DNA of 64,000 nt. Origin: an uncultured Acidobacteriota bacterium (lineage in GTDB: Bacteria; Acidobacteriota; CAIWXX01). Shown here in pieces: positions 1 through 64,000 of the stretch. The notes below the pieces were generated by a model that did not search any database, had not been told where the DNA came from, and worked only from the letters and a program-made list of their open reading frames with translations. The DNA is taken from assembly GCA_903916735.1 (NCBI GenBank), contig CAIWXX010000117.1:1-64000 (forward strand). The letters are read 5' to 3'. How positions within the stretch are numbered: position 1 is the stretch's first letter; the number at the start of each line of letters is the position of its first letter. The translations under genes and the position numbers were made by a program.

Positions 1-2
1 CC

Positions 3-68
3 GCCCCGAATATGCACGCGACGGCCAACCTCTATCTGAAATACCTTATCGTCAATCGTGGCTCTTGA
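3..68 (+). CDS. C-terminal tail of an open frame entering from the left edge
   Basis: Frame 3 is open from the first base and ends at a TGA at 66-68, giving about 21 residues (ending YLIVNRGS). A strong hairpin follows about 50 bases later, which fits the end of a transcription unit. The peptide is too short to assign to a family. It could be the end of a real gene or chance. Confidence 0.2.
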   Translation, partial: APNMHATANLYLKYLIVNRGS

Positions 69-118
69 CTGAGCCTGCATGAACCCATGTTTCCGCCGTA
101 CACCACCGAAAACACACC

Positions 119-168
119 CTCCAGGCGCCCTTCCACCGTCCCGGGGGATGGCGGAAGAGCGCCTGGAG
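119..168. terminator. Strong GC-rich hairpin, probable terminator
   Basis: CTCCAGGCGC (119-128) pairs perfectly with GCGCCTGGAG (159-168). An inner CTTCC/GGAAG stem continues after one mismatch. There is no long T-run on either side, only a short tggtcctatt, so it may be a weak or Rho-assisted terminator or a palindromic repeat. It separates the left-edge frame from the toxin-antitoxin unit. Confidence 0.5.
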
Positions 169-284
169 TGGTCCTATTAACCCAATATTACTACATCTGT
201 GGAGTTCTCTGTAGCAGTCGAAAAAGCAAATCCTAATAAGCGATGTGGATTACATAAAAAGTAAGGCGGTGTCCGCATTACACC

Positions 285-315
285 TTGACAAATTAGCAAG
301 GAGGTACCATATTAT
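285..315 (+). promoter_or_regulatory. Predicted promoter of the toxin-antitoxin operon
   Basis: TTGACA (285-290) is followed after 19 bases by TATTAT (310-315), overlapping a TATAAT at 313-318. The AT-rich -10 region is immediately upstream of the AbrB-type gene, whose ribosome site gaggagg (329-335) lies 7 bases before the ATG. AbrB-family antitoxins usually bind such AT-rich dyads to repress their own operon; no binding is shown here. Confidence 0.5.
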
Positions 316-342
316 AATGGGATATTAGAGGAGGAAAATTGA

Positions 343-573
343 ATGTACACAACGATGACCATAAAGGGGCAAATTACCATTCCCAAAGCCATTCGCGTTT
401 CTCTCGGCTTACAGCCTGGTGATCGAATCGAATTTTCGGCAGTGGAAGGGGGATTTCTTTTGCAACGCGAGGTTAAACGGGATGCAATTAATAAGTGGCG
501 AGGATTCCTCCGTCATCTCAAAGGCAAAAGTTCTGATGATGTCATAAATGCCATGCGAGGGGAAAATCGTTGA
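343..573 (+). CDS. AbrB/MazE/SpoVT-type antitoxin (VapB-like)
   Basis: This is a 76-residue protein with an N-terminal swapped-hairpin AbrB domain (about residues 3-45). The family signature TIKGQITIPKAIRVSLGL and PGDRIEF is readable near the start. The family binds DNA as a dimer, and the C-terminal 30 residues usually wrap the toxin. The gene has a strong gaggagg ribosome site and overlaps the next gene by four bases (TTGA), the arrangement expected for an antitoxin-toxin pair. Likely role: neutralise the PIN toxin that follows and repress the operon. Family assignment is secure; the cognate pairing is inferred from the overlap. Confidence 0.85.
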   Translation: MYTTMTIKGQITIPKAIRVSLGLQPGDRIEFSAVEGGFLLQREVKRDAINKWRGFLRHLKGKSSDDVINAMRGENR

Positions 574-998
574 TTCACGCAGTTGATACTAACATCCTTC
601 TGGATATACTCTTGGAGGATTCGGAATATTATCAGCGATCAGCAGATTTGCTCGCTCAAGTCGGAGTGGAAGGAGCCTTAGTGATCAGCGCAGTTGCCTA
701 TGCCGAACTTTCCGCTCATTTTGATCATGATGAAGATATACAGCGATTTCTAATGGATGTTGGAGTACGTGTTGAACCTATCAACATCGAAGTCGCCCGA
801 GTTTCAGGACGTGCATGGCACGCATATATAGTTGAAAAGAAAACTGGTAATTCACGCCGCGACGCATCCAAGAGGAAACCAATCCTGGCGGATTTCCTAA
901 TTGGTGCTCACGCAATAGTCGGAAAGTACGTATTACTTACTCGCGATACGCGAGGACTGTATGAACGATATTTTCCATCGCTAAAATGTGTCGGTTAA
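570..998 (+). CDS. PIN-domain ribonuclease toxin (VapC-like)
   Basis: This 142-residue PIN-domain protein starts at a TTG that overlaps the antitoxin stop. The acidic metal-binding residues expected for PIN nucleases are visible: D6 in VDTNILLDIL, an E in AYAELSAHF, D in ILADFLIGAHA, and D in LLTRDTRGLYERYF. The fold and length match VapC toxins, which cleave tRNA or rRNA with Mg2+ or Mn2+ when freed from the antitoxin. Translational coupling to the AbrB-type gene supports a type II toxin-antitoxin module. All four acidic positions are kept, so it is probably active. The RNA target cannot be read from sequence. Confidence 0.85.
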   Translation: MIHAVDTNILLDILLEDSEYYQRSADLLAQVGVEGALVISAVAYAELSAHFDHDEDIQRFLMDVGVRVEPINIEVARVSGRAWHAYIVEKKTGNSRRDASKRKPILADFLIGAHAIVGKYVLLTRDTRGLYERYFPSLKCVG

Positions 999-1095
999 TC
1001 GGAAGTAATATGGCAATGAGAGCTAAAACGGTCCTTCTAATTACTATTGTGGTGGGGATTTTCATCGGCGGCATTCCCATTGCTGTTGCTGCTGA

Positions 1096-1677
1096 TTTAA
1101 TCATTCCCGCTCCAATTGCCGTACCTCTGCAAATCCCGAAGTTGGTGCGAACGGATACCCTAGCACCACGAAAGACGTAGGCTACCTCGTCAGAGAAGAA
1201 GCCTTCGTCAAGCATGAAGGAGATATCGTCACAATGCACCCGAAAGTCCCGTTGTTGGTTGGCAACGTCCCGATCGATTATCTCTCCATAGGGCAGGGCG
1301 AGGAACACCTGGAGACGGCTTTTGCCAATGCGGTCATCCGCGAAGGTTTTGCGATCGCTCCAATCGAGGCGGTAATATACCTCAAGGTCAAGTCCAATCG
1401 CCCCGACGATCATCGCGACGTATCACAACTCGTTCTCGCGGGAATCGATGTCCAGCGAGTTCGTGAGTACTTCCTCAGACACGCCTCTCAAAAGTTGATC
1501 GATTGCTTCGAGATGTTGGTCTCACAGGCACAAACTATATGGAACTTTAATATCAACAATGTATCCTTAGCTTTATGGCTTTCATCACGACTACTCAATT
1601 CAATTCAAGAGGATTATACCAATGGCAAATCAAATTCGAGAAATTGGAGTCGTTCGCCGAATCGCATGATCAAGTAA
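1096..1677 (+). pseudogene. N-truncated nucleotidyltransferase (AbiEii-like) remnant
   Basis: The frame reads YPSTTKDVGYLV, then VGNVPIDYLS, GEEHLETA and APIEAVIYLKVKS, ending with a DVSQLVLAGIDVQRVREY helix. This is the pattern of the core and C-terminal part of AbiEii/DUF6036-type nucleotidyltransferases. The N-terminal GG-S-type motif is missing: the frame hits a stop at 1093-1095 just upstream, and the usual TKDVD acidic residue is replaced by G. The last 45 residues look unlike the family. An intact relative follows at 1767, so this may be a decayed older copy of the same defence or toxin module. An ATG at 1234 could still give a shorter product. Confidence 0.6.
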
Positions 1678-1766
1678 AGAGGATGTGACTATGGCCCCCC
1701 ACGTTACTGGCAAGTACAGCAGTGTGAGAACTCAATCACTTCCTTTTACTATTATGAGGTAATTCA

Positions 1767-2339
1767 TTGAGCAACGGACCAAAGCTTTTCAACAACGATC
1801 CGGACGAGCCTAAGCATTTCGAATCACAACCAGACCTCTCGCAGGCACCATCACCACCAGAAGCACTCAGGACGCGCCCTCCGGGTCTGAAAGATATCGT
1901 TGAGATCGGCAGGCGTTTCGGGCAGCTTGGCGTCGAGTACATCCTCATCGGTGGAATGGCGATGAACTATCATGGTCGGGCAAGAGCCACGGAAGATATC
2001 GATTTCCTCGTCCGCGTAACAGAACAGAACTTCGAACGTATCCGGGATGCGCTTTCGTACTTGCCCGATAAAGCATCTCTTCAGCTCGATCCGAAAACAT
2101 CTGTTCAGGATCTCTCGGATGATTATGCGTGTATCAGAATCGCCGATGAAATCGTTATCGATCTCATCGGGCACGTTGGAGACTTGAGATTCGAGAATGC
2201 GAGCATCGAAAGGAAAGACTACGATGGAGTTGTCATATCGATTGCGGATTTAAAAACCATGCTCCGCAGCAAGCAGGGAATCACGAGAGAAAAAGACGTG
2301 CTGGATCGTCAATACCTCGAAATGATTCGTGAGGGGTAG
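1767..2339 (+). CDS. Nucleotidyltransferase-fold protein (AbiEii/MNT type)
   Basis: This 190-residue protein begins at a TTG with a gaggt ribosome site. Residues about 50-80 carry the nucleotidyltransferase motif LIGGMAMNYHGRARATEDID, i.e. GG..A followed by the DxD-type acidic pair. Residues about 125-140 hold the third acidic strand (IVIDLIGH). The C-terminal part (ISIADLKTMLRSKQG..REKDVLD) is the common substrate-site helix. Relatives act as toxins in type IV or type VII toxin-antitoxin systems, or as stand-alone nucleotidyltransferases. The N-terminal 40 residues are proline-rich and probably disordered. A small gene starts two bases after its stop and is a candidate partner. Confidence 0.75.
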   Translation: MSNGPKLFNNDPDEPKHFESQPDLSQAPSPPEALRTRPPGLKDIVEIGRRFGQLGVEYILIGGMAMNYHGRARATEDIDFLVRVTEQNFERIRDALSYLPDKASLQLDPKTSVQDLSDDYACIRIADEIVIDLIGHVGDLRFENASIERKDYDGVVISIADLKTMLRSKQGITREKDVLDRQYLEMIREG

Positions 2340-2341
2340 AG

Positions 2342-2581
2342 ATGAAAATAATTGGAGCCAGGCAAACAGGTGGCGGAACGCACCTCAAAGGATTTCCTCC
2401 TTTTATTTGTGATTTCCTGGAACTTTGCGCACAACTCAGCTCCGTCACGACGTACTATCCGCATGGCGTTTTCAAATTCCGTACCTTCGAGGAAGCCGAT
2501 CGATGGATGCGCGAGCGGCGCGTAATCATCAGAAGACAAGGAATTCATCCAGTTAAAGAATCCCGCCTGAAGGGAGAGTAA
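2342..2581 (+). CDS. Small hypothetical protein coupled to the nucleotidyltransferase
   Basis: This 79-residue protein starts at an ATG two bases after the nucleotidyltransferase stop, so it is almost certainly co-transcribed. The centre reads FKFRTFEEADRWMRERR, a helix seen in small proteins encoded next to nucleotidyltransferase genes. No catalytic motif, signal peptide or membrane segment is visible. By position it may be an antitoxin or specificity partner, but no function can be assigned from sequence alone. Confidence 0.6.
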   Translation: MKIIGARQTGGGTHLKGFPPFICDFLELCAQLSSVTTYYPHGVFKFRTFEEADRWMRERRVIIRRQGIHPVKESRLKGE

Positions 2582-2661
2582 CCCCAAAAAGAATCGTATC
2601 AATGGCAAACACTCTGAAATTAGTCTTTCGGTATCTCGGAGCGTTGTGAGACAGGAATCGC

Positions 2662-2964
2662 TTGTGGTGCTCCGCTTTCATGGCCACACTGATCCTGACA
2701 GCCATGTGGTGTATTGCGGCATTGTTGGGCATCGGTAATCCGAAATTCGTTGAATATCTAAAGTCTGCATTGATCATAGTTTGGATGGTTGTTCTTCTGC
2801 TGTCGGTTATGGGGAATAAAGACACAGATGAGAATCTCGAACCATCATATCCACGATGGTTCGTGGTGCTGTTTCCATTAATAACGGCATTATTTTTCGC
2901 TTCCAATACGATCCGTGCATCTGTGCCATTGTTGTTTTTAGTGAGGCAATTAAGAGGAGTTTGA
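2662..2964 (+). CDS. Small putative membrane protein, possibly 5'-truncated
   Basis: This frame of up to 100 residues has three hydrophobic stretches (around residues 7-24, 33-47 and 67-84). It opens at TTG 2662 without a good ribosome site. In the same frame an ATG at 2602 starts a 15-codon peptide (MANTLKLVFRYLGAL) that stops at a TGA at 2647-2649. That suggests the original gene began there and is now interrupted. No family was recognised. It could equally be a decayed gene, like several neighbours. Confidence 0.35.
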   Translation: MWCSAFMATLILTAMWCIAALLGIGNPKFVEYLKSALIIVWMVVLLLSVMGNKDTDENLEPSYPRWFVVLFPLITALFFASNTIRASVPLLFLVRQLRGV

Positions 2965-3098
2965 AATGCCGAATTCTTTGTTTAAATCCTGGTTGATATC
3001 CAACGAGTCTTTGCAGATGAAGGCGGGTCTGCGTCCATTACAATGCTTAATCCAGCGGAGAACCCCTGGATCGCCGCCAATTTCATATATAAGGGTTA

Positions 3099-3343
3099 AT
3101 GACAAAGCTGGAACCCTTGATGTTCATACTCGTGCTTCTCTCAATCGGCCTTCTCACCGGCTAAGCAGACAATCCGAAGCACCCGGCGACAACATCGACG
3201 AGTTCAAAAAGATGGATGCGAATACCGACGGCAAAGTGACTCCTGAGGAATTCAAGCGTCAGAAAACCGGTTATGTTACGCGTAACATAACGGGAGGTCT
3301 GAATCTTGGACATTGTACTGAAACTGATCCATATCGCCATTGA
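3099..3343 (+). pseudogene. EF-hand protein remnant, frameshifted
   Basis: An ATG at 3099 starts a signal-peptide-like segment (MFILVLLSIGLLTG) that runs into a TAA at 3162-3164. One frame over, codons 3196-3264 encode FKKMDANTDGKVTPEEFKRQ, a clean EF-hand calcium loop (D-x-N-x-D-G-x-V...E-E). The two halves together look like a small exported EF-hand protein broken by a frameshift. The EF-hand frame itself is open from 2966, but its first 70 residues look non-native. If the frameshift is a sequencing error, the gene would be intact. Confidence 0.45.
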
Positions 3344-3402
3344 TTATTGCGGTGATCCGATGTATGAGTATTCCACCATGGCTAATCAAAGGAGACACTT
3401 GC

Positions 3403-3906
3403 ATGATCACCAGTCTTGCGGATTTTGAAAAAAACTGGGCAAATGAAAGCCGGGCAACATTGAGGCTGTTGGATGCAGTGACGGACGCATCCTTAAAACA
3501 GGCTGTGACGCCCGAGGATCGGACACTGGGCCGGGTGGCCTGGCACATCACGACGTCGATCCACGAAATGATGGGACGGACAGGGCTCTCCCTGAAAGGT
3601 CCCGCTCCTGATGCACCCGTCCCTCCGACAGCCGCGGCGATACGAGCAGGCTACGCTGAGGTTGCCAAATCCATCGTCGAACAGATCACGTCCAGCTGGA
3701 CCGATGCAACATTATCAATCGAAGATGATATGTATGGCGAGAAGTGGAAACGAGGGACGACGTTGATGGTGCTTATGCATCATGAAATCCATCATCGGGG
3801 ACAGATGACAGTGCTCATGCGCCAGGCCGGCCTGCGGGTTCCTGGTGTGTATGGACCATCGCGGGAGGAATGGGTGAACTACGGCATGCCCGCTCCGCAG
3901 GTGTAG
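3403..3906 (+). CDS. DinB/YfiT-family putative metalloenzyme
   Basis: This 167-residue protein belongs to the DinB four-helix-bundle family. The family's three metal-binding histidines are visible: one in GRVAWHITTSIHEM near residue 45 and two in LMHHEIHHRGQM near residue 130. The start at 3403 is chosen because aaaggag lies just upstream; an upstream in-frame ATG at 3340 lacks a ribosome site. Members are often thiol-dependent transferases, for example using bacillithiol or mycothiol, or stress-induced proteins of unknown substrate. No partner gene is evident, so the substrate is unknown. Confidence 0.8.
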   Translation: MITSLADFEKNWANESRATLRLLDAVTDASLKQAVTPEDRTLGRVAWHITTSIHEMMGRTGLSLKGPAPDAPVPPTAAAIRAGYAEVAKSIVEQITSSWTDATLSIEDDMYGEKWKRGTTLMVLMHHEIHHRGQMTVLMRQAGLRVPGVYGPSREEWVNYGMPAPQV

Positions 3907-4037
3907 CGGTACATTTCGCCAATTTTGCAGATTCGGATTCTCGGCCGTATGATGCCCCTGGTCACGAGGGAATAGGGTCAGGGCCGTGGCTCAATGAGCG
4001 CTTGTGCTTAATAGATGAAGCCACAGGAGGTTTTCGC

Positions 4038-5186
4038 ATGTGTCGAATAGCAATCGGCATTTTTCTTTTTGCCGGCACGGTCTTGGTCTTTGCGCAAGCA
4101 GCTTTGCAGCAGCCGGCACCGCAAGGGCCGCCGCCGACTCTGGAAGAAGTTCGCACGGCGATGGGCATACCGTCTCAAGGGATGGATCTCCGCGGGCAAC
4201 AAGACAAGGTGGGTTTCGCATCGACTAGCGAACAGATGGCCAAGGTCTGGGAATTATCAGCGGCTCCGCCGGCGCCGGAACGTCTCGGCGAAACCCCTAA
4301 AAGCGGCGTTGCCGGCGTGATCTGCCCTCATGATGATTACATCTATGCCGGCCGCATTTATCGGCAGGTGCTGCCCCTGATCAGCGCCAAAACCATCATC
4401 CTCGTGGGCGTTTTTCACAAGTACCGCAAATTCGGAGCTCACGATGTGCTGGTGTTCGATCCCTACCCGGCCTGGCGCTCGCCTGATGGAAATGTGCCGG
4501 TTTCGCCTATCCGTGATGAGTTATTGGCCCGACTGCCGAAGGATGATTTCCTCAAAGATGCGGCCATGCACGATTCCGAGCATTCGCTCGAAGCACTTCT
4601 CTTCTGGTTGCGCCATGCCCGTCCGGATATCGAGATTGTCCCGGTGATCGTGCCTGTGGCCGGCTTTGCACGTTTACAGGAATTGGCGGATCATTTCGGA
4701 TCGGCCCTCGCCGACATCATGAAGCAACGGAATTGGAAACTGGGGCGGGACGTCGCTGTCGCCATCTCCTCAGATGCCGTCCATTACGGGTCCGATTTCA
4801 AGTACACGGCATTCGGTGAAGGCGGTGTCGATGCTTATGTAAAAGCCTGTGATCAGGATCGCAGTCTGCTGAAAGGTCCTTTGGCAGGTCCTTTAACAGT
4901 TGCCAAAGTGCAGCAGTTCTTCGCGATCTGTGTCAACCCTGATCAGCCGGCCGACTATCGGCTCCCATGGTGCGGGCGCTTCTCGATACCGGCGGGGATG
5001 CTGATTTTGGATCGGCTCACACGCGCCCTTGGTCTGCCCGCTCCTGTTGGAGAACCGATTGCATATGGCACGTCAATCAGCGCGCCGGAACTGCCCGTAC
5101 GCGACATCGGCCTCGGCCAGACAGCGCAGGCCAACCTCTATCACTTCGTGGGGTACCCGGCGCTCGCCTTCACCGTCAAGGAATAG
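4038..5186 (+). CDS. Exported MEMO-family protein (AmmeMemoRadiSam B-like)
   Basis: This is a 382-residue protein. The start at 4038 follows a caggagg ribosome site and gives a clear signal peptide (IAIGIFLFAGTVLVFAQA). The body from about residue 90 shows MEMO features: GVICPHDDYIYAG, IILVGVFHKYRKFGAHD, MHDSEHSLEALLFWL and AISSDAVHYG. Together these carry histidines that bind iron in MEMO1-type non-heme enzymes. In many bacteria this domain (AMMECR1-MEMO-radical SAM system, component B) is cytosolic and encoded with the other two parts. Here neither partner is adjacent and the protein appears to be exported, which is unusual. Function is unknown beyond probable redox or iron-dependent chemistry. 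Confidence 0.75.
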   Translation: MCRIAIGIFLFAGTVLVFAQAALQQPAPQGPPPTLEEVRTAMGIPSQGMDLRGQQDKVGFASTSEQMAKVWELSAAPPAPERLGETPKSGVAGVICPHDDYIYAGRIYRQVLPLISAKTIILVGVFHKYRKFGAHDVLVFDPYPAWRSPDGNVPVSPIRDELLARLPKDDFLKDAAMHDSEHSLEALLFWLRHARPDIEIVPVIVPVAGFARLQELADHFGSALADIMKQRNWKLGRDVAVAISSDAVHYGSDFKYTAFGEGGVDAYVKACDQDRSLLKGPLAGPLTVAKVQQFFAICVNPDQPADYRLPWCGRFSIPAGMLILDRLTRALGLPAPVGEPIAYGTSISAPELPVRDIGLGQTAQANLYHFVGYPALAFTVKE

Positions 5187-5201
5187 CAGAAATTCTCGAT
5201 C

Positions 5202-5215
5202 CGCTGGTACCAGCG
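5202..5215. repeat. Perfect 14-bp palindrome after the MEMO gene
   Basis: CGCTGGTACCAGCG is fully self-complementary and lies 16 bases past the stop of the exported MEMO-like gene, between convergent genes. It has no following T-run, so a terminator role is only possible. Confidence 0.3.
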
Positions 5216-5299
5216 ATCTCATCGGGTTGTCAGCAAGGCTACGTCAAAGTCGGCAATAACGCGCTGGTTTTGCGAAGTAAAAAGTGAAAAGCAAACTTA

Positions 5300-5629
5300 T
5301 CAATCAACGATGAACAGCTTGGCTCCGTTGGCTGTCCGTGAACGGTGAGGAGCGACATCATCGGAAACCTGATAGCTGGTGCCGCGAGTGAGTGTGATCA
5401 CCCGCCCGTCTTTCAGCTCTGTTTGCAGTTCGCCTTCCAGGACGAGGAGGACGTGGCCACGATTGCACCAATGATCGGCCAAATAGCCCGGTGAATAATC
5501 GACCATTCTGACGCGGATATTGCCGACGTCCAACGTTCGCCAGAGAGCCATGCCCGTTTCTCCAGGGTGTTCTGTTGGAGCGATCCGACTCCAGTCAGTA
5601 AAGCAAAAAGGCACATTTTCAATTTTCAT
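5300..5629 (-). CDS. DHCW-motif cupin-fold protein
   Basis: This 109-residue single-domain cupin starts at the second of two adjacent ATGs, five bases from aaaggtg. The diagnostic motif YLADHWCNRGHVLLVLEGEL contains the D-H-W-C signature and the first cupin metal ligands. A C-terminal part (YQVSDDVAPHRSRT) supplies the later histidine. The family is small, conserved and of unknown function, probably a metal-dependent small-molecule binder or isomerase. It stands alone between the MEMO-like gene and a response regulator, with no operon context. Confidence 0.8.
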   Translation of the reverse strand: MKIENVPFCFTDWSRIAPTEHPGETGMALWRTLDVGNIRVRMVDYSPGYLADHWCNRGHVLLVLEGELQTELKDGRVITLTRGTSYQVSDDVAPHRSRTANGAKLFIVD

Positions 5630-5762
5630 CATTCACCTTTCGATGCAGAGGATCTGAACAATGGCACTTTATATTATGAAAGCTAGGAAAGAAATGAGCA
5701 TGCCGATGTCGAGGATTGGCTTCTTTCTTGAGTTCTCAGAATTTCCCTTATCAGAGAATTTC

Positions 5763-6131
5763 CTAGGCGGCGCTGTCCCGGCAATCAAGCGAATCGATCA
5801 TGTGGATCAGGGTGTCAAGAGTGAAAGGCTTTTCGATGACTCCACAGGCTTTCCCTTCTCTGACTGCCTTCTGGGCCCATTCCAACGCTCCACCTGTCAT
5901 GAGGAGAACATGAGGCGCCGAGGATCGTTTCTCCAGCTGTTGCAAGATGCTTGCAGCGCCGCCGCCGTTCATTTGTACATCGGTGAGCAGCACATCCGGG
6001 GTCCAGGCTTTGAGGCGGTCAAGTGCTTCCTTCGTCGTCTCTGCTCCACAGACATTGAATCCTATCTCCTCCAGATATTCAGTCAGCACGCTGACAATCT
6101 CGTGTTCATCATCGACAACCAGAATTTTCAT
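5763..6131 (-). CDS. Single-domain response regulator (CheY-like receiver)
   Basis: This 122-residue receiver domain begins MKILVVDDEHEIVSVL with the acidic pocket DDE. The phospho-acceptor D is in VLLTDVQMNGGG, the conserved T/S is in LLMTGG, and the K is in IEKPFTLD. There is no output domain, so it acts through protein contacts or as a phosphorelay intermediate. The chosen start follows a gggagg ribosome site. An in-frame ATG at 6203 would add a 24-residue alanine-rich extension. No histidine kinase is adjacent, so its partner is elsewhere. Confidence 0.85.
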   Translation of the reverse strand: MKILVVDDEHEIVSVLTEYLEEIGFNVCGAETTKEALDRLKAWTPDVLLTDVQMNGGGAASILQQLEKRSSAPHVLLMTGGALEWAQKAVREGKACGVIEKPFTLDTLIHMIDSLDCRDSAA

Positions 6132-6542
6132 GGGCCTCCCTCTTCCCGCGGCAGCGTTGGCCTTCGACTCGGCCGCATTGCCAATCTCCTCTTTCGCGTC
6201 CATGGCTTCTGTTCCTTCTATTTTCCATCCGTTACGAGTATGTGCAATTTGAGTGCCAGTTGATCGGCCATTACAAGGGATTCATTTTCCTCAGAGTCAC
6301 ATTCCTTGAGTGACAAATTGCTGTGGCAAAGTGACGGTGAATGGTCAAAGCCGGAGATCAGATCCCCCTGGTGCCAGCAAGCCGTCTGGCAGAAAGCATA
6401 GCAAGACGAAATCGATCAATTTCGAGCGAAGCATTAAAACACTAAAGTGCCCGGAATTGGGGCCAGGCCGGGTCATCGCCATATATCGACGACGTCTTCA
6501 CGTGAGTGTGAATGAGTATTTGCATGGACCTGCCCTTCCCTC

Positions 6543-6722
6543 TTACCAGTATCTCCCGGCAGCGGCTACCTGGATGTAAGGTGTCCGATCGGCCACGAAT
6601 TTGGGTGTCAGCATGCAGGACTCATCCATCAAGTAATGGCAGGTATCGCAATCAGAGCATGCATCCAACACACTGTGGGCGGTCAATTCAGGGGTTTTAG
6701 GTGGTGTACCGACATCGCGAAG
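6543..6722 (-). pseudogene. N-terminal remnant of an iron-sulfur protein
   Basis: The minus strand reads PPKTPELTAHSVLDACSDCD, then TCHYLMDESCMLTPKFVADR, before losing sense and stopping at 6545-6543. The C-x2-C-x2-C-x6-C spacing in LDACSDCDTC..LMDESC resembles the N-terminal segment of multi-cluster (Fe-S)-binding proteins of the heterodisulfide-reductase or GlpC kind. No start codon or downstream domain remains, so this is a fragment. The rest of 6132-6774 shows no other convincing gene. Confidence 0.45.
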
Positions 6723-6774
6723 TTTTGTTCAAGCGCCTTATCCATACCCTTCAATGACTCACGTTCATGTAGCT

Positions 6775-7482
6775 CTAGGAGATTCCTCGCAGAAATGTTG
6801 TGAACAAGATGTAGAAGCCGACGAGCATGATCAACACTCCGGCGCTTCGTCGCATCCACAAGTTTGCGGATGTCCATCCTTTGCTGCTGACCATGTTTTT
6901 TACTATTCCTGCAGAAATACCCCCGAGCAGTACCAGGATGCAATGACCCATGGAATAGGCAAGGAGCAACATGCCGCCATAGAAGACATTGCCTTTGGCT
7001 GCGATAAATGTGAGCAGCACAGCCAGGATGGGTACGGCGCAGGGTGTGGAGACCAACCCGAAGAGAAGCCCCAACACAACGGCTCCGATCGCTCCACCCA
7101 TCGATGGCGCGATCGACAAAGGGACCGAGAAATTGAAACGAATCCATCCAAGCAGATGCATGCCCATCACGATACAAACCAATGCGATCAGCAGCGGCCA
7201 CCACCGGCTTTGAACGCCGAAGAATCTCCCGAGGAGCCCGGAGAGCAACCCTAGTATGGTGAAGGTCACGCTCAATCCGAGTACCATGCACAGGCTGTAA
7301 AGGAGCGATCGTTTCCAATTGATAGTCTGTTCGCTCCCGGCTATGTAGGACATGATGAGCGGAATGCTGATCAGCACGCATGGGTTGCTGGCGGTGAGGA
7401 GTCCCCCGATGAATGCGGCGGCGGGCGCAACCCATGGCGATCCCTGAATGAGTTGCTGAAAATCACCAAAAATGGAATCCAT
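6775..7482 (-). CDS. ccdA: CcdA/DsbD-type transmembrane thiol-disulfide transporter
   Basis: This 235-residue membrane protein with about six transmembrane helices carries the two CcdA cysteine motifs: SNPCVLISIP near residue 33 and STPCAVPIL near residue 150. The family passes electrons from cytoplasmic thioredoxin to extracytoplasmic thiol proteins. The start codon overlaps the upstream thioredoxin stop (TAATG), so the two are translationally coupled. The obvious model is that this protein reduces the exported thioredoxin encoded just before it. It is the last gene of the seven-gene minus-strand operon. The symbol reflects the family, not proven cytochrome maturation. Confidence 0.85.
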   Translation of the reverse strand: MDSIFGDFQQLIQGSPWVAPAAAFIGGLLTASNPCVLISIPLIMSYIAGSEQTINWKRSLLYSLCMVLGLSVTFTILGLLSGLLGRFFGVQSRWWPLLIALVCIVMGMHLLGWIRFNFSVPLSIAPSMGGAIGAVVLGLLFGLVSTPCAVPILAVLLTFIAAKGNVFYGGMLLLAYSMGHCILVLLGGISAGIVKNMVSSKGWTSANLWMRRSAGVLIMLVGFYILFTTFLRGIS

Positions 7483-7889
7483 TATTGGACTTTCTTCACT
7501 CCCATTTTGTCGAACACTTTCTCAATATCTTCGACTGGAATGAACCCCATATGTCGTTCAAATTCTTTCCCCTCGCTCGTATAAAACACCTGGGTTGGCA
7601 TCATCATGACCTTGTATGTTTGAGCCGCTTCAGGGTGCGCATCCAGATCTATGAACTCGATGGTGGCCCGATCTTTGTATATCTTTTTGGCTTCTTCAAG
7701 CACGGGAACCATTTTCTTGCACGGTATGCACCATGTCTTTCCCAGATCGACCATTCGAGGTAAAGGCTTTGCATTCTGTGAGGTTGTCGTTTCCTGCGAT
7801 TCATCCCCCGCTCCGGATTGGGGCGCGCAAAGATACGCTAACCCCACCACCAGCGCGATGAAAAGCACTATTCTGGATAAGTGGCTCAT
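7482..7889 (-). CDS. Exported thioredoxin-fold protein
   Basis: This 135-residue protein starts at the ATG preceded by gaaggag. It begins with a signal peptide or membrane anchor (IVLFIALVVGLAYLCAP), with a possible lipobox-like cysteine. The thioredoxin domain shows the active site WCIPCKKM near residue 58 and the cis-proline in MMMPTQVFY. It should act outside the cytoplasm as a reductant fed by the CcdA-like protein encoded one base downstream. It lies 10 bases from the OsmC gene. Neighbours suggest a role in keeping thiols reduced during arsenic or oxidative stress. Confidence 0.85.
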   Translation of the reverse strand: MSHLSRIVLFIALVVGLAYLCAPQSGAGDESQETTTSQNAKPLPRMVDLGKTWCIPCKKMVPVLEEAKKIYKDRATIEFIDLDAHPEAAQTYKVMMMPTQVFYTSEGKEFERHMGFIPVEDIEKVFDKMGVKKVQ

Positions 7890-7899
7890 TATTTCTCCT

Positions 7900-8349
7900 T
7901 CATTCAATATTGATTTGCGGTTCGATCGTGATTTCAGACTTAACCGAGTTGGCGACCAGGCTGAATTTTTGTGCAGCGGCTAAAGCCTTTTTAGTCCGGT
8001 CTTCGACAATCGCATGATCCTCATTCCCTGCTTCAACATGGATAACCGGAGCGAGCTTCACCTGGGTGAACATCTCAGTCCTGTCCAGTTCGATGAGCTT
8101 GGTTCCTTCGGCTCGGCAGTTATATGACTTCAGCTGCAGCCTGAACCGCTCGCATGCCCAGATAAACATCAACATGACACAGGTATTTACGGCTGCTACA
8201 AAAGCATCCTCCGGAGTCAGCACGCCGGAATGTCCTTGAGCATCGGGGGGTGCCGAAAAGGGCATTTCAGGGCCATTGCCCATTGTGACTTTACCCCAAT
8301 GCTCACCTGTCCAGCGTACCGTCGTGTGATACATCGTTGTGCGGCTCAT
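7900..8349 (-). CDS. OsmC-family peroxidase-like protein
   Basis: This 149-residue protein belongs to the OsmC/Ohr superfamily. It has a first active-site cysteine in AAVNTCVMLMFIWACERF and the typical C-terminal helix (ALAAAQKFSLVANSVKSEI). Ohr/OsmC enzymes reduce organic hydroperoxides with two cysteines, often using lipoylated proteins as electron donors. That makes the GcvH-like carrier in the same operon notable. The usual second cysteine is replaced here (SLVANSVKS rather than a CPI/CHISN-type motif), so peroxidase activity is uncertain. The start overlaps the upstream stop (ATGA). Confidence 0.8.
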   Translation of the reverse strand: MSRTTMYHTTVRWTGEHWGKVTMGNGPEMPFSAPPDAQGHSGVLTPEDAFVAAVNTCVMLMFIWACERFRLQLKSYNCRAEGTKLIELDRTEMFTQVKLAPVIHVEAGNEDHAIVEDRTKKALAAAQKFSLVANSVKSEITIEPQINIE

Positions 8350-9071
8350 GACTTGCCCCTTTTCGCGCAGCAATAGGATGCATACTCTTGTTGAATGGCC
8401 GCCAGCCAGCCCGGTTCGCTCTCCAGCGGCACCTTGTTGTAGACACGGGCCTGAGCCAGAAGATCTATTGCAACAGCCTGGTCTGCCGGCCGGCCCTCCA
8501 TATTAAACTGTTCCATGAGGATCGGCAGTGCGATGACCTTCGTCAATTTGCCGTCAATTTCAAGATTGGATACCTGTATGCCCGATCCGCAGGAGCATGT
8601 GCCGGGCGTCGTCTGTGCTCCGACCTGAGCCGATTCCCCGTCGCGCTCCTGGTCAAGATCCTTTTTTTCAAGCAGACGGTCGACGAAACCGGCGATTATT
8701 TCGGCGGTCGCATCAACTGCGCGGCGGCCGGATTCATTCAGGTTCCTCCGGTTGGCAATGCCCTCGATCCCGAGTTCCGCTGCCACCTCCGTGATGACGA
8801 TGCTCTCGGCGGGCTGAGCGGAATATCGCTCCGTGGCTCTGGCGGCACAGCGCAATCTACAGCCGTCCACCGTGATGGTTGGGTAGAAACGCGCGAAAGT
8901 GCGTTCGCCTTCTCCCCCTGCCAGGAACAGGGGCAGGCACAGTGTGACCGTGTCTCCGCGCCGCATCTCATGCAGCACCTTCAACGCCGCAAGGCGCGTC
9001 ACCGTGCCCTCGGCAATTTCCTCGCCGGAGCAGGCGATGATGCCGACTTTCTTTTGTGGAATCTCAGGCAT
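8346..9071 (-). CDS. DGC-domain putative zinc-binding protein with C-terminal extension
   Basis: This 241-residue protein starts at 9071, eight bases inside the end of the upstream DGC gene. Residues 1-115 are a DGC domain: VGIIACSGEEIAEGTVTRLA, then ITVDGCRLRCAARATE. The cysteines are presumed zinc ligands. Residues about 160-240 form a second domain (TCSCGSGIQVSNLEIDGKLT.. to EYASYCC) rich in cysteine at both ends. Such two-domain proteins recur in arsenic and redox operons of anaerobes, but their biochemistry is unknown. A longer open frame reaches 9278 but only antisense-like residues would be added. Confidence 0.75.
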   Translation of the reverse strand: MPEIPQKKVGIIACSGEEIAEGTVTRLAALKVLHEMRRGDTVTLCLPLFLAGGEGERTFARFYPTITVDGCRLRCAARATERYSAQPAESIVITEVAAELGIEGIANRRNLNESGRRAVDATAEIIAGFVDRLLEKKDLDQERDGESAQVGAQTTPGTCSCGSGIQVSNLEIDGKLTKVIALPILMEQFNMEGRPADQAVAIDLLAQARVYNKVPLESEPGWLAAIQQEYASYCCAKRGKS

Positions 9072-9501
9072 GGGATCCCTCCTCCTTGCAATCCGTTCGA
9101 TCCAACGCGTCGATCTCCGTGACCAGTTCCTCGGCCAAGACCCGGGCCAACTGCTGTCCTTCCGGGTTGAGATGTGCGATGCCTTCAGGCCGTAGTTCTT
9201 TGTGCTGCCGGTGGATCTCCTGGACGGCCACTTCCTTTGCGATTGTGCCACCGCTTTCCCGGACCATCTTAGCCGCACAATTCATCTTGCATCCATCGAT
9301 CGTGATAACAGGGCTGGCGGCCACGGTCGCACGGGCTTCCTCATCCCCCAGAACCAGCTTGGATAGCGCGACGAGCCGAGTCGCATCCGGACGAAGGTCC
9401 TCGACGAGGTTGTATGCGGCCTCCCGGCTGACCGTGCCGAACGGTTTTCCGATGCCGCTGCACGGCACGACGACCATTTTTCGACCTGATTTATTCATCA
9501 T
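9064..9501 (-). CDS. DGC-domain putative zinc-binding protein
   Basis: This 145-residue single-domain DGC protein has a first cysteine in VVVPCSGIGKPFGTVSREAA and the signature ITIDGCKMNCAAKMV near residue 70. It is a paralogue of the N-terminal half of the next gene, suggesting local duplication or a heteromeric pair. Its ATG overlaps the GcvH-like stop (ATGA) and its end overlaps the next DGC gene by eight bases. Function is unknown; the cysteine pattern suggests zinc or soft-metal binding, which fits an arsenic-linked operon. Confidence 0.78.
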   Translation of the reverse strand: MMNKSGRKMVVVPCSGIGKPFGTVSREAAYNLVEDLRPDATRLVALSKLVLGDEEARATVAASPVITIDGCKMNCAAKMVRESGGTIAKEVAVQEIHRQHKELRPEGIAHLNPEGQQLARVLAEELVTEIDALDRTDCKEEGSHA

Positions 9502-9956
9502 CTATTCAACTCCTCGACAGCCTGTTCCTTCATCAGATTGAAGTAGGCTTCCGCACTCAGCAATCGGCTTTTCTGAGAATCCCAGTCCGGAACGTCCATA
9601 ATGATCAGCCACCCGTTGCCGTATGGATCCTGATTGATGATCTCCGGTGTCTTCTCCAATGCGGGATTTCGCTCAATGATCATCCCATCCACCGGTGATG
9701 CCAGGCTGAAGGTGATCTTGACGGTTTCGATCGTGCCCGCTTCCTCTCCCGCAAGGATTCGCTCGCCGGCAGGCCGCATTTCCGAAAATGCCACGTCCCC
9801 GCTGCGTTGCTGAAGGAAATCGGAAACGCCGATAAGAACGCGGGTTGCTTCGGAAGCAGCCATCGGCAGAATCCAGAGTCCATCTTTGCTGTAGAAGCGG
9901 TCTTCCGCCACGCGGAACGTGAACTTGTCTATCGTGGTTTCAAGAAAAGTGGTCAT
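9498..9956 (-). CDS. GcvH-like lipoyl carrier protein
   Basis: This 152-residue protein has the H-protein fold. The strand EEAGTIETVKITFSLASPVD contains K80, at the position lipoylated in GcvH (ESVK in classical H proteins). The upstream part (LWILPMAASEATRVLIGVSDFLQQRSGDVAF) matches the hammerhead domain. No glycine-cleavage P or T genes are nearby, so this is a specialised lipoate-binding protein. Comparable stand-alone carriers serve sulfur oxidation and OsmC/Ohr reduction. It is coupled to a mini-thioredoxin upstream (ATGA) and a DGC protein downstream (ATGA). Lipoylation is inferred from the lysine only. Confidence 0.8.
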   Translation of the reverse strand: MTTFLETTIDKFTFRVAEDRFYSKDGLWILPMAASEATRVLIGVSDFLQQRSGDVAFSEMRPAGERILAGEEAGTIETVKITFSLASPVDGMIIERNPALEKTPEIINQDPYGNGWLIIMDVPDWDSQKSRLLSAEAYFNLMKEQAVEELNR

Positions 9957-10207
9957 CCTTGTTTCTCCTCGGCTGCTGTTGTTATCCAGCCGGCTATCTC
10001 CGAATAGGGTGGAATGCGCCCGGCTGATTTGACTTCTCCGTTGATCACGAGCGCGGGTGTCATGAGCACACGATACGAAATGATCTCATCAAGCTTCTCG
10101 ACCTTGGTAAGAGTTGCATTTGTGTCCACTTCGCGAATGGCTTTCTCCACCTCCTCGTAAAGCTTCTTGCACTTGGCGCACCCAATTCCAAGAACCTTTA
10201 TGTCCAT
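9953..10207 (-). CDS. Small thioredoxin-fold redox-active disulfide protein
   Basis: This 84-residue protein begins MDIKVLGIGCAKCKKLYEEV, giving a CxxC active site (CAKC) in the first ten residues. It also has the cis-Pro strand VLMTPALVINGEV. This is the 'redox-active disulfide protein 2' type often found beside arsenite permeases and ArsR. It starts with a good aaaggag ribosome site and is the first gene of the seven-gene coupled operon ending in ccdA. It probably shuttles electrons in the cytoplasm, perhaps to the lipoyl carrier encoded next; that partnership is inference. Confidence 0.85.
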   Translation of the reverse strand: MDIKVLGIGCAKCKKLYEEVEKAIREVDTNATLTKVEKLDEIISYRVLMTPALVINGEVKSAGRIPPYSEIAGWITTAAEEKQG

Positions 10208-10228
10208 CGCCGTATCTCCTTTCTCAAC

Positions 10229-10268
10229 CCTTTTGAAAATATTTTGACAAGGATTGATATTTTAAAAG
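10229..10268 (-). promoter_or_regulatory. AT-rich dyad upstream of the mini-thioredoxin operon
   Basis: The 69-base gap between the radical SAM gene and the mini-thioredoxin gene is strikingly AT-rich, with AAAATAT and ATATTTT halves facing each other around TTGACA-like sequence. It may be an internal promoter with an operator for the nearby ArsR. The dyad is imperfect and no ArsR consensus was proven. Confidence 0.35.
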
Positions 10269-10276
10269 ACGATTAA

Positions 10277-11686
10277 TCAGGGGCATTGAATGATCCCGTG
10301 CGCCCAAAGGCATCCGCCACATGCTGGGAAGCCACTTTCGTAACAATCTTCTTCATTTTTCTCCATAAGTGAACAGCCGCCGCAGACATGACATGGCGAA
10401 AATTCGAATGATCGAACCCTTTCTCTGAAATCCGTGTATTCCGTTGAATTCCAAATATCCCATAAATCCTGCGGTGAAATTTCCCCCATGCTGTGGCACC
10501 TAATGGTTCTCTCGCAGCTGTTTAAGTAAGTCTTATACGAATGCAACAACCCCATGCACGGACTGACCGTGCCATCCCATTTGATAAATGTGCAGCGATC
10601 ATCGATGAATCTGCAGCGCCCGGCGCCCCTGCTGATTCGATTTCCGGCGATCGATATATTGGCGCATTCATTCAACAGCTTGAACAAAGCTTCTTTCGTG
10701 GTATTGGTGAAATCGATTCTGGGTAGATCAATGTTCATCCGCCCGGGCCAATACACAAAATTTTCGAGATTCTGCACCCATGCAAACAGTATTTCCTTTT
10801 CCATTTCTTCGCTGTAGGGCAGCACGTTGCTGACAGAGACTCTCTTCGCCCCGACCGAGTGGGCGAATCTATTGAGATGTCTCAAGTCATCAATGTTTCT
10901 TCTCATTACGACGAAGGCGATCCCGATTTCGATCGGATGCCGGCTGTCATGATTCATTTTCTTCAGCAATTTCAGGCTGTTGACTATGGTGTTGAAACTT
11001 GCTCCCTCCCTGATGTCCTGAAAGCTTGTTTCCGCGGCGCCGTCGAACGAGACCCACAGTGTATCCAATCGGCATTCCATCAGATGAGTGAGCATCGCCT
11101 CGTCCAGCAGTGTGCCGTTTGTCACGATCTCCGCCTTCAGCCCGAGCGACGTGACGCGCCCGATCATATGGAGAATATCCTTGTGGAGAGTGGGTTCCCC
11201 GAAACCACCGAACATGACGGAATCGAGATGCTCGAAACGACTTAACTGTCCCACCAGCTTTTCAAAGACCTCCGGATCCATATCTCCTAGGGATTCGCTC
11301 CATGTGTTTCGGATACACATCCGGCAGTTGAGATTGCATCGGGTCGTTGGTTCGATATAGATCCGTGCAAGAGAGTGAATATTCGGCAGAATCTTGAAAT
11401 GTCCGAGGTCAGGGATGAGATCGATTGGAGCTCCCGGCGTGAAGCCCAGTTTCGTGCGCACTTCCTCAGGCAGGATGAGACATCCATTGTTGTCGACCCG
11501 CCCTCTGAACTGCAGTTTCGAAGTTTCGCCTTCTGTCCGGTCGCGCGGCACTTCCGCCTCGTGTTCTCCCTTTTCCGAATACGGCATGTGAGTCTCCGAA
11601 CGCTCGATTTCGCGATCGATGCGGTGTTCCTCTCCTAAGATCTCAAGATCAATCCCGCGGCGTGTGGTTTCGTTGAGCCCGATCAT
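10277..11686 (-). CDS. Radical SAM/SPASM protein with AbrB-like N-terminal domain
   Basis: This 469-residue protein starts at an ATG preceded by ggaagga. Residues about 60-95 (VDNNGCLILPEEVRTKLGFT) look like an AbrB-type swapped hairpin. Residues about 110 on are a radical SAM core with the cluster motif CNLNCRMC in IEPTTRCNLNCRMCIRNTW, followed by GGFGEPTLH and VSFDGA. The C-terminus is a SPASM-like auxiliary-cluster region with CRFIDDRC, CMGL and a C-x2-C-x2-C run near CHVCGGC. The architecture resembles maturases linked to tungsten-cofactor oxidoreductases, and an aldehyde ferredoxin oxidoreductase is encoded 7 kb away. It also lies between ACR3 and the thiol operon, so an arsenic role is possible. 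Confidence 0.75.
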   Translation of the reverse strand: MIGLNETTRRGIDLEILGEEHRIDREIERSETHMPYSEKGEHEAEVPRDRTEGETSKLQFRGRVDNNGCLILPEEVRTKLGFTPGAPIDLIPDLGHFKILPNIHSLARIYIEPTTRCNLNCRMCIRNTWSESLGDMDPEVFEKLVGQLSRFEHLDSVMFGGFGEPTLHKDILHMIGRVTSLGLKAEIVTNGTLLDEAMLTHLMECRLDTLWVSFDGAAETSFQDIREGASFNTIVNSLKLLKKMNHDSRHPIEIGIAFVVMRRNIDDLRHLNRFAHSVGAKRVSVSNVLPYSEEMEKEILFAWVQNLENFVYWPGRMNIDLPRIDFTNTTKEALFKLLNECANISIAGNRISRGAGRCRFIDDRCTFIKWDGTVSPCMGLLHSYKTYLNSCERTIRCHSMGEISPQDLWDIWNSTEYTDFRERVRSFEFSPCHVCGGCSLMEKNEEDCYESGFPACGGCLWAHGIIQCP

Positions 11687-11883
11687 GACCCATCCATCCT
11701 TCCGGATTTGACGATCCGATCATGATTGGCGGAACTCGCACCCTGTGTTGTCGCGGTGCTTGATGCGGATCTAATAAATCGTGTCCATCGCCGCTCTGAT
11801 GACAATGCACCTCCTGACAATGTTCTGCCCGGCTATACCGGCATTGCTTGTTGGAGTGGCAGTGTGCATATTATCGGTGTGTT

Positions 11884-12960
11884 TCATGTTCGATTATCTT
11901 GCAGTTGGAAGTACCTGCGTCCGATCCAGAGCGAAACGTTGACCAGTCCAATCAGCGCGGGCACTTCGACAAGCGGCCCGATGACGGCTGCGAATGCGGC
12001 CCCGTGGTTGATCCCGAAGGTGGCGACCGCGACGGCGATGGCGAGCTCGAAATTATTGGATGCCGCGGTGAACGACAGTGTCGCGGTTTGGCCGTATGTC
12101 GCGCCGACCTTTTTCGACATGTAGAAGGAGAGGAAGAACATCACCACGAAGTAAATAAGCAGGGGGATGGCGATGCGAATCACATCGAGCGGCACCTCGA
12201 CGATCTTCTCCCCTTTGAGCGAGAACATCACGACGATGGTGAATAGCAGTGCGACGAGTGTGATCGGGCTGATCTTCGGAATGAACCTGGTATGGTACCA
12301 GTCCTTGCTCTTGAGCTTGATCAGCGAGAACCGCGTAATTATCCCGGCGAGAAACGGGATCCCGAGATATATGAACACACTCTTGGCGATTTCCCCGATT
12401 GTGATGTTGACGGTCACGCCCTTGAGCCCGAACCAGGTCGGGAGGACTGTAATAAACACGTAGGCGTAAACCGAGTAGAGAAGCACCTGGAAAATCGAGT
12501 TGAAGGCCACGAGTCCCGCGCAGTATTCCGTGTCGCCCTTGGCCAGGTCGTTCCAGACGATGACCATGGCTATGCATCGGGCCAGACCAATCATGATCAG
12601 ACCGACCATGTATTCGGGCTTGTCATGCAGGAAAAGAACCGCCAACCCGAACATCAGGATTGGGCCGATGATCCAGTTCTGGGCAAGCGACAGCCCGAGG
12701 ACCTTGGAATTGCGGAAAACCGGCCCCATTTCCTCGTAGCGGACCTTTGCCAGCGGCGGATACATCATCAGGATGAGCCCAATGGCAATGGGGATGTTGG
12801 TCGTGCCGACATTGAACCGGTTGATGAAGGGGACGATGCTCGGAAAAAGGTATCCGCCCCCGACACCGACCGCCATGGCGATGAAGATCCAGAGGGTGAG
12901 ATAGCGGTCGAGAAAGGAAAGCCTGCTGCTCACGGAAGAATGTGAAATGTGCTGAGACAT
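11884..12960 (-). CDS. ACR3-family arsenite efflux permease
   Basis: This 358-residue protein with about ten transmembrane helices starts at the ATG following agaggat. Hallmarks of ACR3 are visible: [13 protein letters not shown], the essential cysteine in [39 protein letters not shown], and [13 protein letters not shown] with the conserved glutamate. It should export As(III) in exchange for protons across the inner membrane. It lies 37 bases downstream of the arsR gene, the standard arsenic-resistance order. No arsenate reductase gene is recognised in the window, although thioredoxins are encoded downstream. Confidence 0.92.
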
Positions 12961-12997
12961 AGTAAATCCTCTCTGTAATAATGAAGACATTTGAAGG

Positions 12998-13414
12998 TTA
13001 CATGGATTTCCGGGCAGACCGTTTGGCCTTGGATCCTTGTCTGGATCGAGAAATAAGAGCCTTGCACATCACGGGGACCGGTATCTTTCGTATCAGGTTC
13101 GCTTTCCGAAGATCTCTCTTGATTGTCGTGCCTCTTTCGATGGCCGGCCATAATGTATTCAATACTCCTCGAATGTACGGCTCGTCATTGAGCGCGTAGA
13201 AAACCCAGCGGCCTTCTTTCCGCTCTAATACCGCCCCGGCTCGTCGAAGATTGCACAAATGCTCGGAAATGGTGCTGAATGCCAAGCCGATGATTTCCGT
13301 GATCTGGCACACGCACAATTCTTCCTCTCTCAATAGCGATAAAATCCGAAGGCGAACCGGATGTGCCATGGCTTTGAAAAGATCCACTGAGCTTCGAAGA
13401 GACTCTTTTTTCAT
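12998..13414 (-). CDS. arsR: ArsR-family arsenite-responsive repressor
   Basis: This 138-residue winged-helix protein has the As(III) sensor motif [13 protein letters not shown] (C34 and C36 by the chosen start) at the start of the DNA-contacting helix pair, plus C54 in [10 protein letters not shown]. The recognition helix is [13 protein letters not shown] and the wing WVFYAL. The basic C-terminal 50 residues ([16 protein letters not shown]) are longer than usual. The start at 13414 is preferred because a good promoter lies at 13434-13462, which excludes the longer TTG start at 13471. It likely represses itself and the downstream ACR3 gene and releases on arsenite binding. Confidence 0.9.
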
Positions 13415-13433
13415 TTCGTCATTCTCCGTAACG

Positions 13434-13462
13434 ATGATACAATCTTTGTGGCCGCATAGCAA
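13434..13462 (-). promoter_or_regulatory. Predicted promoter of arsR-ACR3
   Basis: On the minus strand TTGCTA (13462-13457) and TATCAT (13439-13434) are separated by 17 bases. The -10 is 19 bases ahead of the chosen arsR ATG. ArsR would be expected to bind across this region; the AT-rich stretch just upstream (about 13480-13510) is a candidate. Confidence 0.55.
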
Positions 13463-14080
13463 GCATGGCAAGTGGAACAGCAGATTGAATAAAATAGTGA
13501 ATATGAATCAGCAAGGATTTGTGAAGTCAGCAATGGCTCTCCTTACAGGTAGACAATCGATTATGGGAGAATCTGAGCCGGGGCTATTGCGGGGCGCATT
13601 CAACCGGGAATTCCGAGCCCGGCTGTGTCGTCAATCATGACTTACACCTGTTTCGTGTGCCAGGCCAATTTGGTCGAAGGAGCCGGCCAGGAAACCTTTA
13701 TGCTCTACGGACAGGCGGAGGAGAGTGACCTTCATTGCCCGGCCGGTAGTGGCGAGATGTTCTTGGTGCTGGTGTAGAGCCGGGTCAGGTTGAGATCCAT
13801 ATTAAGACCCTCATTGCTGCGGGCAGCGATGAGGGATACCTTTTGGGTCAGCCCCCATACTGTTCATCTAAGGAAATATCTTAAAAAGCGAATCATGAGG
13901 AAATCACATGGCCTGCATATTAGCCGAGACGCCCACAGCGAGTCCCATGATCGATGACATCAGTGTGGGAGTGATAGCCTGGAATTATTCGTCGCCGGTC
14001 GTGCACTGAGTTCTTGCTGAGACCGGCGGAGCCGGCATCACACCCTCTTGCGACTTAATTGTGGAGAGCGTGAGCGAGTG
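13463..14080. other. Intergenic region without a convincing gene
   Basis: About 600 bases between arsR and the PrsW-like gene. The plus strand has two short open frames: 13638-13778 (cysteine-containing, starting MTYTCFVCQANL) and one starting with MACILAETPTASPMIDD near 13907, which has a gaggaaa site. Neither matches a known family and both are probably chance or decayed sequence. Confidence 0.4.
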
Positions 14081-15088
14081 TCATATCTTCAGCAGCATCT
14101 GCAACTGCCACAGATTCTTGCTGCTCGTCCGTAAAAGCGGTGCAATCGCCAACTTGCCGGTCTTCCCAATACTCTTTTCCAGATAGCGGAGCTCCTGGAA
14201 TTTCTCACGTACGTCGCATCCAGGATCTTCCTCAAATCCGGCTTCGCGTATCATGAGCAACCCCTTGGCCTTGATGGCAAGTTCCACATGCAGCCGGATA
14301 TAGCAGAGCATGTCGGCAAGAATTTCGCCGGCAAAATAACTTTTCAGCGATTGCAAATACTGCCCGACCTTGGATGCCAGGAAATGCCCCGATCTGATCA
14401 TCTCAAGAATGGTCATGTCGGAATCCAAATCCATACCAAGCCATTCCTTCAGTGCCTGCTCACTCCGTTCAAACACCACCACAATAAAAGTCGGAAAAAC
14501 GATCATCATGATCAGTGTGGAGATTGCCGGCGGAAGAATGAAGTAATTGTAAATTGCGTGAATGACGATGGCGACGGCAATTCCCGGCACAAACACGATC
14601 CATTTCTCAGAGCCGCGACGATCGGCCACACTTCGGCCCAGAATCCCCAGGATAGCCGTTGTCCCTCCATGCATGATCGCCGTACCGAATCCCCGTACGA
14701 TCCAAATCAGCAGGCTTTGATTCTCCAATTGATAGAGGTAATACAGATTCTCGATGGCAGCAAATCCCGCGCCGATGGCGAACCCGCAAATCGCGGAATC
14801 GACCATGAAACCGACTCTCCGGCTCCTGATTAGGAACACGAGGTACAGGCCTTTGAGAAACTCTTCGACCACCGGTGCGATATAGTGAGAGAGTTGCGCA
14901 CTGTCGACGAAAGCCGACTTCAAAATCCACCTGTGAATTCCAAAAGCGGCCGCAGCCGCGCCGATCCCCGCGAGGTTACCCAGCAGCACTGTCTGAAAAC
15001 GGACCAGCTTATAGCTGTCGATCACAATCAATACGGCGAGAAAACAGAAAACCGGCGCCAGCGCGATGATCAGATGCAGGATAAACAC
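14081..15088 (-). CDS. PrsW-family intramembrane metalloprotease
   Basis: This 335-residue protein begins at a GTG that shares one base with the TAG stop of the upstream gene. The four PrsW signature regions appear in order: PVVEEFLKG (glutamate pair), GFAIGAGFAAIENLYY, IMHGGTTAILGIL and HAIYNYF. All lie within about seven membrane segments in the first 220 residues. The C-terminal 115 residues are cytosolic, helical and lack a known domain. PrsW-type proteases cleave anti-sigma factors or other membrane proteins. The start-stop overlap with the secreted metalloprotease gene suggests a joint transcript, possibly an envelope-stress or processing pair. Confidence 0.85.
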   Translation of the reverse strand: MFILHLIIALAPVFCFLAVLIVIDSYKLVRFQTVLLGNLAGIGAAAAAFGIHRWILKSAFVDSAQLSHYIAPVVEEFLKGLYLVFLIRSRRVGFMVDSAICGFAIGAGFAAIENLYYLYQLENQSLLIWIVRGFGTAIMHGGTTAILGILGRSVADRRGSEKWIVFVPGIAVAIVIHAIYNYFILPPAISTLIMMIVFPTFIVVVFERSEQALKEWLGMDLDSDMTILEMIRSGHFLASKVGQYLQSLKSYFAGEILADMLCYIRLHVELAIKAKGLLMIREAGFEEDPGCDVREKFQELRYLEKSIGKTGKLAIAPLLRTSSKNLWQLQMLLKI

Positions 15089-18051
15089 TACAGGATCTTA
15101 AGTGAGACCATGAACTGATGCGATGGCCGTTGATCTTTTTCAATGGCGATCGCGCCGCCGATTGAGAATGTCATGTTCAGACGCGCCATCGCAATGAAAC
15201 GGAAATCAAGCTGCGCGCCGGCATCAAAGATGACCCGTCGATAAAGGGCATCGCCCAGATCGGTACCGAGCACTGTGCTGAAAAGTGCCGGCCGCATGTA
15301 GGTGAGATAGAAGGATGGCGAACCCACACGTCGGAAGGTGGCCGGAGGCAGATTCCATTCCACGAGCAGTTTCCCGTAGCTCTTGCCGCCGACTTCATCG
15401 ATGTCGAGTCCGGGCAACGAGCGGGAATCGCGGTAACGGGTCTCGGGGAGATGGTCCACCCAGTTGTTGCCGAACCCGCCAAAATAAAAGTTGGAAAAAG
15501 GGATCTTGCGGTCTCCGGCGGAAATGCCCACGGAGCTCCGTAACCAAACCGATGAATGGCCGAGATGGTGAAGCGGGATCCCGTAGTCAAAGTTCGTATA
15601 GATGCGCGGATAGAAGGTTGGTTTGACGTAGGTGGCATAGCCGAGCAGCTGCCATTGGTAGCCTTTTTCATCATCGATGGCGCCCTGCGACTTGGCCAGA
15701 TACTGGTAGTTGAACCTGGCCTTCAGAGTGTACATCTGGTGGATGTCGATCGGCACGTCCTGGTAATCGGGCAATCGATCCATGTCGCCGTAGCCGGTGA
15801 GCCTGACGCTGTAATCGACATACCGGTTGGGTTCGTCGAAAAGAACCGTCTTCATATGCTCGAGTGAGTATGCATAGCCCTTGCGGCTCATTTTTGTCGG
15901 GCCGAATAGATCATAAAAATCAGTCGTGTTATAGGAGGCGGAAAATTTCCAGAATGTGCGAAAGATATTGAGTTTTGCGTGTATGCGTTCCCGGCTTGGC
16001 AGGGGTTCGTTCGGCGTATAGCCGACGGTGACGTCGATGCTGCTGAGAGGGCTGGCGAAATTGACGCGAGCTCCATAGGCCGGAAAATCTCTGTACCCTT
16101 CAACAACTGGATAGAAGGAGGCCGGCCGCATCGATTTGATGTCGCTGTATGTTCCCTGATGAGTGATCATCGCATCGAGGTTGATGTCGGCCGGCGAACC
16201 CGCCATCCATTGTTTGACGATCGGGTGTTTCTCGACGACCTCCTCCCCAAGAAAACGGATGGCGTTGACATTGGCGACGGGCTCAAATGGGATCACCGCC
16301 GGCACGAAGCCTCGAGCCGTGTACGCATAGACAAAGAGCTCATGATCGTTGTACGGCATCGGCCGGAAAAATCCCGTTTCACAATTGCTCATCACCTGAA
16401 TATCGCGTTTTTCGAGATCGTATCGATAGACATTCGAAGCGCCGCTGTAAAATGATGTGCCGATGAGAAACCGCCCATCCGGAGTGAAGACAAAGTTTTC
16501 GGGTGAGCTGTATTCGAAATCGTAAAGCGTCTCATATTGTTGTTGACCCTGCAGGAGCTTTTCGATGTCAATCATGATGAGGCTCTGCTTGCCCGTCGGC
16601 TCAGTCAGGGCCGCCGTCAGATGCTTGCCGTCTGGTGAAATGTCGAGATCGTACATATCCCGTCCATAGGTCCATGAATAAACGGGAAGCCATGTTTTGT
16701 ACGGCGCCTCTATCCGTACAAGTGTCGATAGCCCACTGGCTCGCTGCACGCCCCAAAGCGACTTGTCGGCCCGGTTGAAGACGAGGTCTCCGATCCGAGC
16801 GTCTTTGAGGACGAGCCGGTTCTTGCCGGTTTTCACGTCAATCGCGCGAAGATCACGCCAGTTGTTGTTGTCGGTTGTGTAAAAGAGCGTCGTCGTGGAT
16901 GGATCATAGGCGGCACCACAAACGAAAATGGAAGCCGGACCTTTGACATCACAGAGTCTCCGTACGGCGCCGGTTTTCACATTGAGGGCTGTCATGTGCG
17001 CCACCTGCCCGGGGTAGGCGATGCCCATGTACATTTCCTCGGTCGCCGGGTCGTAATAAGCACGTGAAAGCGAACCGACGGCATCAGTCGTCAAGGGACG
17101 GAATTGAGTCGTCGGGTAAACCCTGAGATTCTCCAGATTCCTTTTCTGAAAATCATGTTCGAACCCGATCCACTCGTCCCATGCCTGATCGAGAGGCTTT
17201 CCGTAAACCTGCTTGAACTGGGAAGCATAATACCCTTTGCTGCCATCCGTGCGTGAAACCCACCGGACCAGGCTTTCGGGGCCGTACTGCAAGGCGAGGT
17301 AATTGAAGAAGCGAGTGCCGTAGAGATAGGATATCGCGCCGACCTGGAAGTCTGTTCGTGTGGCCCGCGATTCCAATCCGATATGATCATACATATGGGC
17401 CCCGTCATGAACCATTGTGCGAAAGGCCATTTCGTCATAGGCGCCGAGAGAGCGCCCGATCCCACCCGCCATCCACGTTTCCATGAAAACGGCGATGCCT
17501 TCCATGAACCAGCGCGGTGTGTAGAGACGCGGCGATGTCAAATCGGAATACAGAATCGTGATCGGATCGTCGGCGGAGGGAGAAACCTTGCCGTGAAAGA
17601 GAGCTCGAAAAAGGCGATCATTCTTGGAGGCCTTGTCGACCGTCAGGATATGAGTCAGCTCATGGTTCATGAGCCCGTTCATTCGCTCATTGCCCGGCAG
17701 AGTTTCAAATGTGTAACTGAATGGAGCGGCATTGACGATGAGGACGTTGTGCGGCACTGACCCGGCGGCGGCGTTGCAGGAATCGGCGAGGTCATGGAAG
17801 ATGAGGTACGATTTCTCAGTGGGCGTGTAGTCGAAGATCCGATGATGCGTCTGGAGTGAGTTCTCAAAGCAACGAGCCAGGTGCGGCGCAAGGTACGACA
17901 GCATCGGCCCGAAATAAATCAACTGGAGATCCTTCGTTTCGATACTATTGAACTGTGCAGAGAGCGTGGAGGTGAGCGAGAGGGCGATGAACAAAACGGT
18001 AACAATGACCTTCATGCCGCTTAATCGGCCTCGCCGTTTATGCTTTCTCAT
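15088..18051 (-). CDS. Exported gluzincin-like metalloprotease with propeller and C-terminal barrel
   Basis: This 987-residue protein has a signal peptide (VIVTVLFIALSLTSTLSAQ) near residue 13. Around residue 135 the zinc motif NHELTHILT is followed about 50 residues later by RWFMEGIAVFMETW, supplying the third ligand, as in gluzincin peptidases. Residues about 330-620 show repeated TolB-like blades (LDISPDGKHLTAAL, FVFTPDGRFLIGTS). Residues about 680-987 are rich in alternating aromatic strands and end FMVSLKIL, typical of an outer-membrane barrel. It probably sits in the outer membrane with a periplasmic or surface protease. An alternative start is the ATG at 18015. It is coupled to the PrsW-like gene. 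Confidence 0.75.
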   Translation of the reverse strand: MRKHKRRGRLSGMKVIVTVLFIALSLTSTLSAQFNSIETKDLQLIYFGPMLSYLAPHLARCFENSLQTHHRIFDYTPTEKSYLIFHDLADSCNAAAGSVPHNVLIVNAAPFSYTFETLPGNERMNGLMNHELTHILTVDKASKNDRLFRALFHGKVSPSADDPITILYSDLTSPRLYTPRWFMEGIAVFMETWMAGGIGRSLGAYDEMAFRTMVHDGAHMYDHIGLESRATRTDFQVGAISYLYGTRFFNYLALQYGPESLVRWVSRTDGSKGYYASQFKQVYGKPLDQAWDEWIGFEHDFQKRNLENLRVYPTTQFRPLTTDAVGSLSRAYYDPATEEMYMGIAYPGQVAHMTALNVKTGAVRRLCDVKGPASIFVCGAAYDPSTTTLFYTTDNNNWRDLRAIDVKTGKNRLVLKDARIGDLVFNRADKSLWGVQRASGLSTLVRIEAPYKTWLPVYSWTYGRDMYDLDISPDGKHLTAALTEPTGKQSLIMIDIEKLLQGQQQYETLYDFEYSSPENFVFTPDGRFLIGTSFYSGASNVYRYDLEKRDIQVMSNCETGFFRPMPYNDHELFVYAYTARGFVPAVIPFEPVANVNAIRFLGEEVVEKHPIVKQWMAGSPADINLDAMITHQGTYSDIKSMRPASFYPVVEGYRDFPAYGARVNFASPLSSIDVTVGYTPNEPLPSRERIHAKLNIFRTFWKFSASYNTTDFYDLFGPTKMSRKGYAYSLEHMKTVLFDEPNRYVDYSVRLTGYGDMDRLPDYQDVPIDIHQMYTLKARFNYQYLAKSQGAIDDEKGYQWQLLGYATYVKPTFYPRIYTNFDYGIPLHHLGHSSVWLRSSVGISAGDRKIPFSNFYFGGFGNNWVDHLPETRYRDSRSLPGLDIDEVGGKSYGKLLVEWNLPPATFRRVGSPSFYLTYMRPALFSTVLGTDLGDALYRRVIFDAGAQLDFRFIAMARLNMTFSIGGAIAIEKDQRPSHQFMVSLKIL

Positions 18052-18434
18052 GCGGATATTCTATCATCTCTTCGATGCTATCGAATAGGTGTGTCGACAC
18101 GCCGCCTCGATCAGGCGGGCTTCATCGGCGTCCCTGTCTTTATCACACCCTCGGTGGTCCTAAAACCAACACAGGCTCTTGGCATAGGAAATTGGAATAA
18201 TAAAGCATATTGCCTATTAATTTTTCCCAATTCTTGGAAAATTCCTAAAAACATTAAGGCAACATCCGAATTTTGCTGATGATTATTCGGCTTGCCACTT
18301 GCATTTTAATCCGACATCCGTATAATTTTCCCGTGTGCCTTGCTCCTAGCATTGAAGATGTAGCCGTGGGCAAAATGGCATTCAGAGAGCCGGTGAATCG
18401 GGGTTCGGAAAATTCCCCCAACTAAGGAGTTGTC
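18052..18434. other. Intergenic region upstream of the aldehyde ferredoxin oxidoreductase gene
   Basis: This is a 383-base divergent intergenic region. It is AT-rich at 18180-18300 and more structured at 18335-18420, where short complementary segments flank GCTCCTAGC. A molybdenum/tungsten-cofactor riboswitch would make sense in front of this gene, but the consensus could not be confirmed by eye. The gene's ribosome site taaggag lies at 18423-18429. Confidence 0.35.
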
Positions 18435-20402
18435 ATGTCTCATATCGGCGGCAAATTTTATGGATATACTGGAAAATCGGCGTTTATCGATCTTACAAAC
18501 CGAACGGTGAACGTTGAGCCGGCCGATTCCAAGATCTATCACGATTTCCTTGGCGGGCGCGGCGTTCAGGCTCGGCTGATCCATGATGTGATCAAGAAAA
18601 CAGGTGGTATCAAGAATCCACTTGGGCCGGACAATAGGATCATTCTTGGCACAGCCGCTCCCAATGACACGCTCATCCCGACAGCCGGAAGAGGATCCTG
18701 TTCTTTCATCGGGACGATGACGTGCTCTCCGGAAGCAGTTCCCTGGATACCTGGTCAGCGACCTCTCCATGGATTGATCGCACATTCGAGCTGTGGAGGA
18801 CGATTTCCGAATGTGCTCAAGAGAGCGGGTATCGACCATTTGATTATTGATGGAAAAGCCGATTCCCCTGTCCGCATACTCGTTGAAGGCGGCAAAGTTC
18901 GGGTTGTCGATGCTGAAGACGAGCTATTCGAGGTTGTGGACGGCCGCAAAACTGTTCGCACAGCTTCGGCGATAACTGATCTTCTCTCACGTAAACATCC
19001 GAAGTCCTCGACTGTCTGCCTGGGGCCTGCCGGATGGAACAAGGTTGCTTATGCGTGCCTGACGGCGGATTATCACAGGAATTTTGGGCGGGGCGGAGCG
19101 GGGGCGGTTTTCGGTTCGAAAAACCTAGTCGCTATTACCGCTTCCGGCGCTGATCAATTGACCTACTTCAATCAAGAGCTTTTCCAGAAGCTCGGCCGTG
19201 AAATCGATGAGTTGATCAAAGGTCACGTGGGAGACCCATCCAGAACTGCGTCGCTACGACCCACGGCCGGCACCACATGGTGGCTCGACAGGGCCTTCAA
19301 TGGCGGTTACATGGGCAAGCAGGGAGGCTATCTGCCCTGGCATAATTTCGATGAAGGTTCATTCAATCCCGATGACTATGCCAAGGTATCCACGGCTGCG
19401 TTCCTTGAAATTTCGGGAAAACACAAAGTCTGTAATCGCTGCCGGCATATCATGTGCACGAGGGCCGCTGAAGTGACAGGTGGAGTCTATGCAGCCGCTG
19501 CCGTGCGGCCTGAATTCGAAACCATCGCCCTGTGGATCAACTGCTGTCTGATCGATCGGGACGCCATTTTCTATCTGAACCATCTCTGTAATGAACTGGG
19601 CATTGACACGATGACATTCGGCAGCGTCATGGCAGGCGCCATGGAACTTCATGAGAAGGGATTCCTTCGAAGGTTTGAAAATCCGCCTGCTTTTGGAAGT
19701 GGACCGGATATGGTCCGCACGATTAAGGCGATTTCATATCAATCTGACCCGCTCGGCAAAATGCTGGGCGGCTATTCCGATCGCGTTATTTCCGAAGTCG
19801 GCGCCGGGTTCACAGCGGCTGATCTTCCGGAGATCGCGCGATGTTTGACTACCGCCTTCGGTGGCCTTGGTTACGCCGGCATTGAACCGAAGGCATTTCC
19901 AGGCATGTTTACTGCCTATGGAACGTCGAACCGAGGGAGGGGAGACCACACGTATGCCTGGACGGTTCAGGCCGAAGAAGGAGGGCTCGAAGGGGCCGAT
20001 AACCTGGCTGCCTACGTCCTGGCCGGGCAGGAAGGAAAGGCGCTTGTGGATTCGCTGGGCCTCTGTGATTTTTACACCGGCGACGTCACATCCGAGCAGT
20101 TCCTTTCTCTTTATCATGCATTGACGGGATTCGAATACACAGAAAATTCCATGAAGGCTTGTGGGCGAAGGATCTATGCACTTGAACGCCATATCAACAA
20201 TATCCAGGGACGTACACGGAGTTATGATGCGTATGTGCCACCGAAATTGACGGTGCCCTTAAGCAGCGGAGCGCTCAAGGGGAGGTCCGCTGACTCAGCC
20301 CTTTATAACAAAACTCTGGATTCCTATTATGAAAAGCAGGGCTGGACAAACGATGGTGTTGTCCGCCCCGAGACTCTCCTGGAAATGGGCCTTTCATCAT
20401 AG
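18435..20402 (+). CDS. Aldehyde:ferredoxin oxidoreductase-family tungstoenzyme
   Basis: This 655-residue protein is full length for the AOR family. The N-terminal domain begins GKFYGYTGKSAFIDL and carries FLGGRGVQARL and GRGSCSFIGTM, typical of pterin-cofactor binding. The cluster motif VCNRCRHIMC near residue 333 and a later cysteine in LGLCDFYTGD near residue 544 supply the four ligands of the 4Fe-4S cluster. The family oxidises aldehydes or reduces carboxylates using tungsto-bis-pyranopterin with ferredoxin. It stands alone on the plus strand. A radical SAM protein of the tungsten-enzyme maturase type is encoded 7 kb away. The substrate cannot be predicted. Confidence 0.9.
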   Translation: MSHIGGKFYGYTGKSAFIDLTNRTVNVEPADSKIYHDFLGGRGVQARLIHDVIKKTGGIKNPLGPDNRIILGTAAPNDTLIPTAGRGSCSFIGTMTCSPEAVPWIPGQRPLHGLIAHSSCGGRFPNVLKRAGIDHLIIDGKADSPVRILVEGGKVRVVDAEDELFEVVDGRKTVRTASAITDLLSRKHPKSSTVCLGPAGWNKVAYACLTADYHRNFGRGGAGAVFGSKNLVAITASGADQLTYFNQELFQKLGREIDELIKGHVGDPSRTASLRPTAGTTWWLDRAFNGGYMGKQGGYLPWHNFDEGSFNPDDYAKVSTAAFLEISGKHKVCNRCRHIMCTRAAEVTGGVYAAAAVRPEFETIALWINCCLIDRDAIFYLNHLCNELGIDTMTFGSVMAGAMELHEKGFLRRFENPPAFGSGPDMVRTIKAISYQSDPLGKMLGGYSDRVISEVGAGFTAADLPEIARCLTTAFGGLGYAGIEPKAFPGMFTAYGTSNRGRGDHTYAWTVQAEEGGLEGADNLAAYVLAGQEGKALVDSLGLCDFYTGDVTSEQFLSLYHALTGFEYTENSMKACGRRIYALERHINNIQGRTRSYDAYVPPKLTVPLSSGALKGRSADSALYNKTLDSYYEKQGWTNDGVVRPETLLEMGLSS

Positions 20403-20460
20403 TCGACGAAAATCACGCCGTTCAATGGAACTTTGAAAACAGTCGGGGTTCAGGATTTCC

Positions 20461-21504
20461 TTATCGTGGTACTACGATTCCTTGCATGGATGTCTGCATC
20501 CTATCCAGCATCCCTGCCCAGCTCGATGCCATATCAAGAGAATTGATCAGCTGATTCGTCTGCATGGCGCCCAACGATGTCATGTAGATCCCCTGGAGGC
20601 CGACAGCCTGCGAAATGGAACCGGACATTGCTCCAAAAGTGGCTTGCACAGATTTCTCAAGCGAATTCTGCAATTGCGGTGTCATGAGCCCCATTGCGGC
20701 CTTATTCTGTAAGGACGTCTGCCCGGCTAGGGCCCCCTGGATGCCGTTCTGAAGAGCACCTTGCAGGTTGTTCATCGCCGTGGCATCGGTCATGAGAATT
20801 CCGCAGTTCATCTCAATTGCATTCGCAATGGCTTTTTGGACGTCCGTCGATTCGATCAGTCCCTGCAGATTGTCTTGAACGGCTTTGGCAACAAGCTCCT
20901 GTACCTTCGGGTCCGCGATCGCACCCTGCATGGCTTGATTACCGCTCAAGTAAGCCATGACCGCATTCTGGCTGAGGACACACACGGCGTTTTGAAGACA
21001 AATGCCTTCCAGGTTGGAGAAAGAAGTCTGCATTGCAACCTGCACGACATTCTGGACATTGCCCACCAGATTGCCGAAGTTCTGTTGCGCATTCGGCGCC
21101 GAGTAGATGATGATCCCCGATGATAGGCATGCCTTTTCAACAGAATTCTTTATGAGGTTCTGCATGCCGGGATTATTCAAAAATAAAGCGACGGCATCCT
21201 GTGTCGCCTTTTGTACCGAAGCGGTCTTCACGAGTTTTTGATAATCTATCTTCTGCAGTACCTTCTGTATCTGCTGTTGCTGTTCGGCGCTGGTCATAAC
21301 CCGCAGTTTGACATCTTTCTCGGACATCTGCTGGCTGCGATAGCGTTCAACCTTCTGGACGCCACCCATTGTGCCCTGGGCTTCTTGGGATGTCGGCCAT
21401 GGATAAACCAGAGAAAAGTAGATGACTAAGGTGATAGCGGACCCGCAAAGGGCTCCGATCAACACCCATTTTAGCTTTGCGTTTCTCATTGCGGTATCAG
21501 TCAT
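20461..21504 (-). CDS. Membrane-anchored hypothetical protein with degenerate helical repeats
   Basis: This 347-residue protein starts at an ATG after aaaggag. It has one N-terminal membrane anchor (WVLIGALCGSAITLVIYFSL) and a polar remainder that should face the periplasm. From residue about 85 the sequence is a series of helices with recurring V-Q-K-A/A-V-Q patterns and N-x-M-Q-N/N-x-L-Q-G turns (NNPGMQNLI, GNQAMQGAI, DNLQGLIES, NNLQGALQNG, IQGALAGQ). It is rich in Q, N, A and M. Two or three cysteines are spaced across it. No family was recognised. It may form an elongated helical or coiled-coil assembly. Confidence 0.6.
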   Translation of the reverse strand: MTDTAMRNAKLKWVLIGALCGSAITLVIYFSLVYPWPTSQEAQGTMGGVQKVERYRSQQMSEKDVKLRVMTSAEQQQQIQKVLQKIDYQKLVKTASVQKATQDAVALFLNNPGMQNLIKNSVEKACLSSGIIIYSAPNAQQNFGNLVGNVQNVVQVAMQTSFSNLEGICLQNAVCVLSQNAVMAYLSGNQAMQGAIADPKVQELVAKAVQDNLQGLIESTDVQKAIANAIEMNCGILMTDATAMNNLQGALQNGIQGALAGQTSLQNKAAMGLMTPQLQNSLEKSVQATFGAMSGSISQAVGLQGIYMTSLGAMQTNQLINSLDMASSWAGMLDRMQTSMQGIVVPR

Positions 21505-21614
21505 TATCGTCTCCTTTGTTCAAACCGACTGTTTATTGGAAAAACTCGCGCTTTCGTCCCCATCCGTCCGGCGACTTTCTCATGATCGAGTCGATCGTCC
21601 ATTTCATGCTTCAT
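21504..21614 (-). CDS. Possible 36-residue leader protein
   Basis: An ATG at 21614 follows ttggaggc by a normal distance and opens a short, very charged frame (MKHEMDDRLDHEKVAGRMG...) ending RRR. Its stop shares a base with the start of the downstream anchored protein (TAATG). The coupling makes it a plausible small gene, but there is no homology evidence. Confidence 0.3.
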   Translation of the reverse strand: MKHEMDDRLDHEKVAGRMGTKARVFPINSRFEQRRR

Positions 21615-21743
21615 GAGACAGCCTCCAAAGCGTTTTCCTTCATTTTTTTTCAGCGTCCTGGCCTGTATTATAAGCTGGATTTGACTTCGATGGTAGCGAA
21701 CTCGGTTGGAGTTCATAGGAGGATTGCATTTGAAGAATATCCT

Positions 21744-23474
21744 TCATTCGGCCCAATCCTCCTTGACCCTCCCCGAAGTAACAGACAGTCGTTCGAATGC
21801 CTGTCGAGCATATGAATCATTGGGGTTCATCTCTATGGCGCGTCGATACGATGCGATGGCGGCCGCATTCTGTCCCAACAGTTCGAATTCCAGTGCGATC
21901 CTGTATTCCAGATCCGGCAGCTCCGGTTCGATGCGAACGGCTTCCTGCAATTGCCACAGAGCTTCCTGATGGCGCTGCTGCAGCGAGTAAAGGACACCCA
22001 GGTTATTATGCAAGATGGCTGATGAAGGCGCTTCCTTAACGGCCTGCTCTTGAAGCTCGGTCGCAACCGCCGGCTCATCAGATCTGAGAAAAGCCATGCT
22101 GAGGTTCCCTCGTGCGATCGCATTTAATTCCCTTTCCGGATTGATTCGCAGGTTGGTCAGCACAGCAACCAAAACGGCGATTTCAATGGTGATTGCCCAT
22201 CGCCTGAAACTGAGGGTCTTCCATCTTGTTTTCTCTCCAAATGCCGCCGCCGCGAACAGCACAAGCACGGGGACAAGCGGATAACGATATCGACCCAGGA
22301 CAAAAAAGAGGGCCGTGGAACATGCCATGACGATCGGCATCATGTAGAGCAGCCAGAGTTCCCGGAACCTGGGCAGGCAGAAGAGGAGGCCGACCGCTGC
22401 GAATGGTGCCAGTATGCCAAAATGAAAAAATGGAAGGATCGTATGGAGCAACGATGACCATTCGGCATAGATGGATACGGCTTCAACATCCGGAATTTCG
22501 TATGCATTCCAGACCAGGAGCCACTTGTATCCCGATAGCTTGAGCCATTCGAGTGGATGCATCCGGATGAACTCCCAGGATCGTTTCAACCAATAGGCGG
22601 AGATTTCTTGCGGCGTGAGTGGATGGCCCATGGCTTTCTCGGCAAGTCGTCGAAAATCGTCCCGTTCCTGAACGGCTGTTGTACGGCCGGGGATCAAAGT
22701 CACGACCCGTCCGTTGGCCCGTGGATTGTTTCCAATATAGAAAGCTGGTCCATAATTGAAGGTTGTCGGAGTCAACGCATGGCCAACTGACCAGTTCCGG
22801 AAGCCCACGAGGCCTAGAATACAGCTCACTCCAGCCAACACGGCTACGGCGTTGAGTACCGGCGATCGTCGAGATGCCTCGGACCGCTGCCGGATGGAGA
22901 ACCATGCAATCACCAGAGGCATCAGAGCCAGCGAGTTCTCTCTTGTGATGCAGAGAAGGCCGAGAACAATACCGATCGTTATCGAAATGAAGATTCGATT
23001 TTGTTTCCACGACCAGCCAAGCAATGCCAGCAATAACGCGAGCAAGAAATTGCCGAGCGATGCCTTCTGAATCAGGCCGTCATAAAAGATGGCAGGTGGA
23101 TAAAGCGCCATCAATCCGCCGGCCAGCAATCCGACTCTTTTGGAAAAAAAGGAAGCGCCCGCAGATGCGATCAGCCCGCAGGAGAAAGCCCCGAGGATGG
23201 CCTGAATCACACGAGGAGCCCATGGAGCGTTGCCCACAACGATCTTGATGACGGCGAGGAAATAGGGATAGAGAGGGGCTTGGTAGAATGGTTCATCTCC
23301 CCACCAATTGCCGGCTGCGATTGAGTTCGCCCAGGCATTGTAGGTTTCGGCATCGACCAGGAAGACGTGGAAAAAAGGAATGGTTCGAATTTGATAAAGA
23401 TAAAAAAGGCGGATCACCAGCGCGGTGATCACGATCACCATCATGGAGAGTGCATAGCGTCGGGCTGTCATCAC
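21744..23474 (-). CDS. GT39-type membrane glycosyltransferase with C-terminal TPR repeats
   Basis: This 576-residue protein has about 11 transmembrane segments. The first loop carries the acidic motif FLVDAETYNAWANSI and then YQAPLYPYFLAV, as in dolichyl- or undecaprenyl-phosphate-sugar-dependent (PMT/ArnT-like) transferases. Residues about 470-560 form two to three TPR units (AILHNNLGVLYSLQQRHQEA, then AIASYRRAIEMNPNDSYARQ) on the outer face. The family glycosylates proteins or lipids at the periplasmic side, and TPR fusions may select acceptors. It stands alone between unrelated genes, so the acceptor is unknown. Confidence 0.8.
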   Translation of the reverse strand: MMTARRYALSMMVIVITALVIRLFYLYQIRTIPFFHVFLVDAETYNAWANSIAAGNWWGDEPFYQAPLYPYFLAVIKIVVGNAPWAPRVIQAILGAFSCGLIASAGASFFSKRVGLLAGGLMALYPPAIFYDGLIQKASLGNFLLALLLALLGWSWKQNRIFISITIGIVLGLLCITRENSLALMPLVIAWFSIRQRSEASRRSPVLNAVAVLAGVSCILGLVGFRNWSVGHALTPTTFNYGPAFYIGNNPRANGRVVTLIPGRTTAVQERDDFRRLAEKAMGHPLTPQEISAYWLKRSWEFIRMHPLEWLKLSGYKWLLVWNAYEIPDVEAVSIYAEWSSLLHTILPFFHFGILAPFAAVGLLFCLPRFRELWLLYMMPIVMACSTALFFVLGRYRYPLVPVLVLFAAAAFGEKTRWKTLSFRRWAITIEIAVLVAVLTNLRINPERELNAIARGNLSMAFLRSDEPAVATELQEQAVKEAPSSAILHNNLGVLYSLQQRHQEALWQLQEAVRIEPELPDLEYRIALEFELLGQNAAAIASYRRAIEMNPNDSYARQAFERLSVTSGRVKEDWAE

Positions 23475-23718
23475 GCCGTGCTCATTTGCGCTTGACTGTA
23501 TTAAATTCGGGATGTGGCGTCAATCAGAGTGCGCTCCTTGACAACACCGGATACCCCCCCACGATCTCTCGTATGCAGCGAGTTGAACCGATGAATGGAG
23601 AATAATGTTTGGTCACTTGGATGTCGATAAGATTAATCTCGATGGTGGCGATGTTTTTCCGGACTCCCATGTTTGAAACTAAAGAAAAAAAAGATCGTAC
23701 GACCACGCAGGAGGTGTC

Positions 23719-26133
23719 ATGGTGTCCATTAAATCCATTTCCAAACTGTGCATTTCTTCTGTTCTAATTTTTATTTTTCCACTTATGTTCATCCCGGCGC
23801 AGAGAATGGCCGGCAGCGAGAAACTCCTGCCCAAGCGTGTGATGTCGACGGAGTCGGCACTGCGAATACAGGGGTTTGATCTATATCAATCGATGAAGAA
23901 AGATTCGCCGTACAAAGATCTGAAGTGGCAGTTCCTTGGGCCGAAAAACGTGAGCGGCCGTTGCATCGATGTCGCCGTTGTCGCGCCCAAGGCGAAAAAT
24001 TTTATGATCTATGTCGCGACGGCATCGGGAGGGCTTTGGAAAACCGGCAACGAGGCCACGACGTGGGAGCCGGTTTTTGAACAGGCCCCGTCGACATCGG
24101 TCGGCGACGTGGCCGTGGCGTCTTCCAACCAAAACATCGTCTGGATCGGCACCGGCGAAGCCAACATCTTTCGCAGCTCGCAGGCGGGCACCGGCCTTTA
24201 TAAATCCATTGATGCCGGTAAGACCTGGCAGCATATGGGCCTGACCGATTCCTACACAATCCCGCGCATCATCATTCACCCCACAAACCCGGACATTGTC
24301 TATGTCGCAGCGTCCGGTCATGAGTGGATGAATAACATTGAACGTGGCGTCTATAAGACGACGAATGGCGGCAAGACATGGCAAAGAATTCTTTATGTCG
24401 ACGAGAAGACCGGCGCCATCGACCTGCTGATGGATCCCATGGATCCGAATACACTCTACGCGGCCATGTGGCAGCGAATCCGGGTGAAGTGGAATGATCC
24501 GCGTAATTTCGATGGTTATTCGGGGAGCGGCCTTTATAAGACAACTGATGCAGGCCAGACATGGAAGCCGATCAACAAAGGGCTGCCTGAAGCTCGCCGA
24601 CGCGGCCGCATCGGCATCGACCTGTGCCTGACCCAGCCGAATGTGGTCTATGCGTTCGTCGACAACCACGAAATCTCCCGCGAACCTACCAAGAAGGAGA
24701 AGGCCGATCCGTATGGGATTCCATCATGCGGCTTCATCAAGGGCGCCACGGTTTATCGGTCCGACGACAAAGGCGAAAGCTGGACACAGGTCAGCGGCCT
24801 GACGGATGAACAAAAGAAGTTCATGGAGAAGCACTCGAATACATACGGGTGGGTTTTTGGTCAGATCCGTGTCGATCCCGGCGATCCGAATACGGTTTAC
24901 ACGATGGGACTCGGCCTCAACATCTCCACTGATGGCGGCAAAACTTTCAAGGAGCTCGATACGCCGGGCGGCGATCATCACGGCCTGTGGATCGATCCGC
25001 AGAACTCGAACTACCTCGTCAATGTATTTGACCAGGGGTTTGCGATTTCCTATGACCGCGGCAAAACATGGAAGGATTCGCATCTGACGTTGCCGGTTTG
25101 CCAGTTCTTCAACATTGCTGACGACATGGACACTCCATTTCATGTCTTCGGATCGATGCAGGATCATGGTAGTTTTCGAGGAGCGGTTGACCTTTCGAAG
25201 GGCCGTGACAAAATTGAAGCCGTTGACTTTGAGAGAGCCCCGGGCGGTGAGGGCTCCAGTCATGCGATTGATCCTCTGAATCCGAACATAGTTTATTCCT
25301 CCGGTTTCTATGGGATGTTATCGCGCTCGGATTTGAACAAGCCTCGTGGCCAGGAATGGAAATCCCTGTTGCCGGAACGCTTTGAAGACGAGCCCAGATA
25401 TCGCGGGGAATGGGTCGCGCCGACAATCGTCTCGCCGCACAATAACATGATCATCTATCATGGTATGCAATATCTGCTGATGTCGCGTGACCGGGGCGAT
25501 ACATGGGAGCAGATCAGCCCCGACCTGACCGACAATACAGCCTCTGAGAAGGGTGACATCTCCTACCATACTCTCACCGCGATTTCTGAATCACCTCGCC
25601 GCTTCGGCTTCATCTACGCCGGCACCGACGATGGAAAGGTGCACATGACGCGCGATGGTGGAAAGACGTGGAATGAAATCACGAAAGGACTCCCTTACCA
25701 AAAATGGGTCTCGCGACTCGTCGCCTCACAGCATGAACTCACGACCGTCTACCTCACCCAGAACGGGAGGCGCGATGACGATTTTACACCATACATCTGG
25801 AAGTCGACCGATGAGGGAAAGAGCTGGAAAAGCATCGTGGGCAACATCCCTATCGGACCGGTGAACATCATCTGCGAAGACCCTGTTGACGAGAACATTC
25901 TCTATGTTGGGACCGATACCGGCGTGTTTGTGACGACTGACGCAGGGAAGACCTGGAATGTACTGGGCGGCAATCTCCCCGCAACCTATGTCCTGGATCT
26001 GATCATTCACCCGCGTGATAACATCGTCGTCATTGCAACGCACGGGCGTGGAATGTGGGCGCTCGATGCCAATACCGTTAACAAGAAGCCGGAGAAGGAG
26101 AAGGAGAAGGAGAAGGAAGAAGACGACGATTGA
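23719..26133 (+). CDS. Exported Asp-box (sortilin/BNR-type) beta-propeller protein
   Basis: This 804-residue protein starts after an aggagg site. A signal peptide (ISSVLIFIFPLMFIPAQ) is followed by at least ten Asp-box motifs of the form S/T-x-D-x-G-x-T-W, for example KSIDAGKTWQ, KTTDAGQTWK, RSDDKGESWT, MTRDGGKTWN and VTTDAGKTWN. These give one ten-bladed or two stacked propellers as in VPS10/sortilin or xyloglucanase-like proteins. No sialidase arginine triad was identified, so binding rather than catalysis is possible. The C-terminus is a low-complexity KPEKEKEKEKEEDDD tail. Similar large families are common in secretome-rich anaerobes. The ligand is unknown. Confidence 0.8.
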   Translation: MVSIKSISKLCISSVLIFIFPLMFIPAQRMAGSEKLLPKRVMSTESALRIQGFDLYQSMKKDSPYKDLKWQFLGPKNVSGRCIDVAVVAPKAKNFMIYVATASGGLWKTGNEATTWEPVFEQAPSTSVGDVAVASSNQNIVWIGTGEANIFRSSQAGTGLYKSIDAGKTWQHMGLTDSYTIPRIIIHPTNPDIVYVAASGHEWMNNIERGVYKTTNGGKTWQRILYVDEKTGAIDLLMDPMDPNTLYAAMWQRIRVKWNDPRNFDGYSGSGLYKTTDAGQTWKPINKGLPEARRRGRIGIDLCLTQPNVVYAFVDNHEISREPTKKEKADPYGIPSCGFIKGATVYRSDDKGESWTQVSGLTDEQKKFMEKHSNTYGWVFGQIRVDPGDPNTVYTMGLGLNISTDGGKTFKELDTPGGDHHGLWIDPQNSNYLVNVFDQGFAISYDRGKTWKDSHLTLPVCQFFNIADDMDTPFHVFGSMQDHGSFRGAVDLSKGRDKIEAVDFERAPGGEGSSHAIDPLNPNIVYSSGFYGMLSRSDLNKPRGQEWKSLLPERFEDEPRYRGEWVAPTIVSPHNNMIIYHGMQYLLMSRDRGDTWEQISPDLTDNTASEKGDISYHTLTAISESPRRFGFIYAGTDDGKVHMTRDGGKTWNEITKGLPYQKWVSRLVASQHELTTVYLTQNGRRDDDFTPYIWKSTDEGKSWKSIVGNIPIGPVNIICEDPVDENILYVGTDTGVFVTTDAGKTWNVLGGNLPATYVLDLIIHPRDNIVVIATHGRGMWALDANTVNKKPEKEKEKEKEEDDD

Positions 26134-26368
26134 TGAGCAGATGGTTCTCTGTGTGTACCACCGGGATGAAATGTGAATACGCCGGAGCGCTTTTTTGAAT
26201 AGTGGACTTGGTGCGCCAAAATCCTACGGTCTCATTTCCGAAGTTCGACCCGGGGAAACCACTGAGGTGGAGACACGGCACTCGCCGGGTCATGATCGAT
26301 GCTTCATCCGGAATCGATGGTATACTGAGCGTGGCATCACGAAGGATTCGATAAAAGGAGCATGATCA

Positions 26369-27052
26369 ATGCATCAAACGACCCAAGGATTCATTGCAGT
26401 TCTGGCGTTACTATGCGCGGTCGCGATCGCCAATGGATCTGCGCCGAGTGGCGCGAAATCCAACAAGGAGAAATTGATGACCCCTGCTCAGCTCACCGAG
26501 AAGGCTCCCGATGTCTATCAAGCCGAATTCGAGACATCCAAAGGAATATTCGTGATTGAGGTGACGCGCGCCTGGGCTCCGCAGGGCGCCGACCGTTTCT
26601 ATAATCTCGTCAAGAACGGCTACTATAATGACTGCCGCTTCTTCCGCACAATCTCCGGTTTCATGGTCCAATTTGGAATTCATGCGGATCCGAATCTCAA
26701 CACAGCCTGGCGGCAAGCTCGGATCCAGGATGATCCGGTGAAACAGTCGAACAAGAGAGCCTATGTCTCGTTTGCGATGGCCGGCCCGAATACGCGGACG
26801 ACGCAGGTGTTCATCAATTATGCAGATCGCAACAGCCAGCTGGATACAATGGGCTTTTCACCATTTGGCAAAGTCATTGACGGGATGGCTGTGGTCGATT
26901 CGCTGTATTCCGACTATGGCGAGGGAGCCCCGCGCGGCCAGGGACCCGACCAAAACCGTCTTCAGGCTGAAGGGAACGCCTATCTGGAGAAGGACTTCCC
27001 TAAACTTGATTTTGTCAAGAGTGCGACGATCATGGTCGCAGGTGAGAAATAA
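26369..27052 (+). CDS. Exported cyclophilin-type peptidyl-prolyl isomerase
   Basis: This 227-residue protein starts after aaaggagc. A signal peptide (GFIAVLALLCAVAIANGSA) leads to a cyclophilin domain. Conserved parts include TSKGIFVIEVTRAWAPQGAD, FYNLVKNGYYNDCRFFRTIS with the catalytic arginine, GFMVQFG, MAGPNTRTTQVFINYADRN, and FSPFGKVIDGMAVVD. It should catalyse proline isomerisation during folding in the periplasm. It is convergent with the ankyrin-repeat gene, with a long inverted repeat between them. No operon partner is seen. Confidence 0.9.
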   Translation: MHQTTQGFIAVLALLCAVAIANGSAPSGAKSNKEKLMTPAQLTEKAPDVYQAEFETSKGIFVIEVTRAWAPQGADRFYNLVKNGYYNDCRFFRTISGFMVQFGIHADPNLNTAWRQARIQDDPVKQSNKRAYVSFAMAGPNTRTTQVFINYADRNSQLDTMGFSPFGKVIDGMAVVDSLYSDYGEGAPRGQGPDQNRLQAEGNAYLEKDFPKLDFVKSATIMVAGEK

Positions 27053-27085
27053 TCCAGACACCTCCGACCTGAGAAGGACATCCTT

Positions 27086-27157
27086 GGCAGTCAGCCTTCA
27101 GTAGCCGATTTGGAAGGCACTCGATGTGCGAGTGCTCAGAGCCGATCGCTGACTGCC
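27086..27157. terminator. Nested inverted repeats between convergent genes
   Basis: GGCAGTCAGC (27086-27095) pairs with GCTGACTGCC (27148-27157). Inside it GCACTC (27117-27122) pairs with GAGTGC (27130-27135). The element sits between the cyclophilin and ankyrin genes, which converge, and is a good candidate bidirectional terminator, although no T-run follows directly. Confidence 0.5.
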
Positions 27158-27274
27158 ATATATCGCCGCGTCATATGGTCCGGCATTTCGGACGCCCGAC
27201 ACTGGAATATTCGATGAGCGTGTCTGATCGAACGGCGCTCCCCTGAATCCTGGCGCCCCTGCTTCCCGCTCGCC

Positions 27275-28075
27275 TTATTCCTTCGGCCGTTCATCCTTCG
27301 CGCCATGTTTTTTCAAGAACTCGACGACAGGCGGAAGGGCGGCCTTTTCTTTCTCATTGGCCCAGCGTTCTTCAAGCCTCGCCAAGACGCTTCCGAGCGG
27401 CGTGTAGCCGTCGGAATCCTTGGCATTCACATCGGCGCCTTTCCCGATCAGGAACTCCGTCATACGAAGATTCCCGAGGAAAGCCGTTGAATGGAGAGGT
27501 GTTGATCCTCTTTTGTCGGCGGCGTCGATTTGGGCGCCGGCCTTGAGGAGCACCTCAGCGGCTCGAATATGCTGATCCACCTGTTCCTTGCTTGCGGCTT
27601 CTCCGCTTTCCTGTTCTTCCAATAATGCGACCCAATGCAACGGCGTTCGCTTATCTTCCTTGTCGGTCGCCTTCACATTAGCCCCGTGGCTCGCCAGGAA
27701 TTCGATCGGCGCGACTCTGGCGAACATGGCATACTTGAAGATGATCGGGGTTCCATCCTCATCCAACCCATTGGGATCAGCGCCCTTCGTCACAAGCATC
27801 TCCGCAAGCTTCAGGCTTTTGGCTTCAATCGGCCCACCCATTCCGAAATTATCGATCGCCCAGACCAGGAATGGGCCGTCCTCGGTTGCGGCCTTGGCCA
27901 ATTGAGGTTTGGCATCGAGCATCTTTGTCACATCCGCCACAAAATCAGCTTCGCTCTGGGAACCAAGGACACCGCGTTGTATTTTTTCCAGATCTGGGTC
28001 GACTGCAGCAGAGGAGATGGCTGGCAATACGAGAGCCGCCAGAAGGAAATAGGCGAGTGAGAGGGATTTCTGCAT
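27275..28075 (-). CDS. Exported ankyrin-repeat protein
   Basis: This 266-residue protein starts at the ATG after ttggagga, giving a signal peptide (LSLAYFLLAALVLPAISSAA). From about residue 75 four to five ankyrin repeats are visible, with units such as LVTKGADPNGLDEDGTPIIF, FLASHGANVKATDKEDKRTP, LLKAGAQIDAADKRGSTPLH and LIGKGADVNAKDSDGYTPLG. Such exported ankyrin proteins bind other proteins in the periplasm, and some protect against oxidative stress beside catalases; none is adjacent here. Binding partner unknown. Confidence 0.85.
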   Translation of the reverse strand: MQKSLSLAYFLLAALVLPAISSAAVDPDLEKIQRGVLGSQSEADFVADVTKMLDAKPQLAKAATEDGPFLVWAIDNFGMGGPIEAKSLKLAEMLVTKGADPNGLDEDGTPIIFKYAMFARVAPIEFLASHGANVKATDKEDKRTPLHWVALLEEQESGEAASKEQVDQHIRAAEVLLKAGAQIDAADKRGSTPLHSTAFLGNLRMTEFLIGKGADVNAKDSDGYTPLGSVLARLEERWANEKEKAALPPVVEFLKKHGAKDERPKE

Positions 28076-28333
28076 TTTGTTATTCCTCCAATTCTTCAAT
28101 GTTTGCGCCTGTGCATATTCGGTCTTGTGTTTTTGGGCTGTATCGGCGTACGGCACCGGAATCCACATGTCACGTTACCAATCTAGGCGGTCGGCCGAGT
28201 ATGTGTCAAGTCCTCTGATCGTACCAAGCTGTCAGATCGATCTGCTATCAATTAGTCGATGACGGTGGCGTCGAAACGGCAATGAAAAACGGCATTGAAT
28301 CCTGCCCGGATCCGGTTCGTGGGCAGAAGAGCT

Positions 28334-28984
28334 TCAAGCGAAGAGGCCGAGTGCGTCGATGTCTCCCTTGCCTTCGCGCACAATCACGGGCTCGGCTGCA
28401 GTCAGGTCCACCACAGTCGATGGCTCGTTCGCCAGAAGGCCGCCGTCGACAACCAGGTCGACCTGGTGACCGATCCGATCATGGATATCGACCGGATCGA
28501 GCAGAAAATCGTTGCTTTCGTTACGAACAGAAGTTGACAGGAGAGGCTCTCCGATCTGCTCCAGCAGGATGCTCACAGTCGGTGACGCAGGCATCCGGAT
28601 GCCGATCGTGTGGCGCTTGCCGAGCATCGTCTTGGGGACTTCCTGGGTCGCACGAAAAATGAGGGTATATGGCCCGGGCAAGACTCGCCGCATCATCCGG
28701 AAGACCGGCGTCGTAATCCCTCGAGCGTAACGGCTGGCCGTGGTGATGTCATCCACGAGAATCGAGAGGCGCTTGGCTGAAGTGATCCCCTTGACCTTGC
28801 ACAACCGTCTCACCGCATCAGTATCGGTAAAAATGCAGACGAGTGCATAAACCGTGTCAGTCGGCACGACGATGACGCCTCCTCGACGGACAACCTCGGC
28901 GGCTCGGGCAACAAGCCATGGCTCGGGTTCTTCACGATTGATGGTGAGAAGCACTTGCACCTCCAGCAATGTTTTAGCTGGCAT
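28334..28984 (-). CDS. YciO-type Sua5/YrdC-family protein
   Basis: This 216-residue protein is of the Sua5/YciO/YrdC fold. Motifs include GGVIVVPTDTVYAL near residue 45, SAKRLSILVDDIT, PGPYTLIFRATQEVPKTML, TIGIRMPASP and PSTVVDLTAAEPVIVREG. The YciO-like features PGPYT and 'VREGKGD' and the replacement of YGL by YAL point to YciO rather than TsaC. TsaC makes threonylcarbamoyl-AMP for tRNA t6A; YciO has weak or different activity. The start at 28984 matches the family length. It is followed upstream by a stretch of gene remnants. Confidence 0.8.
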   Translation of the reverse strand: MPAKTLLEVQVLLTINREEPEPWLVARAAEVVRRGGVIVVPTDTVYALVCIFTDTDAVRRLCKVKGITSAKRLSILVDDITTASRYARGITTPVFRMMRRVLPGPYTLIFRATQEVPKTMLGKRHTIGIRMPASPTVSILLEQIGEPLLSTSVRNESNDFLLDPVDIHDRIGHQVDLVVDGGLLANEPSTVVDLTAAEPVIVREGKGDIDALGLFA

Positions 28985-29206
28985 GTGCTTCGAGGTCAAG
29001 AGGGCAGGCTTTTTCAGGAAAAGATGGTCGCTCGGTTTCGCCAGCCATCGGTCAAGAGCGTCGTGTGAGCACCAGTTGGCTGTTGCAAGGCGCGATGGCG
29101 AGCTCACACTCAGACTGATCCTGTTGAGTGAGTTCGCCCTTCGCAATTCGCCGGCTTAATTTGCGTCTAATGAGCGGCGAAAATAATGTGTCTCGGCTGA
29201 ATGCTG

Positions 29207-29940
29207 TTAATTTTTGTACCATTCGATGTTGTTACCAGTTGCCAGCCGGGCACACCAGTTCTTCTTGTCCTGGCCGGGACATTTGGCGTTTCTGGAGATA
29301 TAGGTATAAGCCGGTACACTACTATCGTAGTAAGAATAGTTCGTCGAATTCTCGGCCCATGAGTAGATCCTCAACATGCTATTCGATAGATGCGCGCCCC
29401 AGTACATCGTCGTGGTGGCGCCCATGACAGGCGTGTATGTGAAACAGTCCGTTTCAGCCAGGTAATTGTACTGAAAGCTTGCGTGTTGTTTAAGCCCTTG
29501 CAGAGGGAGGCGAAGAATCACCGTTTGCGTGAAATTGCCAGCTGCATTGAACATCCCCTATCCGCGAGTAAGCACACGCCTATTGCGACAAAATGGCTTC
29601 GGAGCCTCTGCGGCACAGCTTGCGAGGATGCCGAGCCCTCCCCTCCGAATATCATCGATGGTTTAGGAGAGCGAGACTCCTGCCGAGCCGTAATGCCGTG
29701 TCTATCGAGACTATCTGATGGCTTGCCGCCATTCCCTATCCGCGGATTTCGGAACATGTTCGTACATACATACAAGTAGTTGTCGCTCAGGCCGAGTTGA
29801 GGATAATCCCACCACTTCCCTGCCCAGTACTCGTTTGTGCCGGCGGGACTGAAATTGTAAAAAGCCCATGTTTTGCCGTTCGTGTGGCGCCGTTCTATGA
29901 AAAGTCTGGAACGAAGGCACGGTCTTCGTTTTCAGAATGC
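29207..29940 (-). pseudogene. Exported-protein gene disrupted by a 203-bp insertion
   Basis: The 5' part (about 29940-29752) reads NGKTWAFYNFSPAGTNEYWA, WWDYPQLGLSDNYLYVCTNM and then F. The 3' part (29554-29207) restarts at MFNAAGNFTQTVILRLPL and continues through FTYTPVMGATTTMYWGAH to NNIEWYKN. Removing 203 bases between the two GAACAT copies joins the halves in frame at TNMFNAAGNF. The product resembles large secreted proteins of unknown function with aromatic-rich repeats. The true N-terminus is missing: the frame upstream hits a stop near 29945. Non-functional as it stands. Confidence 0.65.
29555..29751. mobile_element. Small non-coding insertion with target-site duplication
   Basis: A roughly 200-base insert is flanked by GAACAT at 29549-29554 and 29752-29757. 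It carries a direct repeat CCCTATCCGCG near both ends (29556-29566 and 29734-29744). It has no open frame for a transposase, so it would have been moved by an enzyme acting in trans (MITE-like) or arisen by another insertion event. Internal sequence includes a GGCTCGGCAGGAG-type palindromic motif on the minus strand. Confidence 0.5.
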
Positions 29941-29958
29941 CGATTTCACAGCGGAATT

Positions 29959-30180
29959 TTATTCAACCCGCGAATCTGAAGCCGGCGACACCTTCTTTCC
30001 CTCCCATCGTACGATGCGCAGATCTTTGACGAAGATCGCATAGAGAGCCGGGACAAGAAGCAGCGTGACGAAAGTTGCGACAGTGAGGCCGCTCATGGCG
30101 GCCGCCGAAGAGATCGCGACTTCGAGGTTGGAGACGCCGGCGAGGTTCGCGCGGTCGGGATCGACCAGCAGCTTGAGAGC
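29959..30180 (-). pseudogene. C-terminal fragment of an RND efflux pump (AcrB/MMPL type)
   Basis: The frame reads LEVAISSAAAMSGLTVATFV, TLLLVPALYAIFVKDLRIVR and then WEGKK. This is the last transmembrane helix and tail of resistance-nodulation-division transporters. Only about 70 of more than 1000 residues remain, with unrelated sequence upstream, so it is a relic. It lies directly upstream of the disrupted secreted-protein gene. Confidence 0.7.
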
Positions 30181-30322
30181 CAAAGAGTATGAAATTTCGC
30201 GGATCCAGGTATGAGGCCATTCTGCGCAACATCTCAACGACCCCGAAGGTTTAGATTAAGCTAACTATCAGCTTCCGGCAGTGTCCTCTGCTCAACCTTG
30301 CCATGGCGTTGGGGGGCCGAAT

Positions 30323-30360
30323 CATGGGCAGCTCTTGGCCTCTCCGCCAAATTGCCCATG
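30323..30360. repeat. Hairpin upstream of the DUF134 promoter
   Basis: CATGGGCA (30323-30330) pairs with TGCCCATG (30353-30360), with an inner TTGG/CCAA stem. A second CCATGGCG copy lies at 30301. It may end transcription from the left or be a palindromic repeat. Confidence 0.4.
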
Positions 30361-30388
30361 GCGACACGAATGTTGGGATTATCCCCAC

Positions 30389-30416
30389 TTGACTATTATG
30401 AACATATGTCTATAAT
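30389..30416 (+). promoter_or_regulatory. Predicted promoter and palindromic operator for the DUF134 gene
   Basis: TTGACT (30389-30394) and TATAAT (30411-30416) are separated by 16 bases. Filling the spacer and -10 is a symmetric element: ATTAT (30395-30399), central ACATATGT (30402-30409), ATAAT (30412-30416). A repressor dimer bound there would block RNA polymerase. The DUF134 protein, a helix-turn-helix-like protein encoded next, is a natural candidate. Confidence 0.6.
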
Positions 30417-30437
30417 GATTCTTGGGAGGGTTAAGAA

Positions 30438-30782
30438 ATGGCCAGACCGTTCTGCTGCAGACGCATAGCTGGAAGGCCCGCAGCGGCAATCTTCAAGCCG
30501 ATCGGAGTCCCGATGCGCGACCTTGAGGAAATCGTGATGACCCTTGACGAATTCGAAGCTCTGCGACTCGCTGATCTCGATCATCTCTACCAGGAGCAGG
30601 CTGCACAGCAGATGCGCGTGTCCCGCCCGACGTTCAGCCGGATCATCGACTCGGCGCACGGGAAGATTGCGGAAGCGCTTGTTCACGGAAAGGCACTACG
30701 AATCGAAGGCGGTCCTGTAGAGATGGTAGGGCGCCGCTGTTGCAGGTTGCACGATGGAAACATAGAGGAAAAAAAAGAATGA
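30438..30782 (+). CDS. DUF134-family DNA-binding-like protein
   Basis: This 114-residue protein is of the DUF134 family. It has the N-terminal MARPFCCRRIAGRPAAAIFK and IGVPMRDLEEIVMTLDEFEA, the helix-turn-helix segment RLADLDHLYQEQAAQQMRVS and RPTFSRIIDSAHGKIAEAL, and LRIEGGP near the end. The sigma-region-4-like helix suggests a regulator. The gene sits behind a strong promoter overlapping a palindrome, consistent with autoregulation. In anaerobes these genes are often beside iron-molybdenum or dinitrogenase-cofactor-type proteins, but none was found here. A short coupled frame follows. Confidence 0.85.
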   Translation: MARPFCCRRIAGRPAAAIFKPIGVPMRDLEEIVMTLDEFEALRLADLDHLYQEQAAQQMRVSRPTFSRIIDSAHGKIAEALVHGKALRIEGGPVEMVGRRCCRLHDGNIEEKKE

Positions 30783-30916
30783 ATGAGGAGACCAAGACGA
30801 GCCATGAGGCGCGGCGCATCCGGTTGATCGGAAAGATAACCCGCCTTCAAGGCTCCGGCTCCACAGGGGGAAATCCCATTCCTGGCGATCTCGAGGAGGC
30901 GCTGAAAGAGGCATAG
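30779..30916 (+). CDS. Small 45-residue protein coupled to the DUF134 gene
   Basis: The ATG overlaps the DUF134 stop (ATGA). The product is polar, with RLIGKITRLQGSGSTGGNPI and a C-terminal EEALKEA. No family is certain. The coupling argues that it is translated. Confidence 0.4.
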   Translation: MNEETKTSHEARRIRLIGKITRLQGSGSTGGNPIPGDLEEALKEA

Positions 30917-30993
30917 ATGGCCGTGCGACTTCTGCCGCGAAGGATCATGTACGCTTCTGCTGGGCTGCTTTTTCATACCAAAGGAGAGTTATT

Positions 30994-31590
30994 ATGAACC
31001 GCACAAGGGTTAATTTCATCATTGATGCACTAGCCTTTTCGGCGTTTGTGTTGCTCAGTGCGACGGGAGTATTACTTCGCTATGTGCTTCCACCTGGCTC
31101 TGGGCACTTCAGCACACTGTGGGGACTCGACCGCCATGATTGGGGCCACATTCATTTCTGGATCGCCGTCGGGCTGCTCAGCACCTTGTCGATTCACCTT
31201 CTTCTGCACTGGCGATGGGCCGTGTGTGTGGTTAGAGGGCGCCCTCGCGAAGGCTCCGGAGCACGAGTGGCTCTCGCGGTGGTCGGTACGCTTGCACTCG
31301 TGGGGCTCGCCATTTCACCGTTCTTCGGTTCAGTGGAACAGACGGGGGTGCCGCCGCACAAATTGCGCGCGCTTGAGCAGCAATCGAGCTCTCCATATCA
31401 AATTGACGGGTCAATGACCTTGCGAGAGGTTGAACAATCGACCGGGGTTCCTGCCTCGGAGATACTCAGTGAGCTCGGCCTGCCATCCAGCCTACCCACG
31501 GACGTGCCGTTGGGAAGGCTACGCAGGACGTATGCATTCCAGATGGATGATATTCGACGGATCGTTCAAACGCACCTTGAAAAACGGTAA
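30994..31590 (+). CDS. DUF4405 membrane protein (cytochrome b-like)
   Basis: This 198-residue protein has an N-terminal three-helix DUF4405 region with the histidine pattern of heme-binding cytochrome b-like proteins: HDWGHIHFWIAVGLL and SIHLLLHWRW near residues 48-75. A further helix (VALAVVGTLALVGLAISPFF) follows. The C-terminal 70 residues are soluble (SMTLREVEQSTGVPASEIL, LPLGRLRRTY-like) and resemble a small helical domain seen beside this module. It probably holds heme in a membrane electron-transfer role. It lies 77 bases after the small frame and may be in the DUF134 transcript. Confidence 0.75.
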   Translation: MNRTRVNFIIDALAFSAFVLLSATGVLLRYVLPPGSGHFSTLWGLDRHDWGHIHFWIAVGLLSTLSIHLLLHWRWAVCVVRGRPREGSGARVALAVVGTLALVGLAISPFFGSVEQTGVPPHKLRALEQQSSSPYQIDGSMTLREVEQSTGVPASEILSELGLPSSLPTDVPLGRLRRTYAFQMDDIRRIVQTHLEKR

Positions 31591-32079
31591 ACTCCCGGAC
31601 AAACAGCCCCCTGGTGCGTCTCCCAATCAGCAGGGCAGTTAGATTTGCATGGCGGACGGCTCGGGGTTTGTTAACATCAAACGGGTTACGCGTAGCGTCG
31701 ATGAGAGCATGAAGAGTTCGGGTGGTGGAGACGACCCCAAGTCTAGAGTTCCCGCCTGATGAAACGCACAAGAGAATCGAGAAGATTACTCCGAGGATGG
31801 TAATCTCAAGAGCACAGGGTTGGGAAGGAGCACCAACGCATTTCCCCCGGCTTCCTGTGCAATCCGCCGCGTACTCTCGCGATCACCGCACAACCATCAT
31901 CGATAGGGTCTAACGTGTGCACACTGCTCCGTCACGACTCCACTCGCCAGAGGCCGATTCCGGACATCCGATCGACTCCCCTTCAAAAGATGGCCAGAAT
32001 CACCGAGACCATGGTACTGCACCCTGCAGGATATGGTTGTTCTCAACCCGCCGGGAAATCATGATATGGTGAGGCATCC
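31591..32079. other. Non-coding gap without recognisable features
   Basis: A 489-base gap between the DUF4405 and phosphodiesterase genes. Several open frames of 60-100 codons exist on both strands but none has a family match, ribosome site or credible composition. Near 31670 a partly palindromic GTTTGTTAACATCAAAC is the only structure noted. Confidence 0.4.
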
Positions 32080-33828
32080 ATGAAGCTGCTCAACTCGATT
32101 GCGATCATCTTCTTATGGATCGCAACAATCTTCATCTCGCTTACTGCCGGCTATTGGCTTCTTCCCCGGCTTTTCTTGTTACAGAAACAGCCCGTTGAAG
32201 TCCCGCATGATACTGCCGGCAACCGAAAGGTACTGCTCATCTGTCTTGACGGCTGCAGCTACGATCTTGTCACGCAGTGGGCGGAAGAAGGCAAGCTGCC
32301 GAATCTGAGGAATTTGATCGCCGATGGCGCCAGCGGATATTTGTCGACGCTCAAGGTAAAAAAGGGCCCCAAAGAACGATTGGCGACTTCGTCGCCTGTT
32401 ATCTGGGCAACACTCGCGACGGGCAAATGTCCGGATCGGCATGGAATATGGGATTTCGGTCAACCCTTGCCGGGCAATACATATGTGTGGATGAAAGAGA
32501 AGGCGGAGATTATCCTGCCCACGACGAAGAGGACAGCTTTGACCATCCACATGCATTTGAAAGCGGCTGACCGGCAAAGCCGAATCTCCATCGCCCTCAT
32601 GATCAACGAAACCCCCCTCCAATCGATCGACGTCACGGAGCAACCGCAAGATATCACCGTGCCGGTTGAGATCGGTGTCACCTCTCCTGAAGGCAACTTC
32701 CTTCATTTGCGCTTAAAGGACCCGTCCCGTATCGCAGGCGACTCCAGAAGCATCGGGTGCCGCCTCGTGACAGTCGAGAATTCCGAGCATGATCTGCTGG
32801 GCCGCATCGATCCGTGGCGTGATCCGTCAGCCTTTTCCTCCGGGTGGGAACTGCCCTCGAACTGGGCTACACCAATTATCCAAACGGCTCACCGGCAAGT
32901 CCGAGCGATCTGGGACATCTTGAGTGAACACGGGAAATCGGTTGCGATTCTGGGGTGGTGGGGAACCTGGCCTGCGTACAAGGTCAACGGGCTCATGCTT
33001 TCCTCGCACTTGGGTGCACGCGGACATAAATTGAATCCGACCGCAGATCCATACGATTATCTCCTGAAAACACCCGCCCTCACATATCCTCCCGATTACG
33101 TCAGACATATCACGAAAGCACATCTTCTGCCGGCCGAGTCGGACACCCAGATGATGGCATATGCTATCGACTTAAAAGGCTGTCGGCTTTTACAAGATGC
33201 ACAAAGCAGAGAATCGGTTGTCACCAATGTCATTGCGCAGGATCAACTTTATGGCAATCTGGCACGCGATATCCTGAGGACGCACAAGGCCTACGACTTG
33301 ATGTCCATCTATTTTGAAGGGATGGACGTGGTTGGGCACAAGTTCGGCCGGTTTTCTTTCGGGCGACGATCCAAGGAGGATCGGTGGGTTGAATGCCCGG
33401 ACAGGCGCCTGGAAAAAGCTCTTGAAAAATATTATCGCCACATTGACACGCTGATCGGCCAATTGCTCGTCAAGGCGGGCGACACATATGACACCATCAT
33501 GATCACAACCGATCACGGGTTTGATGAACGTGGTCATGCGGATAACGGATGGGTGCTTTTGCGCGGGCCGGGTATTAAAAAGACGGTCATCCGACAAGCC
33601 TCCGTGCTCGATATCACCCCGACTCTGTTGTATCTTTTCGGGCTTCCCGTGGCCGATGATATGGATGGCAGGCCCTTGTCGGGAGCTTTTGCGAAGGCCA
33701 CTCTGGAGGCTCATCCGATTAAAACGATTCCTACCTATGAGACCAGCCCGCTGAATTTTATTCCTGCCTTTTCAGAGATCGACAAGGATTTGGAGGAGCG
33801 ATTGCGGGACTTGGGGTATATCCAATGA
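32080..33828 (+). CDS. Membrane-anchored type I phosphodiesterase/alkaline-phosphatase-family enzyme
   Basis: This 582-residue protein has an N-terminal signal anchor (IAIIFLWIATIFISLTAGYWL). The alkaline-phosphatase-superfamily core starts VLLICLDGCSYDLVTQW, with metal-site D, and SPVIWATLATGK supplies the nucleophile region. Later metal ligands are in SIYFEGMDVVGHKFG and MITTDHGFDERGHAD, and DITPTLLYLFGLPVADDMDG is the family's usual end. Relatives hydrolyse phosphodiesters or nucleotides, or transfer phosphoglycerol. The large insert between residues 150 and 300 looks like a separate beta domain. The substrate is unknown. Confidence 0.8.
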   Translation: MKLLNSIAIIFLWIATIFISLTAGYWLLPRLFLLQKQPVEVPHDTAGNRKVLLICLDGCSYDLVTQWAEEGKLPNLRNLIADGASGYLSTLKVKKGPKERLATSSPVIWATLATGKCPDRHGIWDFGQPLPGNTYVWMKEKAEIILPTTKRTALTIHMHLKAADRQSRISIALMINETPLQSIDVTEQPQDITVPVEIGVTSPEGNFLHLRLKDPSRIAGDSRSIGCRLVTVENSEHDLLGRIDPWRDPSAFSSGWELPSNWATPIIQTAHRQVRAIWDILSEHGKSVAILGWWGTWPAYKVNGLMLSSHLGARGHKLNPTADPYDYLLKTPALTYPPDYVRHITKAHLLPAESDTQMMAYAIDLKGCRLLQDAQSRESVVTNVIAQDQLYGNLARDILRTHKAYDLMSIYFEGMDVVGHKFGRFSFGRRSKEDRWVECPDRRLEKALEKYYRHIDTLIGQLLVKAGDTYDTIMITTDHGFDERGHADNGWVLLRGPGIKKTVIRQASVLDITPTLLYLFGLPVADDMDGRPLSGAFAKATLEAHPIKTIPTYETSPLNFIPAFSEIDKDLEERLRDLGYIQ

Positions 33829-33878
33829 CGATAACCCTCGGATGGAGATCGAGAATCGCTCGGTAGACACGTCGCATT

Positions 33879-34679
33879 TCACTCTATTCTAATTTTTTCC
33901 AATCCAGGGGCGGGCGGCGGGAAGTGAAGATCGAGGGATTTAAGCGTCTTCACGATCTTGGCGGCGACGACGAGATTACGGTACCATTTCTTGTTGGCAG
34001 GAACGATGGTCCATGGCGCATATTCAGTTGTACAACATTCCAGGACTTCTTCGTATGCCTTCTGGTAATCACTCCATTTAGTCCGCATTTCCAGATCGCT
34101 TGGTGTGATTTTCCAGTTTTTTGTAGGATCTTCAAGGCGCGCACGAAGTCGCTCCGTCTGTTCCGTGTGGGAGATGTGAAGGAAAAATTTAAGGATGATG
34201 ACATTGTTCTGGGCGAGGTTTTTTTCAAAGGAGTTGATCTGCTCGAATCGGGCCCGCCAGATTTTTTCCGGCGCGAGTTGCATGACTCGCACCACGAGAA
34301 CGTCTTCATAGTGCGACCGATTGAAAATTCCAATCTGGCCGCGCGCCGGCACGGCTTTGTGAATTCGCCAGAGGAAATCATGCGATAGCTCCTCCGCCGA
34401 AGGCACCTTAAACGGCGTTACGGCGCAGCCGGCCGGGTTAAGGCCGCGCATCACATGGCTGACCGTCCCGTCCTTCCCTCCTGCGTCCATCGCCTGCAGG
34501 ACAATGAGCAAAGCGTATTTGCCGGACGCATAAAAGACTTCCTGCAGATCCGCCATCTGCTGGTGCAACGTGTCCAATTCCGTCAGAGCGCTGTTTTTAT
34601 CAAAATCCTTGCCTGTGTCATCCGGGTCCCAATCATCCAGCTTCACGCGGCAGCCCTCGTGGAGTGTCAAATGTTCCAT
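33879..34679 (-). CDS. Polyphosphate:nucleotide phosphotransferase (PPK2 family)
   Basis: This 266-residue protein starts at the ATG after gaggagggg. The PPK2 Walker A is in LLIVLQAMDAGGKDGTVSHV near residue 60, the lid/Walker B region in IGIFNRSHYEDVLVVRV near 120, and WKITPSDLEMRTKWSDYQKA with WTIVPANKKWYRNL follow. This single-domain type phosphorylates nucleoside mono- or diphosphates using polyphosphate. Which nucleotide it prefers cannot be told from sequence. It is convergent with the phosphodiesterase gene and has no operon partner. Confidence 0.9.
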   Translation of the reverse strand: MEHLTLHEGCRVKLDDWDPDDTGKDFDKNSALTELDTLHQQMADLQEVFYASGKYALLIVLQAMDAGGKDGTVSHVMRGLNPAGCAVTPFKVPSAEELSHDFLWRIHKAVPARGQIGIFNRSHYEDVLVVRVMQLAPEKIWRARFEQINSFEKNLAQNNVIILKFFLHISHTEQTERLRARLEDPTKNWKITPSDLEMRTKWSDYQKAYEEVLECCTTEYAPWTIVPANKKWYRNLVVAAKIVKTLKSLDLHFPPPAPGLEKIRIE

Positions 34680-34914
34680 GCTGTTCCCCTCCTCTTGCAT
34701 TAAATTCTACTTCATTCCGGAAGAATCGTTACAGAAAAGGAAGCACCCTGCCTTTCTACCGAAGCGAGTTGCCGGTTCCCATTCCAGTTTCCCAGATCCT
34801 CGTTTGGTGCATTGAAGATGCCCGGCCATATCGGGCTTGTACCTTTTCCGAAGCCGTGTATAACTTTCATTGCAAACGCCGGGGTGAATTTGAACACAGA
34901 CCGAGATGCCCTCA

Positions 34915-35112
34915 AAGATCTTCGGAATATGCAAGATCCCATCCGAACCTCTTGGGAATGCAGGAAATAAGGCAACCAGGGAACGAACTCACCGTTGCCG
35001 GCACACCATACCTTCCGTTTCTGCATTCCTCCCTTCCTGGCTTCCTGAGAGGTCTGGAGTTGCTCTGTGGTGCGGTCACCGTCTTTGGTTCCGGCTCCGC
35101 CAAGTTAGGAAT
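34915..35112. repeat. Palindromic intergenic repeat, copy A
   Basis: The left arm CCTCTTGGGAATGCAGGAA (34948-34966) is imperfectly complementary to the right arm TTCCTGGCTTCCTGAGAGG (35034-35052). The left flank AAGATCCCATCCGAA is nearly identical in copy B. The right flank (TTTGGTTCCGGCT...GTTAGGAAT) matches copy C. The right end supplies the stop codon of the ArfB gene. No coding capacity. Confidence 0.7.
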
Positions 35113-35533
35113 CGTCCCTTTCAACCGTCCTGGATCGTTCTTTTTTCAGCCGGGATTGGCGTTTCTTTTCATCGATGCGGCGCGCGTGAGCGGCGGCGCT
35201 GATTCTGGTCTTGTGTCTCGGCGTTGGTCGGACAAGCGCTCGACGCATGAGTTCAATAAAACGTTCAACAGCAGCCTGCTTATTTTCCAGCTGGCTGCGA
35301 TGCATCTGTGCAACGACCCGAAGGACTCCATCTTTACTGATGCGGGTGGAAAGACAGGATAGGATTCGCGCTCTCTGTTCCGGAGTCAGGCTGGGAGATT
35401 GTTCCACGTCGAACGATAACGATACACGGCTGTTGACCTTGTTGACATTCTGCCCGCCCGGTCCGCCGCTTCGCGATGCCGCGAATGTCAATTCCGTTTC
35501 AGGGATGGAGAGCCATTCATTGACGACAATCAT
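35105..35533 (-). CDS. arfB: ArfB-type peptidyl-tRNA hydrolase (ribosome rescue factor)
   Basis: This 142-residue protein starts MIVVNEWLSIPETEL, which fits the family length; an in-frame ATG at 35575 would add 14 residues. The catalytic GGQ loop is in ASRSGGPGGQNVNKVNSRVS near residue 28. The C-terminal tail is basic (ARRIDEKKRQSRLKKERSRT), as needed to enter the empty mRNA channel. It releases stalled peptides from ribosomes lacking a stop codon. Its stop codon lies within the palindromic repeat copy A, so the repeat may have trimmed or replaced the original end. Confidence 0.88.
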   Translation of the reverse strand: MIVVNEWLSIPETELTFAASRSGGPGGQNVNKVNSRVSLSFDVEQSPSLTPEQRARILSCLSTRISKDGVLRVVAQMHRSQLENKQAAVERFIELMRRALVRPTPRHKTRISAAAHARRIDEKKRQSRLKKERSRTVERDDS

Positions 35534-35680
35534 CTCGAATATCATAACAAAAATATTTCCTGTGATCAGCACCATTCAATCCAAACAACACCGGAATTGA
35601 GAGAAAAGCACAATTCATTGCCGGTTCCCGCCAAAGAAATTGTTGCGTCCGCGGATTCGTTGAAATAGCATGCGTCCTCT

Positions 35681-36475
35681 GTGAACATCCTCATAGCCAC
35701 TCTTCTCGGAATTGTGGAAGGGATTACTGAGTTCCTTCCGATATCTTCAACCGCTCATCTCATTATTGCCGGAGATGTCCTCGGCTGGCGGGGAGACATC
35801 GCAAAAACTTTTGAGATTTTCATTCAACTCGGCGCCATTCTTGCCATCCTGTGGCTCTATCGCCGGAGATGCATCAGGCTTGTGCAGTGCCTCTGGTCGG
35901 CCCAGGAACGGCCATTGGCAATCACGATCTTTATTTCCTTTCTACCGGCCGCAATCACCGGGTTTCTGCTTCATTCGTATATCAAGCGATATCTGTTTTC
36001 GCCGATTCTTGTCGGGGTGACTCTGGCCCTCGGAGGACTTGCAATTCTCGCGATTGAAGCTCGCGTCCGCACGACCGATATCGAAGGGATTGATCATATT
36101 TCTTTCCGGAAGGCGCTTGGCATCGGACTTGCTCAATGCCTCGCGCTCATCCCCGGCGTTTCCCGTTCGGGGGCGACCATCATGGGAGGACTTGCGCTGG
36201 GTCTGCCGCGCGGGACTGCGACGGAGTTTTCCTTCTTTTTGGCCATCCCGACCATGTTCGCGGCAACTCTCTATGATCTGGCGAAGAACATCAAAATGAT
36301 CGGGGCCCACGAAGTGCCGGTTTTCGCGGTCGGCTTTCTATCGGCCTTCCTCTCGGCCCTCATCGTCATCAAGATCTTCATTCGATTTGTGCAGAAGCAC
36401 CGATTCATCGGCTTCGCCTGGTACCGAATCGGGGTCGGGGCATTGATCCTATTTTACTACATTTGTAGAATTTAG
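35681..36475 (+). CDS. uppP: Undecaprenyl-diphosphate phosphatase
   Basis: This 264-residue membrane protein starts at a GTG. The two BacA/UppP motifs are clear: VEGITEFLPISSTAHLIIAG near residue 12 and LIPGVSRSGATIMGGLALGL near residue 155, containing the catalytic glutamate, serine and arginine residues. Seven to eight transmembrane helices are apparent. It recycles undecaprenyl pyrophosphate for peptidoglycan and lipid-linked glycan synthesis, and raises bacitracin tolerance. It is monocistronic and convergent with the GYD-domain gene. Confidence 0.93.
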   Translation: MNILIATLLGIVEGITEFLPISSTAHLIIAGDVLGWRGDIAKTFEIFIQLGAILAILWLYRRRCIRLVQCLWSAQERPLAITIFISFLPAAITGFLLHSYIKRYLFSPILVGVTLALGGLAILAIEARVRTTDIEGIDHISFRKALGIGLAQCLALIPGVSRSGATIMGGLALGLPRGTATEFSFFLAIPTMFAATLYDLAKNIKMIGAHEVPVFAVGFLSAFLSALIVIKIFIRFVQKHRFIGFAWYRIGVGALILFYYICRI

Positions 36476-36531
36476 GCGTCCGAGCCCCCGACTTCTGCAT
36501 TCACAAGAACGTTGCCCCCGGATGAAATTGA

Positions 36532-36598
36532 CTGCCAGGGAGCCTGTGTGCTTTTTCTTGAGCTCGAAGCCACATCCCTTTTCCCTGCTCCCTGGCAG
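36532..36598. terminator. Long nested palindrome between uppP and the GYD gene
   Basis: CTGCCAGGGAGC (36532-36543) pairs exactly with GCTCCCTGGCAG (36587-36598). Inside, TGTGTGCTT and AAGCCACA pair with one bulge, and GAGCTC is at the centre. The element lies between convergent genes, so a bidirectional terminator is likely. It could also be a second family of palindromic repeats. Confidence 0.5.
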
Positions 36599-36659
36599 CC
36601 GTTTCGGCGCCCTGTCTCGGTGAAGCACACATGATCCCCATCGAAACGGCAGCCGTGTT

Positions 36660-36962
36660 CTATTTGACGACTTCCTCAAGAACCTTCAGGAATCGATCAT
36701 AGGGCAACGCCAGCCAGCTTTCGGCGCTCACCGCACCCTCAGCCCGTGATATCAGCGAAACCCGATGAGCGGTTTCGGCATCCGGTGCCTCATAGATATC
36801 CATGAAGTCATGAGGTCCGAGAATGGCGTAGTGGGCGATCCATTTCACATCGGGGCATGTGCTCTTGACTTTTGAGAGCCATTCCTTGCCCATGGCGCGA
36901 CGGCCTGTAGGATTGTGGAGAGTTTCGGGAGCAAGGCGGGTCATCAGTACGAATAGCGGCAT
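36660..36962 (-). CDS. GYD-domain small protein
   Basis: This 100-residue protein starts at the ATG after aaaaggaggt. Its pattern MPLFVLMTRLAPETL, WIAHYAILGPHDFMDIYEAP and ETAHRVSLISRAEGAVSAES matches GYD-domain proteins (ferredoxin-like fold, small dimeric proteins of unknown function). It may bind a small molecule. The dnaK promoter region lies about 200 bases upstream of its start, on the other strand. No operon partner. Confidence 0.8.
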   Translation of the reverse strand: MPLFVLMTRLAPETLHNPTGRRAMGKEWLSKVKSTCPDVKWIAHYAILGPHDFMDIYEAPDAETAHRVSLISRAEGAVSAESWLALPYDRFLKVLEEVVK

Positions 36963-37161
36963 AGGTAACCTCCTTTTCTCTATTATATCCTTCTTCAAGG
37001 AGGTTTCGACAACTCCCAATATTAGTGTGGCGAGGATGCCAACCATAAGATAAGCGCCAAAATTTCGTGGCGTTTCCAAGTGACAATCTCCTGCCTTAAT
37101 TCACTGAAGGCAAAACCAAGGATATTGAGCTCCTCGGAGGGCGTGACTGCATCAAGAAAAG

Positions 37162-37190
37162 TTGACAAAAGGCCACTCAATGTTTATATT
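37162..37190 (+). promoter_or_regulatory. dnaK promoter with overlapping HAIR-like operator
   Basis: TTGACA (37162-37167) and TATATT (37185-37190) with a 17-base spacer form a near-consensus sigma-70 promoter. TTGA (37162) and TCAA (37177) are separated by 11 bases, with ACTCAA in the right half. This is the spacing and right half-site of the HAIR element (CTTGAGT-N7-ACTCAAG) bound by HspR. HspR is encoded as the third gene of this operon, so the site supports autoregulation. The left half is degenerate (TTGACA rather than TTGAGT). Confidence 0.65.
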
Positions 37191-37222
37191 GTGAATAGAC
37201 TAAAGATGAGGTTGGAGGAAAC

Positions 37223-39139
37223 ATGGGGAAAATCATAGGGATAGATCTTGGAACGACCAACTCGGTGGTAGCTGTCATGGAAGGCGGCGAACCGGTTGTC
37301 ATTACAAACCCGGAGGGAAGCAGACTCACACCATCGGTTGTGGCTTTTTCTAAGTCCGGCGAGAGGCTTGTGGGCCAGGTTGCCAAGCGGCAAGCCGTGA
37401 CAAACCCGACCAACACAGTTTTTTCGATAAAGCGATTCATGGGTCGGCGGTATAGTGAAGTTGTCGATGAGACCAAGAGAATTCCGTACAAGGTGGCGCA
37501 AGCGCCCAACGGAGATGTGCGTTGTGAGATTACCGGCAAACAATACTCGCCGCCCGAAATCTCGGCAATGATCCTCCAAAAGATGCGATCGGCGGCTGAG
37601 GCTTATCTGGGTGAGAAGATTGAAAAGGCCGTCATCACGGTGCCTGCATATTTTAATGACAGCCAGCGGCAGGCGACGAAGGATGCGGGTAAAATCGCCG
37701 GCCTGGACGTCGTCCGCATCGTCAATGAACCGACCGCTGCGGCTCTGGCCTATGGCCTCGACAAAAAGAAAGATGAAACAATCGCCGTTTACGATTTCGG
37801 CGGCGGAACATTCGATATTTCCATCCTGGAAGTGGGTGAAGGGGTTGTCGAAGTCAAGTCGACCAACGGCGACACTCACCTCGGCGGCGACGACATCGAC
37901 CAAAATATCATTGATTGGATCATCGATGAATTCGTCAAGGATCAGGGGATCAACTTAAGCAAAGATCCGATGGCCATGCAGCGCCTTAAGGAAGCTTCCG
38001 AGAAGGCTAAAATCGAACTGTCGACAACGATGGAGACGGAAATCAATCTTCCGTTCATCACCGCCGACGCTTCCGGACCGAAGCACCTCGTCATGAAACT
38101 CACGCGATCGAAGCTCGAGCAGCTCGCCGACGAAATTATTCAACGGACGGTGAAACCGTGCGAACAGGCCATCAAAGACGCCAACGTTTCGCCGAAGGAC
38201 ATCAACGAAGTGGTCCTTGTTGGCGGCTCCACTCGCATCCCGAAAGTTCAGGAACTCGTCCGCATTCTCTTCGGCAAGGAACCACATAAGGGTGTGAACC
38301 CGGACGAGGTCGTGGCAGTGGGAGCGGCCGTGCAGGCCGGGGTGCTGGCAGGAGACGTGAAAGATCTGCTCTTGCTCGATGTGACTCCGCTCACCCTCGG
38401 AATTGAAACCCTCGGAGGTGTTTTCACGAAACTCATCGAGCGCAATACGACGATTCCGACTCGCAAGAGCGAGATCTTTTCCACGGCCGCCGATAATCAG
38501 ACGCAGGTTGAAATTCACGTGTTGCAGGGTGAACGGCCCATGGCAGCCGACAACCGAACACTCGGCAAATTCCATCTCGTGGGCATCCCGTCGGCCCCGC
38601 GAGGTGTGCCGCAGGTCGAGGTTACATTTGATATCGACGCCAACGGTATTTTGAATGTTTCGGCCAAGGATCTCGGGACGGGCCGTGAGCAAAAGATCAC
38701 GATTACATCCTCTTCGGGGCTCACCAAGGATGAGATCGATCGTATGGTGAAAGATGCCGGGGCTCATTCAGACGACGATCGCCGCAAACAAGCTGAAATC
38801 GAAGCCCGGAATCGGGCCGACAGCATGATCTACACAACCGAAAAAACTCTCCACGACAATCGGGAAAAAATCTCCGCCGATGATGCACGGGCCGTTGAAG
38901 ACGCCATCGCTGCCACAAAGCAGGCGCTCGAAAGCGGCAACCTCGATAAGATCAACTCGGCGCTCGAAATTCTGACACGCGCATCTCATAAGCTGGCTGA
39001 GGCCATGTACAAGACAGCGAGCGGCTCGCATTCGGCTTCGTCAGAGAAAGACTCGGAACAGGCCAAGAGCAGCAATGGGAAAAAGGGCGACGACGTGATC
39101 GACGCCGAATTTGTCGACGAAGAGGGGAACAAGAAGTAA
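37223..39139 (+). CDS. dnaK: Molecular chaperone DnaK (Hsp70)
   Basis: This 638-residue protein is of full Hsp70 length. It starts [18 protein letters not shown] after ttggaggaa. Signatures include [10 protein letters not shown]-type [32 protein letters not shown], and the substrate domain from about residue 395 ([15 protein letters not shown]). The C-terminus ends [11 protein letters not shown], the usual tail. It folds proteins with DnaJ, encoded 55 bases downstream. The first gene of a dnaK-dnaJ-hspR operon without grpE, it is likely repressed by HspR at the promoter described and induced by heat. Confidence 0.97.
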
Positions 39140-39194
39140 GAGGGAAGTCGGCGCAAGGAATCCCGATCACTGTTGGTCGCCTTCGAACTGCTAT

Positions 39195-40328
39195 ATGGAA
39201 TCAAAGGACTATTACCGCATCCTCGGAGTTGCCCGGGGCGCGTCACCCGGTGAGATCAAGAAAGCCTACAAAAAGCTGGCGCGCAAATTCCATCCGGATC
39301 TAAATCCCGGCGACAAGGCATCCGAAAACAGATTCAAGGAGATCAGTGAAGCCTACGACGTCCTCTCCGATCTCAAGAAGCGCGAAAAGTATGATCGATT
39401 CGGCACGGCATCTGACTTCGGTCCGGGAGCAGGGGGGGGAGGCGGAGGAGCAGGCCCGCAATCCTACGGCTTCGAAGGCTTCGACTTTACCGAGGGAGCG
39501 CCATTCGGATCGACATCCTTTCGCGATATTTTTTCCGAAATTTTTCGGAATCCTTTTTCGAAAAAGGAGGCCGAAGAACCCGGGATGCAGCGTGGGGAGG
39601 ATATCCAACATACGATGAACCTGAGCTTCGAAGATGCGATGCACGGAATCACAACGCGCATCCAGATCACGAAGCTCGAGCCGTGTGCTCGGTGTAGCGG
39701 GTCTGGCACCGAGGGCGGATCAGAAAAGGCATGCTCGCTCTGCAGCGGGACTGGAAAGATCCATATGCAGAAGGGGCACATGCGCTTCACAACGGCTTGT
39801 AACCGATGTGGAGGCAGCGGACGGGAACGCGGGGCGAATTGTTCGGAGTGCCACGGAGACGGCCGGCATCAGGTCACTGAACCTCTCCGCGTCAGAATTC
39901 CCGCCGGTGTCGACAACGGCTCAAAAGTGCGAATCCCCGGCAAGGGACACGCCGGGCGTGGAGGCGCTCCGCCCGGCGACCTCTATATCATCACCAACGT
40001 GGCCGCTCACCCGTCGTTCACGCGTGAGGGCGACAACATTTACTGCACGGTCCCAATTACAATCACCGAAGCGGCTCTGGGGACTAAAATCGACGTGCCG
40101 ACGCTCGACGGCGTGGCAACCATGCGGATTCCACCCGGCACACAGAGCGGGCAGAGATTCCGCCTGCGCGAACACGGGGCGCATTCACTCCGCACCAACC
40201 AGCGCGGCGATCAATTCGTCGAGGTGAAGATCGTCATGCCGCAGGTCAAAGATGAACGGTCCAAAGAGATCCTTCGCGAATTCGCCCGGCTCAACCCGGA
40301 GAATCCCAGGGAGCTCCTGCCATCATGA
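39195..40328 (+). CDS. dnaJ: Chaperone DnaJ (Hsp40)
   Basis: This 377-residue class A Hsp40 has a J domain from residue 4 with the HPD motif (LARKFHPDLNPG). A glycine-rich linker (GAGGGGGGAGP) follows. Four zinc-finger repeats are readable: CARCSGSG, CSLCSGTG, CNRCGGSG and CSECHGDG. A client-binding C-terminal domain completes it. The start at 39195 is chosen because the J domain begins there; an in-frame upstream start would overlap dnaK. It stimulates the DnaK ATPase. Its stop overlaps the hspR start (ATGA). Confidence 0.95.
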   Translation: MESKDYYRILGVARGASPGEIKKAYKKLARKFHPDLNPGDKASENRFKEISEAYDVLSDLKKREKYDRFGTASDFGPGAGGGGGGAGPQSYGFEGFDFTEGAPFGSTSFRDIFSEIFRNPFSKKEAEEPGMQRGEDIQHTMNLSFEDAMHGITTRIQITKLEPCARCSGSGTEGGSEKACSLCSGTGKIHMQKGHMRFTTACNRCGGSGRERGANCSECHGDGRHQVTEPLRVRIPAGVDNGSKVRIPGKGHAGRGGAPPGDLYIITNVAAHPSFTREGDNIYCTVPITITEAALGTKIDVPTLDGVATMRIPPGTQSGQRFRLREHGAHSLRTNQRGDQFVEVKIVMPQVKDERSKEILREFARLNPENPRELLPS

Positions 40329-40771
40329 AGAAGAGCTCGTTTTTCATGATCAGCACCGTCGCCCAGAGTTATGGCATCCATCCACAAACACTTCGTCTTT
40401 ATGAACGTGAAGGCCTCCTGAAACCGTCGCGGACGATGGGCAATACGAGGCTTTACAGTGACGAAGACCTGAAGAGGTTGGAGGTGATTCTGAGTCTGAC
40501 ACGCGATCTCGGCGTCAATCTGGCGGGTGTCGAAATCATCCTTAACATGCGAAGCAAGATGGAACGGATGCAGAATGAGATCAATGATTTTCTCCACCAG
40601 ATCGGTGAAGAAATGCAAAAGGAGCAGACCGGAATGCCGATACGTCAGAAAAACGCCCTCATGCGCATCTCACAAACAAAAATAGTCCGAGTCGATGCCG
40701 CAGCTGAGAAATCCCACCGGCTGCATGAATCACTGAAAGATCATCGTAGCGGAAGTCGGACGGGACGATAG
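40325..40771 (+). CDS. hspR: MerR-family heat-shock repressor HspR
   Basis: This 148-residue protein has an N-terminal MerR winged helix. The first helix is ISTVAQSYGIHPQTLRLYER, followed by GLLKPSRTMGNTRLYSDEDL and ILSLTRDLGVNLAGVEIIL. A C-terminal coiled coil runs to residue about 105. HspR represses dnaK-type operons through HAIR sites with DnaK as co-repressor. Its ATG overlaps the dnaJ stop, so it is the third gene of the same operon. The HAIR-like sequence at the dnaK promoter fits this role. Confidence 0.9.
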   Translation: MKKSSFFMISTVAQSYGIHPQTLRLYEREGLLKPSRTMGNTRLYSDEDLKRLEVILSLTRDLGVNLAGVEIILNMRSKMERMQNEINDFLHQIGEEMQKEQTGMPIRQKNALMRISQTKIVRVDAAAEKSHRLHESLKDHRSGSRTGR

Positions 40772-40989
40772 GTTTAGCTCCCGGTTCCCAGCTCCCAGAC
40801 ACACCATGGGCCGCGATCCAAAAATCAGACGGAGCGATCATGGCGATTCACTCCTCGATGCCGGCATATCTCTGATGTCTCCGAAAAAAAATAGTTGACC
40901 GGCGCTGGAGCTCAGTATCGAAATCCGACTGGGAAGAGGGAACTCGGGACCAGCAACTTGGAGTATAATGAGCGTTCCGGCGAGAAGCT

Positions 40990-41841
40990 ATGGCGCACAA
41001 GCATCAAAACGACGAGATGTTTTCCAAGGACAACCTCAAACTCTACCTCCGTGAAATTGCCCGGATCGCGCCATTAACGCATGAGGAGGAGTTGCGGCTT
41101 GGCGAACAGGCCCGCCGGGGCGACGAAGACGCACTCCGCAAGCTCGTCGAAGCCAACCTGCGTTTCGTCGTCGCCTATGCTAAGAAATACCGGAACATGA
41201 ACGTGAATTTCATGGATCTGATCAATGCCGGAAATCTTGGGCTGCTGGAAGCAGCCCGGAGGTATCGGCCGGAGAAGGGGCTTCGTTTCATCACGTACGC
41301 AGTCTGGTGGATCAGGCAATCCATCTTCTCATCGCTGTCCAGCCAAAGCCGGGCATTTTCAGTTCCGCAGCGTGTCGCGAACATCCTGCAAAGGATCGGA
41401 AAGAGCAGTCGGGAGCTGACACACGAGCTCTCGCGCGAGCCATCAAACGAGGAACTGGCTTCGAGCCTCGATATGACCAATCATGAAGTCGACGCGCTTC
41501 TCAATCTGGATTCCAAGAAGATTTCTCTGACACAGCCATCTTCAAACGATGATGGATCCGAGATCACCATCGATATTCCGCAAGAAGATCCCGTTGAAGA
41601 TATGCTCCTCCGCGAATCAATGATCGAACAGATTAGTGAAGTTCTGCAGGAGCTGGACCCCAAGGAGCGCCAGGTCATCAATCTGCGGTTCGGAATTGAT
41701 GGAGGGGAACCTCGCACACTGAAGGAGGTCGGAGAAATTCTATCGGTCTCACGCGAGAGAGTTCGGCAGATTGAATCGAAGGCGATGCAGAAACTCCGCC
41801 AAAATCGCAAACTCAGATCGTTGACGGCTCATCTCAACTGA
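40990..41841 (+). CDS. Sigma-70-family RNA polymerase sigma factor (group 2-like)
   Basis: This 283-residue protein holds region 1.2 (DNLKLYLREIARIAPLTHEE), region 2 (VEANLRFVVAYAKKYRNMNV and FITYAVWWIRQSI), region 3 and region 4 with the helix-turn-helix LKEVGEILSVSRERVRQIES near residue 255. It lacks the long N-terminus of the housekeeping factor, so it is an alternative sigma of RpoS/RpoH/SigB size. A TATAAT (40964-40969) is 20 bases before the ATG. Its position next to the dnaK-dnaJ-hspR operon hints at a stress role, which is inference. No anti-sigma factor is adjacent. Confidence 0.85.
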   Translation: MAHKHQNDEMFSKDNLKLYLREIARIAPLTHEEELRLGEQARRGDEDALRKLVEANLRFVVAYAKKYRNMNVNFMDLINAGNLGLLEAARRYRPEKGLRFITYAVWWIRQSIFSSLSSQSRAFSVPQRVANILQRIGKSSRELTHELSREPSNEELASSLDMTNHEVDALLNLDSKKISLTQPSSNDDGSEITIDIPQEDPVEDMLLRESMIEQISEVLQELDPKERQVINLRFGIDGGEPRTLKEVGEILSVSRERVRQIESKAMQKLRQNRKLRSLTAHLN

Positions 41842-41966
41842 CCCATGCTTTTTCATATGGCACTATGCTAGGATCAGATGCTACTGAAGGTTAAGTATGA
41901 AGGGTCACGTATGAAGTGGGTGGGTTCCTTGAGTTCGGAATCCACGATCAATCCAACAAACGACAA

Positions 41967-42782
41967 ATGAGCATGAACGTGACGAGTCAGACAGATAAAT
42001 CGCGCGACGCGAAGCCGAGCACCGGAGGGCGCGACAGCGCCTGTGTCGCGTGCGGCGGCACGGGATGGCTGATCGAGACGCAGGGCACTATTGAAAAGGC
42101 CCGACGATGCGACTGCGTTTCCAGACGCATCATGGAAAAGCTCATCAGTAACGCCGGGATTCCACAGAGATACTCCGACTGCTGCATCGACACCCTGAAC
42201 GCCAAGGGCAATGATTCTCTGCGCGCCGCCAAGAAGGTGGCTCAGAAATTCATCGATGACTATCCTGCTGTGACGGCCGGGCTCCTCTTCATTGGGCCGC
42301 CAGGAGTCGGCAAGACTCATCTGGCCGTCGCAATACTCAAGGAGATTGTTCATAAGACCGGGGATACGTGCATCTTTTATGATTACAGGGATGTGCTCAA
42401 ACAGATCCAGGAGACCTATAACAAGGAATCGCAGGCATCGGAGATGGCGATTCTGGAACCGGTCCTGACGTGCCGGTTGCTGGTGCTCGATGAAATCGGC
42501 GCGCGACGCGTCACGGATTGGGCTCACGATACCATTTTCTATATTCTAAACCAGCGATACAGCAATTCCCGAATTACGATCATGACCTCCAACTTCCCCG
42601 AATCGAAGTTGTCATACGATAAAGCCATGCAGACGCATCGCGATCTGGACGAATACACCCTGGTTGACCGGATCGGGATCCGACTGGACTCACGCCTCCA
42701 CGAGATGTGCCGTTTCGTCCGGATTGAGGGTGAGGACTATAGGAAGAGAAACATTCAGGAACGCTACGGGAGTACAGGATGA
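41967..42782 (+). CDS. DnaC/IstB-type AAA+ ATPase (helicase loader-like)
   Basis: This 271-residue protein starts at an ATG without a strong ribosome site; a GTG at 41916 is in frame. Residues about 25-55 hold a putative zinc site (CVACGGTG and RRCDCVSRR). The ATPase core follows: LLFIGPPGVGKTHLAVAILK (Walker A near 110), LLVLDEIGARR (Walker B), and TSNFPES (sensor 1), with an arginine-finger candidate in VDRIGIRLDSRLHEM. This is the layout of DnaC/DnaI-type loaders. Its stop overlaps the MoxR start (ATGA). Confidence 0.8.
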   Translation: MSMNVTSQTDKSRDAKPSTGGRDSACVACGGTGWLIETQGTIEKARRCDCVSRRIMEKLISNAGIPQRYSDCCIDTLNAKGNDSLRAAKKVAQKFIDDYPAVTAGLLFIGPPGVGKTHLAVAILKEIVHKTGDTCIFYDYRDVLKQIQETYNKESQASEMAILEPVLTCRLLVLDEIGARRVTDWAHDTIFYILNQRYSNSRITIMTSNFPESKLSYDKAMQTHRDLDEYTLVDRIGIRLDSRLHEMCRFVRIEGEDYRKRNIQERYGSTG

Positions 42783-43768
42783 TCGAACTGGACCAGCAAA
42801 GAATCAACGAGCGAGTGCAGCGCGAGAGCGCTTTCATGGAATCCCTGATGCGGGAGATGCAGAAGGTGATCGTCGGTCAGTCATATCTGCTCGACCGTCT
42901 TCTCATCGGCCTTCTGGCGAATGGCCACATCCTGCTTGAAGGAGTCCCGGGTCTGGCGAAGACTCTCGCCGTCAAAACATTTGCCGACACAATCAAGACG
43001 ACGTTCAAGCGGATTCAATTCACGCCCGATCTACTCCCAGCGGATCTCATCGGAACGATGATCTACAATCCGAAGGACTCGACATTCTATGCGCGGAAGG
43101 GGCCCGTCTTCACCAACATTTTGCTGGCAGACGAAATCAACCGAGCTCCGGCCAAGGTTCAGAGCGCCCTTCTGGAAGCCATGCAGGAAAGACAGGTGAC
43201 GATCGGCGAAACCGCCTATAAGCTCGACGAGCCCTTCATGGTTCTCGCCACGGAGAACCCGATCGAACACGAAGGGACATATCCGCTGCCCGAAGCCCAG
43301 ATCGACCGCTTCATGCTGAAATTGCGGATCGATTATCCCGATAAGAAGGAAGAAAAACAGATCCTCGAACGGATGGCGCCTGGAGAAGTGATCACGGTGA
43401 ACGTCGTGGCAACGCCCGAACAAATTTTTCACGCACGCCGGGTTGTGAAGGATATTTATATCGACGAGCGCATTAAAGACTACATCATCGACATCGTCTT
43501 TGCATCGAGGTTTCCGGAACAGTATGGGCTGAATCTGAAGGGACTGATCCAGTACGGCGCTTCACCGCGCGCGTCGATTTTCATCACACAGGCGGCAAAG
43601 GCCCACGCATTCGTCCGGCAACGAGGCTACGTGACACCTGATGATGTCAAGTCGATCGGTTACGACATCCTCCGACACCGCATCATTCTCTCGTATGAAG
43701 CCGAAGCAGAGGAAATCACGACCGAGGATGTCGTGCGGAAAATTTTTGACAAGATTCCAGTGCCTTAG
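42779..43768 (+). CDS. MoxR-family AAA+ ATPase
   Basis: This 329-residue protein has the MoxR features QKVIVGQSYLLDRLLIGLLA, GHILLEGVPGLAKTLAVKTF (Walker A near residue 52), FTPDLLPADLIGTMIY, ILLADEINRAPAKVQSALLE (Walker B) and EMQERQVTIGE-type insert, ATENPIEHEGTYPLPEAQID and FASRFPEQYGLNLKG. MoxR proteins act as chaperones that insert metals or mature complexes, usually encoded with VWA and DUF58 proteins. None follows here. It is coupled to the DnaC-like ATPase gene by ATGA, which is an unusual pairing. Confidence 0.85.
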   Translation: MIELDQQRINERVQRESAFMESLMREMQKVIVGQSYLLDRLLIGLLANGHILLEGVPGLAKTLAVKTFADTIKTTFKRIQFTPDLLPADLIGTMIYNPKDSTFYARKGPVFTNILLADEINRAPAKVQSALLEAMQERQVTIGETAYKLDEPFMVLATENPIEHEGTYPLPEAQIDRFMLKLRIDYPDKKEEKQILERMAPGEVITVNVVATPEQIFHARRVVKDIYIDERIKDYIIDIVFASRFPEQYGLNLKGLIQYGASPRASIFITQAAKAHAFVRQRGYVTPDDVKSIGYDILRHRIILSYEAEAEEITTEDVVRKIFDKIPVP

Positions 43769-43801
43769 TGTCCAAACGGCGAAATATTGACGGGAAATGG
43801 C

Positions 43802-43912
43802 AAGATCTTCGGAACATGCAAGATCCCATCCGAACCTCTTAGGAATGCAGGAAGTAAGGAAACCAGGAACGAACCGACCATCGCCAGCACACCACCTTCC
43901 GTTCCTGGCCCC
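43802..43912. repeat. Palindromic intergenic repeat, copy B
   Basis: The left arm CCTCTTAGGAATGCAGGAAG (43835-43854) and the left flank AAGATCTTCGGAACATGCAA are nearly identical to copy A. The right arm is degenerate or truncated around GTTCCTGGCC. It starts 33 bases after the MoxR-gene stop. The remaining 250 bases up to the regulator gene hold no feature I can support. Confidence 0.65.
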
Positions 43913-44165
43913 TATTTCACGGCATCGAGCATTTCAGCGAGACCTGGGACTGATTGATATCAACGGCGGCGCCGTCGATAACTATCGATGGACATCGACA
44001 TCTCGACCGGCATTGAAACCGCTATCCTTGATAGGCGCGAGTCTGAATCGTGAGCTCTTGATCAACAGACCCTCGAACAGCCATGCCGGCACTTAAATCC
44101 GCGACCGCAATAAAGGGGGTATTGACCTTCAAGCGACGTTATCCTGACGACGCGATTGTGGGCTC

Positions 44166-44879
44166 CTACCTCTGCGACTCGTCGCCGTTTTGGGCCCCCT
44201 GGAGAATCAACTCGCTGACCGGCAGCGCGTTGCGCTGATCCGCCGGGACTTCATCGATCAGATCCGAGATGACGAATGTGGCATCTTCCCAGAGAAGGAT
44301 GCTGTAAAACCGCCTCGGGTTGAAAACACCGTTGATGCTGGTTCCCTCAAGAGCACCTTCCCGCAAATAGATTTTCCCAACATCGGCACCCCGCCGGATT
44401 GTGATCAGGGCGCTGCGCCGGTTCATCTCCATGATCTGTACGATGTCGATCAGGCTAAGATGCCCGACTTTCCCAAAGATGCCGGCCAATGGAAAGTCAC
44501 TATCTCTGCGACGCTGTCTATCGAGGCATTTATCAATGCGGGCCACCATCTCGTCGCAATGAAAAGGTTTTGAAATAAAGTCATCGGCGCCCAGCCGGAG
44601 TCCGCGAACGCGTTCAGGAGCGGCGCTGATAGATGTCAAGAAAATAAATGGGATCGTGGCGGTTCCGGGCTGTAATCGGATTCGGCGGAACAATTCCCAG
44701 CCATCCATCTCACTCATCCGAATATCCGAGACGATCAGATCCGGTAGACTGCTTGTCGTCATCTCCAAGGCCTGCTGACCCGTCGATGCTGCCAGAACGT
44801 CGTGCCCAGAACGGCGCAGAAGAAGGCTCACAAAATCCCTCACCCCGGGGTCATCATCAACAATGAGTATTTTGGCCAC
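44166..44879 (-). CDS. Response regulator with REC and DUF4388 (PATAN-like) domain
   Basis: This 237-residue protein has a receiver domain at residues 1-120: ILIVDDDPGVRDFVSLLLRR, phosphate site D in LIVSDIRMSEMDGWELF, T in IFLTSISA, and K in FISKPFHCDE. Residues about 130-225 are a DUF4388/PATAN domain (LAGIFGKVGHLSLIDIVQIM, then LEMNRRSALITIRRG-like and KIYLREGALEGTSINGVF). Such proteins transmit signals by protein contacts, often in motility or surface behaviour. The gene stands alone; the cognate kinase is not in the window. Confidence 0.85.
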   Translation of the reverse strand: MAKILIVDDDPGVRDFVSLLLRRSGHDVLAASTGQQALEMTTSSLPDLIVSDIRMSEMDGWELFRRIRLQPGTATIPFIFLTSISAAPERVRGLRLGADDFISKPFHCDEMVARIDKCLDRQRRRDSDFPLAGIFGKVGHLSLIDIVQIMEMNRRSALITIRRGADVGKIYLREGALEGTSINGVFNPRRFYSILLWEDATFVISDLIDEVPADQRNALPVSELILQGAQNGDESQR

Positions 44880-45030
44880 TTTTAATAATGATGGACATCA
44901 ACGTTCGAACGAGTCTTGATTGATGCCATTTTTTCCTCGACACAATATTTTGACAGAGGTGTTTTTCCTTCATGCGAATGAAGTCACTTCATTTTTGCCG
45001 TATGCCCTTCCAATTCCGAATCACCGATTT

Positions 45031-46524
45031 TCAGCGTGCGACCGGCTCGCCTGCTTTAGGAAACAACTTTCTGAGAGTCTGCTCATCCGGTGGCGGAGTC
45101 AGATAAGAAACGACAACCAGAGCGGTAATGGAGACAATCAGGCCCGGATAGATGCTCGGAATGCCCCAAGGGTCTCCGCTCAGGAGAACTGATGGGAACA
45201 CGTTGGGAATGATGAGATCAAACACCAAAGCCGTGAGCGCTCCCGAGACGATGCTGGCCAGACCCCCGGCCTTTGTGGCTCGTTTCCAGGCAAGTGCTGC
45301 AAACAACGCCGGCGTGATGGCAACACCATAGAGAGTGTATGCAAAGTAGGCATACTTTAAAACCGAGATGTTCGAATGGAGCACCGTCGGAATGAAAATC
45401 AATAGGAACGCGCAGACTCCGATGATGACGATGAAAACCTTTTGAAGGGCGACCATTTTTTTCTGCTCAGCATTCGGATTGATAAAGCGCTGATAGATGT
45501 CTCGCATGATATTGGTCGATGGACTCAGCAGGTAGTTCATCCCTGTCGAGAGAACCACAACGCATGCCGCGGCCATGAGCAGGAGGCCGATTGGAGCGGG
45601 TACCATATGCCGCGCTGCTTGTAGAACAACCGACGCCGGATCGACTCCACCATGAACCGAAAAATAGGCGGCTCCATACACGGCGATGACGACGACCACT
45701 GCTTCCACGACGATTGTTCCAATGATCCACAACACCACGGCTCGCTTGGCTTCGCGCGGACTTCTGGCGCTATAGAATTTTTGGTACATGCTCTGGACCC
45801 CGAGCAGAAGGAACATCGTGGCCAGGCAGTAGCTGATCGCTTTCAGCGCCGGGTATTGGCCGAAATCTGGCGAGAAAACCGCCATGTAGCTGGGCGGCAA
45901 GTCACGAGCCACCGCTCCCCAACCTCCAGCCGTCATGATGACAAACGGGACTGATGTGATGCATGCCAGAACGATGATGATTCCATTCGGCAGATCCGTG
46001 TGGGCAACGGCCACCATACCCCCCAGCGAGACGAATAGGATGACGAAAACAGCAGCGATGAGTTGACCTTGAGCGACGCTGATCGATCCATCCGTGATCA
46101 CATTGAGAATATATCCACCGGCCCGAAACTGATAGGAGACGATGGTGGTAAATGCGATGATCAAGACGATCGCGCCGAAGAGTCGGGCGAACTTGCCATA
46201 TCGCTCTTCGAGAATATCCCCGATTGTGTATTGGCCGAAAGTCCGGATTTTCCCGGCGAGAAAATAAATGATGGCGATGCCGACCCATGCGCCGGCAGGA
46301 AGCCACATTGAGCTCCAGCCGGCTCTGTATGCATACTCGGCGCCGGCGATGAATGTGCCGGAACCGATCCAGGTGCAAATGAGTGTGAAGACCATCTTGG
46401 TCAGACTGAGGCTGCGTCCTGCGACCATCATGTCGTCCTGGTTCTTTATTTTTTTCGATTTGATGAAATTGAAAACCGCGAGGACAACCAGATACAGCAG
46501 GATGATCAGTAGATAAATAGACAT
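45031..46524 (-). CDS. Sodium:solute symporter (SSS family)
   Basis: This 497-residue integral membrane protein has about 13 transmembrane helices. SSS features include the N-terminal VAGRSLSLTKMVFTLICTWI and GSGTFIAGAEYAYRAGWSSM, then IGDILEERYGKFARLFGAIV, and the central VQSMYQKFYSARSPREAKRA. The family couples Na+ entry to uptake of sugars, amino acids, carboxylates or choline-like compounds. No enzyme gene is adjacent to hint at the substrate. It begins at the ATG 660 bases from the divergently transcribed aminotransferase. Confidence 0.85.
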   Translation of the reverse strand: MSIYLLIILLYLVVLAVFNFIKSKKIKNQDDMMVAGRSLSLTKMVFTLICTWIGSGTFIAGAEYAYRAGWSSMWLPAGAWVGIAIIYFLAGKIRTFGQYTIGDILEERYGKFARLFGAIVLIIAFTTIVSYQFRAGGYILNVITDGSISVAQGQLIAAVFVILFVSLGGMVAVAHTDLPNGIIIVLACITSVPFVIMTAGGWGAVARDLPPSYMAVFSPDFGQYPALKAISYCLATMFLLLGVQSMYQKFYSARSPREAKRAVVLWIIGTIVVEAVVVVIAVYGAAYFSVHGGVDPASVVLQAARHMVPAPIGLLLMAAACVVVLSTGMNYLLSPSTNIMRDIYQRFINPNAEQKKMVALQKVFIVIIGVCAFLLIFIPTVLHSNISVLKYAYFAYTLYGVAITPALFAALAWKRATKAGGLASIVSGALTALVFDLIIPNVFPSVLLSGDPWGIPSIYPGLIVSITALVVVSYLTPPPDEQTLRKLFPKAGEPVAR

Positions 46525-47184
46525 AATTCATCTCCTGGAATAAGGTTCGTATCGATCGCCGGCCCTGGCGCACATCGCCATGCGCCGTACATGAAGGAAG
46601 TGTCACAGCATCTGTTACTGCTTCCCACCACCCCGCGCTAGGGTACCATCATCATCTGTGGACAGCAAGATAACGATTCAGTCATTGTCACATTGGGGTA
46701 TCGACATTGTCGATCGATCATATTCGGCGTTTCCTATGTCGACGATCGGTGTTCAAGAGAGCCATTTCACACGCTCACGTGCGAGCCCGGCAGAATCCGG
46801 CCTGTTTGAGTTGAGGCGCCACCATTCTCAATTCCATGGCGACCACGCAGGAAATAGCGTACGGTGGATCGGAAGAGTGTATTTATTCCGAGGAAATGGA
46901 TGAGTTGCCGCATGTCGGCTGACAATCACTGATTTGATCATGTTGGTGTTCCTGGTTTTCAATCCGAATCGTCGACAGGTAACTCAGGTCGTCTCATTTT
47001 GGAGAACGTATCAGGGGGGGAGCTCGGCACTGACAAACAAGCATCTGTTGACAGCACCTCTGCCCTGGATGTTATTCTTACCCGAAATGTCGAAGAAGAT
47101 TGTGTTGCCACTGAATTTTGGACAATGGGTTTCGAATCGCAGCCGGTCGACAAAATCAGATTCGTTGGAGGTATCAAAGAATTC
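46525..47184. other. Long divergent intergenic region
   Basis: A 660-base gap between the divergent symporter and aminotransferase genes. It has in-frame open sequence upstream of the aminotransferase from 46999 but that stretch (cysteine-poor, serine- and threonine-rich) looks non-coding. No repeat, RNA motif or gene remnant was recognised. It must hold the promoters of both genes. Confidence 0.4.
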
Positions 47185-48402
47185 ATGAAACTCAGTGAAT
47201 TGGCGAAATCAATTACCCCATCGCCAACCTTGGCGCTTAACGAAGAGGCCAGGGTTATGAAGGAAAAGGGCGAGCCAGTTGTGCACCTCGGCGCCGGAGA
47301 ACCGAAAAACAAGGCGCCGGCATCCGCAATCGAAAAGGCCTCAGCCAAGCTCGCCAGCGGGGACATCAAGTATTCATCCACCGACGGCACCCCATCGCTG
47401 AAGAAAGCAATCATCTCCTATACGGAACAGTTCTACAATCGCCAGGTCAGCCCCGGAAACGTCATCGTCTCCAACGGCGCCAAGCATTCCCTGTACAACG
47501 TCCTTTATGCGCTGCTGAATCCACAAGACGAAGTGATCGTCCTGGCGCCTTACTGGGTGAGCTATCCCGAAATGATCCGGATGCTTTATGGCGTTCCCGT
47601 CATCGTGACACCTGCGGGTGGGGGCTTCTACCCGTCGATGAAAGATATTGAACCCGCTATCACTCCGAAAACCAAAGCCATCATCGTCAACAGCCCGAAC
47701 AACCCATCGGGCGTCATGTATCCGGCAGATTTCATCGCCCAGATCGTCGACTTCTGTGAGAAAAAGGACATTTTTCTGATCATGGATGACATCTACCATC
47801 GACTCATCTTCGATGGGAGGAAGCCGATCTCTCCATTCTCCTTCACAAAGAAGGACACGGAATCCACCAGGATCATCGCCATTAACGGGATTTCAAAGCT
47901 CTATGGCATGACCGGATTCCGTATCGGATGGGCCATCGCCCCTCGGGAAATCGTTGACATCATGACCAATGTTCAAGGGCAAACCGTCACATGCGCGTCG
48001 ATCCTACTCCAGGTCGGTGCAGAAGGAGCGCTGACAGGGCCTCAGAGCGATGTCGAAACACTCCGTCAGACGCTCGAAAACAATCGCAATGTCATGATGC
48101 AGGAACTGGCTGCCTTCAAGGGAATCACCGTCACAAAGCCGGATGGAACCTATTATTGCCTGCCTGATTTCCGCTCCTATGGCGCAGACTCCATGGAATT
48201 GTGCCGATTCCTCCTGAAAAAAGCCCTCGTCATCACCGTCCCAGGGAAGGAATTCGGGATGGATGGGCATTTACGCCTCAGCTATGCAACTACGGTCGAG
48301 GACATTACTGAAGGTGTGGCACGCATCCGGTGGGCACTCGACCCTACTTCACCTAAAGAGATCGTCATTGGCGGGAAGACGCTCATTCGGGACTGGAAAT
48401 AA
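47185..48402 (+). CDS. PLP-dependent class I aminotransferase
   Basis: This 405-residue protein starts at MKLSELAKSITPSPTLALNE, the usual class I start; an open frame continues upstream. Family motifs are VVHLGAGEPKNKAPA, YSSTDGTPSLKKAII, IIVNSPNNPSGVMYPADF, LIMDDIYHRLIFDG with the pyridoxal-binding aspartate and tyrosine, and the Schiff-base lysine in IAINGISKLYGMTGFRIGWA near residue 238. It is an aspartate/alanine/aromatic-type aminotransferase. The next gene is glutamine synthetase, 109 bases away in the same direction, suggesting nitrogen metabolism. Exact substrate not predictable. Confidence 0.9.
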   Translation: MKLSELAKSITPSPTLALNEEARVMKEKGEPVVHLGAGEPKNKAPASAIEKASAKLASGDIKYSSTDGTPSLKKAIISYTEQFYNRQVSPGNVIVSNGAKHSLYNVLYALLNPQDEVIVLAPYWVSYPEMIRMLYGVPVIVTPAGGGFYPSMKDIEPAITPKTKAIIVNSPNNPSGVMYPADFIAQIVDFCEKKDIFLIMDDIYHRLIFDGRKPISPFSFTKKDTESTRIIAINGISKLYGMTGFRIGWAIAPREIVDIMTNVQGQTVTCASILLQVGAEGALTGPQSDVETLRQTLENNRNVMMQELAAFKGITVTKPDGTYYCLPDFRSYGADSMELCRFLLKKALVITVPGKEFGMDGHLRLSYATTVEDITEGVARIRWALDPTSPKEIVIGGKTLIRDWK

Positions 48403-48456
48403 TTCATCAACCGCGGGAGATTGAACCGATCAGGCGCATGATTCCAATTTCAACGC

Positions 48457-48488
48457 GAGCCGCTTGACGCGATGCGTCAGTGCGGCTC
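48457..48488 (+). promoter_or_regulatory. Perfect two-part hairpin in the glnA leader
   Basis: GAGCCGC (48457-48463) pairs with GCGGCTC (48482-48488), and inside it GACGC (48466-48470) pairs with GCGTC (48474-48478), leaving a three-base loop. It ends 14 bases before the ggaggggg ribosome site and 24 bases before the ATG. No T-run follows, so it is more likely a translational or transcript-stability element than a terminator. It could also be an operator. Confidence 0.5.
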
Positions 48489-48511
48489 CGTACAGGCAGC
48501 CGGAGGGGGCT

Positions 48512-49930
48512 ATGTTTTCAGATTTTATTGAAGCACAGGAATTCGTCGAAAAGCGCGGATTCAAGATGATCGACTTGAAATTCTCCGACCTGAATGGGCG
48601 ATGGCACCACGTGACGCTGCCTGCCAGTCAGTTCAACGATCACCTCATGCGTGACGGCGTCGGGTTCGATGGATCGTCAGTGGGGCTGCGGTCCGTCAAG
48701 GCGGGCGACATGATCCTGCTGCCGGATCTGTCGACGGGGTTTCCGGATCCGTTCTGGGAGATGCCGACCTTGAGTTTCATCTGTTCGGCGTTCGAGGCCG
48801 ATACGAAGCTCCCCTTTCCTCGCGATCCTCGAAATATCTCCCAGCGGGCGGAGAACTATATGCGCGAGTTGGGGATTGCCGATCGAAGTCTCTGGGGGCC
48901 CGAATACGAATTTTACATTTTCGACAGCGTCGCCTTCGAAGCCGATGTCAACACGGCATCCTATCGGGTCGATAGTCGCGAAGCCGACTGGCAAAGCGCT
49001 CGCGGCGGGCATGGCCATCTTGTTCCTCGCCATGGCGGCTATCATGTCATCCCACCAAAGGATCAGCTCTACAACCTCCGCAGTGAGATGTCCCTTCTTC
49101 TGGAAGAGCTGGGGATCGAGGTCAAATATCATCATCACGAAGTGGGTGGCCCGGGGCAGTGCGAAATTGAGGTACCAATGATGGGGCTTGTCCGGAGCGG
49201 TGATGCGACTCAGATAGTCAAATATGTCACCAAAATGGTCGCGCACCGGCACGGCCAGACAGCCACCTTCATGCCGAAACCTCTCTATGGTGAAGCCGGC
49301 AACGGAATGCACTTCCATCAAAACCTTTGGAAGGACGACCAGAACATTTTTTACGATGCTGATGGATACGGTAAGCTGAGTGACGTTGCGCGGTGGTATA
49401 TCGGCGGATTGTTGCTGCACGGAGCAGCTGTGCTGGCTTTCACCAATCCGTCGACAAATTCCTTCGGCCGCCTCGTCCCTGGCTTCGAAGCCCCGATCAA
49501 TGCTTTCTTCAGCCTTGGTAACCGCAGCGCTGCGATCCGTGTGCCGAAATATGCAGATCAACCAGACACGGCGCGATTTGAATTCCGTCCACCCGATGCC
49601 ACCTGCAATATCTACCTAGCGCTGGCCGTTCAGCTCATGGCGGGCCTCGATGGCATCAAGCGCCGTCTGGATCCAACCGCTCTCGGATTCGGCCCGATCG
49701 ACGCCAACATTTTCACCTGGACTGAAGAACAGAGGAAGACGATAAAGCCGTTGCCGACTTCACTGCGCGAGGCTCTGGACGCACTCGAACGCGATCAGGA
49801 ATTTCTTCTCGAAGGCGGCGTCTTCGATGATGGGCAGATTGCCGAATGGATCAAGGTGAAGCGAGAGGAGTATTGCAGCGTCCGCAACCGGCCGCATCCA
49901 TATGAGATGGCTTTATACTTTGATGTATAA
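48512..49930 (+). CDS. glnA: Glutamine synthetase (type I)
   Basis: This 472-residue protein starts after cggagggggc. GS-I signatures appear in order: FSDLNGRWHHVTLPASQF, VGFDGSSVGLRSVKAGDM, WGPEYEFYIFDSV, HHHEVGGPGQCEIE, KPLYGEAGNGMHFHQNLW, NRSAAIRVPKYADQPDTARF and EFRPPDATCNIYLA. The region usually holding the adenylylated tyrosine reads EEQRKTIKPLPTSL, without tyrosine, so control by adenylylation is unlikely. It makes glutamine from glutamate, ammonia and ATP. A terminator lies 110 bases downstream. A hairpin in its leader may regulate it. Confidence 0.95.
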   Translation: MFSDFIEAQEFVEKRGFKMIDLKFSDLNGRWHHVTLPASQFNDHLMRDGVGFDGSSVGLRSVKAGDMILLPDLSTGFPDPFWEMPTLSFICSAFEADTKLPFPRDPRNISQRAENYMRELGIADRSLWGPEYEFYIFDSVAFEADVNTASYRVDSREADWQSARGGHGHLVPRHGGYHVIPPKDQLYNLRSEMSLLLEELGIEVKYHHHEVGGPGQCEIEVPMMGLVRSGDATQIVKYVTKMVAHRHGQTATFMPKPLYGEAGNGMHFHQNLWKDDQNIFYDADGYGKLSDVARWYIGGLLLHGAAVLAFTNPSTNSFGRLVPGFEAPINAFFSLGNRSAAIRVPKYADQPDTARFEFRPPDATCNIYLALAVQLMAGLDGIKRRLDPTALGFGPIDANIFTWTEEQRKTIKPLPTSLREALDALERDQEFLLEGGVFDDGQIAEWIKVKREEYCSVRNRPHPYEMALYFDV

Positions 49931-50040
49931 TCCCTGGTTTCGTGGATAGACTCCAACCCACGACATCGCGAACGTCGACATTTTCATCGACATCACCCTG
50001 CCGCGCAAACGTGGACGAATCGACAACGTATCCAGATTCT

Positions 50041-50072
50041 CCATCGGCAACCGATGGCCTTGTATTTTTTTT
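50041..50072 (+). terminator. Rho-independent terminator after glnA
   Basis: CCATCGG (50041-50047) pairs with CCGATGG (50051-50057) across CAA, and an eight-base T-run starts at about 50064. It lies 110 bases after the glnA stop, in the right orientation to end that transcript. Confidence 0.85.
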
Positions 50073-50109
50073 GAATGCATCCGCGGCTCTTCCCGCGCTC
50101 CGTCAAAGG

Positions 50110-50619
50110 CTAGAGCTCGGTCTTTTTCACCCTCTGTCGCACATACTCTTCCAGGCCGCCGACCTGCATGAGCGTTTTCATGAAATCGGGGTATGGGACC
50201 GAATGGAAATTGCGCATTTTCGTAATGTCTCGCACCAGGCCCTTATCCAGATCGACTTCGATAATCGCTCCTTCGGCGATTCCCGGGAAGACGCCGGCTG
50301 CTTCAATGAGAGGGAAAGCGATATTCATGGCATTACGATAAAAAATCCGTGAAAAGGACTCGGCGACAATCGCCGCCAACCCGCTCAACTTGACCGCAAT
50401 CGCCGCGATTTCTCGAGAGCCGCCGCATCCAAAGTTCGCTCCGGCGACGATGATATCGCCCTTCTTCATACGCGACATAAACAGCGGATCGATGCCCTCG
50501 AAAACATGCGGAACAAGATCTTCCGGCTTGGTTAATGTGGAATATCGTGCCGGCAGAATTTGCTCGGTGCTGATATTCGGGCCGAGCTTCAACGCGCGCC
50601 CGCGGAACCTGCTTTCCAT
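50110..50619 (-). CDS. leuD: 3-Isopropylmalate dehydratase small subunit (LeuD-type)
   Basis: This 169-residue protein is of the short (archaeal/hybrid HACN-type) small-subunit kind. It has GRALKLGPNISTEQILPARY near the start and GANFGCGGSREIAAIAVKLS near residue 60, the swivelling-domain signature. It pairs with the large subunit encoded 18 bases upstream to isomerise 2-isopropylmalate in leucine synthesis, or a related 2-alkylmalate. No leuA or leuB is present in the window, so other substrates (citramalate or homocitrate) remain possible. Convergent with glnA. Confidence 0.85.
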   Translation of the reverse strand: MESRFRGRALKLGPNISTEQILPARYSTLTKPEDLVPHVFEGIDPLFMSRMKKGDIIVAGANFGCGGSREIAAIAVKLSGLAAIVAESFSRIFYRNAMNIAFPLIEAAGVFPGIAEGAIIEVDLDKGLVRDITKMRNFHSVPYPDFMKTLMQVGGLEEYVRQRVKKTEL

Positions 50620-50637
50620 TTCGACTCCAGCATCTCC

Positions 50638-51903
50638 TCACTTTTTGATGTGACGAGGATCTGTGATGACGCCCGTCAAAGCCGATGCGGCTGCAACAGC
50701 AGGGTTCGCAAGATAAACGCTGCTTCCCGGATCCCCCATGCTGCCTGCGAAGTTACGGCTTGTTGTCGTCACTGCGGTTTCGCCGTTCGCCAGCACTCCC
50801 ATGTGAGCGCCGGTACACGGCCCACACCCTGCCGGTAAGACAACAGCTCCGGCATCTGTGAATGTCGCCACTAGGCCTTCTTCAAGCGCCTGCTTGTAGA
50901 TTTTCTGCGTTCCAGGCAAGACAATCATTCGAACCTTCCGGTTGATCGTATATCCGGATAGGATACCAGCAGCCACCCGCAGATCATCGATCATCCCATT
51001 GGTGCACGATCCCACGACGACCTGGTGAACATGTATGGTTCCCAGCGCTTCAACCGGCTTGACGTTGCTCGAAATCGAAGGGCATGCAACTTGAGGCGCG
51101 AGGTTGGAAACATCATATCGACGCACTTCCTCATACTTCGCATCAGGATCGGCTCTGAAAAGGCGAACGTTCCGCTTCGCGCGCGGACGAATCCAATTGA
51201 GCGTTGTTTCGTCGGCCTGAATGATTCCGTTTTTGGCCCCAGCTTCAACGACCATGTTGCACAACGTGGTGCGATGGCTCAATGGAAGCGTATCAATTGT
51301 CTCGCCGCAGAATTCAATGGCTCTGTATCGGGCTCCATCAGCTCCAATATCGGCAATCAAACGAAGGATCATATCTTTGCCGCCAACCCATGGCTGTAGT
51401 CTGCCGGAGTATTCGACTTTCACTGTTTCAGGGACCCTGAGCCATGTCTCGCCCAGAGCCCACGCAGCCGCCATGTCGGTGCTGCCGACGCCGGCCGCGA
51501 AGGCGCCGAGAACTCCACCCGTGCACGTACGTGAATCAGCGCCGATGACAATATCGCCCGGAACAACAAGCCCCAGTTCCAGAAGCAGCAAATGGCTGAT
51601 GCCGCCTCGCCCGACATCGAAGAAGTTTCGGATCCCTTGGGCATCCACAAATTCGCGCACGAACCTGGAAAACTCAGCGGAGCGTCGATCATTGGCCGGA
51701 GTGAAATGATCGACAACCAGCACAATCTGATCGGGATTGGTTACTCGAGTCGCCTTCATGCGACGGAAAATGCCGATCGAAAGAGGCGCCGTCAGGTCGG
51801 TCCCGAGTATCACCTGCGGCTTCACCGTGATAAATTGCCCTGCCTGCACCGATTCCACCTCAGCCCCATTGGCAAGGATTTTCTCGGTGAGCGTCATTCC
51901 CAT
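50638..51903 (-). CDS. leuC: 3-Isopropylmalate dehydratase large subunit (LeuC-type)
   Basis: This 421-residue aconitase-family protein has a start at 51903 (MGMTLTEKILANGA); an ATG two codons later is equally possible. Fe-S cluster cysteines are in GADSRTCTGGVLGAFAAGVG, VVGSCTNGMIDDLRVAAGIL and VLPAGCGPCTGAHMGVLANG. The length of about 420 residues is that of the two-subunit archaeal-type enzymes, matching the short small subunit downstream. It hydrates and dehydrates 2-isopropylmalate or a homologue using a labile 4Fe-4S cluster. Confidence 0.88.
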   Translation of the reverse strand: MGMTLTEKILANGAEVESVQAGQFITVKPQVILGTDLTAPLSIGIFRRMKATRVTNPDQIVLVVDHFTPANDRRSAEFSRFVREFVDAQGIRNFFDVGRGGISHLLLLELGLVVPGDIVIGADSRTCTGGVLGAFAAGVGSTDMAAAWALGETWLRVPETVKVEYSGRLQPWVGGKDMILRLIADIGADGARYRAIEFCGETIDTLPLSHRTTLCNMVVEAGAKNGIIQADETTLNWIRPRAKRNVRLFRADPDAKYEEVRRYDVSNLAPQVACPSISSNVKPVEALGTIHVHQVVVGSCTNGMIDDLRVAAGILSGYTINRKVRMIVLPGTQKIYKQALEEGLVATFTDAGAVVLPAGCGPCTGAHMGVLANGETAVTTTSRNFAGSMGDPGSSVYLANPAVAAASALTGVITDPRHIKK

Positions 51904-52194
51904 CGTCCACCTGACATCGTGAAAGAGCGATGGATAAGGCAATTAGTCTTGGAATTTCCTGGGTTCATCGTATGAACTGTACTCAGCAAAGCGCCCAGAT
52001 GCAAGGGGACCCGTCATCCCGCCGGACATAGAGACGGCATTAATATATCCTTCAAGTTCGCAACGAGAACACCGCCCGCGTTCCCATTCCGGCTCCCGTT
52101 CGCGACTCTATTGAGAGGGCTGCATAGGGGGTTTAAGTATCTGATCGGTGAAATCTGTGCACAAAATGGCTGAAGTCGTGATAAGGCAGGATCG

Positions 52195-52368
52195 TGAATT
52201 CCTCTCAGGAAGCCAGGAAGTAAGGAACGCAGGAATGACTTATGAAACCACCGCTGTTTGAAATAAAAATCCGCTCCTGCTTTCTTCTCTTCCTGTATTC
52301 CTGAGAGGTTCGGGTGCGATGGTTGGCGGAGCCATCTTGTTTGGTTGCGGCTATGCCGCGTTAGGAAT
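52195..52368. repeat. Palindromic intergenic repeat, copy C
   Basis: The left arm CCTCTCAGGAAGCCAGGAAG (52201-52220) is imperfectly complementary to the right arm CTTCCTGTATTCCTGAGAGG (52299-52318). The right flank (TTTGGTTGCGGCT...GCGTTAGGAAT, to 52368) matches copy A. The centre is AT-rich and unrelated to copies A and B. It lies in the 700-base gap between leuC and the OPT transporter gene. Confidence 0.7.
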
Positions 52369-52449
52369 GGAAACGGATATGGGAACGGGGGGCAGGACAC
52401 TTAGTTGTAATTTGAGCGTTTGAGATACGTGGCGATAGATCGAGACTGC

Positions 52450-52479
52450 TTGACCCGGCTCGCAGCGCTCGAACATAAT
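52450..52479 (+). promoter_or_regulatory. Predicted promoter of the OPT transporter gene
   Basis: TTGACC (52450-52455) and CATAAT (52474-52479) are 18 bases apart. A TGACCCG/CGGGTCA inverted repeat (52451-52457 and 52480-52486) frames the -35 to -10 region and could be an operator. Confidence 0.5.
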
Positions 52480-52500
52480 GCGGGTCATCGAACCGATGGA

Positions 52501-52536
52501 GGATGAACCGAACGGATGAACCGAACGGATGAACCG
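52501..52536 (+). repeat. 13-bp tandem repeat in the OPT leader
   Basis: GGATGAACCGAAC occurs twice in tandem (52501-52513 and 52514-52526), followed by a partial third copy to 52536. It lies in the transcribed leader 76 bases before the ATG. The repeat number could vary between strains by slippage. Confidence 0.7.
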
Positions 52537-52611
52537 TCAGGAAATTCGACGGCCTCTTCGGAAGGTTTCCCATTCAGCGCATACATCTCCAAACAGGAGT
52601 GATCAAGCATC

Positions 52612-54675
52612 ATGAAGCAAGAAGAGCCAATTGAAGAAACGCGCCTTCCTGAAAACGCATTTCGCGAACTGAAGCCCGGCGAACAGTATGAGCCGATCGT
52701 CAAACCGGGACAGATCGTGCATGAAGTCAGCGTCAGGTCGATCATCCAGGGATTTTTCTGGTCAATCATCTTCTCTGCGGCTGCGACTTACATCGCCCTG
52801 AAACTCGGGCAAGGGATTGAATCGGCAATCCCGATCTCCATTCTGGCCGTCGGGTTCTCTGTTCTCGCAACCCGTTTCTTCATGCTCCGAGCATCGACTC
52901 TCATCGAAAATGTCAACGTCCTCGCCATCGGCGCCACATCGGGAATCATTGCCGGCGGGTCGGTTTTCACGATGCCGGCCATTTACATCCTCGGACTGCA
53001 GGGACGTTCCTCATTCTTCCAAATTTTCCTTGTGCCCCTTCTCGGCGGGATCCTGGGTGTCTTTTTCCTGTCTCCGTTCCGCCGATATTTCGTGCGCGAT
53101 TTGCACGGGAAACTCCCATTTCCGGAAGCCACGGCCACAACCGAGATTCTGGTCGCGGGCAAGCGTGGAGGAAAGTGCGCCGTTGTCCTCTCCTATTCGG
53201 CTGTCATGGCTGCGATCTTTGATTTTGTCGGGCCGTCCATGCATGGGTGGGCACAGAACTTTTCGACGTCGGCCATCGATGCGCTTTCCGGGTTTACTCA
53301 GAAGGTGAAGGCCGTTTTCACGATGAATACATCGGCGGCCGTCTTGGGTCTTGGCTACATCATGGGGCTCAACTACGCTTCCATCATCATGGCCGGCTCG
53401 ATGGTCTCCTTTTTCGTTCTTGTTCCAATCTTCGCCTACCTCGGAACATACATCCCCGGTGCCATATCACAAGGTGCCGGCCCACTCGCGACGATGCCGG
53501 CCGAGAATATTTTCTTCAACTATGTCCGGCCAATCGGTATCGGCGGTATCTTCGCAGCCGGCGTTCTTTCGATTCTCAAAATGTCGCCGGTGATCTTCCA
53601 GGCGATCCGACAAGCCATGGGAGAAGTCATCCGTATTGCGAAAGGGACTTCATCCAACGAAGAGCAAGAACGGACGGATCAATCCATGCCGATGTGGGTT
53701 GTTCTCATCGGAATCCTCGCGACGGCACTAGCTATTCTTGCCTATTTCCGGTTCTCGGTTTTGAGCGGTGAGTCCAACGCTTCTTCCCTCGCCATCGTCT
53801 CGACGCTCATGACACTGATCATAACCTTCCTCTTCGCCGCTGTGTCGGCATGGGCCATCGCGATGATCTCCATCACGCCAATATCCGGCATGACGCTGAC
53901 AACACTGATTGTCACCGCGATCGCGCTTTCTTCTCTCGGGCTCCGAGGCGAAAGCGGCATGCTGCAGACACTGCTGATCGGCGGAGTCGTCTGCACGGCA
54001 CTCTCGATGAGCGGATCTCTTGTGACGCAGTACAAAATCGGATATTGGCTCGGCGCCACACCGCGCCGGATCGAAGTCTGGAACATTGCGGGATCCGTCG
54101 TCGCATCCGCCGCGACAACGGCGGTTATTCTTCTGATGTCAAAAGTTTATGGATTCTCTCCCGGCCCCGAGCATCTCAACCCGCTGGCCGCTCCCCAACC
54201 AAACGCAATGGCGGCAGTGCTGCGGGGTGTGATGGGCACTTCAGGAGCGCCCTGGTTTCTGTACCTGGTTGGAGGTGTCATTGCCATTGCCATGGAAATG
54301 TGCAGTGTTTCAGGCCTTGCCTTCGCACTCGGCATGTATCTACCGATGGAATTGAATTCGCCGCTGGTGCTGGGCGCCGCTGTTGCATGGCTTCTGCAGC
54401 ATTCATCGAGTGAGAAGAAACTCGCAAAGGCGCGACATGAGAAAGGGACACTGATCGCATCCGGCTTTATTGCGGGCGGTGCGCTCGTCGGCGTGCTCGC
54501 GGCACTCCTCCAGTGGATCAAGGACTCTTTTCACTTTTCTCTTCTTTATGATCTGACGACGATCCCTGGGGTCGGCACGGCGCTGGCCATTTGGGGAAAC
54601 TGGATCGGCCTGGCAGTCTTCCTTGCTCTGGCAGCCTATGTCTACTGGGATGGGCGCCGCGAAAAGGCGGAGTGA
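52612..54675 (+). CDS. OPT-family oligopeptide transporter
   Basis: This 687-residue membrane protein has about 14-16 transmembrane helices and a hydrophilic N-terminus of 40 residues. OPT features include VRSIIQGFFWSIIFSAAATY IALKLGQGIE, GGILGVFFLSPFRRYFVRDL, HGKLPFPEATATTEILVAG, and MEMCSVSGLAFALGMYLPME near the end. Bacterial OPT proteins take up di-, tri- and longer peptides, some metal-chelate or glutathione-like compounds, driven by protons. Downstream is a serine-hydrolase gene, 112 bases away, which may be peptide-related. The start follows caggagtg. Confidence 0.88.
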   Translation: MKQEEPIEETRLPENAFRELKPGEQYEPIVKPGQIVHEVSVRSIIQGFFWSIIFSAAATYIALKLGQGIESAIPISILAVGFSVLATRFFMLRASTLIENVNVLAIGATSGIIAGGSVFTMPAIYILGLQGRSSFFQIFLVPLLGGILGVFFLSPFRRYFVRDLHGKLPFPEATATTEILVAGKRGGKCAVVLSYSAVMAAIFDFVGPSMHGWAQNFSTSAIDALSGFTQKVKAVFTMNTSAAVLGLGYIMGLNYASIIMAGSMVSFFVLVPIFAYLGTYIPGAISQGAGPLATMPAENIFFNYVRPIGIGGIFAAGVLSILKMSPVIFQAIRQAMGEVIRIAKGTSSNEEQERTDQSMPMWVVLIGILATALAILAYFRFSVLSGESNASSLAIVSTLMTLIITFLFAAVSAWAIAMISITPISGMTLTTLIVTAIALSSLGLRGESGMLQTLLIGGVVCTALSMSGSLVTQYKIGYWLGATPRRIEVWNIAGSVVASAATTAVILLMSKVYGFSPGPEHLNPLAAPQPNAMAAVLRGVMGTSGAPWFLYLVGGVIAIAMEMCSVSGLAFALGMYLPMELNSPLVLGAAVAWLLQHSSSEKKLAKARHEKGTLIASGFIAGGALVGVLAALLQWIKDSFHFSLLYDLTTIPGVGTALAIWGNWIGLAVFLALAAYVYWDGRREKAE

Positions 54676-54787
54676 ATTTTCATCAGCTGTCACTTCCCTA
54701 TTCGCTGTGATTTCAAGGATGAGAATCTGATTAAATTAAGGGGTCGGGCCGCTACCATTTGAGTCAACGGCACTCAGGAGGCGTTTA

Positions 54788-56473
54788 ATGAAATCACGAA
54801 AATATCTGTTTTTCATATTGTTCGCGTCTGCTCTTTCGCGCGTCGGAATCGCGACAGAAGCACCGAGCATTGAATCTCGCGTGGACGCGCTCTTCGCTCA
54901 ATGGGACAAATCCGATTCACCCGGCTGCGCACTGGGCGTTTTTCGCGATGGGCGGATCATCTCTGCTCGTGGCTATGGGATGGCGAACCTGGAACTTGGA
55001 ATTCGGATCGCATCTCAGAGCGTTTTCGATATCGGATCGACATCCAAGCAATTCACCGCGTTCTCCATCCTGTTGCTGGCCAAGGACGGCAAGCTATCTT
55101 TGGATGACGATATCCGAACTTACCTTTCGGAGATTCCCAATTATGGAAAGCCAATTACGATACGACATCTGCTTCATCACACCAGCGGTATCCGGGATTA
55201 TTGCGAGCTTCTGGCTTTCGCCGGCTATCATGAAGAAGATCTCACGACGGATAGCGATGCCCTGCAAATTCTCTCTCATCAGAAGGCGCTTAATTTCCAA
55301 CCAGGCGATGAGTATCTTTACAGCAATTCCGGATATTTTCTCTTGTCGTTGATTGTTAAGCGTGTCAGCGGCCGTTCGTTGCGTGATTTTGCTCAAGAGC
55401 GCATTTTCGGCCCGCTCAGAATGCGCCATACCCAGTTCAATGACAATCACACGCGCGTCATTCCGGACCGTGCGACCGGCTATGTGCCGGCGGAAAGTGG
55501 GGGTTTTGGCATCTCCATGTCCGACTGGGAACAGACGGGCGACGGCGCTGTGCAAACATCTATCGAGGACCTTTTCCTGTGGGATTCTAATTTCTACGAC
55601 CCCAAGGTCGGAGGATCGGATGTCATCACGCAGATGCTCACGCCGGGCCGACTCAACGACGGCACGCTTCAGGATTATGCTGCGGCGCTGGTCATTGGAG
55701 AGCATCGCGGATTGAAAACCGTCAGTCACGGCGGCGCATGGGCGGGCTACCGAGCCGAACTCCTTCGATTTCCAGATCAGAAATTCTCAGTCGCCTGCTT
55801 GTGCAATCTCGGGACGATGGATCCGAGCAGTCTCGCAATGAAGGTTGCCGAAGTGTACTTGAATGATCAAATGAACCACGAGACCCGGGCATCCATCGCG
55901 GGGTCGGCGGCGCCAATCACCATCCTCGGAGCTGAGCTAGAAAAAAGGGCCGGAGCCTATCGCAACTTAAAAACCGGCAGCATCTGGCTTCTCACATACG
56001 AAGACGGGAAATTGATGGCGGACGCATCAGGCATTCAATTCCAGATTGTGCCGACAGCCACGGATGCATATCGAGCGGACGGCGCGCCCGTGAGCATCAC
56101 AATGACGTTTCTGCCATCGCCGGCCGGAGGCCGGCCGCAATTGAGGGCCGTCGTGGGTGAGGAAAAAGAGCCCCGACTTCTTAATCCAATCGATCTCTGG
56201 ACGCCGACGCCGGCAGAGATGACCGAGATGGTCGGCAATTACCGAAGTGATGAACTGGGGACCGTCTACGGGCTGCTCCTCAAGGATGGAAAATTGATAG
56301 TGAGCCATCGGTCGATTGGAGAGGAACCCTTGAAGCCGACTCTGAAGGATAGTTTCACCGCCGAGGGAGCCACAATCACATTCACACACAACACAAAGGG
56401 GCGGATCAGTGGGTTCAGCTTAGACTCAGGCCGCATGAAAAAAATTCGGTTTGTAAAGCTGACGACGCCATAG
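54788..56473 (+). CDS. Exported serine hydrolase (class C beta-lactamase/PBP-like)
   Basis: This 561-residue protein has a signal peptide (YLFFILFASALSRVGIATEA). The catalytic SxxK is S84-T-S-K87 in FDIGSTSKQFTAFS. The YxN is Y178-S-N180 in YLYSNSGYFLLSLI, and the third box HGG is in KTVSHGGAWAGYRAEL. Residues about 390-560 form the beta-barrel C-terminal domain seen in D-aminopeptidase-type and lactamase-related enzymes. It may hydrolyse peptides, D-amino-acid peptides or esters in the periplasm. It follows the OPT transporter gene in the same direction. Confidence 0.85.
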   Translation: MKSRKYLFFILFASALSRVGIATEAPSIESRVDALFAQWDKSDSPGCALGVFRDGRIISARGYGMANLELGIRIASQSVFDIGSTSKQFTAFSILLLAKDGKLSLDDDIRTYLSEIPNYGKPITIRHLLHHTSGIRDYCELLAFAGYHEEDLTTDSDALQILSHQKALNFQPGDEYLYSNSGYFLLSLIVKRVSGRSLRDFAQERIFGPLRMRHTQFNDNHTRVIPDRATGYVPAESGGFGISMSDWEQTGDGAVQTSIEDLFLWDSNFYDPKVGGSDVITQMLTPGRLNDGTLQDYAAALVIGEHRGLKTVSHGGAWAGYRAELLRFPDQKFSVACLCNLGTMDPSSLAMKVAEVYLNDQMNHETRASIAGSAAPITILGAELEKRAGAYRNLKTGSIWLLTYEDGKLMADASGIQFQIVPTATDAYRADGAPVSITMTFLPSPAGGRPQLRAVVGEEKEPRLLNPIDLWTPTPAEMTEMVGNYRSDELGTVYGLLLKDGKLIVSHRSIGEEPLKPTLKDSFTAEGATITFTHNTKGRISGFSLDSGRMKKIRFVKLTTP

Positions 56474-56511
56474 CTGATCACTCTGCGGTTCTCGACAAAA
56501 ATAACGCAAGA

Positions 56512-57405
56512 ATGAAGCCGCACATGAGGAGAGTTTTGCTAAGTGTTGCTTTCGTCCTCTTCGCCTCCTTTGTTGGACTCATCGCGCTGATTCTGCTATT
56601 CGAGAACTCCTTTATTTATTTCCCATCCAAATATCCTGAAGGCGATTGGGGGATTGAGAACGACGCATGTTCTGAAGGGGTGATATTTCCGAAGATCGAG
56701 GATTGTCACTTTTTTGCTGCCGATGGTATCCAGCTGCACGCATGGTATTGCGCGCCGTATCAAGTCTCTGTCGGAAAGCCCATTGAGCTGTCGGCCGAGA
56801 TGGTTTTGCTGTGGTGCCACGGCAACGCGGGCAACATCACCTATCGCCACGACATGATCCGGATGCTCATGGAAGTGCCTGTCAATATTTTTATCTTTGA
56901 TTACCGAGGCTATGGAAAGAGCGAAGGCACGCCATCGGAGCAGGGCATCTATCAAGACGCTCGTGCCGCGTGGCTCTACCTCACGGTTGATCGCCGCATC
57001 TCGGCCAACCGGATCATCATTTTCGGGAAATCTCTCGGCGGAGCGCCCGCGATCGATCTGGCGGCTCACGTTCAATGCGCAGGGCTCATTGTGCAATCCA
57101 GCTTCACAAGCGCCTCCGACATGGCCCGACGCGTCATGCCGTTTATTCCGCCGTTTTTGATCCGAACCAAAATGAATTCCATCGATAAGATCCGAAGCGT
57201 GCAATGCCCGAAGCTTTTCATCCATAGCCCTGCCGATGAAGTCATTCCCTATGAGCAGGGGCGACGACTTTTTGAAGCGGCCTCTGAACCAAAGCAGTTC
57301 TACAAAGTGGCCAATGCCGCTCACAACGACACCTATATCGTGGGCGGAGAAGCGTATCTGGACGCGATCCGTCGATTCGTGAATTCCTGCCGGCCTACAA
57401 ACTGA
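56512..57405 (+). CDS. Alpha/beta-hydrolase (BAAT/ABHD13-like), membrane-anchored
   Basis: This 297-residue protein has an N-terminal anchor (VLLSVAFVLFASFVGLIALI). The alpha/beta-hydrolase core shows the oxyanion HGNAGN in LLWCHGNAGNITYRHDM, NIFIFDYRGYGKSEGTPSEQ, the nucleophile S174 in IIIFGKSLGGAPAIDL, acid D in LFIHSPADEVIPYEQG, and histidine in KVANAAHNDTYIVGG. This is the ABHD13/ABHD17-like family of esterases or thioesterases. It starts 38 bases after the serine-hydrolase gene and may be co-transcribed with it. The substrate is unknown. Confidence 0.88.
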   Translation: MKPHMRRVLLSVAFVLFASFVGLIALILLFENSFIYFPSKYPEGDWGIENDACSEGVIFPKIEDCHFFAADGIQLHAWYCAPYQVSVGKPIELSAEMVLLWCHGNAGNITYRHDMIRMLMEVPVNIFIFDYRGYGKSEGTPSEQGIYQDARAAWLYLTVDRRISANRIIIFGKSLGGAPAIDLAAHVQCAGLIVQSSFTSASDMARRVMPFIPPFLIRTKMNSIDKIRSVQCPKLFIHSPADEVIPYEQGRRLFEAASEPKQFYKVANAAHNDTYIVGGEAYLDAIRRFVNSCRPTN

Positions 57406-57418
57406 TCGGTATCAAGGC

Positions 57419-57556
57419 AATGAAGTCGCATAATCGATGGGCACACCCGAAGAGACCGTGAAAACACATCTCATCAGGGCACAGACAGCGCTACGTCGCT
57501 CGTTGGAAGCGCAAGATGAGCGGTTCCTGCGATTGATTTGGGAGGCTTTCTCATGA
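57419..57556 (+). pseudogene. C-terminal remnant of an ECF sigma factor
   Basis: The frame reads NEVA, a stop (TAA 57431-57433), then S and MGTPEETVKTHLIRAQTALR, ending RSLEAQDERF. This is region 4 of an ECF-type sigma factor with its recognition helix. Everything upstream is lost and the helix-turn-helix is interrupted by the stop. It is not functional. Confidence 0.6.
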
Positions 57557-57794
57557 AAAGCATGTAGACGGGGATTCCAATTTTCCTGATCTCCGCATCG
57601 TCGTCCTGGAGGCATTCCATCATGACGCCACACGAGACCGGAAGATCGGAGGTGGTGTTGTATTCGATACCGGTGAGTTGCGTGAGCTCTTTGGTGAGGG
57701 CTTTGAAATCGTACGATATGAAGAACCGGTCGCAATCGCGGACTTTGGGATGGAACCCATGCGCCTTGTTCGCTTGGTAGCGCGTAAGAAATGA
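57537..57794 (+). pseudogene. C-terminal remnant of a class I SAM-dependent methyltransferase
   Basis: The frame reads LRIVVLEAFHHDATRDRKIG, GGVVFDTGELRELFGEGFEI and VRYEEPVAIADFGMEPMRLV, ending RLVARKK and a stop. This is the last third of a Tellurite-resistance/SAM-dependent methyltransferase; the SAM-binding part is gone. A further short open frame at 57855-57959 (DVYFDEKEVDGIVDLISSV) is coding-like but unassigned. The region between the hydrolase and metH is a second gene graveyard. Confidence 0.6.
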
Positions 57795-57968
57795 GCGCCG
57801 ACTATGGATACTCAAGTTGGACAGGATAATTAGCCTGTCTGCAGTTCGTGAGGCGATGTCTATTTCGATGAGAAGGAGGTTGATGGGATTGTAGACCTCA
57901 TCTCTTCGGTGAAGCAGAAAGTAATCGAACTATTGCCGGTCGGGATAATGCACGTATAGACTAATCCT

Positions 57969-60900
57969 ATGAAAGTGAATGCGCGGCCTGAATTAGTCGA
58001 ACGTGGAAAAGAATTTGAATCGCTATTGCGAGAGCGAATCCTCGTTCTCGATGGGGCGATGGGAACTCTGATCCAGCAACAGCATTTGAGTGCAGTCGAT
58101 TTTGGAGGCGAGCAGTACGACGGTTGCAACGAGCATCTTGCGCTGACTCGCCCCGATGTCATCCGGTCAATCTATGGCGCCTACTACGAGGCGGGCGCAG
58201 ACATCGTGCAGACCGACACCTTCGGCGGCACGCCGCTCGTCCTGGCCGAATACGGTTTGCAGGATCGAGCGCTTGCCATCAATGAGGCCGCGGCGCGAAT
58301 TGCCAGGCAGGTCGCCGTGCAATTTCCAGGCCCTCGTTTTGTGGCAGGCTCCATGGGACCCACAACCAAGGCCATTTCAGTAACGGGCGGGGTCACATTC
58401 GATCAGATGGTCGAGCACTACCGCATCCAGGCACTTGGCCTCCTTCGCGGCGGCGCCGATCTGCTCCTGCTCGAAACAATCCAGGATACTCTCAACGCCA
58501 AGGCCGGGATCATCGGGATCGAACTGGCCGGCCGCGAAATCGGTCATCGCGTCCCGCTCATCCTCTCGGCGACGATTGAACGCAGCGGCGCAATGTTGGC
58601 CGGCCAGACAATTGATGCCTTCTATGCATCGACCGAGCATTCGGGAATGACCGCCATCGGACTCAACTGCGCAACCGGTCCTGAGTTCATGACCGACCAC
58701 ATCCGCACACTCAGCCGGATGGCCTCGTGCTTCGTCTCTTGCCACCCGAATGCCGGCATGCCGGATGAGAACTCCCGCTATACCGAAACGCCCGAAAGGC
58801 TGGCTGGATCTCTCAATCGTTTCATCGAACAAGGGTGGATCAATCTGATCGGAGGCTGCTGCGGCACAACTCCGGATCATATCCGGGCAATCACCGAGGT
58901 GGCTCGAGGCGGCAAGCCACGAGCACTGCCGAAGACAGGTGGGACGCACGTCAGTGGGATTGACTACGTGCCGTCTGAAGAATCCAGCCGGCCGCTCATT
59001 GTCGGTGAGCGCACCAACGTGAACGGCAGCCGTCGGTTTCGCGAATTGATCGCCGCAGAGAAATTTGAAGAGGCAGCGGAAATAGCACGGCGCCAGGTCA
59101 GAGCAGGCGCTCAGATCATTGATGTCTGTTTGACAAGCACGGAGAGGGATGAAGCGAGCGATCTGGACCGCTTCCTCAAAGCGGCCACGAAAATCGTCAA
59201 AGCTCCGTTCATGATCGATTCGATGGACAGCCGTTCGATTGAGGTCGCTCTGAAGCATTTGCAGGGGAAAGCCATCATCAACTCGATTAACCTCGAAGAG
59301 GGCGAAGAGCGATTTAAGAAAATCGTCCCGCTGATTCACCGGTACGGAGCCGCCGTCATTGTCGGGTGCATCAACGAACAGGGGCAAGCGATCGCCACCA
59401 AAGAGAAACTGAAAATCGCTGAGCGTTCCTACACCTTGCTCACACAAGACTACGGCCTTAAGCCGGAGGACATCATCTGGGACGCGCTGGTCTTTCCCTG
59501 TGCATCAGGCGATAAAAACTACGTCGGTTCAGCCGCTCACACGATCGAAGCAGTTCGCCTCCTCAAGGAAAGCTATCCTCAGACCCGGACGCTACTCGGC
59601 ATCTCCAACGTCTCCTTCGGACTGCCTGAGGCAGGCCGGGAGGTTCTCAACGCGGTTTTTCTCTATCATGCAACTAAAGCAGGGCTGGATTTTGCGATCG
59701 TCAGCTCTGAAAAACTGGTCCGCTATGCCGGGATTTCAGACGAAGAACGAAAACTTTCGGAGGAACTGCTTTTCAATCGAGGCGCTGACCCTATCGGAAT
59801 ATTCGCGGCTTATTATCGAGGGCGCGCGAAAAAGACCGCCGCCGATGTGCCATCGAAGCAATTACCGCTCGACGAACGCCTCGCTCGCTACATCATCGAC
59901 GGATCCAAGGAAGGGCTCATCCAGGATCTCGATGAGAAACTGAAGACATCAAAGCCGATCGACATCATCAACGGCCCGCTCATGAAGGGCATGGAAGAAG
60001 TCGGACGACTCTTCAATAACAACGAACTGATCGTTGCCGAGGTCCTGCAGAGCGCCGAAGTCATGAAAGCCGCCGTAGCAAACATCGAAAAATTTATGGG
60101 GCACACGGCTGCCGCCAGCAAAGGAAGAATCGTTCTCGCGACCGTCAAAGGCGATGTCCACGACATCGGAAAAAACCTGGTCGAAATCATTCTTTCCAAC
60201 AACGGTTATTCGATCATCAATCTCGGGATCAAAGTTCCGCCTGAAGCGATCGTCAAGGCGGCACTGGAAGAGAAACCTGATTTGATAGGGCTTTCAGGCC
60301 TGCTCGTCAAATCGGCCCAACAAATGGTCGCCACCGTCCAAGACCTCAAGGCAGCCGGCATCACCATTCCGGTGCTGGTGGGCGGCGCGGCCCTCACACG
60401 AAAATTCACGGTGGCGCGAATCCATCCAGCCTACGGATCGACCGTCGCTTACGCCAAGGACGTAATGAACGGCCTGGATCTGGCCAATCAATTGCTCGAT
60501 CCCGGAGCACGTGCTGAAATCCAAAGGAAATTGTCAGCTGAGGTCTCTGCCATAGAAAGCCCTTCTGTGAAGCCTTCTCCCGGCAGGATCGTAAGAACAT
60601 GCCGCAGTGCCTCGATCAAAACGATTCCTCCCCGACGACCACCAAATTTGAGCTGCCATGTGATCGAGGAACCTGTCGAGGCACTCTGGCCTTACATCAA
60701 TCGCCAGATGCTTTACGGGAAGCATCTCGGGCTGAGGGGCGTCGTCGAATCGCTCGCTGCATCAAAGGATTCCAAGTTCCAGGAACTGGAGGCCGTCATT
60801 CAGGAGGTGCAGGCGCTCGCCGAGTCCGGATGGATGAACGCAAAGGGTATTTATCAATATTTTTCAGCGAACTCGAAGGACAACGATGTGATCATCTATG

Positions 60901-61421
60901 ACGACGCCGATAATGAATTGGCGCGTTTCACATTCCCTCGACAACCCTTGCAGGATGGCCTCTGCCTGGCCGATTTCGTAGCGCCGGAAGGAAGCGGGCG
61001 AGACAGCGTCGCAATGTTGATCGTCACGAGCGGCATCGGGATTAGAGAACGAGCCGCCTGCCTCAAAGAGAATGGCGCCTATTTGCTTTCACACGCATTG
61101 CAAGCGCTGGCGCTCGAATCGGCCGAAGCCTTCGCAGAAAAACTTCATCGGAGAATTCGCGCCGAGTGGGGGATTGGGGATCCGCCCGGCATGCCGATGC
61201 ATGACCTTTTCAAAACCTTGTACACCGGCATTCGCATGAGCTTCGGGTATCCGGCCTGCCCTAACATCGCCGATCAAGACACACTCTGGAGGCTACTCAA
61301 ACCGCAGGAGATCGGCATACAACTCACCGAAGGCTACATGATGGATCCGGAAGCGAGCGTGAGTGCTGTCGTTTTTCATCATCCACAGGCGCGATATTTT
61401 GATGCCGGTACCGAGGCGTAG
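57969..61421 (+). CDS. metH: Cobalamin-dependent methionine synthase
   Basis: This 1150-residue protein is full length. The homocysteine-binding domain has zinc cysteines in GLNCATGPEF (near residue 233) and LIGGCCGTTPDHIRAITE (near 295). The pterin-binding domain begins VGERTNVNGSRRFRELI near residue 343. The cap and B12-binding region carries GDVHDIGKNLVEIIL near residue 728, whose histidine ligates cobalt, and the C-terminal activation domain ends with RMSFGYPACPNIADQDTLW. It methylates homocysteine from methyl-tetrahydrofolate. No ribosome site or B12 riboswitch is obvious upstream. Residues about 858-890, linking the B12 and activation domains, look divergent. Confidence 0.95.
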   Translation: MKVNARPELVERGKEFESLLRERILVLDGAMGTLIQQQHLSAVDFGGEQYDGCNEHLALTRPDVIRSIYGAYYEAGADIVQTDTFGGTPLVLAEYGLQDRALAINEAAARIARQVAVQFPGPRFVAGSMGPTTKAISVTGGVTFDQMVEHYRIQALGLLRGGADLLLLETIQDTLNAKAGIIGIELAGREIGHRVPLILSATIERSGAMLAGQTIDAFYASTEHSGMTAIGLNCATGPEFMTDHIRTLSRMASCFVSCHPNAGMPDENSRYTETPERLAGSLNRFIEQGWINLIGGCCGTTPDHIRAITEVARGGKPRALPKTGGTHVSGIDYVPSEESSRPLIVGERTNVNGSRRFRELIAAEKFEEAAEIARRQVRAGAQIIDVCLTSTERDEASDLDRFLKAATKIVKAPFMIDSMDSRSIEVALKHLQGKAIINSINLEEGEERFKKIVPLIHRYGAAVIVGCINEQGQAIATKEKLKIAERSYTLLTQDYGLKPEDIIWDALVFPCASGDKNYVGSAAHTIEAVRLLKESYPQTRTLLGISNVSFGLPEAGREVLNAVFLYHATKAGLDFAIVSSEKLVRYAGISDEERKLSEELLFNRGADPIGIFAAYYRGRAKKTAADVPSKQLPLDERLARYIIDGSKEGLIQDLDEKLKTSKPIDIINGPLMKGMEEVGRLFNNNELIVAEVLQSAEVMKAAVANIEKFMGHTAAASKGRIVLATVKGDVHDIGKNLVEIILSNNGYSIINLGIKVPPEAIVKAALEEKPDLIGLSGLLVKSAQQMVATVQDLKAAGITIPVLVGGAALTRKFTVARIHPAYGSTVAYAKDVMNGLDLANQLLDPGARAEIQRKLSAEVSAIESPSVKPSPGRIVRTCRSASIKTIPPRRPPNLSCHVIEEPVEALWPYINRQMLYGKHLGLRGVVESLAASKDSKFQELEAVIQEVQALAESGWMNAKGIYQYFSANSKDNDVIIYDDADNELARFTFPRQPLQDGLCLADFVAPEGSGRDSVAMLIVTSGIGIRERAACLKENGAYLLSHALQALALESAEAFAEKLHRRIRAEWGIGDPPGMPMHDLFKTLYTGIRMSFGYPACPNIADQDTLWRLLKPQEIGIQLTEGYMMDPEASVSAVVFHHPQARYFDAGTEA

Positions 61422-61499
61422 GTCTGCCGGTTGCCGATTGTCAATTCTCAATCCTCAGCAGGAATCAAGGACCACCGAGAGAAGAAGGCGATATCAGAG

Positions 61500-62204
61500 A
61501 TGATGATCACGCTGGAGGGCCGATCGGTCGAGTATTCGATATTGCGGAACCGTCGCGCGCGGCGAGTGAAGCTCAGAGTCGAGATCGCTCAAGGGCTTGT
61601 CGTTGTCATTCCGTGGCGATTTCCTGCGAAAGAAGTCCCATCGATCCTGCTGGAGAATGCCCGATGGATTTTGAGAATTCTTGATCGACAGCACACCATC
61701 CTCGATTCAGCGCCGGCGCTCGTGTCCGCCAACGGCACAGTCAGACTGGCCGGATGTGCCATTCCGCTGAAGGTCGAACCAACCAATTCCAGGCGAGTTT
61801 CAGTGGCGCTCGACGCCGAATCACTCCACATCGCTCTCCCCCCTTTCAGCAATCTCAACACCGTGATCGAAGCCTGGTACCGTCGACATGCGCGCACCGT
61901 GTTTGCTGAGAAAGTTCGCGAGTGGTCGCTTCTTATCGGAGTTCAACCAGTGAAACTGAAAATCGGTGATCCGCGATCTCGCTGGGGCAGCTGTTCGACT
62001 CGTGGGACAATCAGCCTCTCATGGCGGCTCTTGTTGGCGCCGTCGGAGGTCATGGACTACGTCATCGTCCACGAGCTCTGCCATATGAAGCAGCGTAACC
62101 ATTCGCCTCATTTCTGGAAGCTCGTCGAATCAATCCTCCCCGACCTGAGTGCGCGCCGATTATGGCTGCGTGAGAATGGAACTCATCTTCGCGCCGCCCG
62201 TTGA
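61500..62204 (+). CDS. YgjP/SprT-like M48-type metallopeptidase
   Basis: This 234-residue protein starts at MMITLEGRSVEYSILRNRRA; an upstream frame from 61431 lacks family character. The zinc motif is in YVIVHELCHMKQRNHSPHFW near residue 190, preceded by the family motif RSRWGSCSTRGTISLSWRLL. Family members (DUF45) appear as stand-alone peptidases, possibly with a role in nucleotide or ribosome-associated pathways, and substrates are unknown. It follows metH by 78 bases in the same direction. Confidence 0.85.
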   Translation: MMITLEGRSVEYSILRNRRARRVKLRVEIAQGLVVVIPWRFPAKEVPSILLENARWILRILDRQHTILDSAPALVSANGTVRLAGCAIPLKVEPTNSRRVSVALDAESLHIALPPFSNLNTVIEAWYRRHARTVFAEKVREWSLLIGVQPVKLKIGDPRSRWGSCSTRGTISLSWRLLLAPSEVMDYVIVHELCHMKQRNHSPHFWKLVESILPDLSARRLWLRENGTHLRAAR

Positions 62205-62219
62205 AATACGACACAGGCA

Positions 62220-62921
62220 TTACTCGACTGAAAGAAACGCCTTCATCAGGGCCGGCGTCACCAGAGAATCACGCGGTTGAGACTCATATCCGGCTTTGAT
62301 CATTTCCATCCTTTCGGGAGATCCGTCGAGGATTGCACTATAGAGTGCGGCACCTTCCTCAATTCCGATTTCCGGATGATGTTGCACACCCCAGACAGAG
62401 CCGTGTCGCCATTTGATGATTGCGTTTTCACAACGCTTCGACGTGGCCAATCGTTCCCAATCTTTTGGGAGAGGGTACACTTCATCGAAGTGCACCGCGT
62501 AAGTAAAGAGGGGAGAATGCAAATCAACCAGAAGCGGATCATTCAAATGATTGGGCCGAAAGGCGACTTCAACCCAACCGAATTCGGGCGTCGGGCTTCG
62601 CCGGACAAATTGCTTTCCGGAAATTGCCCGGACAATCATCTGATGCCCGAAGCAGCTTCCAAAGATCGGCATTTTTTCCATGGCCAATTCCCTGATCAAA
62701 TCGCATGTCCGAAGAATCCATTCATCATCGCCCATCACCGTTGCTTCGCTGCCCGTCACGATTAAATGGCTGAACCGACTCAGATCCCGTGGCACATCTT
62801 CATCGGCCGGTCGGTAGGCTTCAACCTCGCACGTCATGTTTGTCCGCCAGTGTTCAACCGGCCGGTAAACAGCCGGATCGACACTGTTATCAATCACCAG
62901 AATTCGTTTCTCTCTCTTCAT
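62220..62921 (-). CDS. Class I glutamine amidotransferase
   Basis: This 233-residue protein has the triad of class I amidotransferases: nucleophile C90 in MPIFGSCFGHQMIVRAI, and histidine with glutamate in VWGVQHHPEIGIEEGAA. It lacks a fused synthetase domain. GuaA-like stand-alone proteins of this sort include gamma-glutamyl-hydrolysing enzymes. The acceptor or true substrate is unknown. It is convergent with the YgjP-like gene. Confidence 0.85.
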   Translation of the reverse strand: MKREKRILVIDNSVDPAVYRPVEHWRTNMTCEVEAYRPADEDVPRDLSRFSHLIVTGSEATVMGDDEWILRTCDLIRELAMEKMPIFGSCFGHQMIVRAISGKQFVRRSPTPEFGWVEVAFRPNHLNDPLLVDLHSPLFTYAVHFDEVYPLPKDWERLATSKRCENAIIKWRHGSVWGVQHHPEIGIEEGAALYSAILDGSPERMEMIKAGYESQPRDSLVTPALMKAFLSVE

Positions 62922-63078
62922 CGCCGAATGTCCTCTCAGTTAATCGCATCATATGCACTCGATCATCTTATCATTTTGGTCTTATCCTCTTCATCCTGAT
63001 CGATTGGAAGTCATGATGGACCCCTTGCATAGCAGCCTGCCATGAAGCATGCTTAGTTCTAGGAAGGAAGCAACAAAC

Positions 63079-63624
63079 ATGGAATCACGGCTTCTTTTTT
63101 TGACGACCGCGGGTCTGATGATCGCCGCCGCAATATTCGCAAAAGGAGTATCGGCAGGTGAGCTTAAGCCCGGTGATCCGGCCCCAGCTTTCTCCCTTCC
63201 CGGTTCAGATGGTAATACATATAGCCTTGCCGAATTCAAAGGGAGGCGTCCTGTCGTACTGGCATGGTTTCCAAAGGCCTTCACGGGCGGTTGAACGGCC
63301 GAATGCAAGTCGCTCAGTGAGAGCGGCCCACGTATCCGCGGCTTTGATGTCGCGTATTTCGCAGCCAGTATCGACACGCCCGAAACCAATAAAAAATTCG
63401 CCGGGTCGGTAGGGGCGAACTATCCGATCCTGAGTGATCCCGGGAAGGAAATCGCAAAGGCATATGGAGTCCTTGGGCTGGCGGGACTCTATGCATCCCG
63501 GTGGACCTTCTATATCGGCGCCGATGGAAAAATCCTCTACATCGACAAAAATGTGAAACCCGGATCACACGGTCAGGACATCGTTGCCAAGTTGGAGGAA
63601 CTGGGAATAACGCGCAGGAAATAG
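63079..63624 (+). CDS. Exported peroxiredoxin with in-frame UGA (probable selenoprotein)
   Basis: Read through one TGA at 63292-63294, this is a complete 181-residue AhpC/TSA-family peroxiredoxin with a signal peptide ([20 protein letters not shown]) and a good aaggaagg site. The TGA stands exactly where the peroxidatic cysteine belongs: [11 protein letters not shown]72-TAECK, with C76 as possible resolving residue. The downstream 110 codons stay in one frame and encode the rest of the fold ([50 protein letters not shown]) up to a TAG. A hairpin starts three bases after the TGA. It would act as a periplasmic peroxide reductase. Selenocysteine insertion needs SelA/B/C/D, which are outside the window. 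Confidence 0.82.
63297..63328 (+). promoter_or_regulatory. SECIS-like hairpin immediately after the UGA codon
   Basis: GGCCG (63297-63301) pairs with CGGCC (63324-63328). In the upper part CGCTC (63311-63315) pairs with GAG plus GCG around a bulged A, closing an AGT loop 22-24 bases after the TGA. Bacterial SECIS elements sit directly downstream of UGA with an apical loop at about this distance, where SelB binds. The match is by shape and spacing only. Confidence 0.65.
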
Positions 63625-63752
63625 CTATTGCTCAAGACTTCCTGCAAATGGCTTGTGCTTAAGCGGCGAAGTGCGTCCCGTGATACATTTGGACATCGTT
63701 GAATTTCAGTGGGGAGTACCCTATCATGGCCGAGGAGATCGGGGGGGCGTTT

Positions 63753-64000
63753 ATGACAGATGGAACTATCTATAAGAGGCTGGGGGTCAAGCCGGGAGAC
63801 CTCATCTATTTCCTCAATGGACATGAGAACTTTTTCCGAAAGGTGAAGGCTTACATGCCAGAAGGGGTTAGGATCAAGCGGAGCCTCGCCCCCGACGAAA
63901 AAGCGGATCTGATCTTCGTCTGGCCCGAGGCGGGTGGCGCGTGGACGGATCTCTTCAAGGTCATGATGGCGCTGATGAGGCCGAATGGAGCTGTCTGGGT
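63753..64000 (+). CDS. DUF3052-like protein, cut by the right edge
   Basis: The start at 63753 follows a run of gggggg; an upstream in-frame ATG is at 63726. The visible 82 residues include KRLGVKPGDLIYFLNGHENF, then FFRKVKAYMPEGV, KADLIFVWPEAGGAW and MMALMRPNGAVWV. This is the pattern of DUF3052 proteins, which have a Rossmann-like fold and no known function. The gene continues beyond the window. It lies 128 bases after the peroxiredoxin gene, in the same direction. Confidence 0.7.
   Translation, partial: MTDGTIYKRLGVKPGDLIYFLNGHENFFRKVKAYMPEGVRIKRSLAPDEKADLIFVWPEAGGAWTDLFKVMMALMRPNGAVW

Follow-up and report, generated by a model that had tools for sequence, protein, structure and literature searches.

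The window, a stretch of 64,000 nucleotides of an Acidobacteriota bacterium, carries near its end a peroxiredoxin gene on the + strand (63079-63624) that runs from an ATG at 63079 to a TAG at 63622-63624. A probable ribosome-binding site, AGGAAGGA, lies upstream on the same strand (63061-63068), as judged from its sequence and its 10-nt spacing to the ATG. The sole in-frame interruption is a TGA at 63292-63294, which is codon 72 and directly follows FPKAFTGG; 109 open codons then run to the TAG. The translation bears out the preliminary description, according to which the frame stops at this TGA and continues beyond it, and with the TGA read as U the product has 181 residues. Automatic annotation would cut the gene in two and lose the catalytic residue, and the stub left behind would have 71 codons, not the 72 given previously. 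Taken alone, the open run is weak support for read-through: of the 243 runs in the window that end in TGA after 70 codons or more, 17 are followed by at least 109 open codons. A screen of the window for further read-through genes yielded 135 mechanical candidates, and among the matches listed none besides the peroxiredoxin was picked out. The flanking genes encode MetH, a metallopeptidase resembling YgjP, a glutamine amidotransferase in the opposite orientation, and a protein weakly resembling DUF3052, and no functional link between them and the peroxiredoxin gene was found in the operon context.

As proposed earlier, read-through completes an AhpC/TSA fold. The Pfam AhpC-TSA domain (PF00578) was matched over residues 31-154, spanning the TGA (E = 4.5e-29), and the AlphaFold model, for which 37 homologues served as input, reached a mean pLDDT of 90.8. 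The best fold matches of this model in the PDB were Bcp1, BcpB, AhpE, and PrxQ (E values to 3.5e-15), and the relatives with solved structures found by sequence were AhpE, BcpB, and Bcp-type peroxiredoxins. The catalytic motif PKAFTGGU (PxxxTxxU, residues 65-72; 63271-63294, + strand) is followed by Cys76 (63304-63306, + strand), a proposed resolving cysteine in a U-x3-C arrangement, and by Arg141 (63499-63501, + strand), which we take from family knowledge to be the active-site arginine of peroxiredoxins. P65, T69, residue 72, and Arg141 are invariant in both alignments (A1 and A2), and Cys76 is likewise a cysteine in 63/63 distinct homologues with U and 25/25 with C at residue 72. The protein thus combines the features that define the peroxiredoxin superfamily, namely an AhpC/TSA thioredoxin fold and PxxxT(S)xxC/U with a conserved Arg. 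Residues 1-26 (63079-63156, + strand) read by eye as a Sec signal peptide with predicted cleavage after VSA (residue 26), and the low AlphaFold confidence for residues 1-28 is in keeping with this. Export across the inner membrane, predicted from these residues, agrees with the preliminary description; as to its further remark that export is less usual, exported selenoproteins are not rare (e.g., periplasmic formate dehydrogenases).

The TGA had been said to replace the catalytic cysteine, and the homologues agree. The homologue set, which stood at 32 at first look, comprises 91 genes from 89 loci in many independent assemblies. At the position of residue 72, 65 of these genes have selenocysteine (Sec, encoded by TGA), 26 have Cys, and none has any other residue. 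An in-frame UGA that aligns with the Cys of homologues is what characterizes a bacterial selenoprotein gene, and the TGA at 63292-63294 (+ strand) occupies the peroxidatic position.

Downstream of the TGA, folding, the rules for bacterial SECIS elements (bSECIS), and comparison with homologues delineated a hairpin at 63309-63327 (+ strand), GUCGCUC-AGUGA-GAGCGGC, with a stem of 63309-63315 paired to 63321-63327 and the loop AGUGA at 63316-63320. It had been described as a stable hairpin beginning three bases after the TGA, with its loop 22-24 bases away. The hairpin is real and its loop lies 22-26 nt after the A of the UGA, but the firm 7-bp stem begins 14 nt after the TGA, and its stability is unexceptional: the energy of -11.4 kcal/mol is not significant (z = -0.67), with shuffled sequences folding almost equally well. 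Additional lower pairing from three bases after the TGA was weak or absent in the folds and was dropped. The published bSECIS limits, as quoted in PMC13188914, are a loop of 3-9 nt, a stem of 4-16 bp, a G in the first two loop positions, a distance of 16-37 nt from the UGA, and an MFE of at most -7.5. The hairpin falls within all of them, with a 5-nt loop, a 7-bp stem, a G at loop position 2, a spacing of 21 nt, and its energy of -11.4 kcal/mol. Hairpins that obey the same rules follow 78 of the 2527 TGA triplets in the window (3.1%), and for this reason we did not accept a single hairpin as proof. A scan of the window and the region against Rfam gave no match, so that the hairpin draws no support from a curated family.

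What is decisive for the SECIS assignment is the comparison of homologous sequences rather than the lone hairpin. Counted over distinct sequences (63 U and 25 C, 88 homologues in total), at least 6 of the 7 stem pairs are kept in 60/63 TGA genes vs 2/25 Cys genes (Fisher p = 8e-16), while TGA and Cys genes encode similar peptides. Stem cells are paired in 96% of cases in the U genes and in 57% in the C genes, and the pairing falls from 96% to 31-70% when the partner strand is slid by 1-3 bases. Compensatory changes occur in the stem, where G-C becomes A-T and C-G becomes T-A; double-change cells number 24 among the U genes, against a maximum of 11 in 1000 shuffles. The median core MFE is -11.0 kcal/mol in U genes vs -3.5 kcal/mol in C genes of similar G+C. 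Furthermore, CGT encodes the loop Arg in 52/57 U genes vs 1/13 C genes, and it is a minority among the Arg codons further downstream in the same genes. Viewed across the homologues, the hairpin is demonstrably under selection, and it tracks the TGA, not the Cys. In a tree computed with the hairpin columns left out, residue 72 changes between U and C 12 times, with at least 5 changes forced by well supported (starred) branches. The hairpin follows the switch in 4.7 of 5 independent pairs and opposes it in 0.0; the sign test gave a median p of 0.0625 and cannot reach 0.05, because only 5 independent pairs lie on starred branches.

The host assembly (98.7% complete, 183 contigs) encodes the machinery for selenocysteine insertion. 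A tRNA-Sec (selC) was detected at 76.2 bits, in agreement with ARAGORN (anticodon TCA), together with selA, a full-length selB, and selD, all matches being above curated cut-offs. The host selD (140576-141499 of contig C55) has an in-frame TGA of its own near the N-terminus (DCAGUASKLGPEDL), which is the known Sec form of SelD. A second host peroxiredoxin, AhpC-like and designated L046 (41008-41400 of contig C24, - strand), carries a TGA at the peroxidatic Cys (PADFTFVUATEF) with a strong hairpin closely downstream, and is probably another selenoprotein. In the eight relatives that carry a family member, some or all of the Sec machinery is present in every U-form genome, and the Cys form is also present in Sec-capable genomes. 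selA was not seen in one of the four U-form relatives (G045) and the tRNA-Sec is only borderline in another (G001), which probably reflects assembly gaps or divergence.

These data bear on two readings in which no selenocysteine is made. A TGA written for TGC or TGT through a sequencing error, or a genuine nonsense mutation in a decaying gene, might be entertained given that the underlying assembly is a draft in 183 contigs. This reading is already refuted by the homologues, since 65 genes from independent assemblies share the same TGA at the same codon; the hairpin is moreover conserved and compensated, and the frame after the TGA stays intact in the homologues, leaving error or decay a practically negligible chance. 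Equally, the TGA might be read as an ordinary amino acid such as Trp, or passed by leaky read-through without selenium. Nothing specific favours this, although the long open frame would be compatible with it, and homologues lacking the TGA have Cys, never Trp or any other residue, at codon 72. The presence of tRNA-Sec, selA, selB, and selD, and a downstream stem that persists in TGA genes but not in Cys genes, also speak against it, and we consider it very improbable. We are thus highly confident, on the strength of the comparative sequence evidence, that the window gene encodes an Acidobacteriota selenoprotein peroxiredoxin with Sec at residue 72.

From the parts present and the comparative signal, SelB carrying Sec-tRNA-Sec would bind the hairpin that closely follows the UGA and thereby place Sec at residue 72, and the predicted signal peptide would take the enzyme across the inner membrane. 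By analogy with peroxiredoxin chemistry, attack of the selenolate on a peroxide would yield a selenenic acid. This would most likely be resolved by Cys76, which lies one turn of the helix past the Sec, into an intramolecular selenylsulfide that a thioredoxin-like reductant would reopen. The resolving Cys of PrxQ lies five residues after the peroxidatic Cys (PMC5811025), whereas Cys76 is at +4; the spacing therefore differs, and we put forward the resolving role as a proposal. The same difference, with a weak match to the NCBIfam model of ResA (37.5 bits), could suggest that this genuine selenoprotein serves mainly as an envelope thiol-disulfide oxidoreductase or a redox sensor. The ResA score is nevertheless far under its cut-off of 170, the full PxxxTxxU and Arg141 are invariant, and peroxidases (AhpE, BcpB, Bcp1, and PrxQ) head the matches by sequence and by fold. 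We regard a main role as oxidoreductase or sensor as unlikely, and peroxidase activity is what the chemistry of the relatives would lead one to expect of the window protein.

TxxU selenoprotein peroxiredoxins have been known for more than 20 years, and the window gene adds a member. Earlier surveys counted Sec-containing peroxiredoxins (Prx, PF00578, TxxU): 43 sequences came from the Sargasso Sea (PMC1088965), 12 from bacterial genomes, in which Cys had repeatedly given way to Sec (PMC1794560), and 253 from GOS (PMC2398784). The family was reviewed in 2026 (PMC13188914), and the presence of selenoproteins in Acidobacteria has been on record since 2006. In common with these proteins, the window protein has the AhpC/TSA fold and a PxxxTxxU motif whose Sec occupies the peroxidatic position, and its gene has a downstream bSECIS. 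Its lineage differs in its apparent signal peptide, its invariant Cys at +4, and its occurrence mainly in Acidobacteriota, Planctomycetota, and Verrucomicrobiota. No NCBIfam model reached its cut-off for the window protein. PrxU, the Sec peroxiredoxin of Eubacterium acidaminophilum (NF040737, peroxi_PrxU), scored 34.4 against a cut-off of 270, which marks a distant lineage. The closest profile was PrxQ/BCP, the thioredoxin-dependent thiol peroxidase (NF006960; 3.4e-21, 75.8 against a cut-off of 140). PrxQ is also among the top fold matches and has its second Cys in the same helix, but the window protein has Sec for Cys, and the second Cys of its lineage is at +4 in 88/88 distinct homologues, not at +5; since PrxQs without that Cys exist, only the +5 Cys hallmark of PrxQ is wanting. 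Among solved structures, Mycobacterium tuberculosis AhpE gave the best match by sequence (5e-16; rank 5 by fold). Unlike the window protein, this 1-Cys enzyme has CQGE after the peroxidatic Cys and lacks a Cys at +4, Sec, and a signal peptide. A literature search found no paper on an exported U-x3-C peroxiredoxin lineage, and predicted export and the invariant second Cys four residues after the Sec are what distinguish the window gene.

The nearest neighbours of the window gene in the tree are Acidobacteriota, and further members of the lineage belong to Planctomycetota and Verrucomicrobiota. The nearest relative genome, G001, is of the same family and carries a homologue (L018); downstream of the TGA, the DNA of L018 is identical to that of L097, from a public Acidobacteria assembly. 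When 199 genomes of relatives were sampled, almost all from the phylum of the window genome, the family proper (scores of about 190 bits or higher) was mostly of the TGA form. Viral contigs yielded only two distant homologues. We tentatively suggest, while thinking it somewhat doubtful, that the lineage forms a separate subclass of exported peroxiredoxins using a U-x3-C selenylsulfide, spread over the three phyla with many Sec/Cys replacements in both directions. With roughly 65 Sec and 26 Cys orthologues and clean gain and loss of the SECIS, the lineage is a good natural data set on the timing and causes of Sec/Cys exchange in bacteria, and it lends itself to the study of a putative selenium-dependent envelope peroxidase in common soil and groundwater phyla.

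Other peroxiredoxin lineages with a single in-frame TGA were seen in the relatives (e.g., G134, G116, G107, G159, G088, G125, and G167), one of them recurring in numerous members of one genus, and selenoprotein peroxiredoxins look common in Acidobacteriota. Four loci titled Akkermansia muciniphila, Cyanobacteria, or Klebsiella pneumoniae (L076, L080, L093, and L095) are placed by the tree with Verrucomicrobiota or Acidobacteriota, and are probably mislabelled metagenome assemblies. Finally, two gp11 Acidobacteria genomes carry an adjacent pair of TGA peroxiredoxin genes of this family (L067, 3001-4323; L073, 3010-4462).
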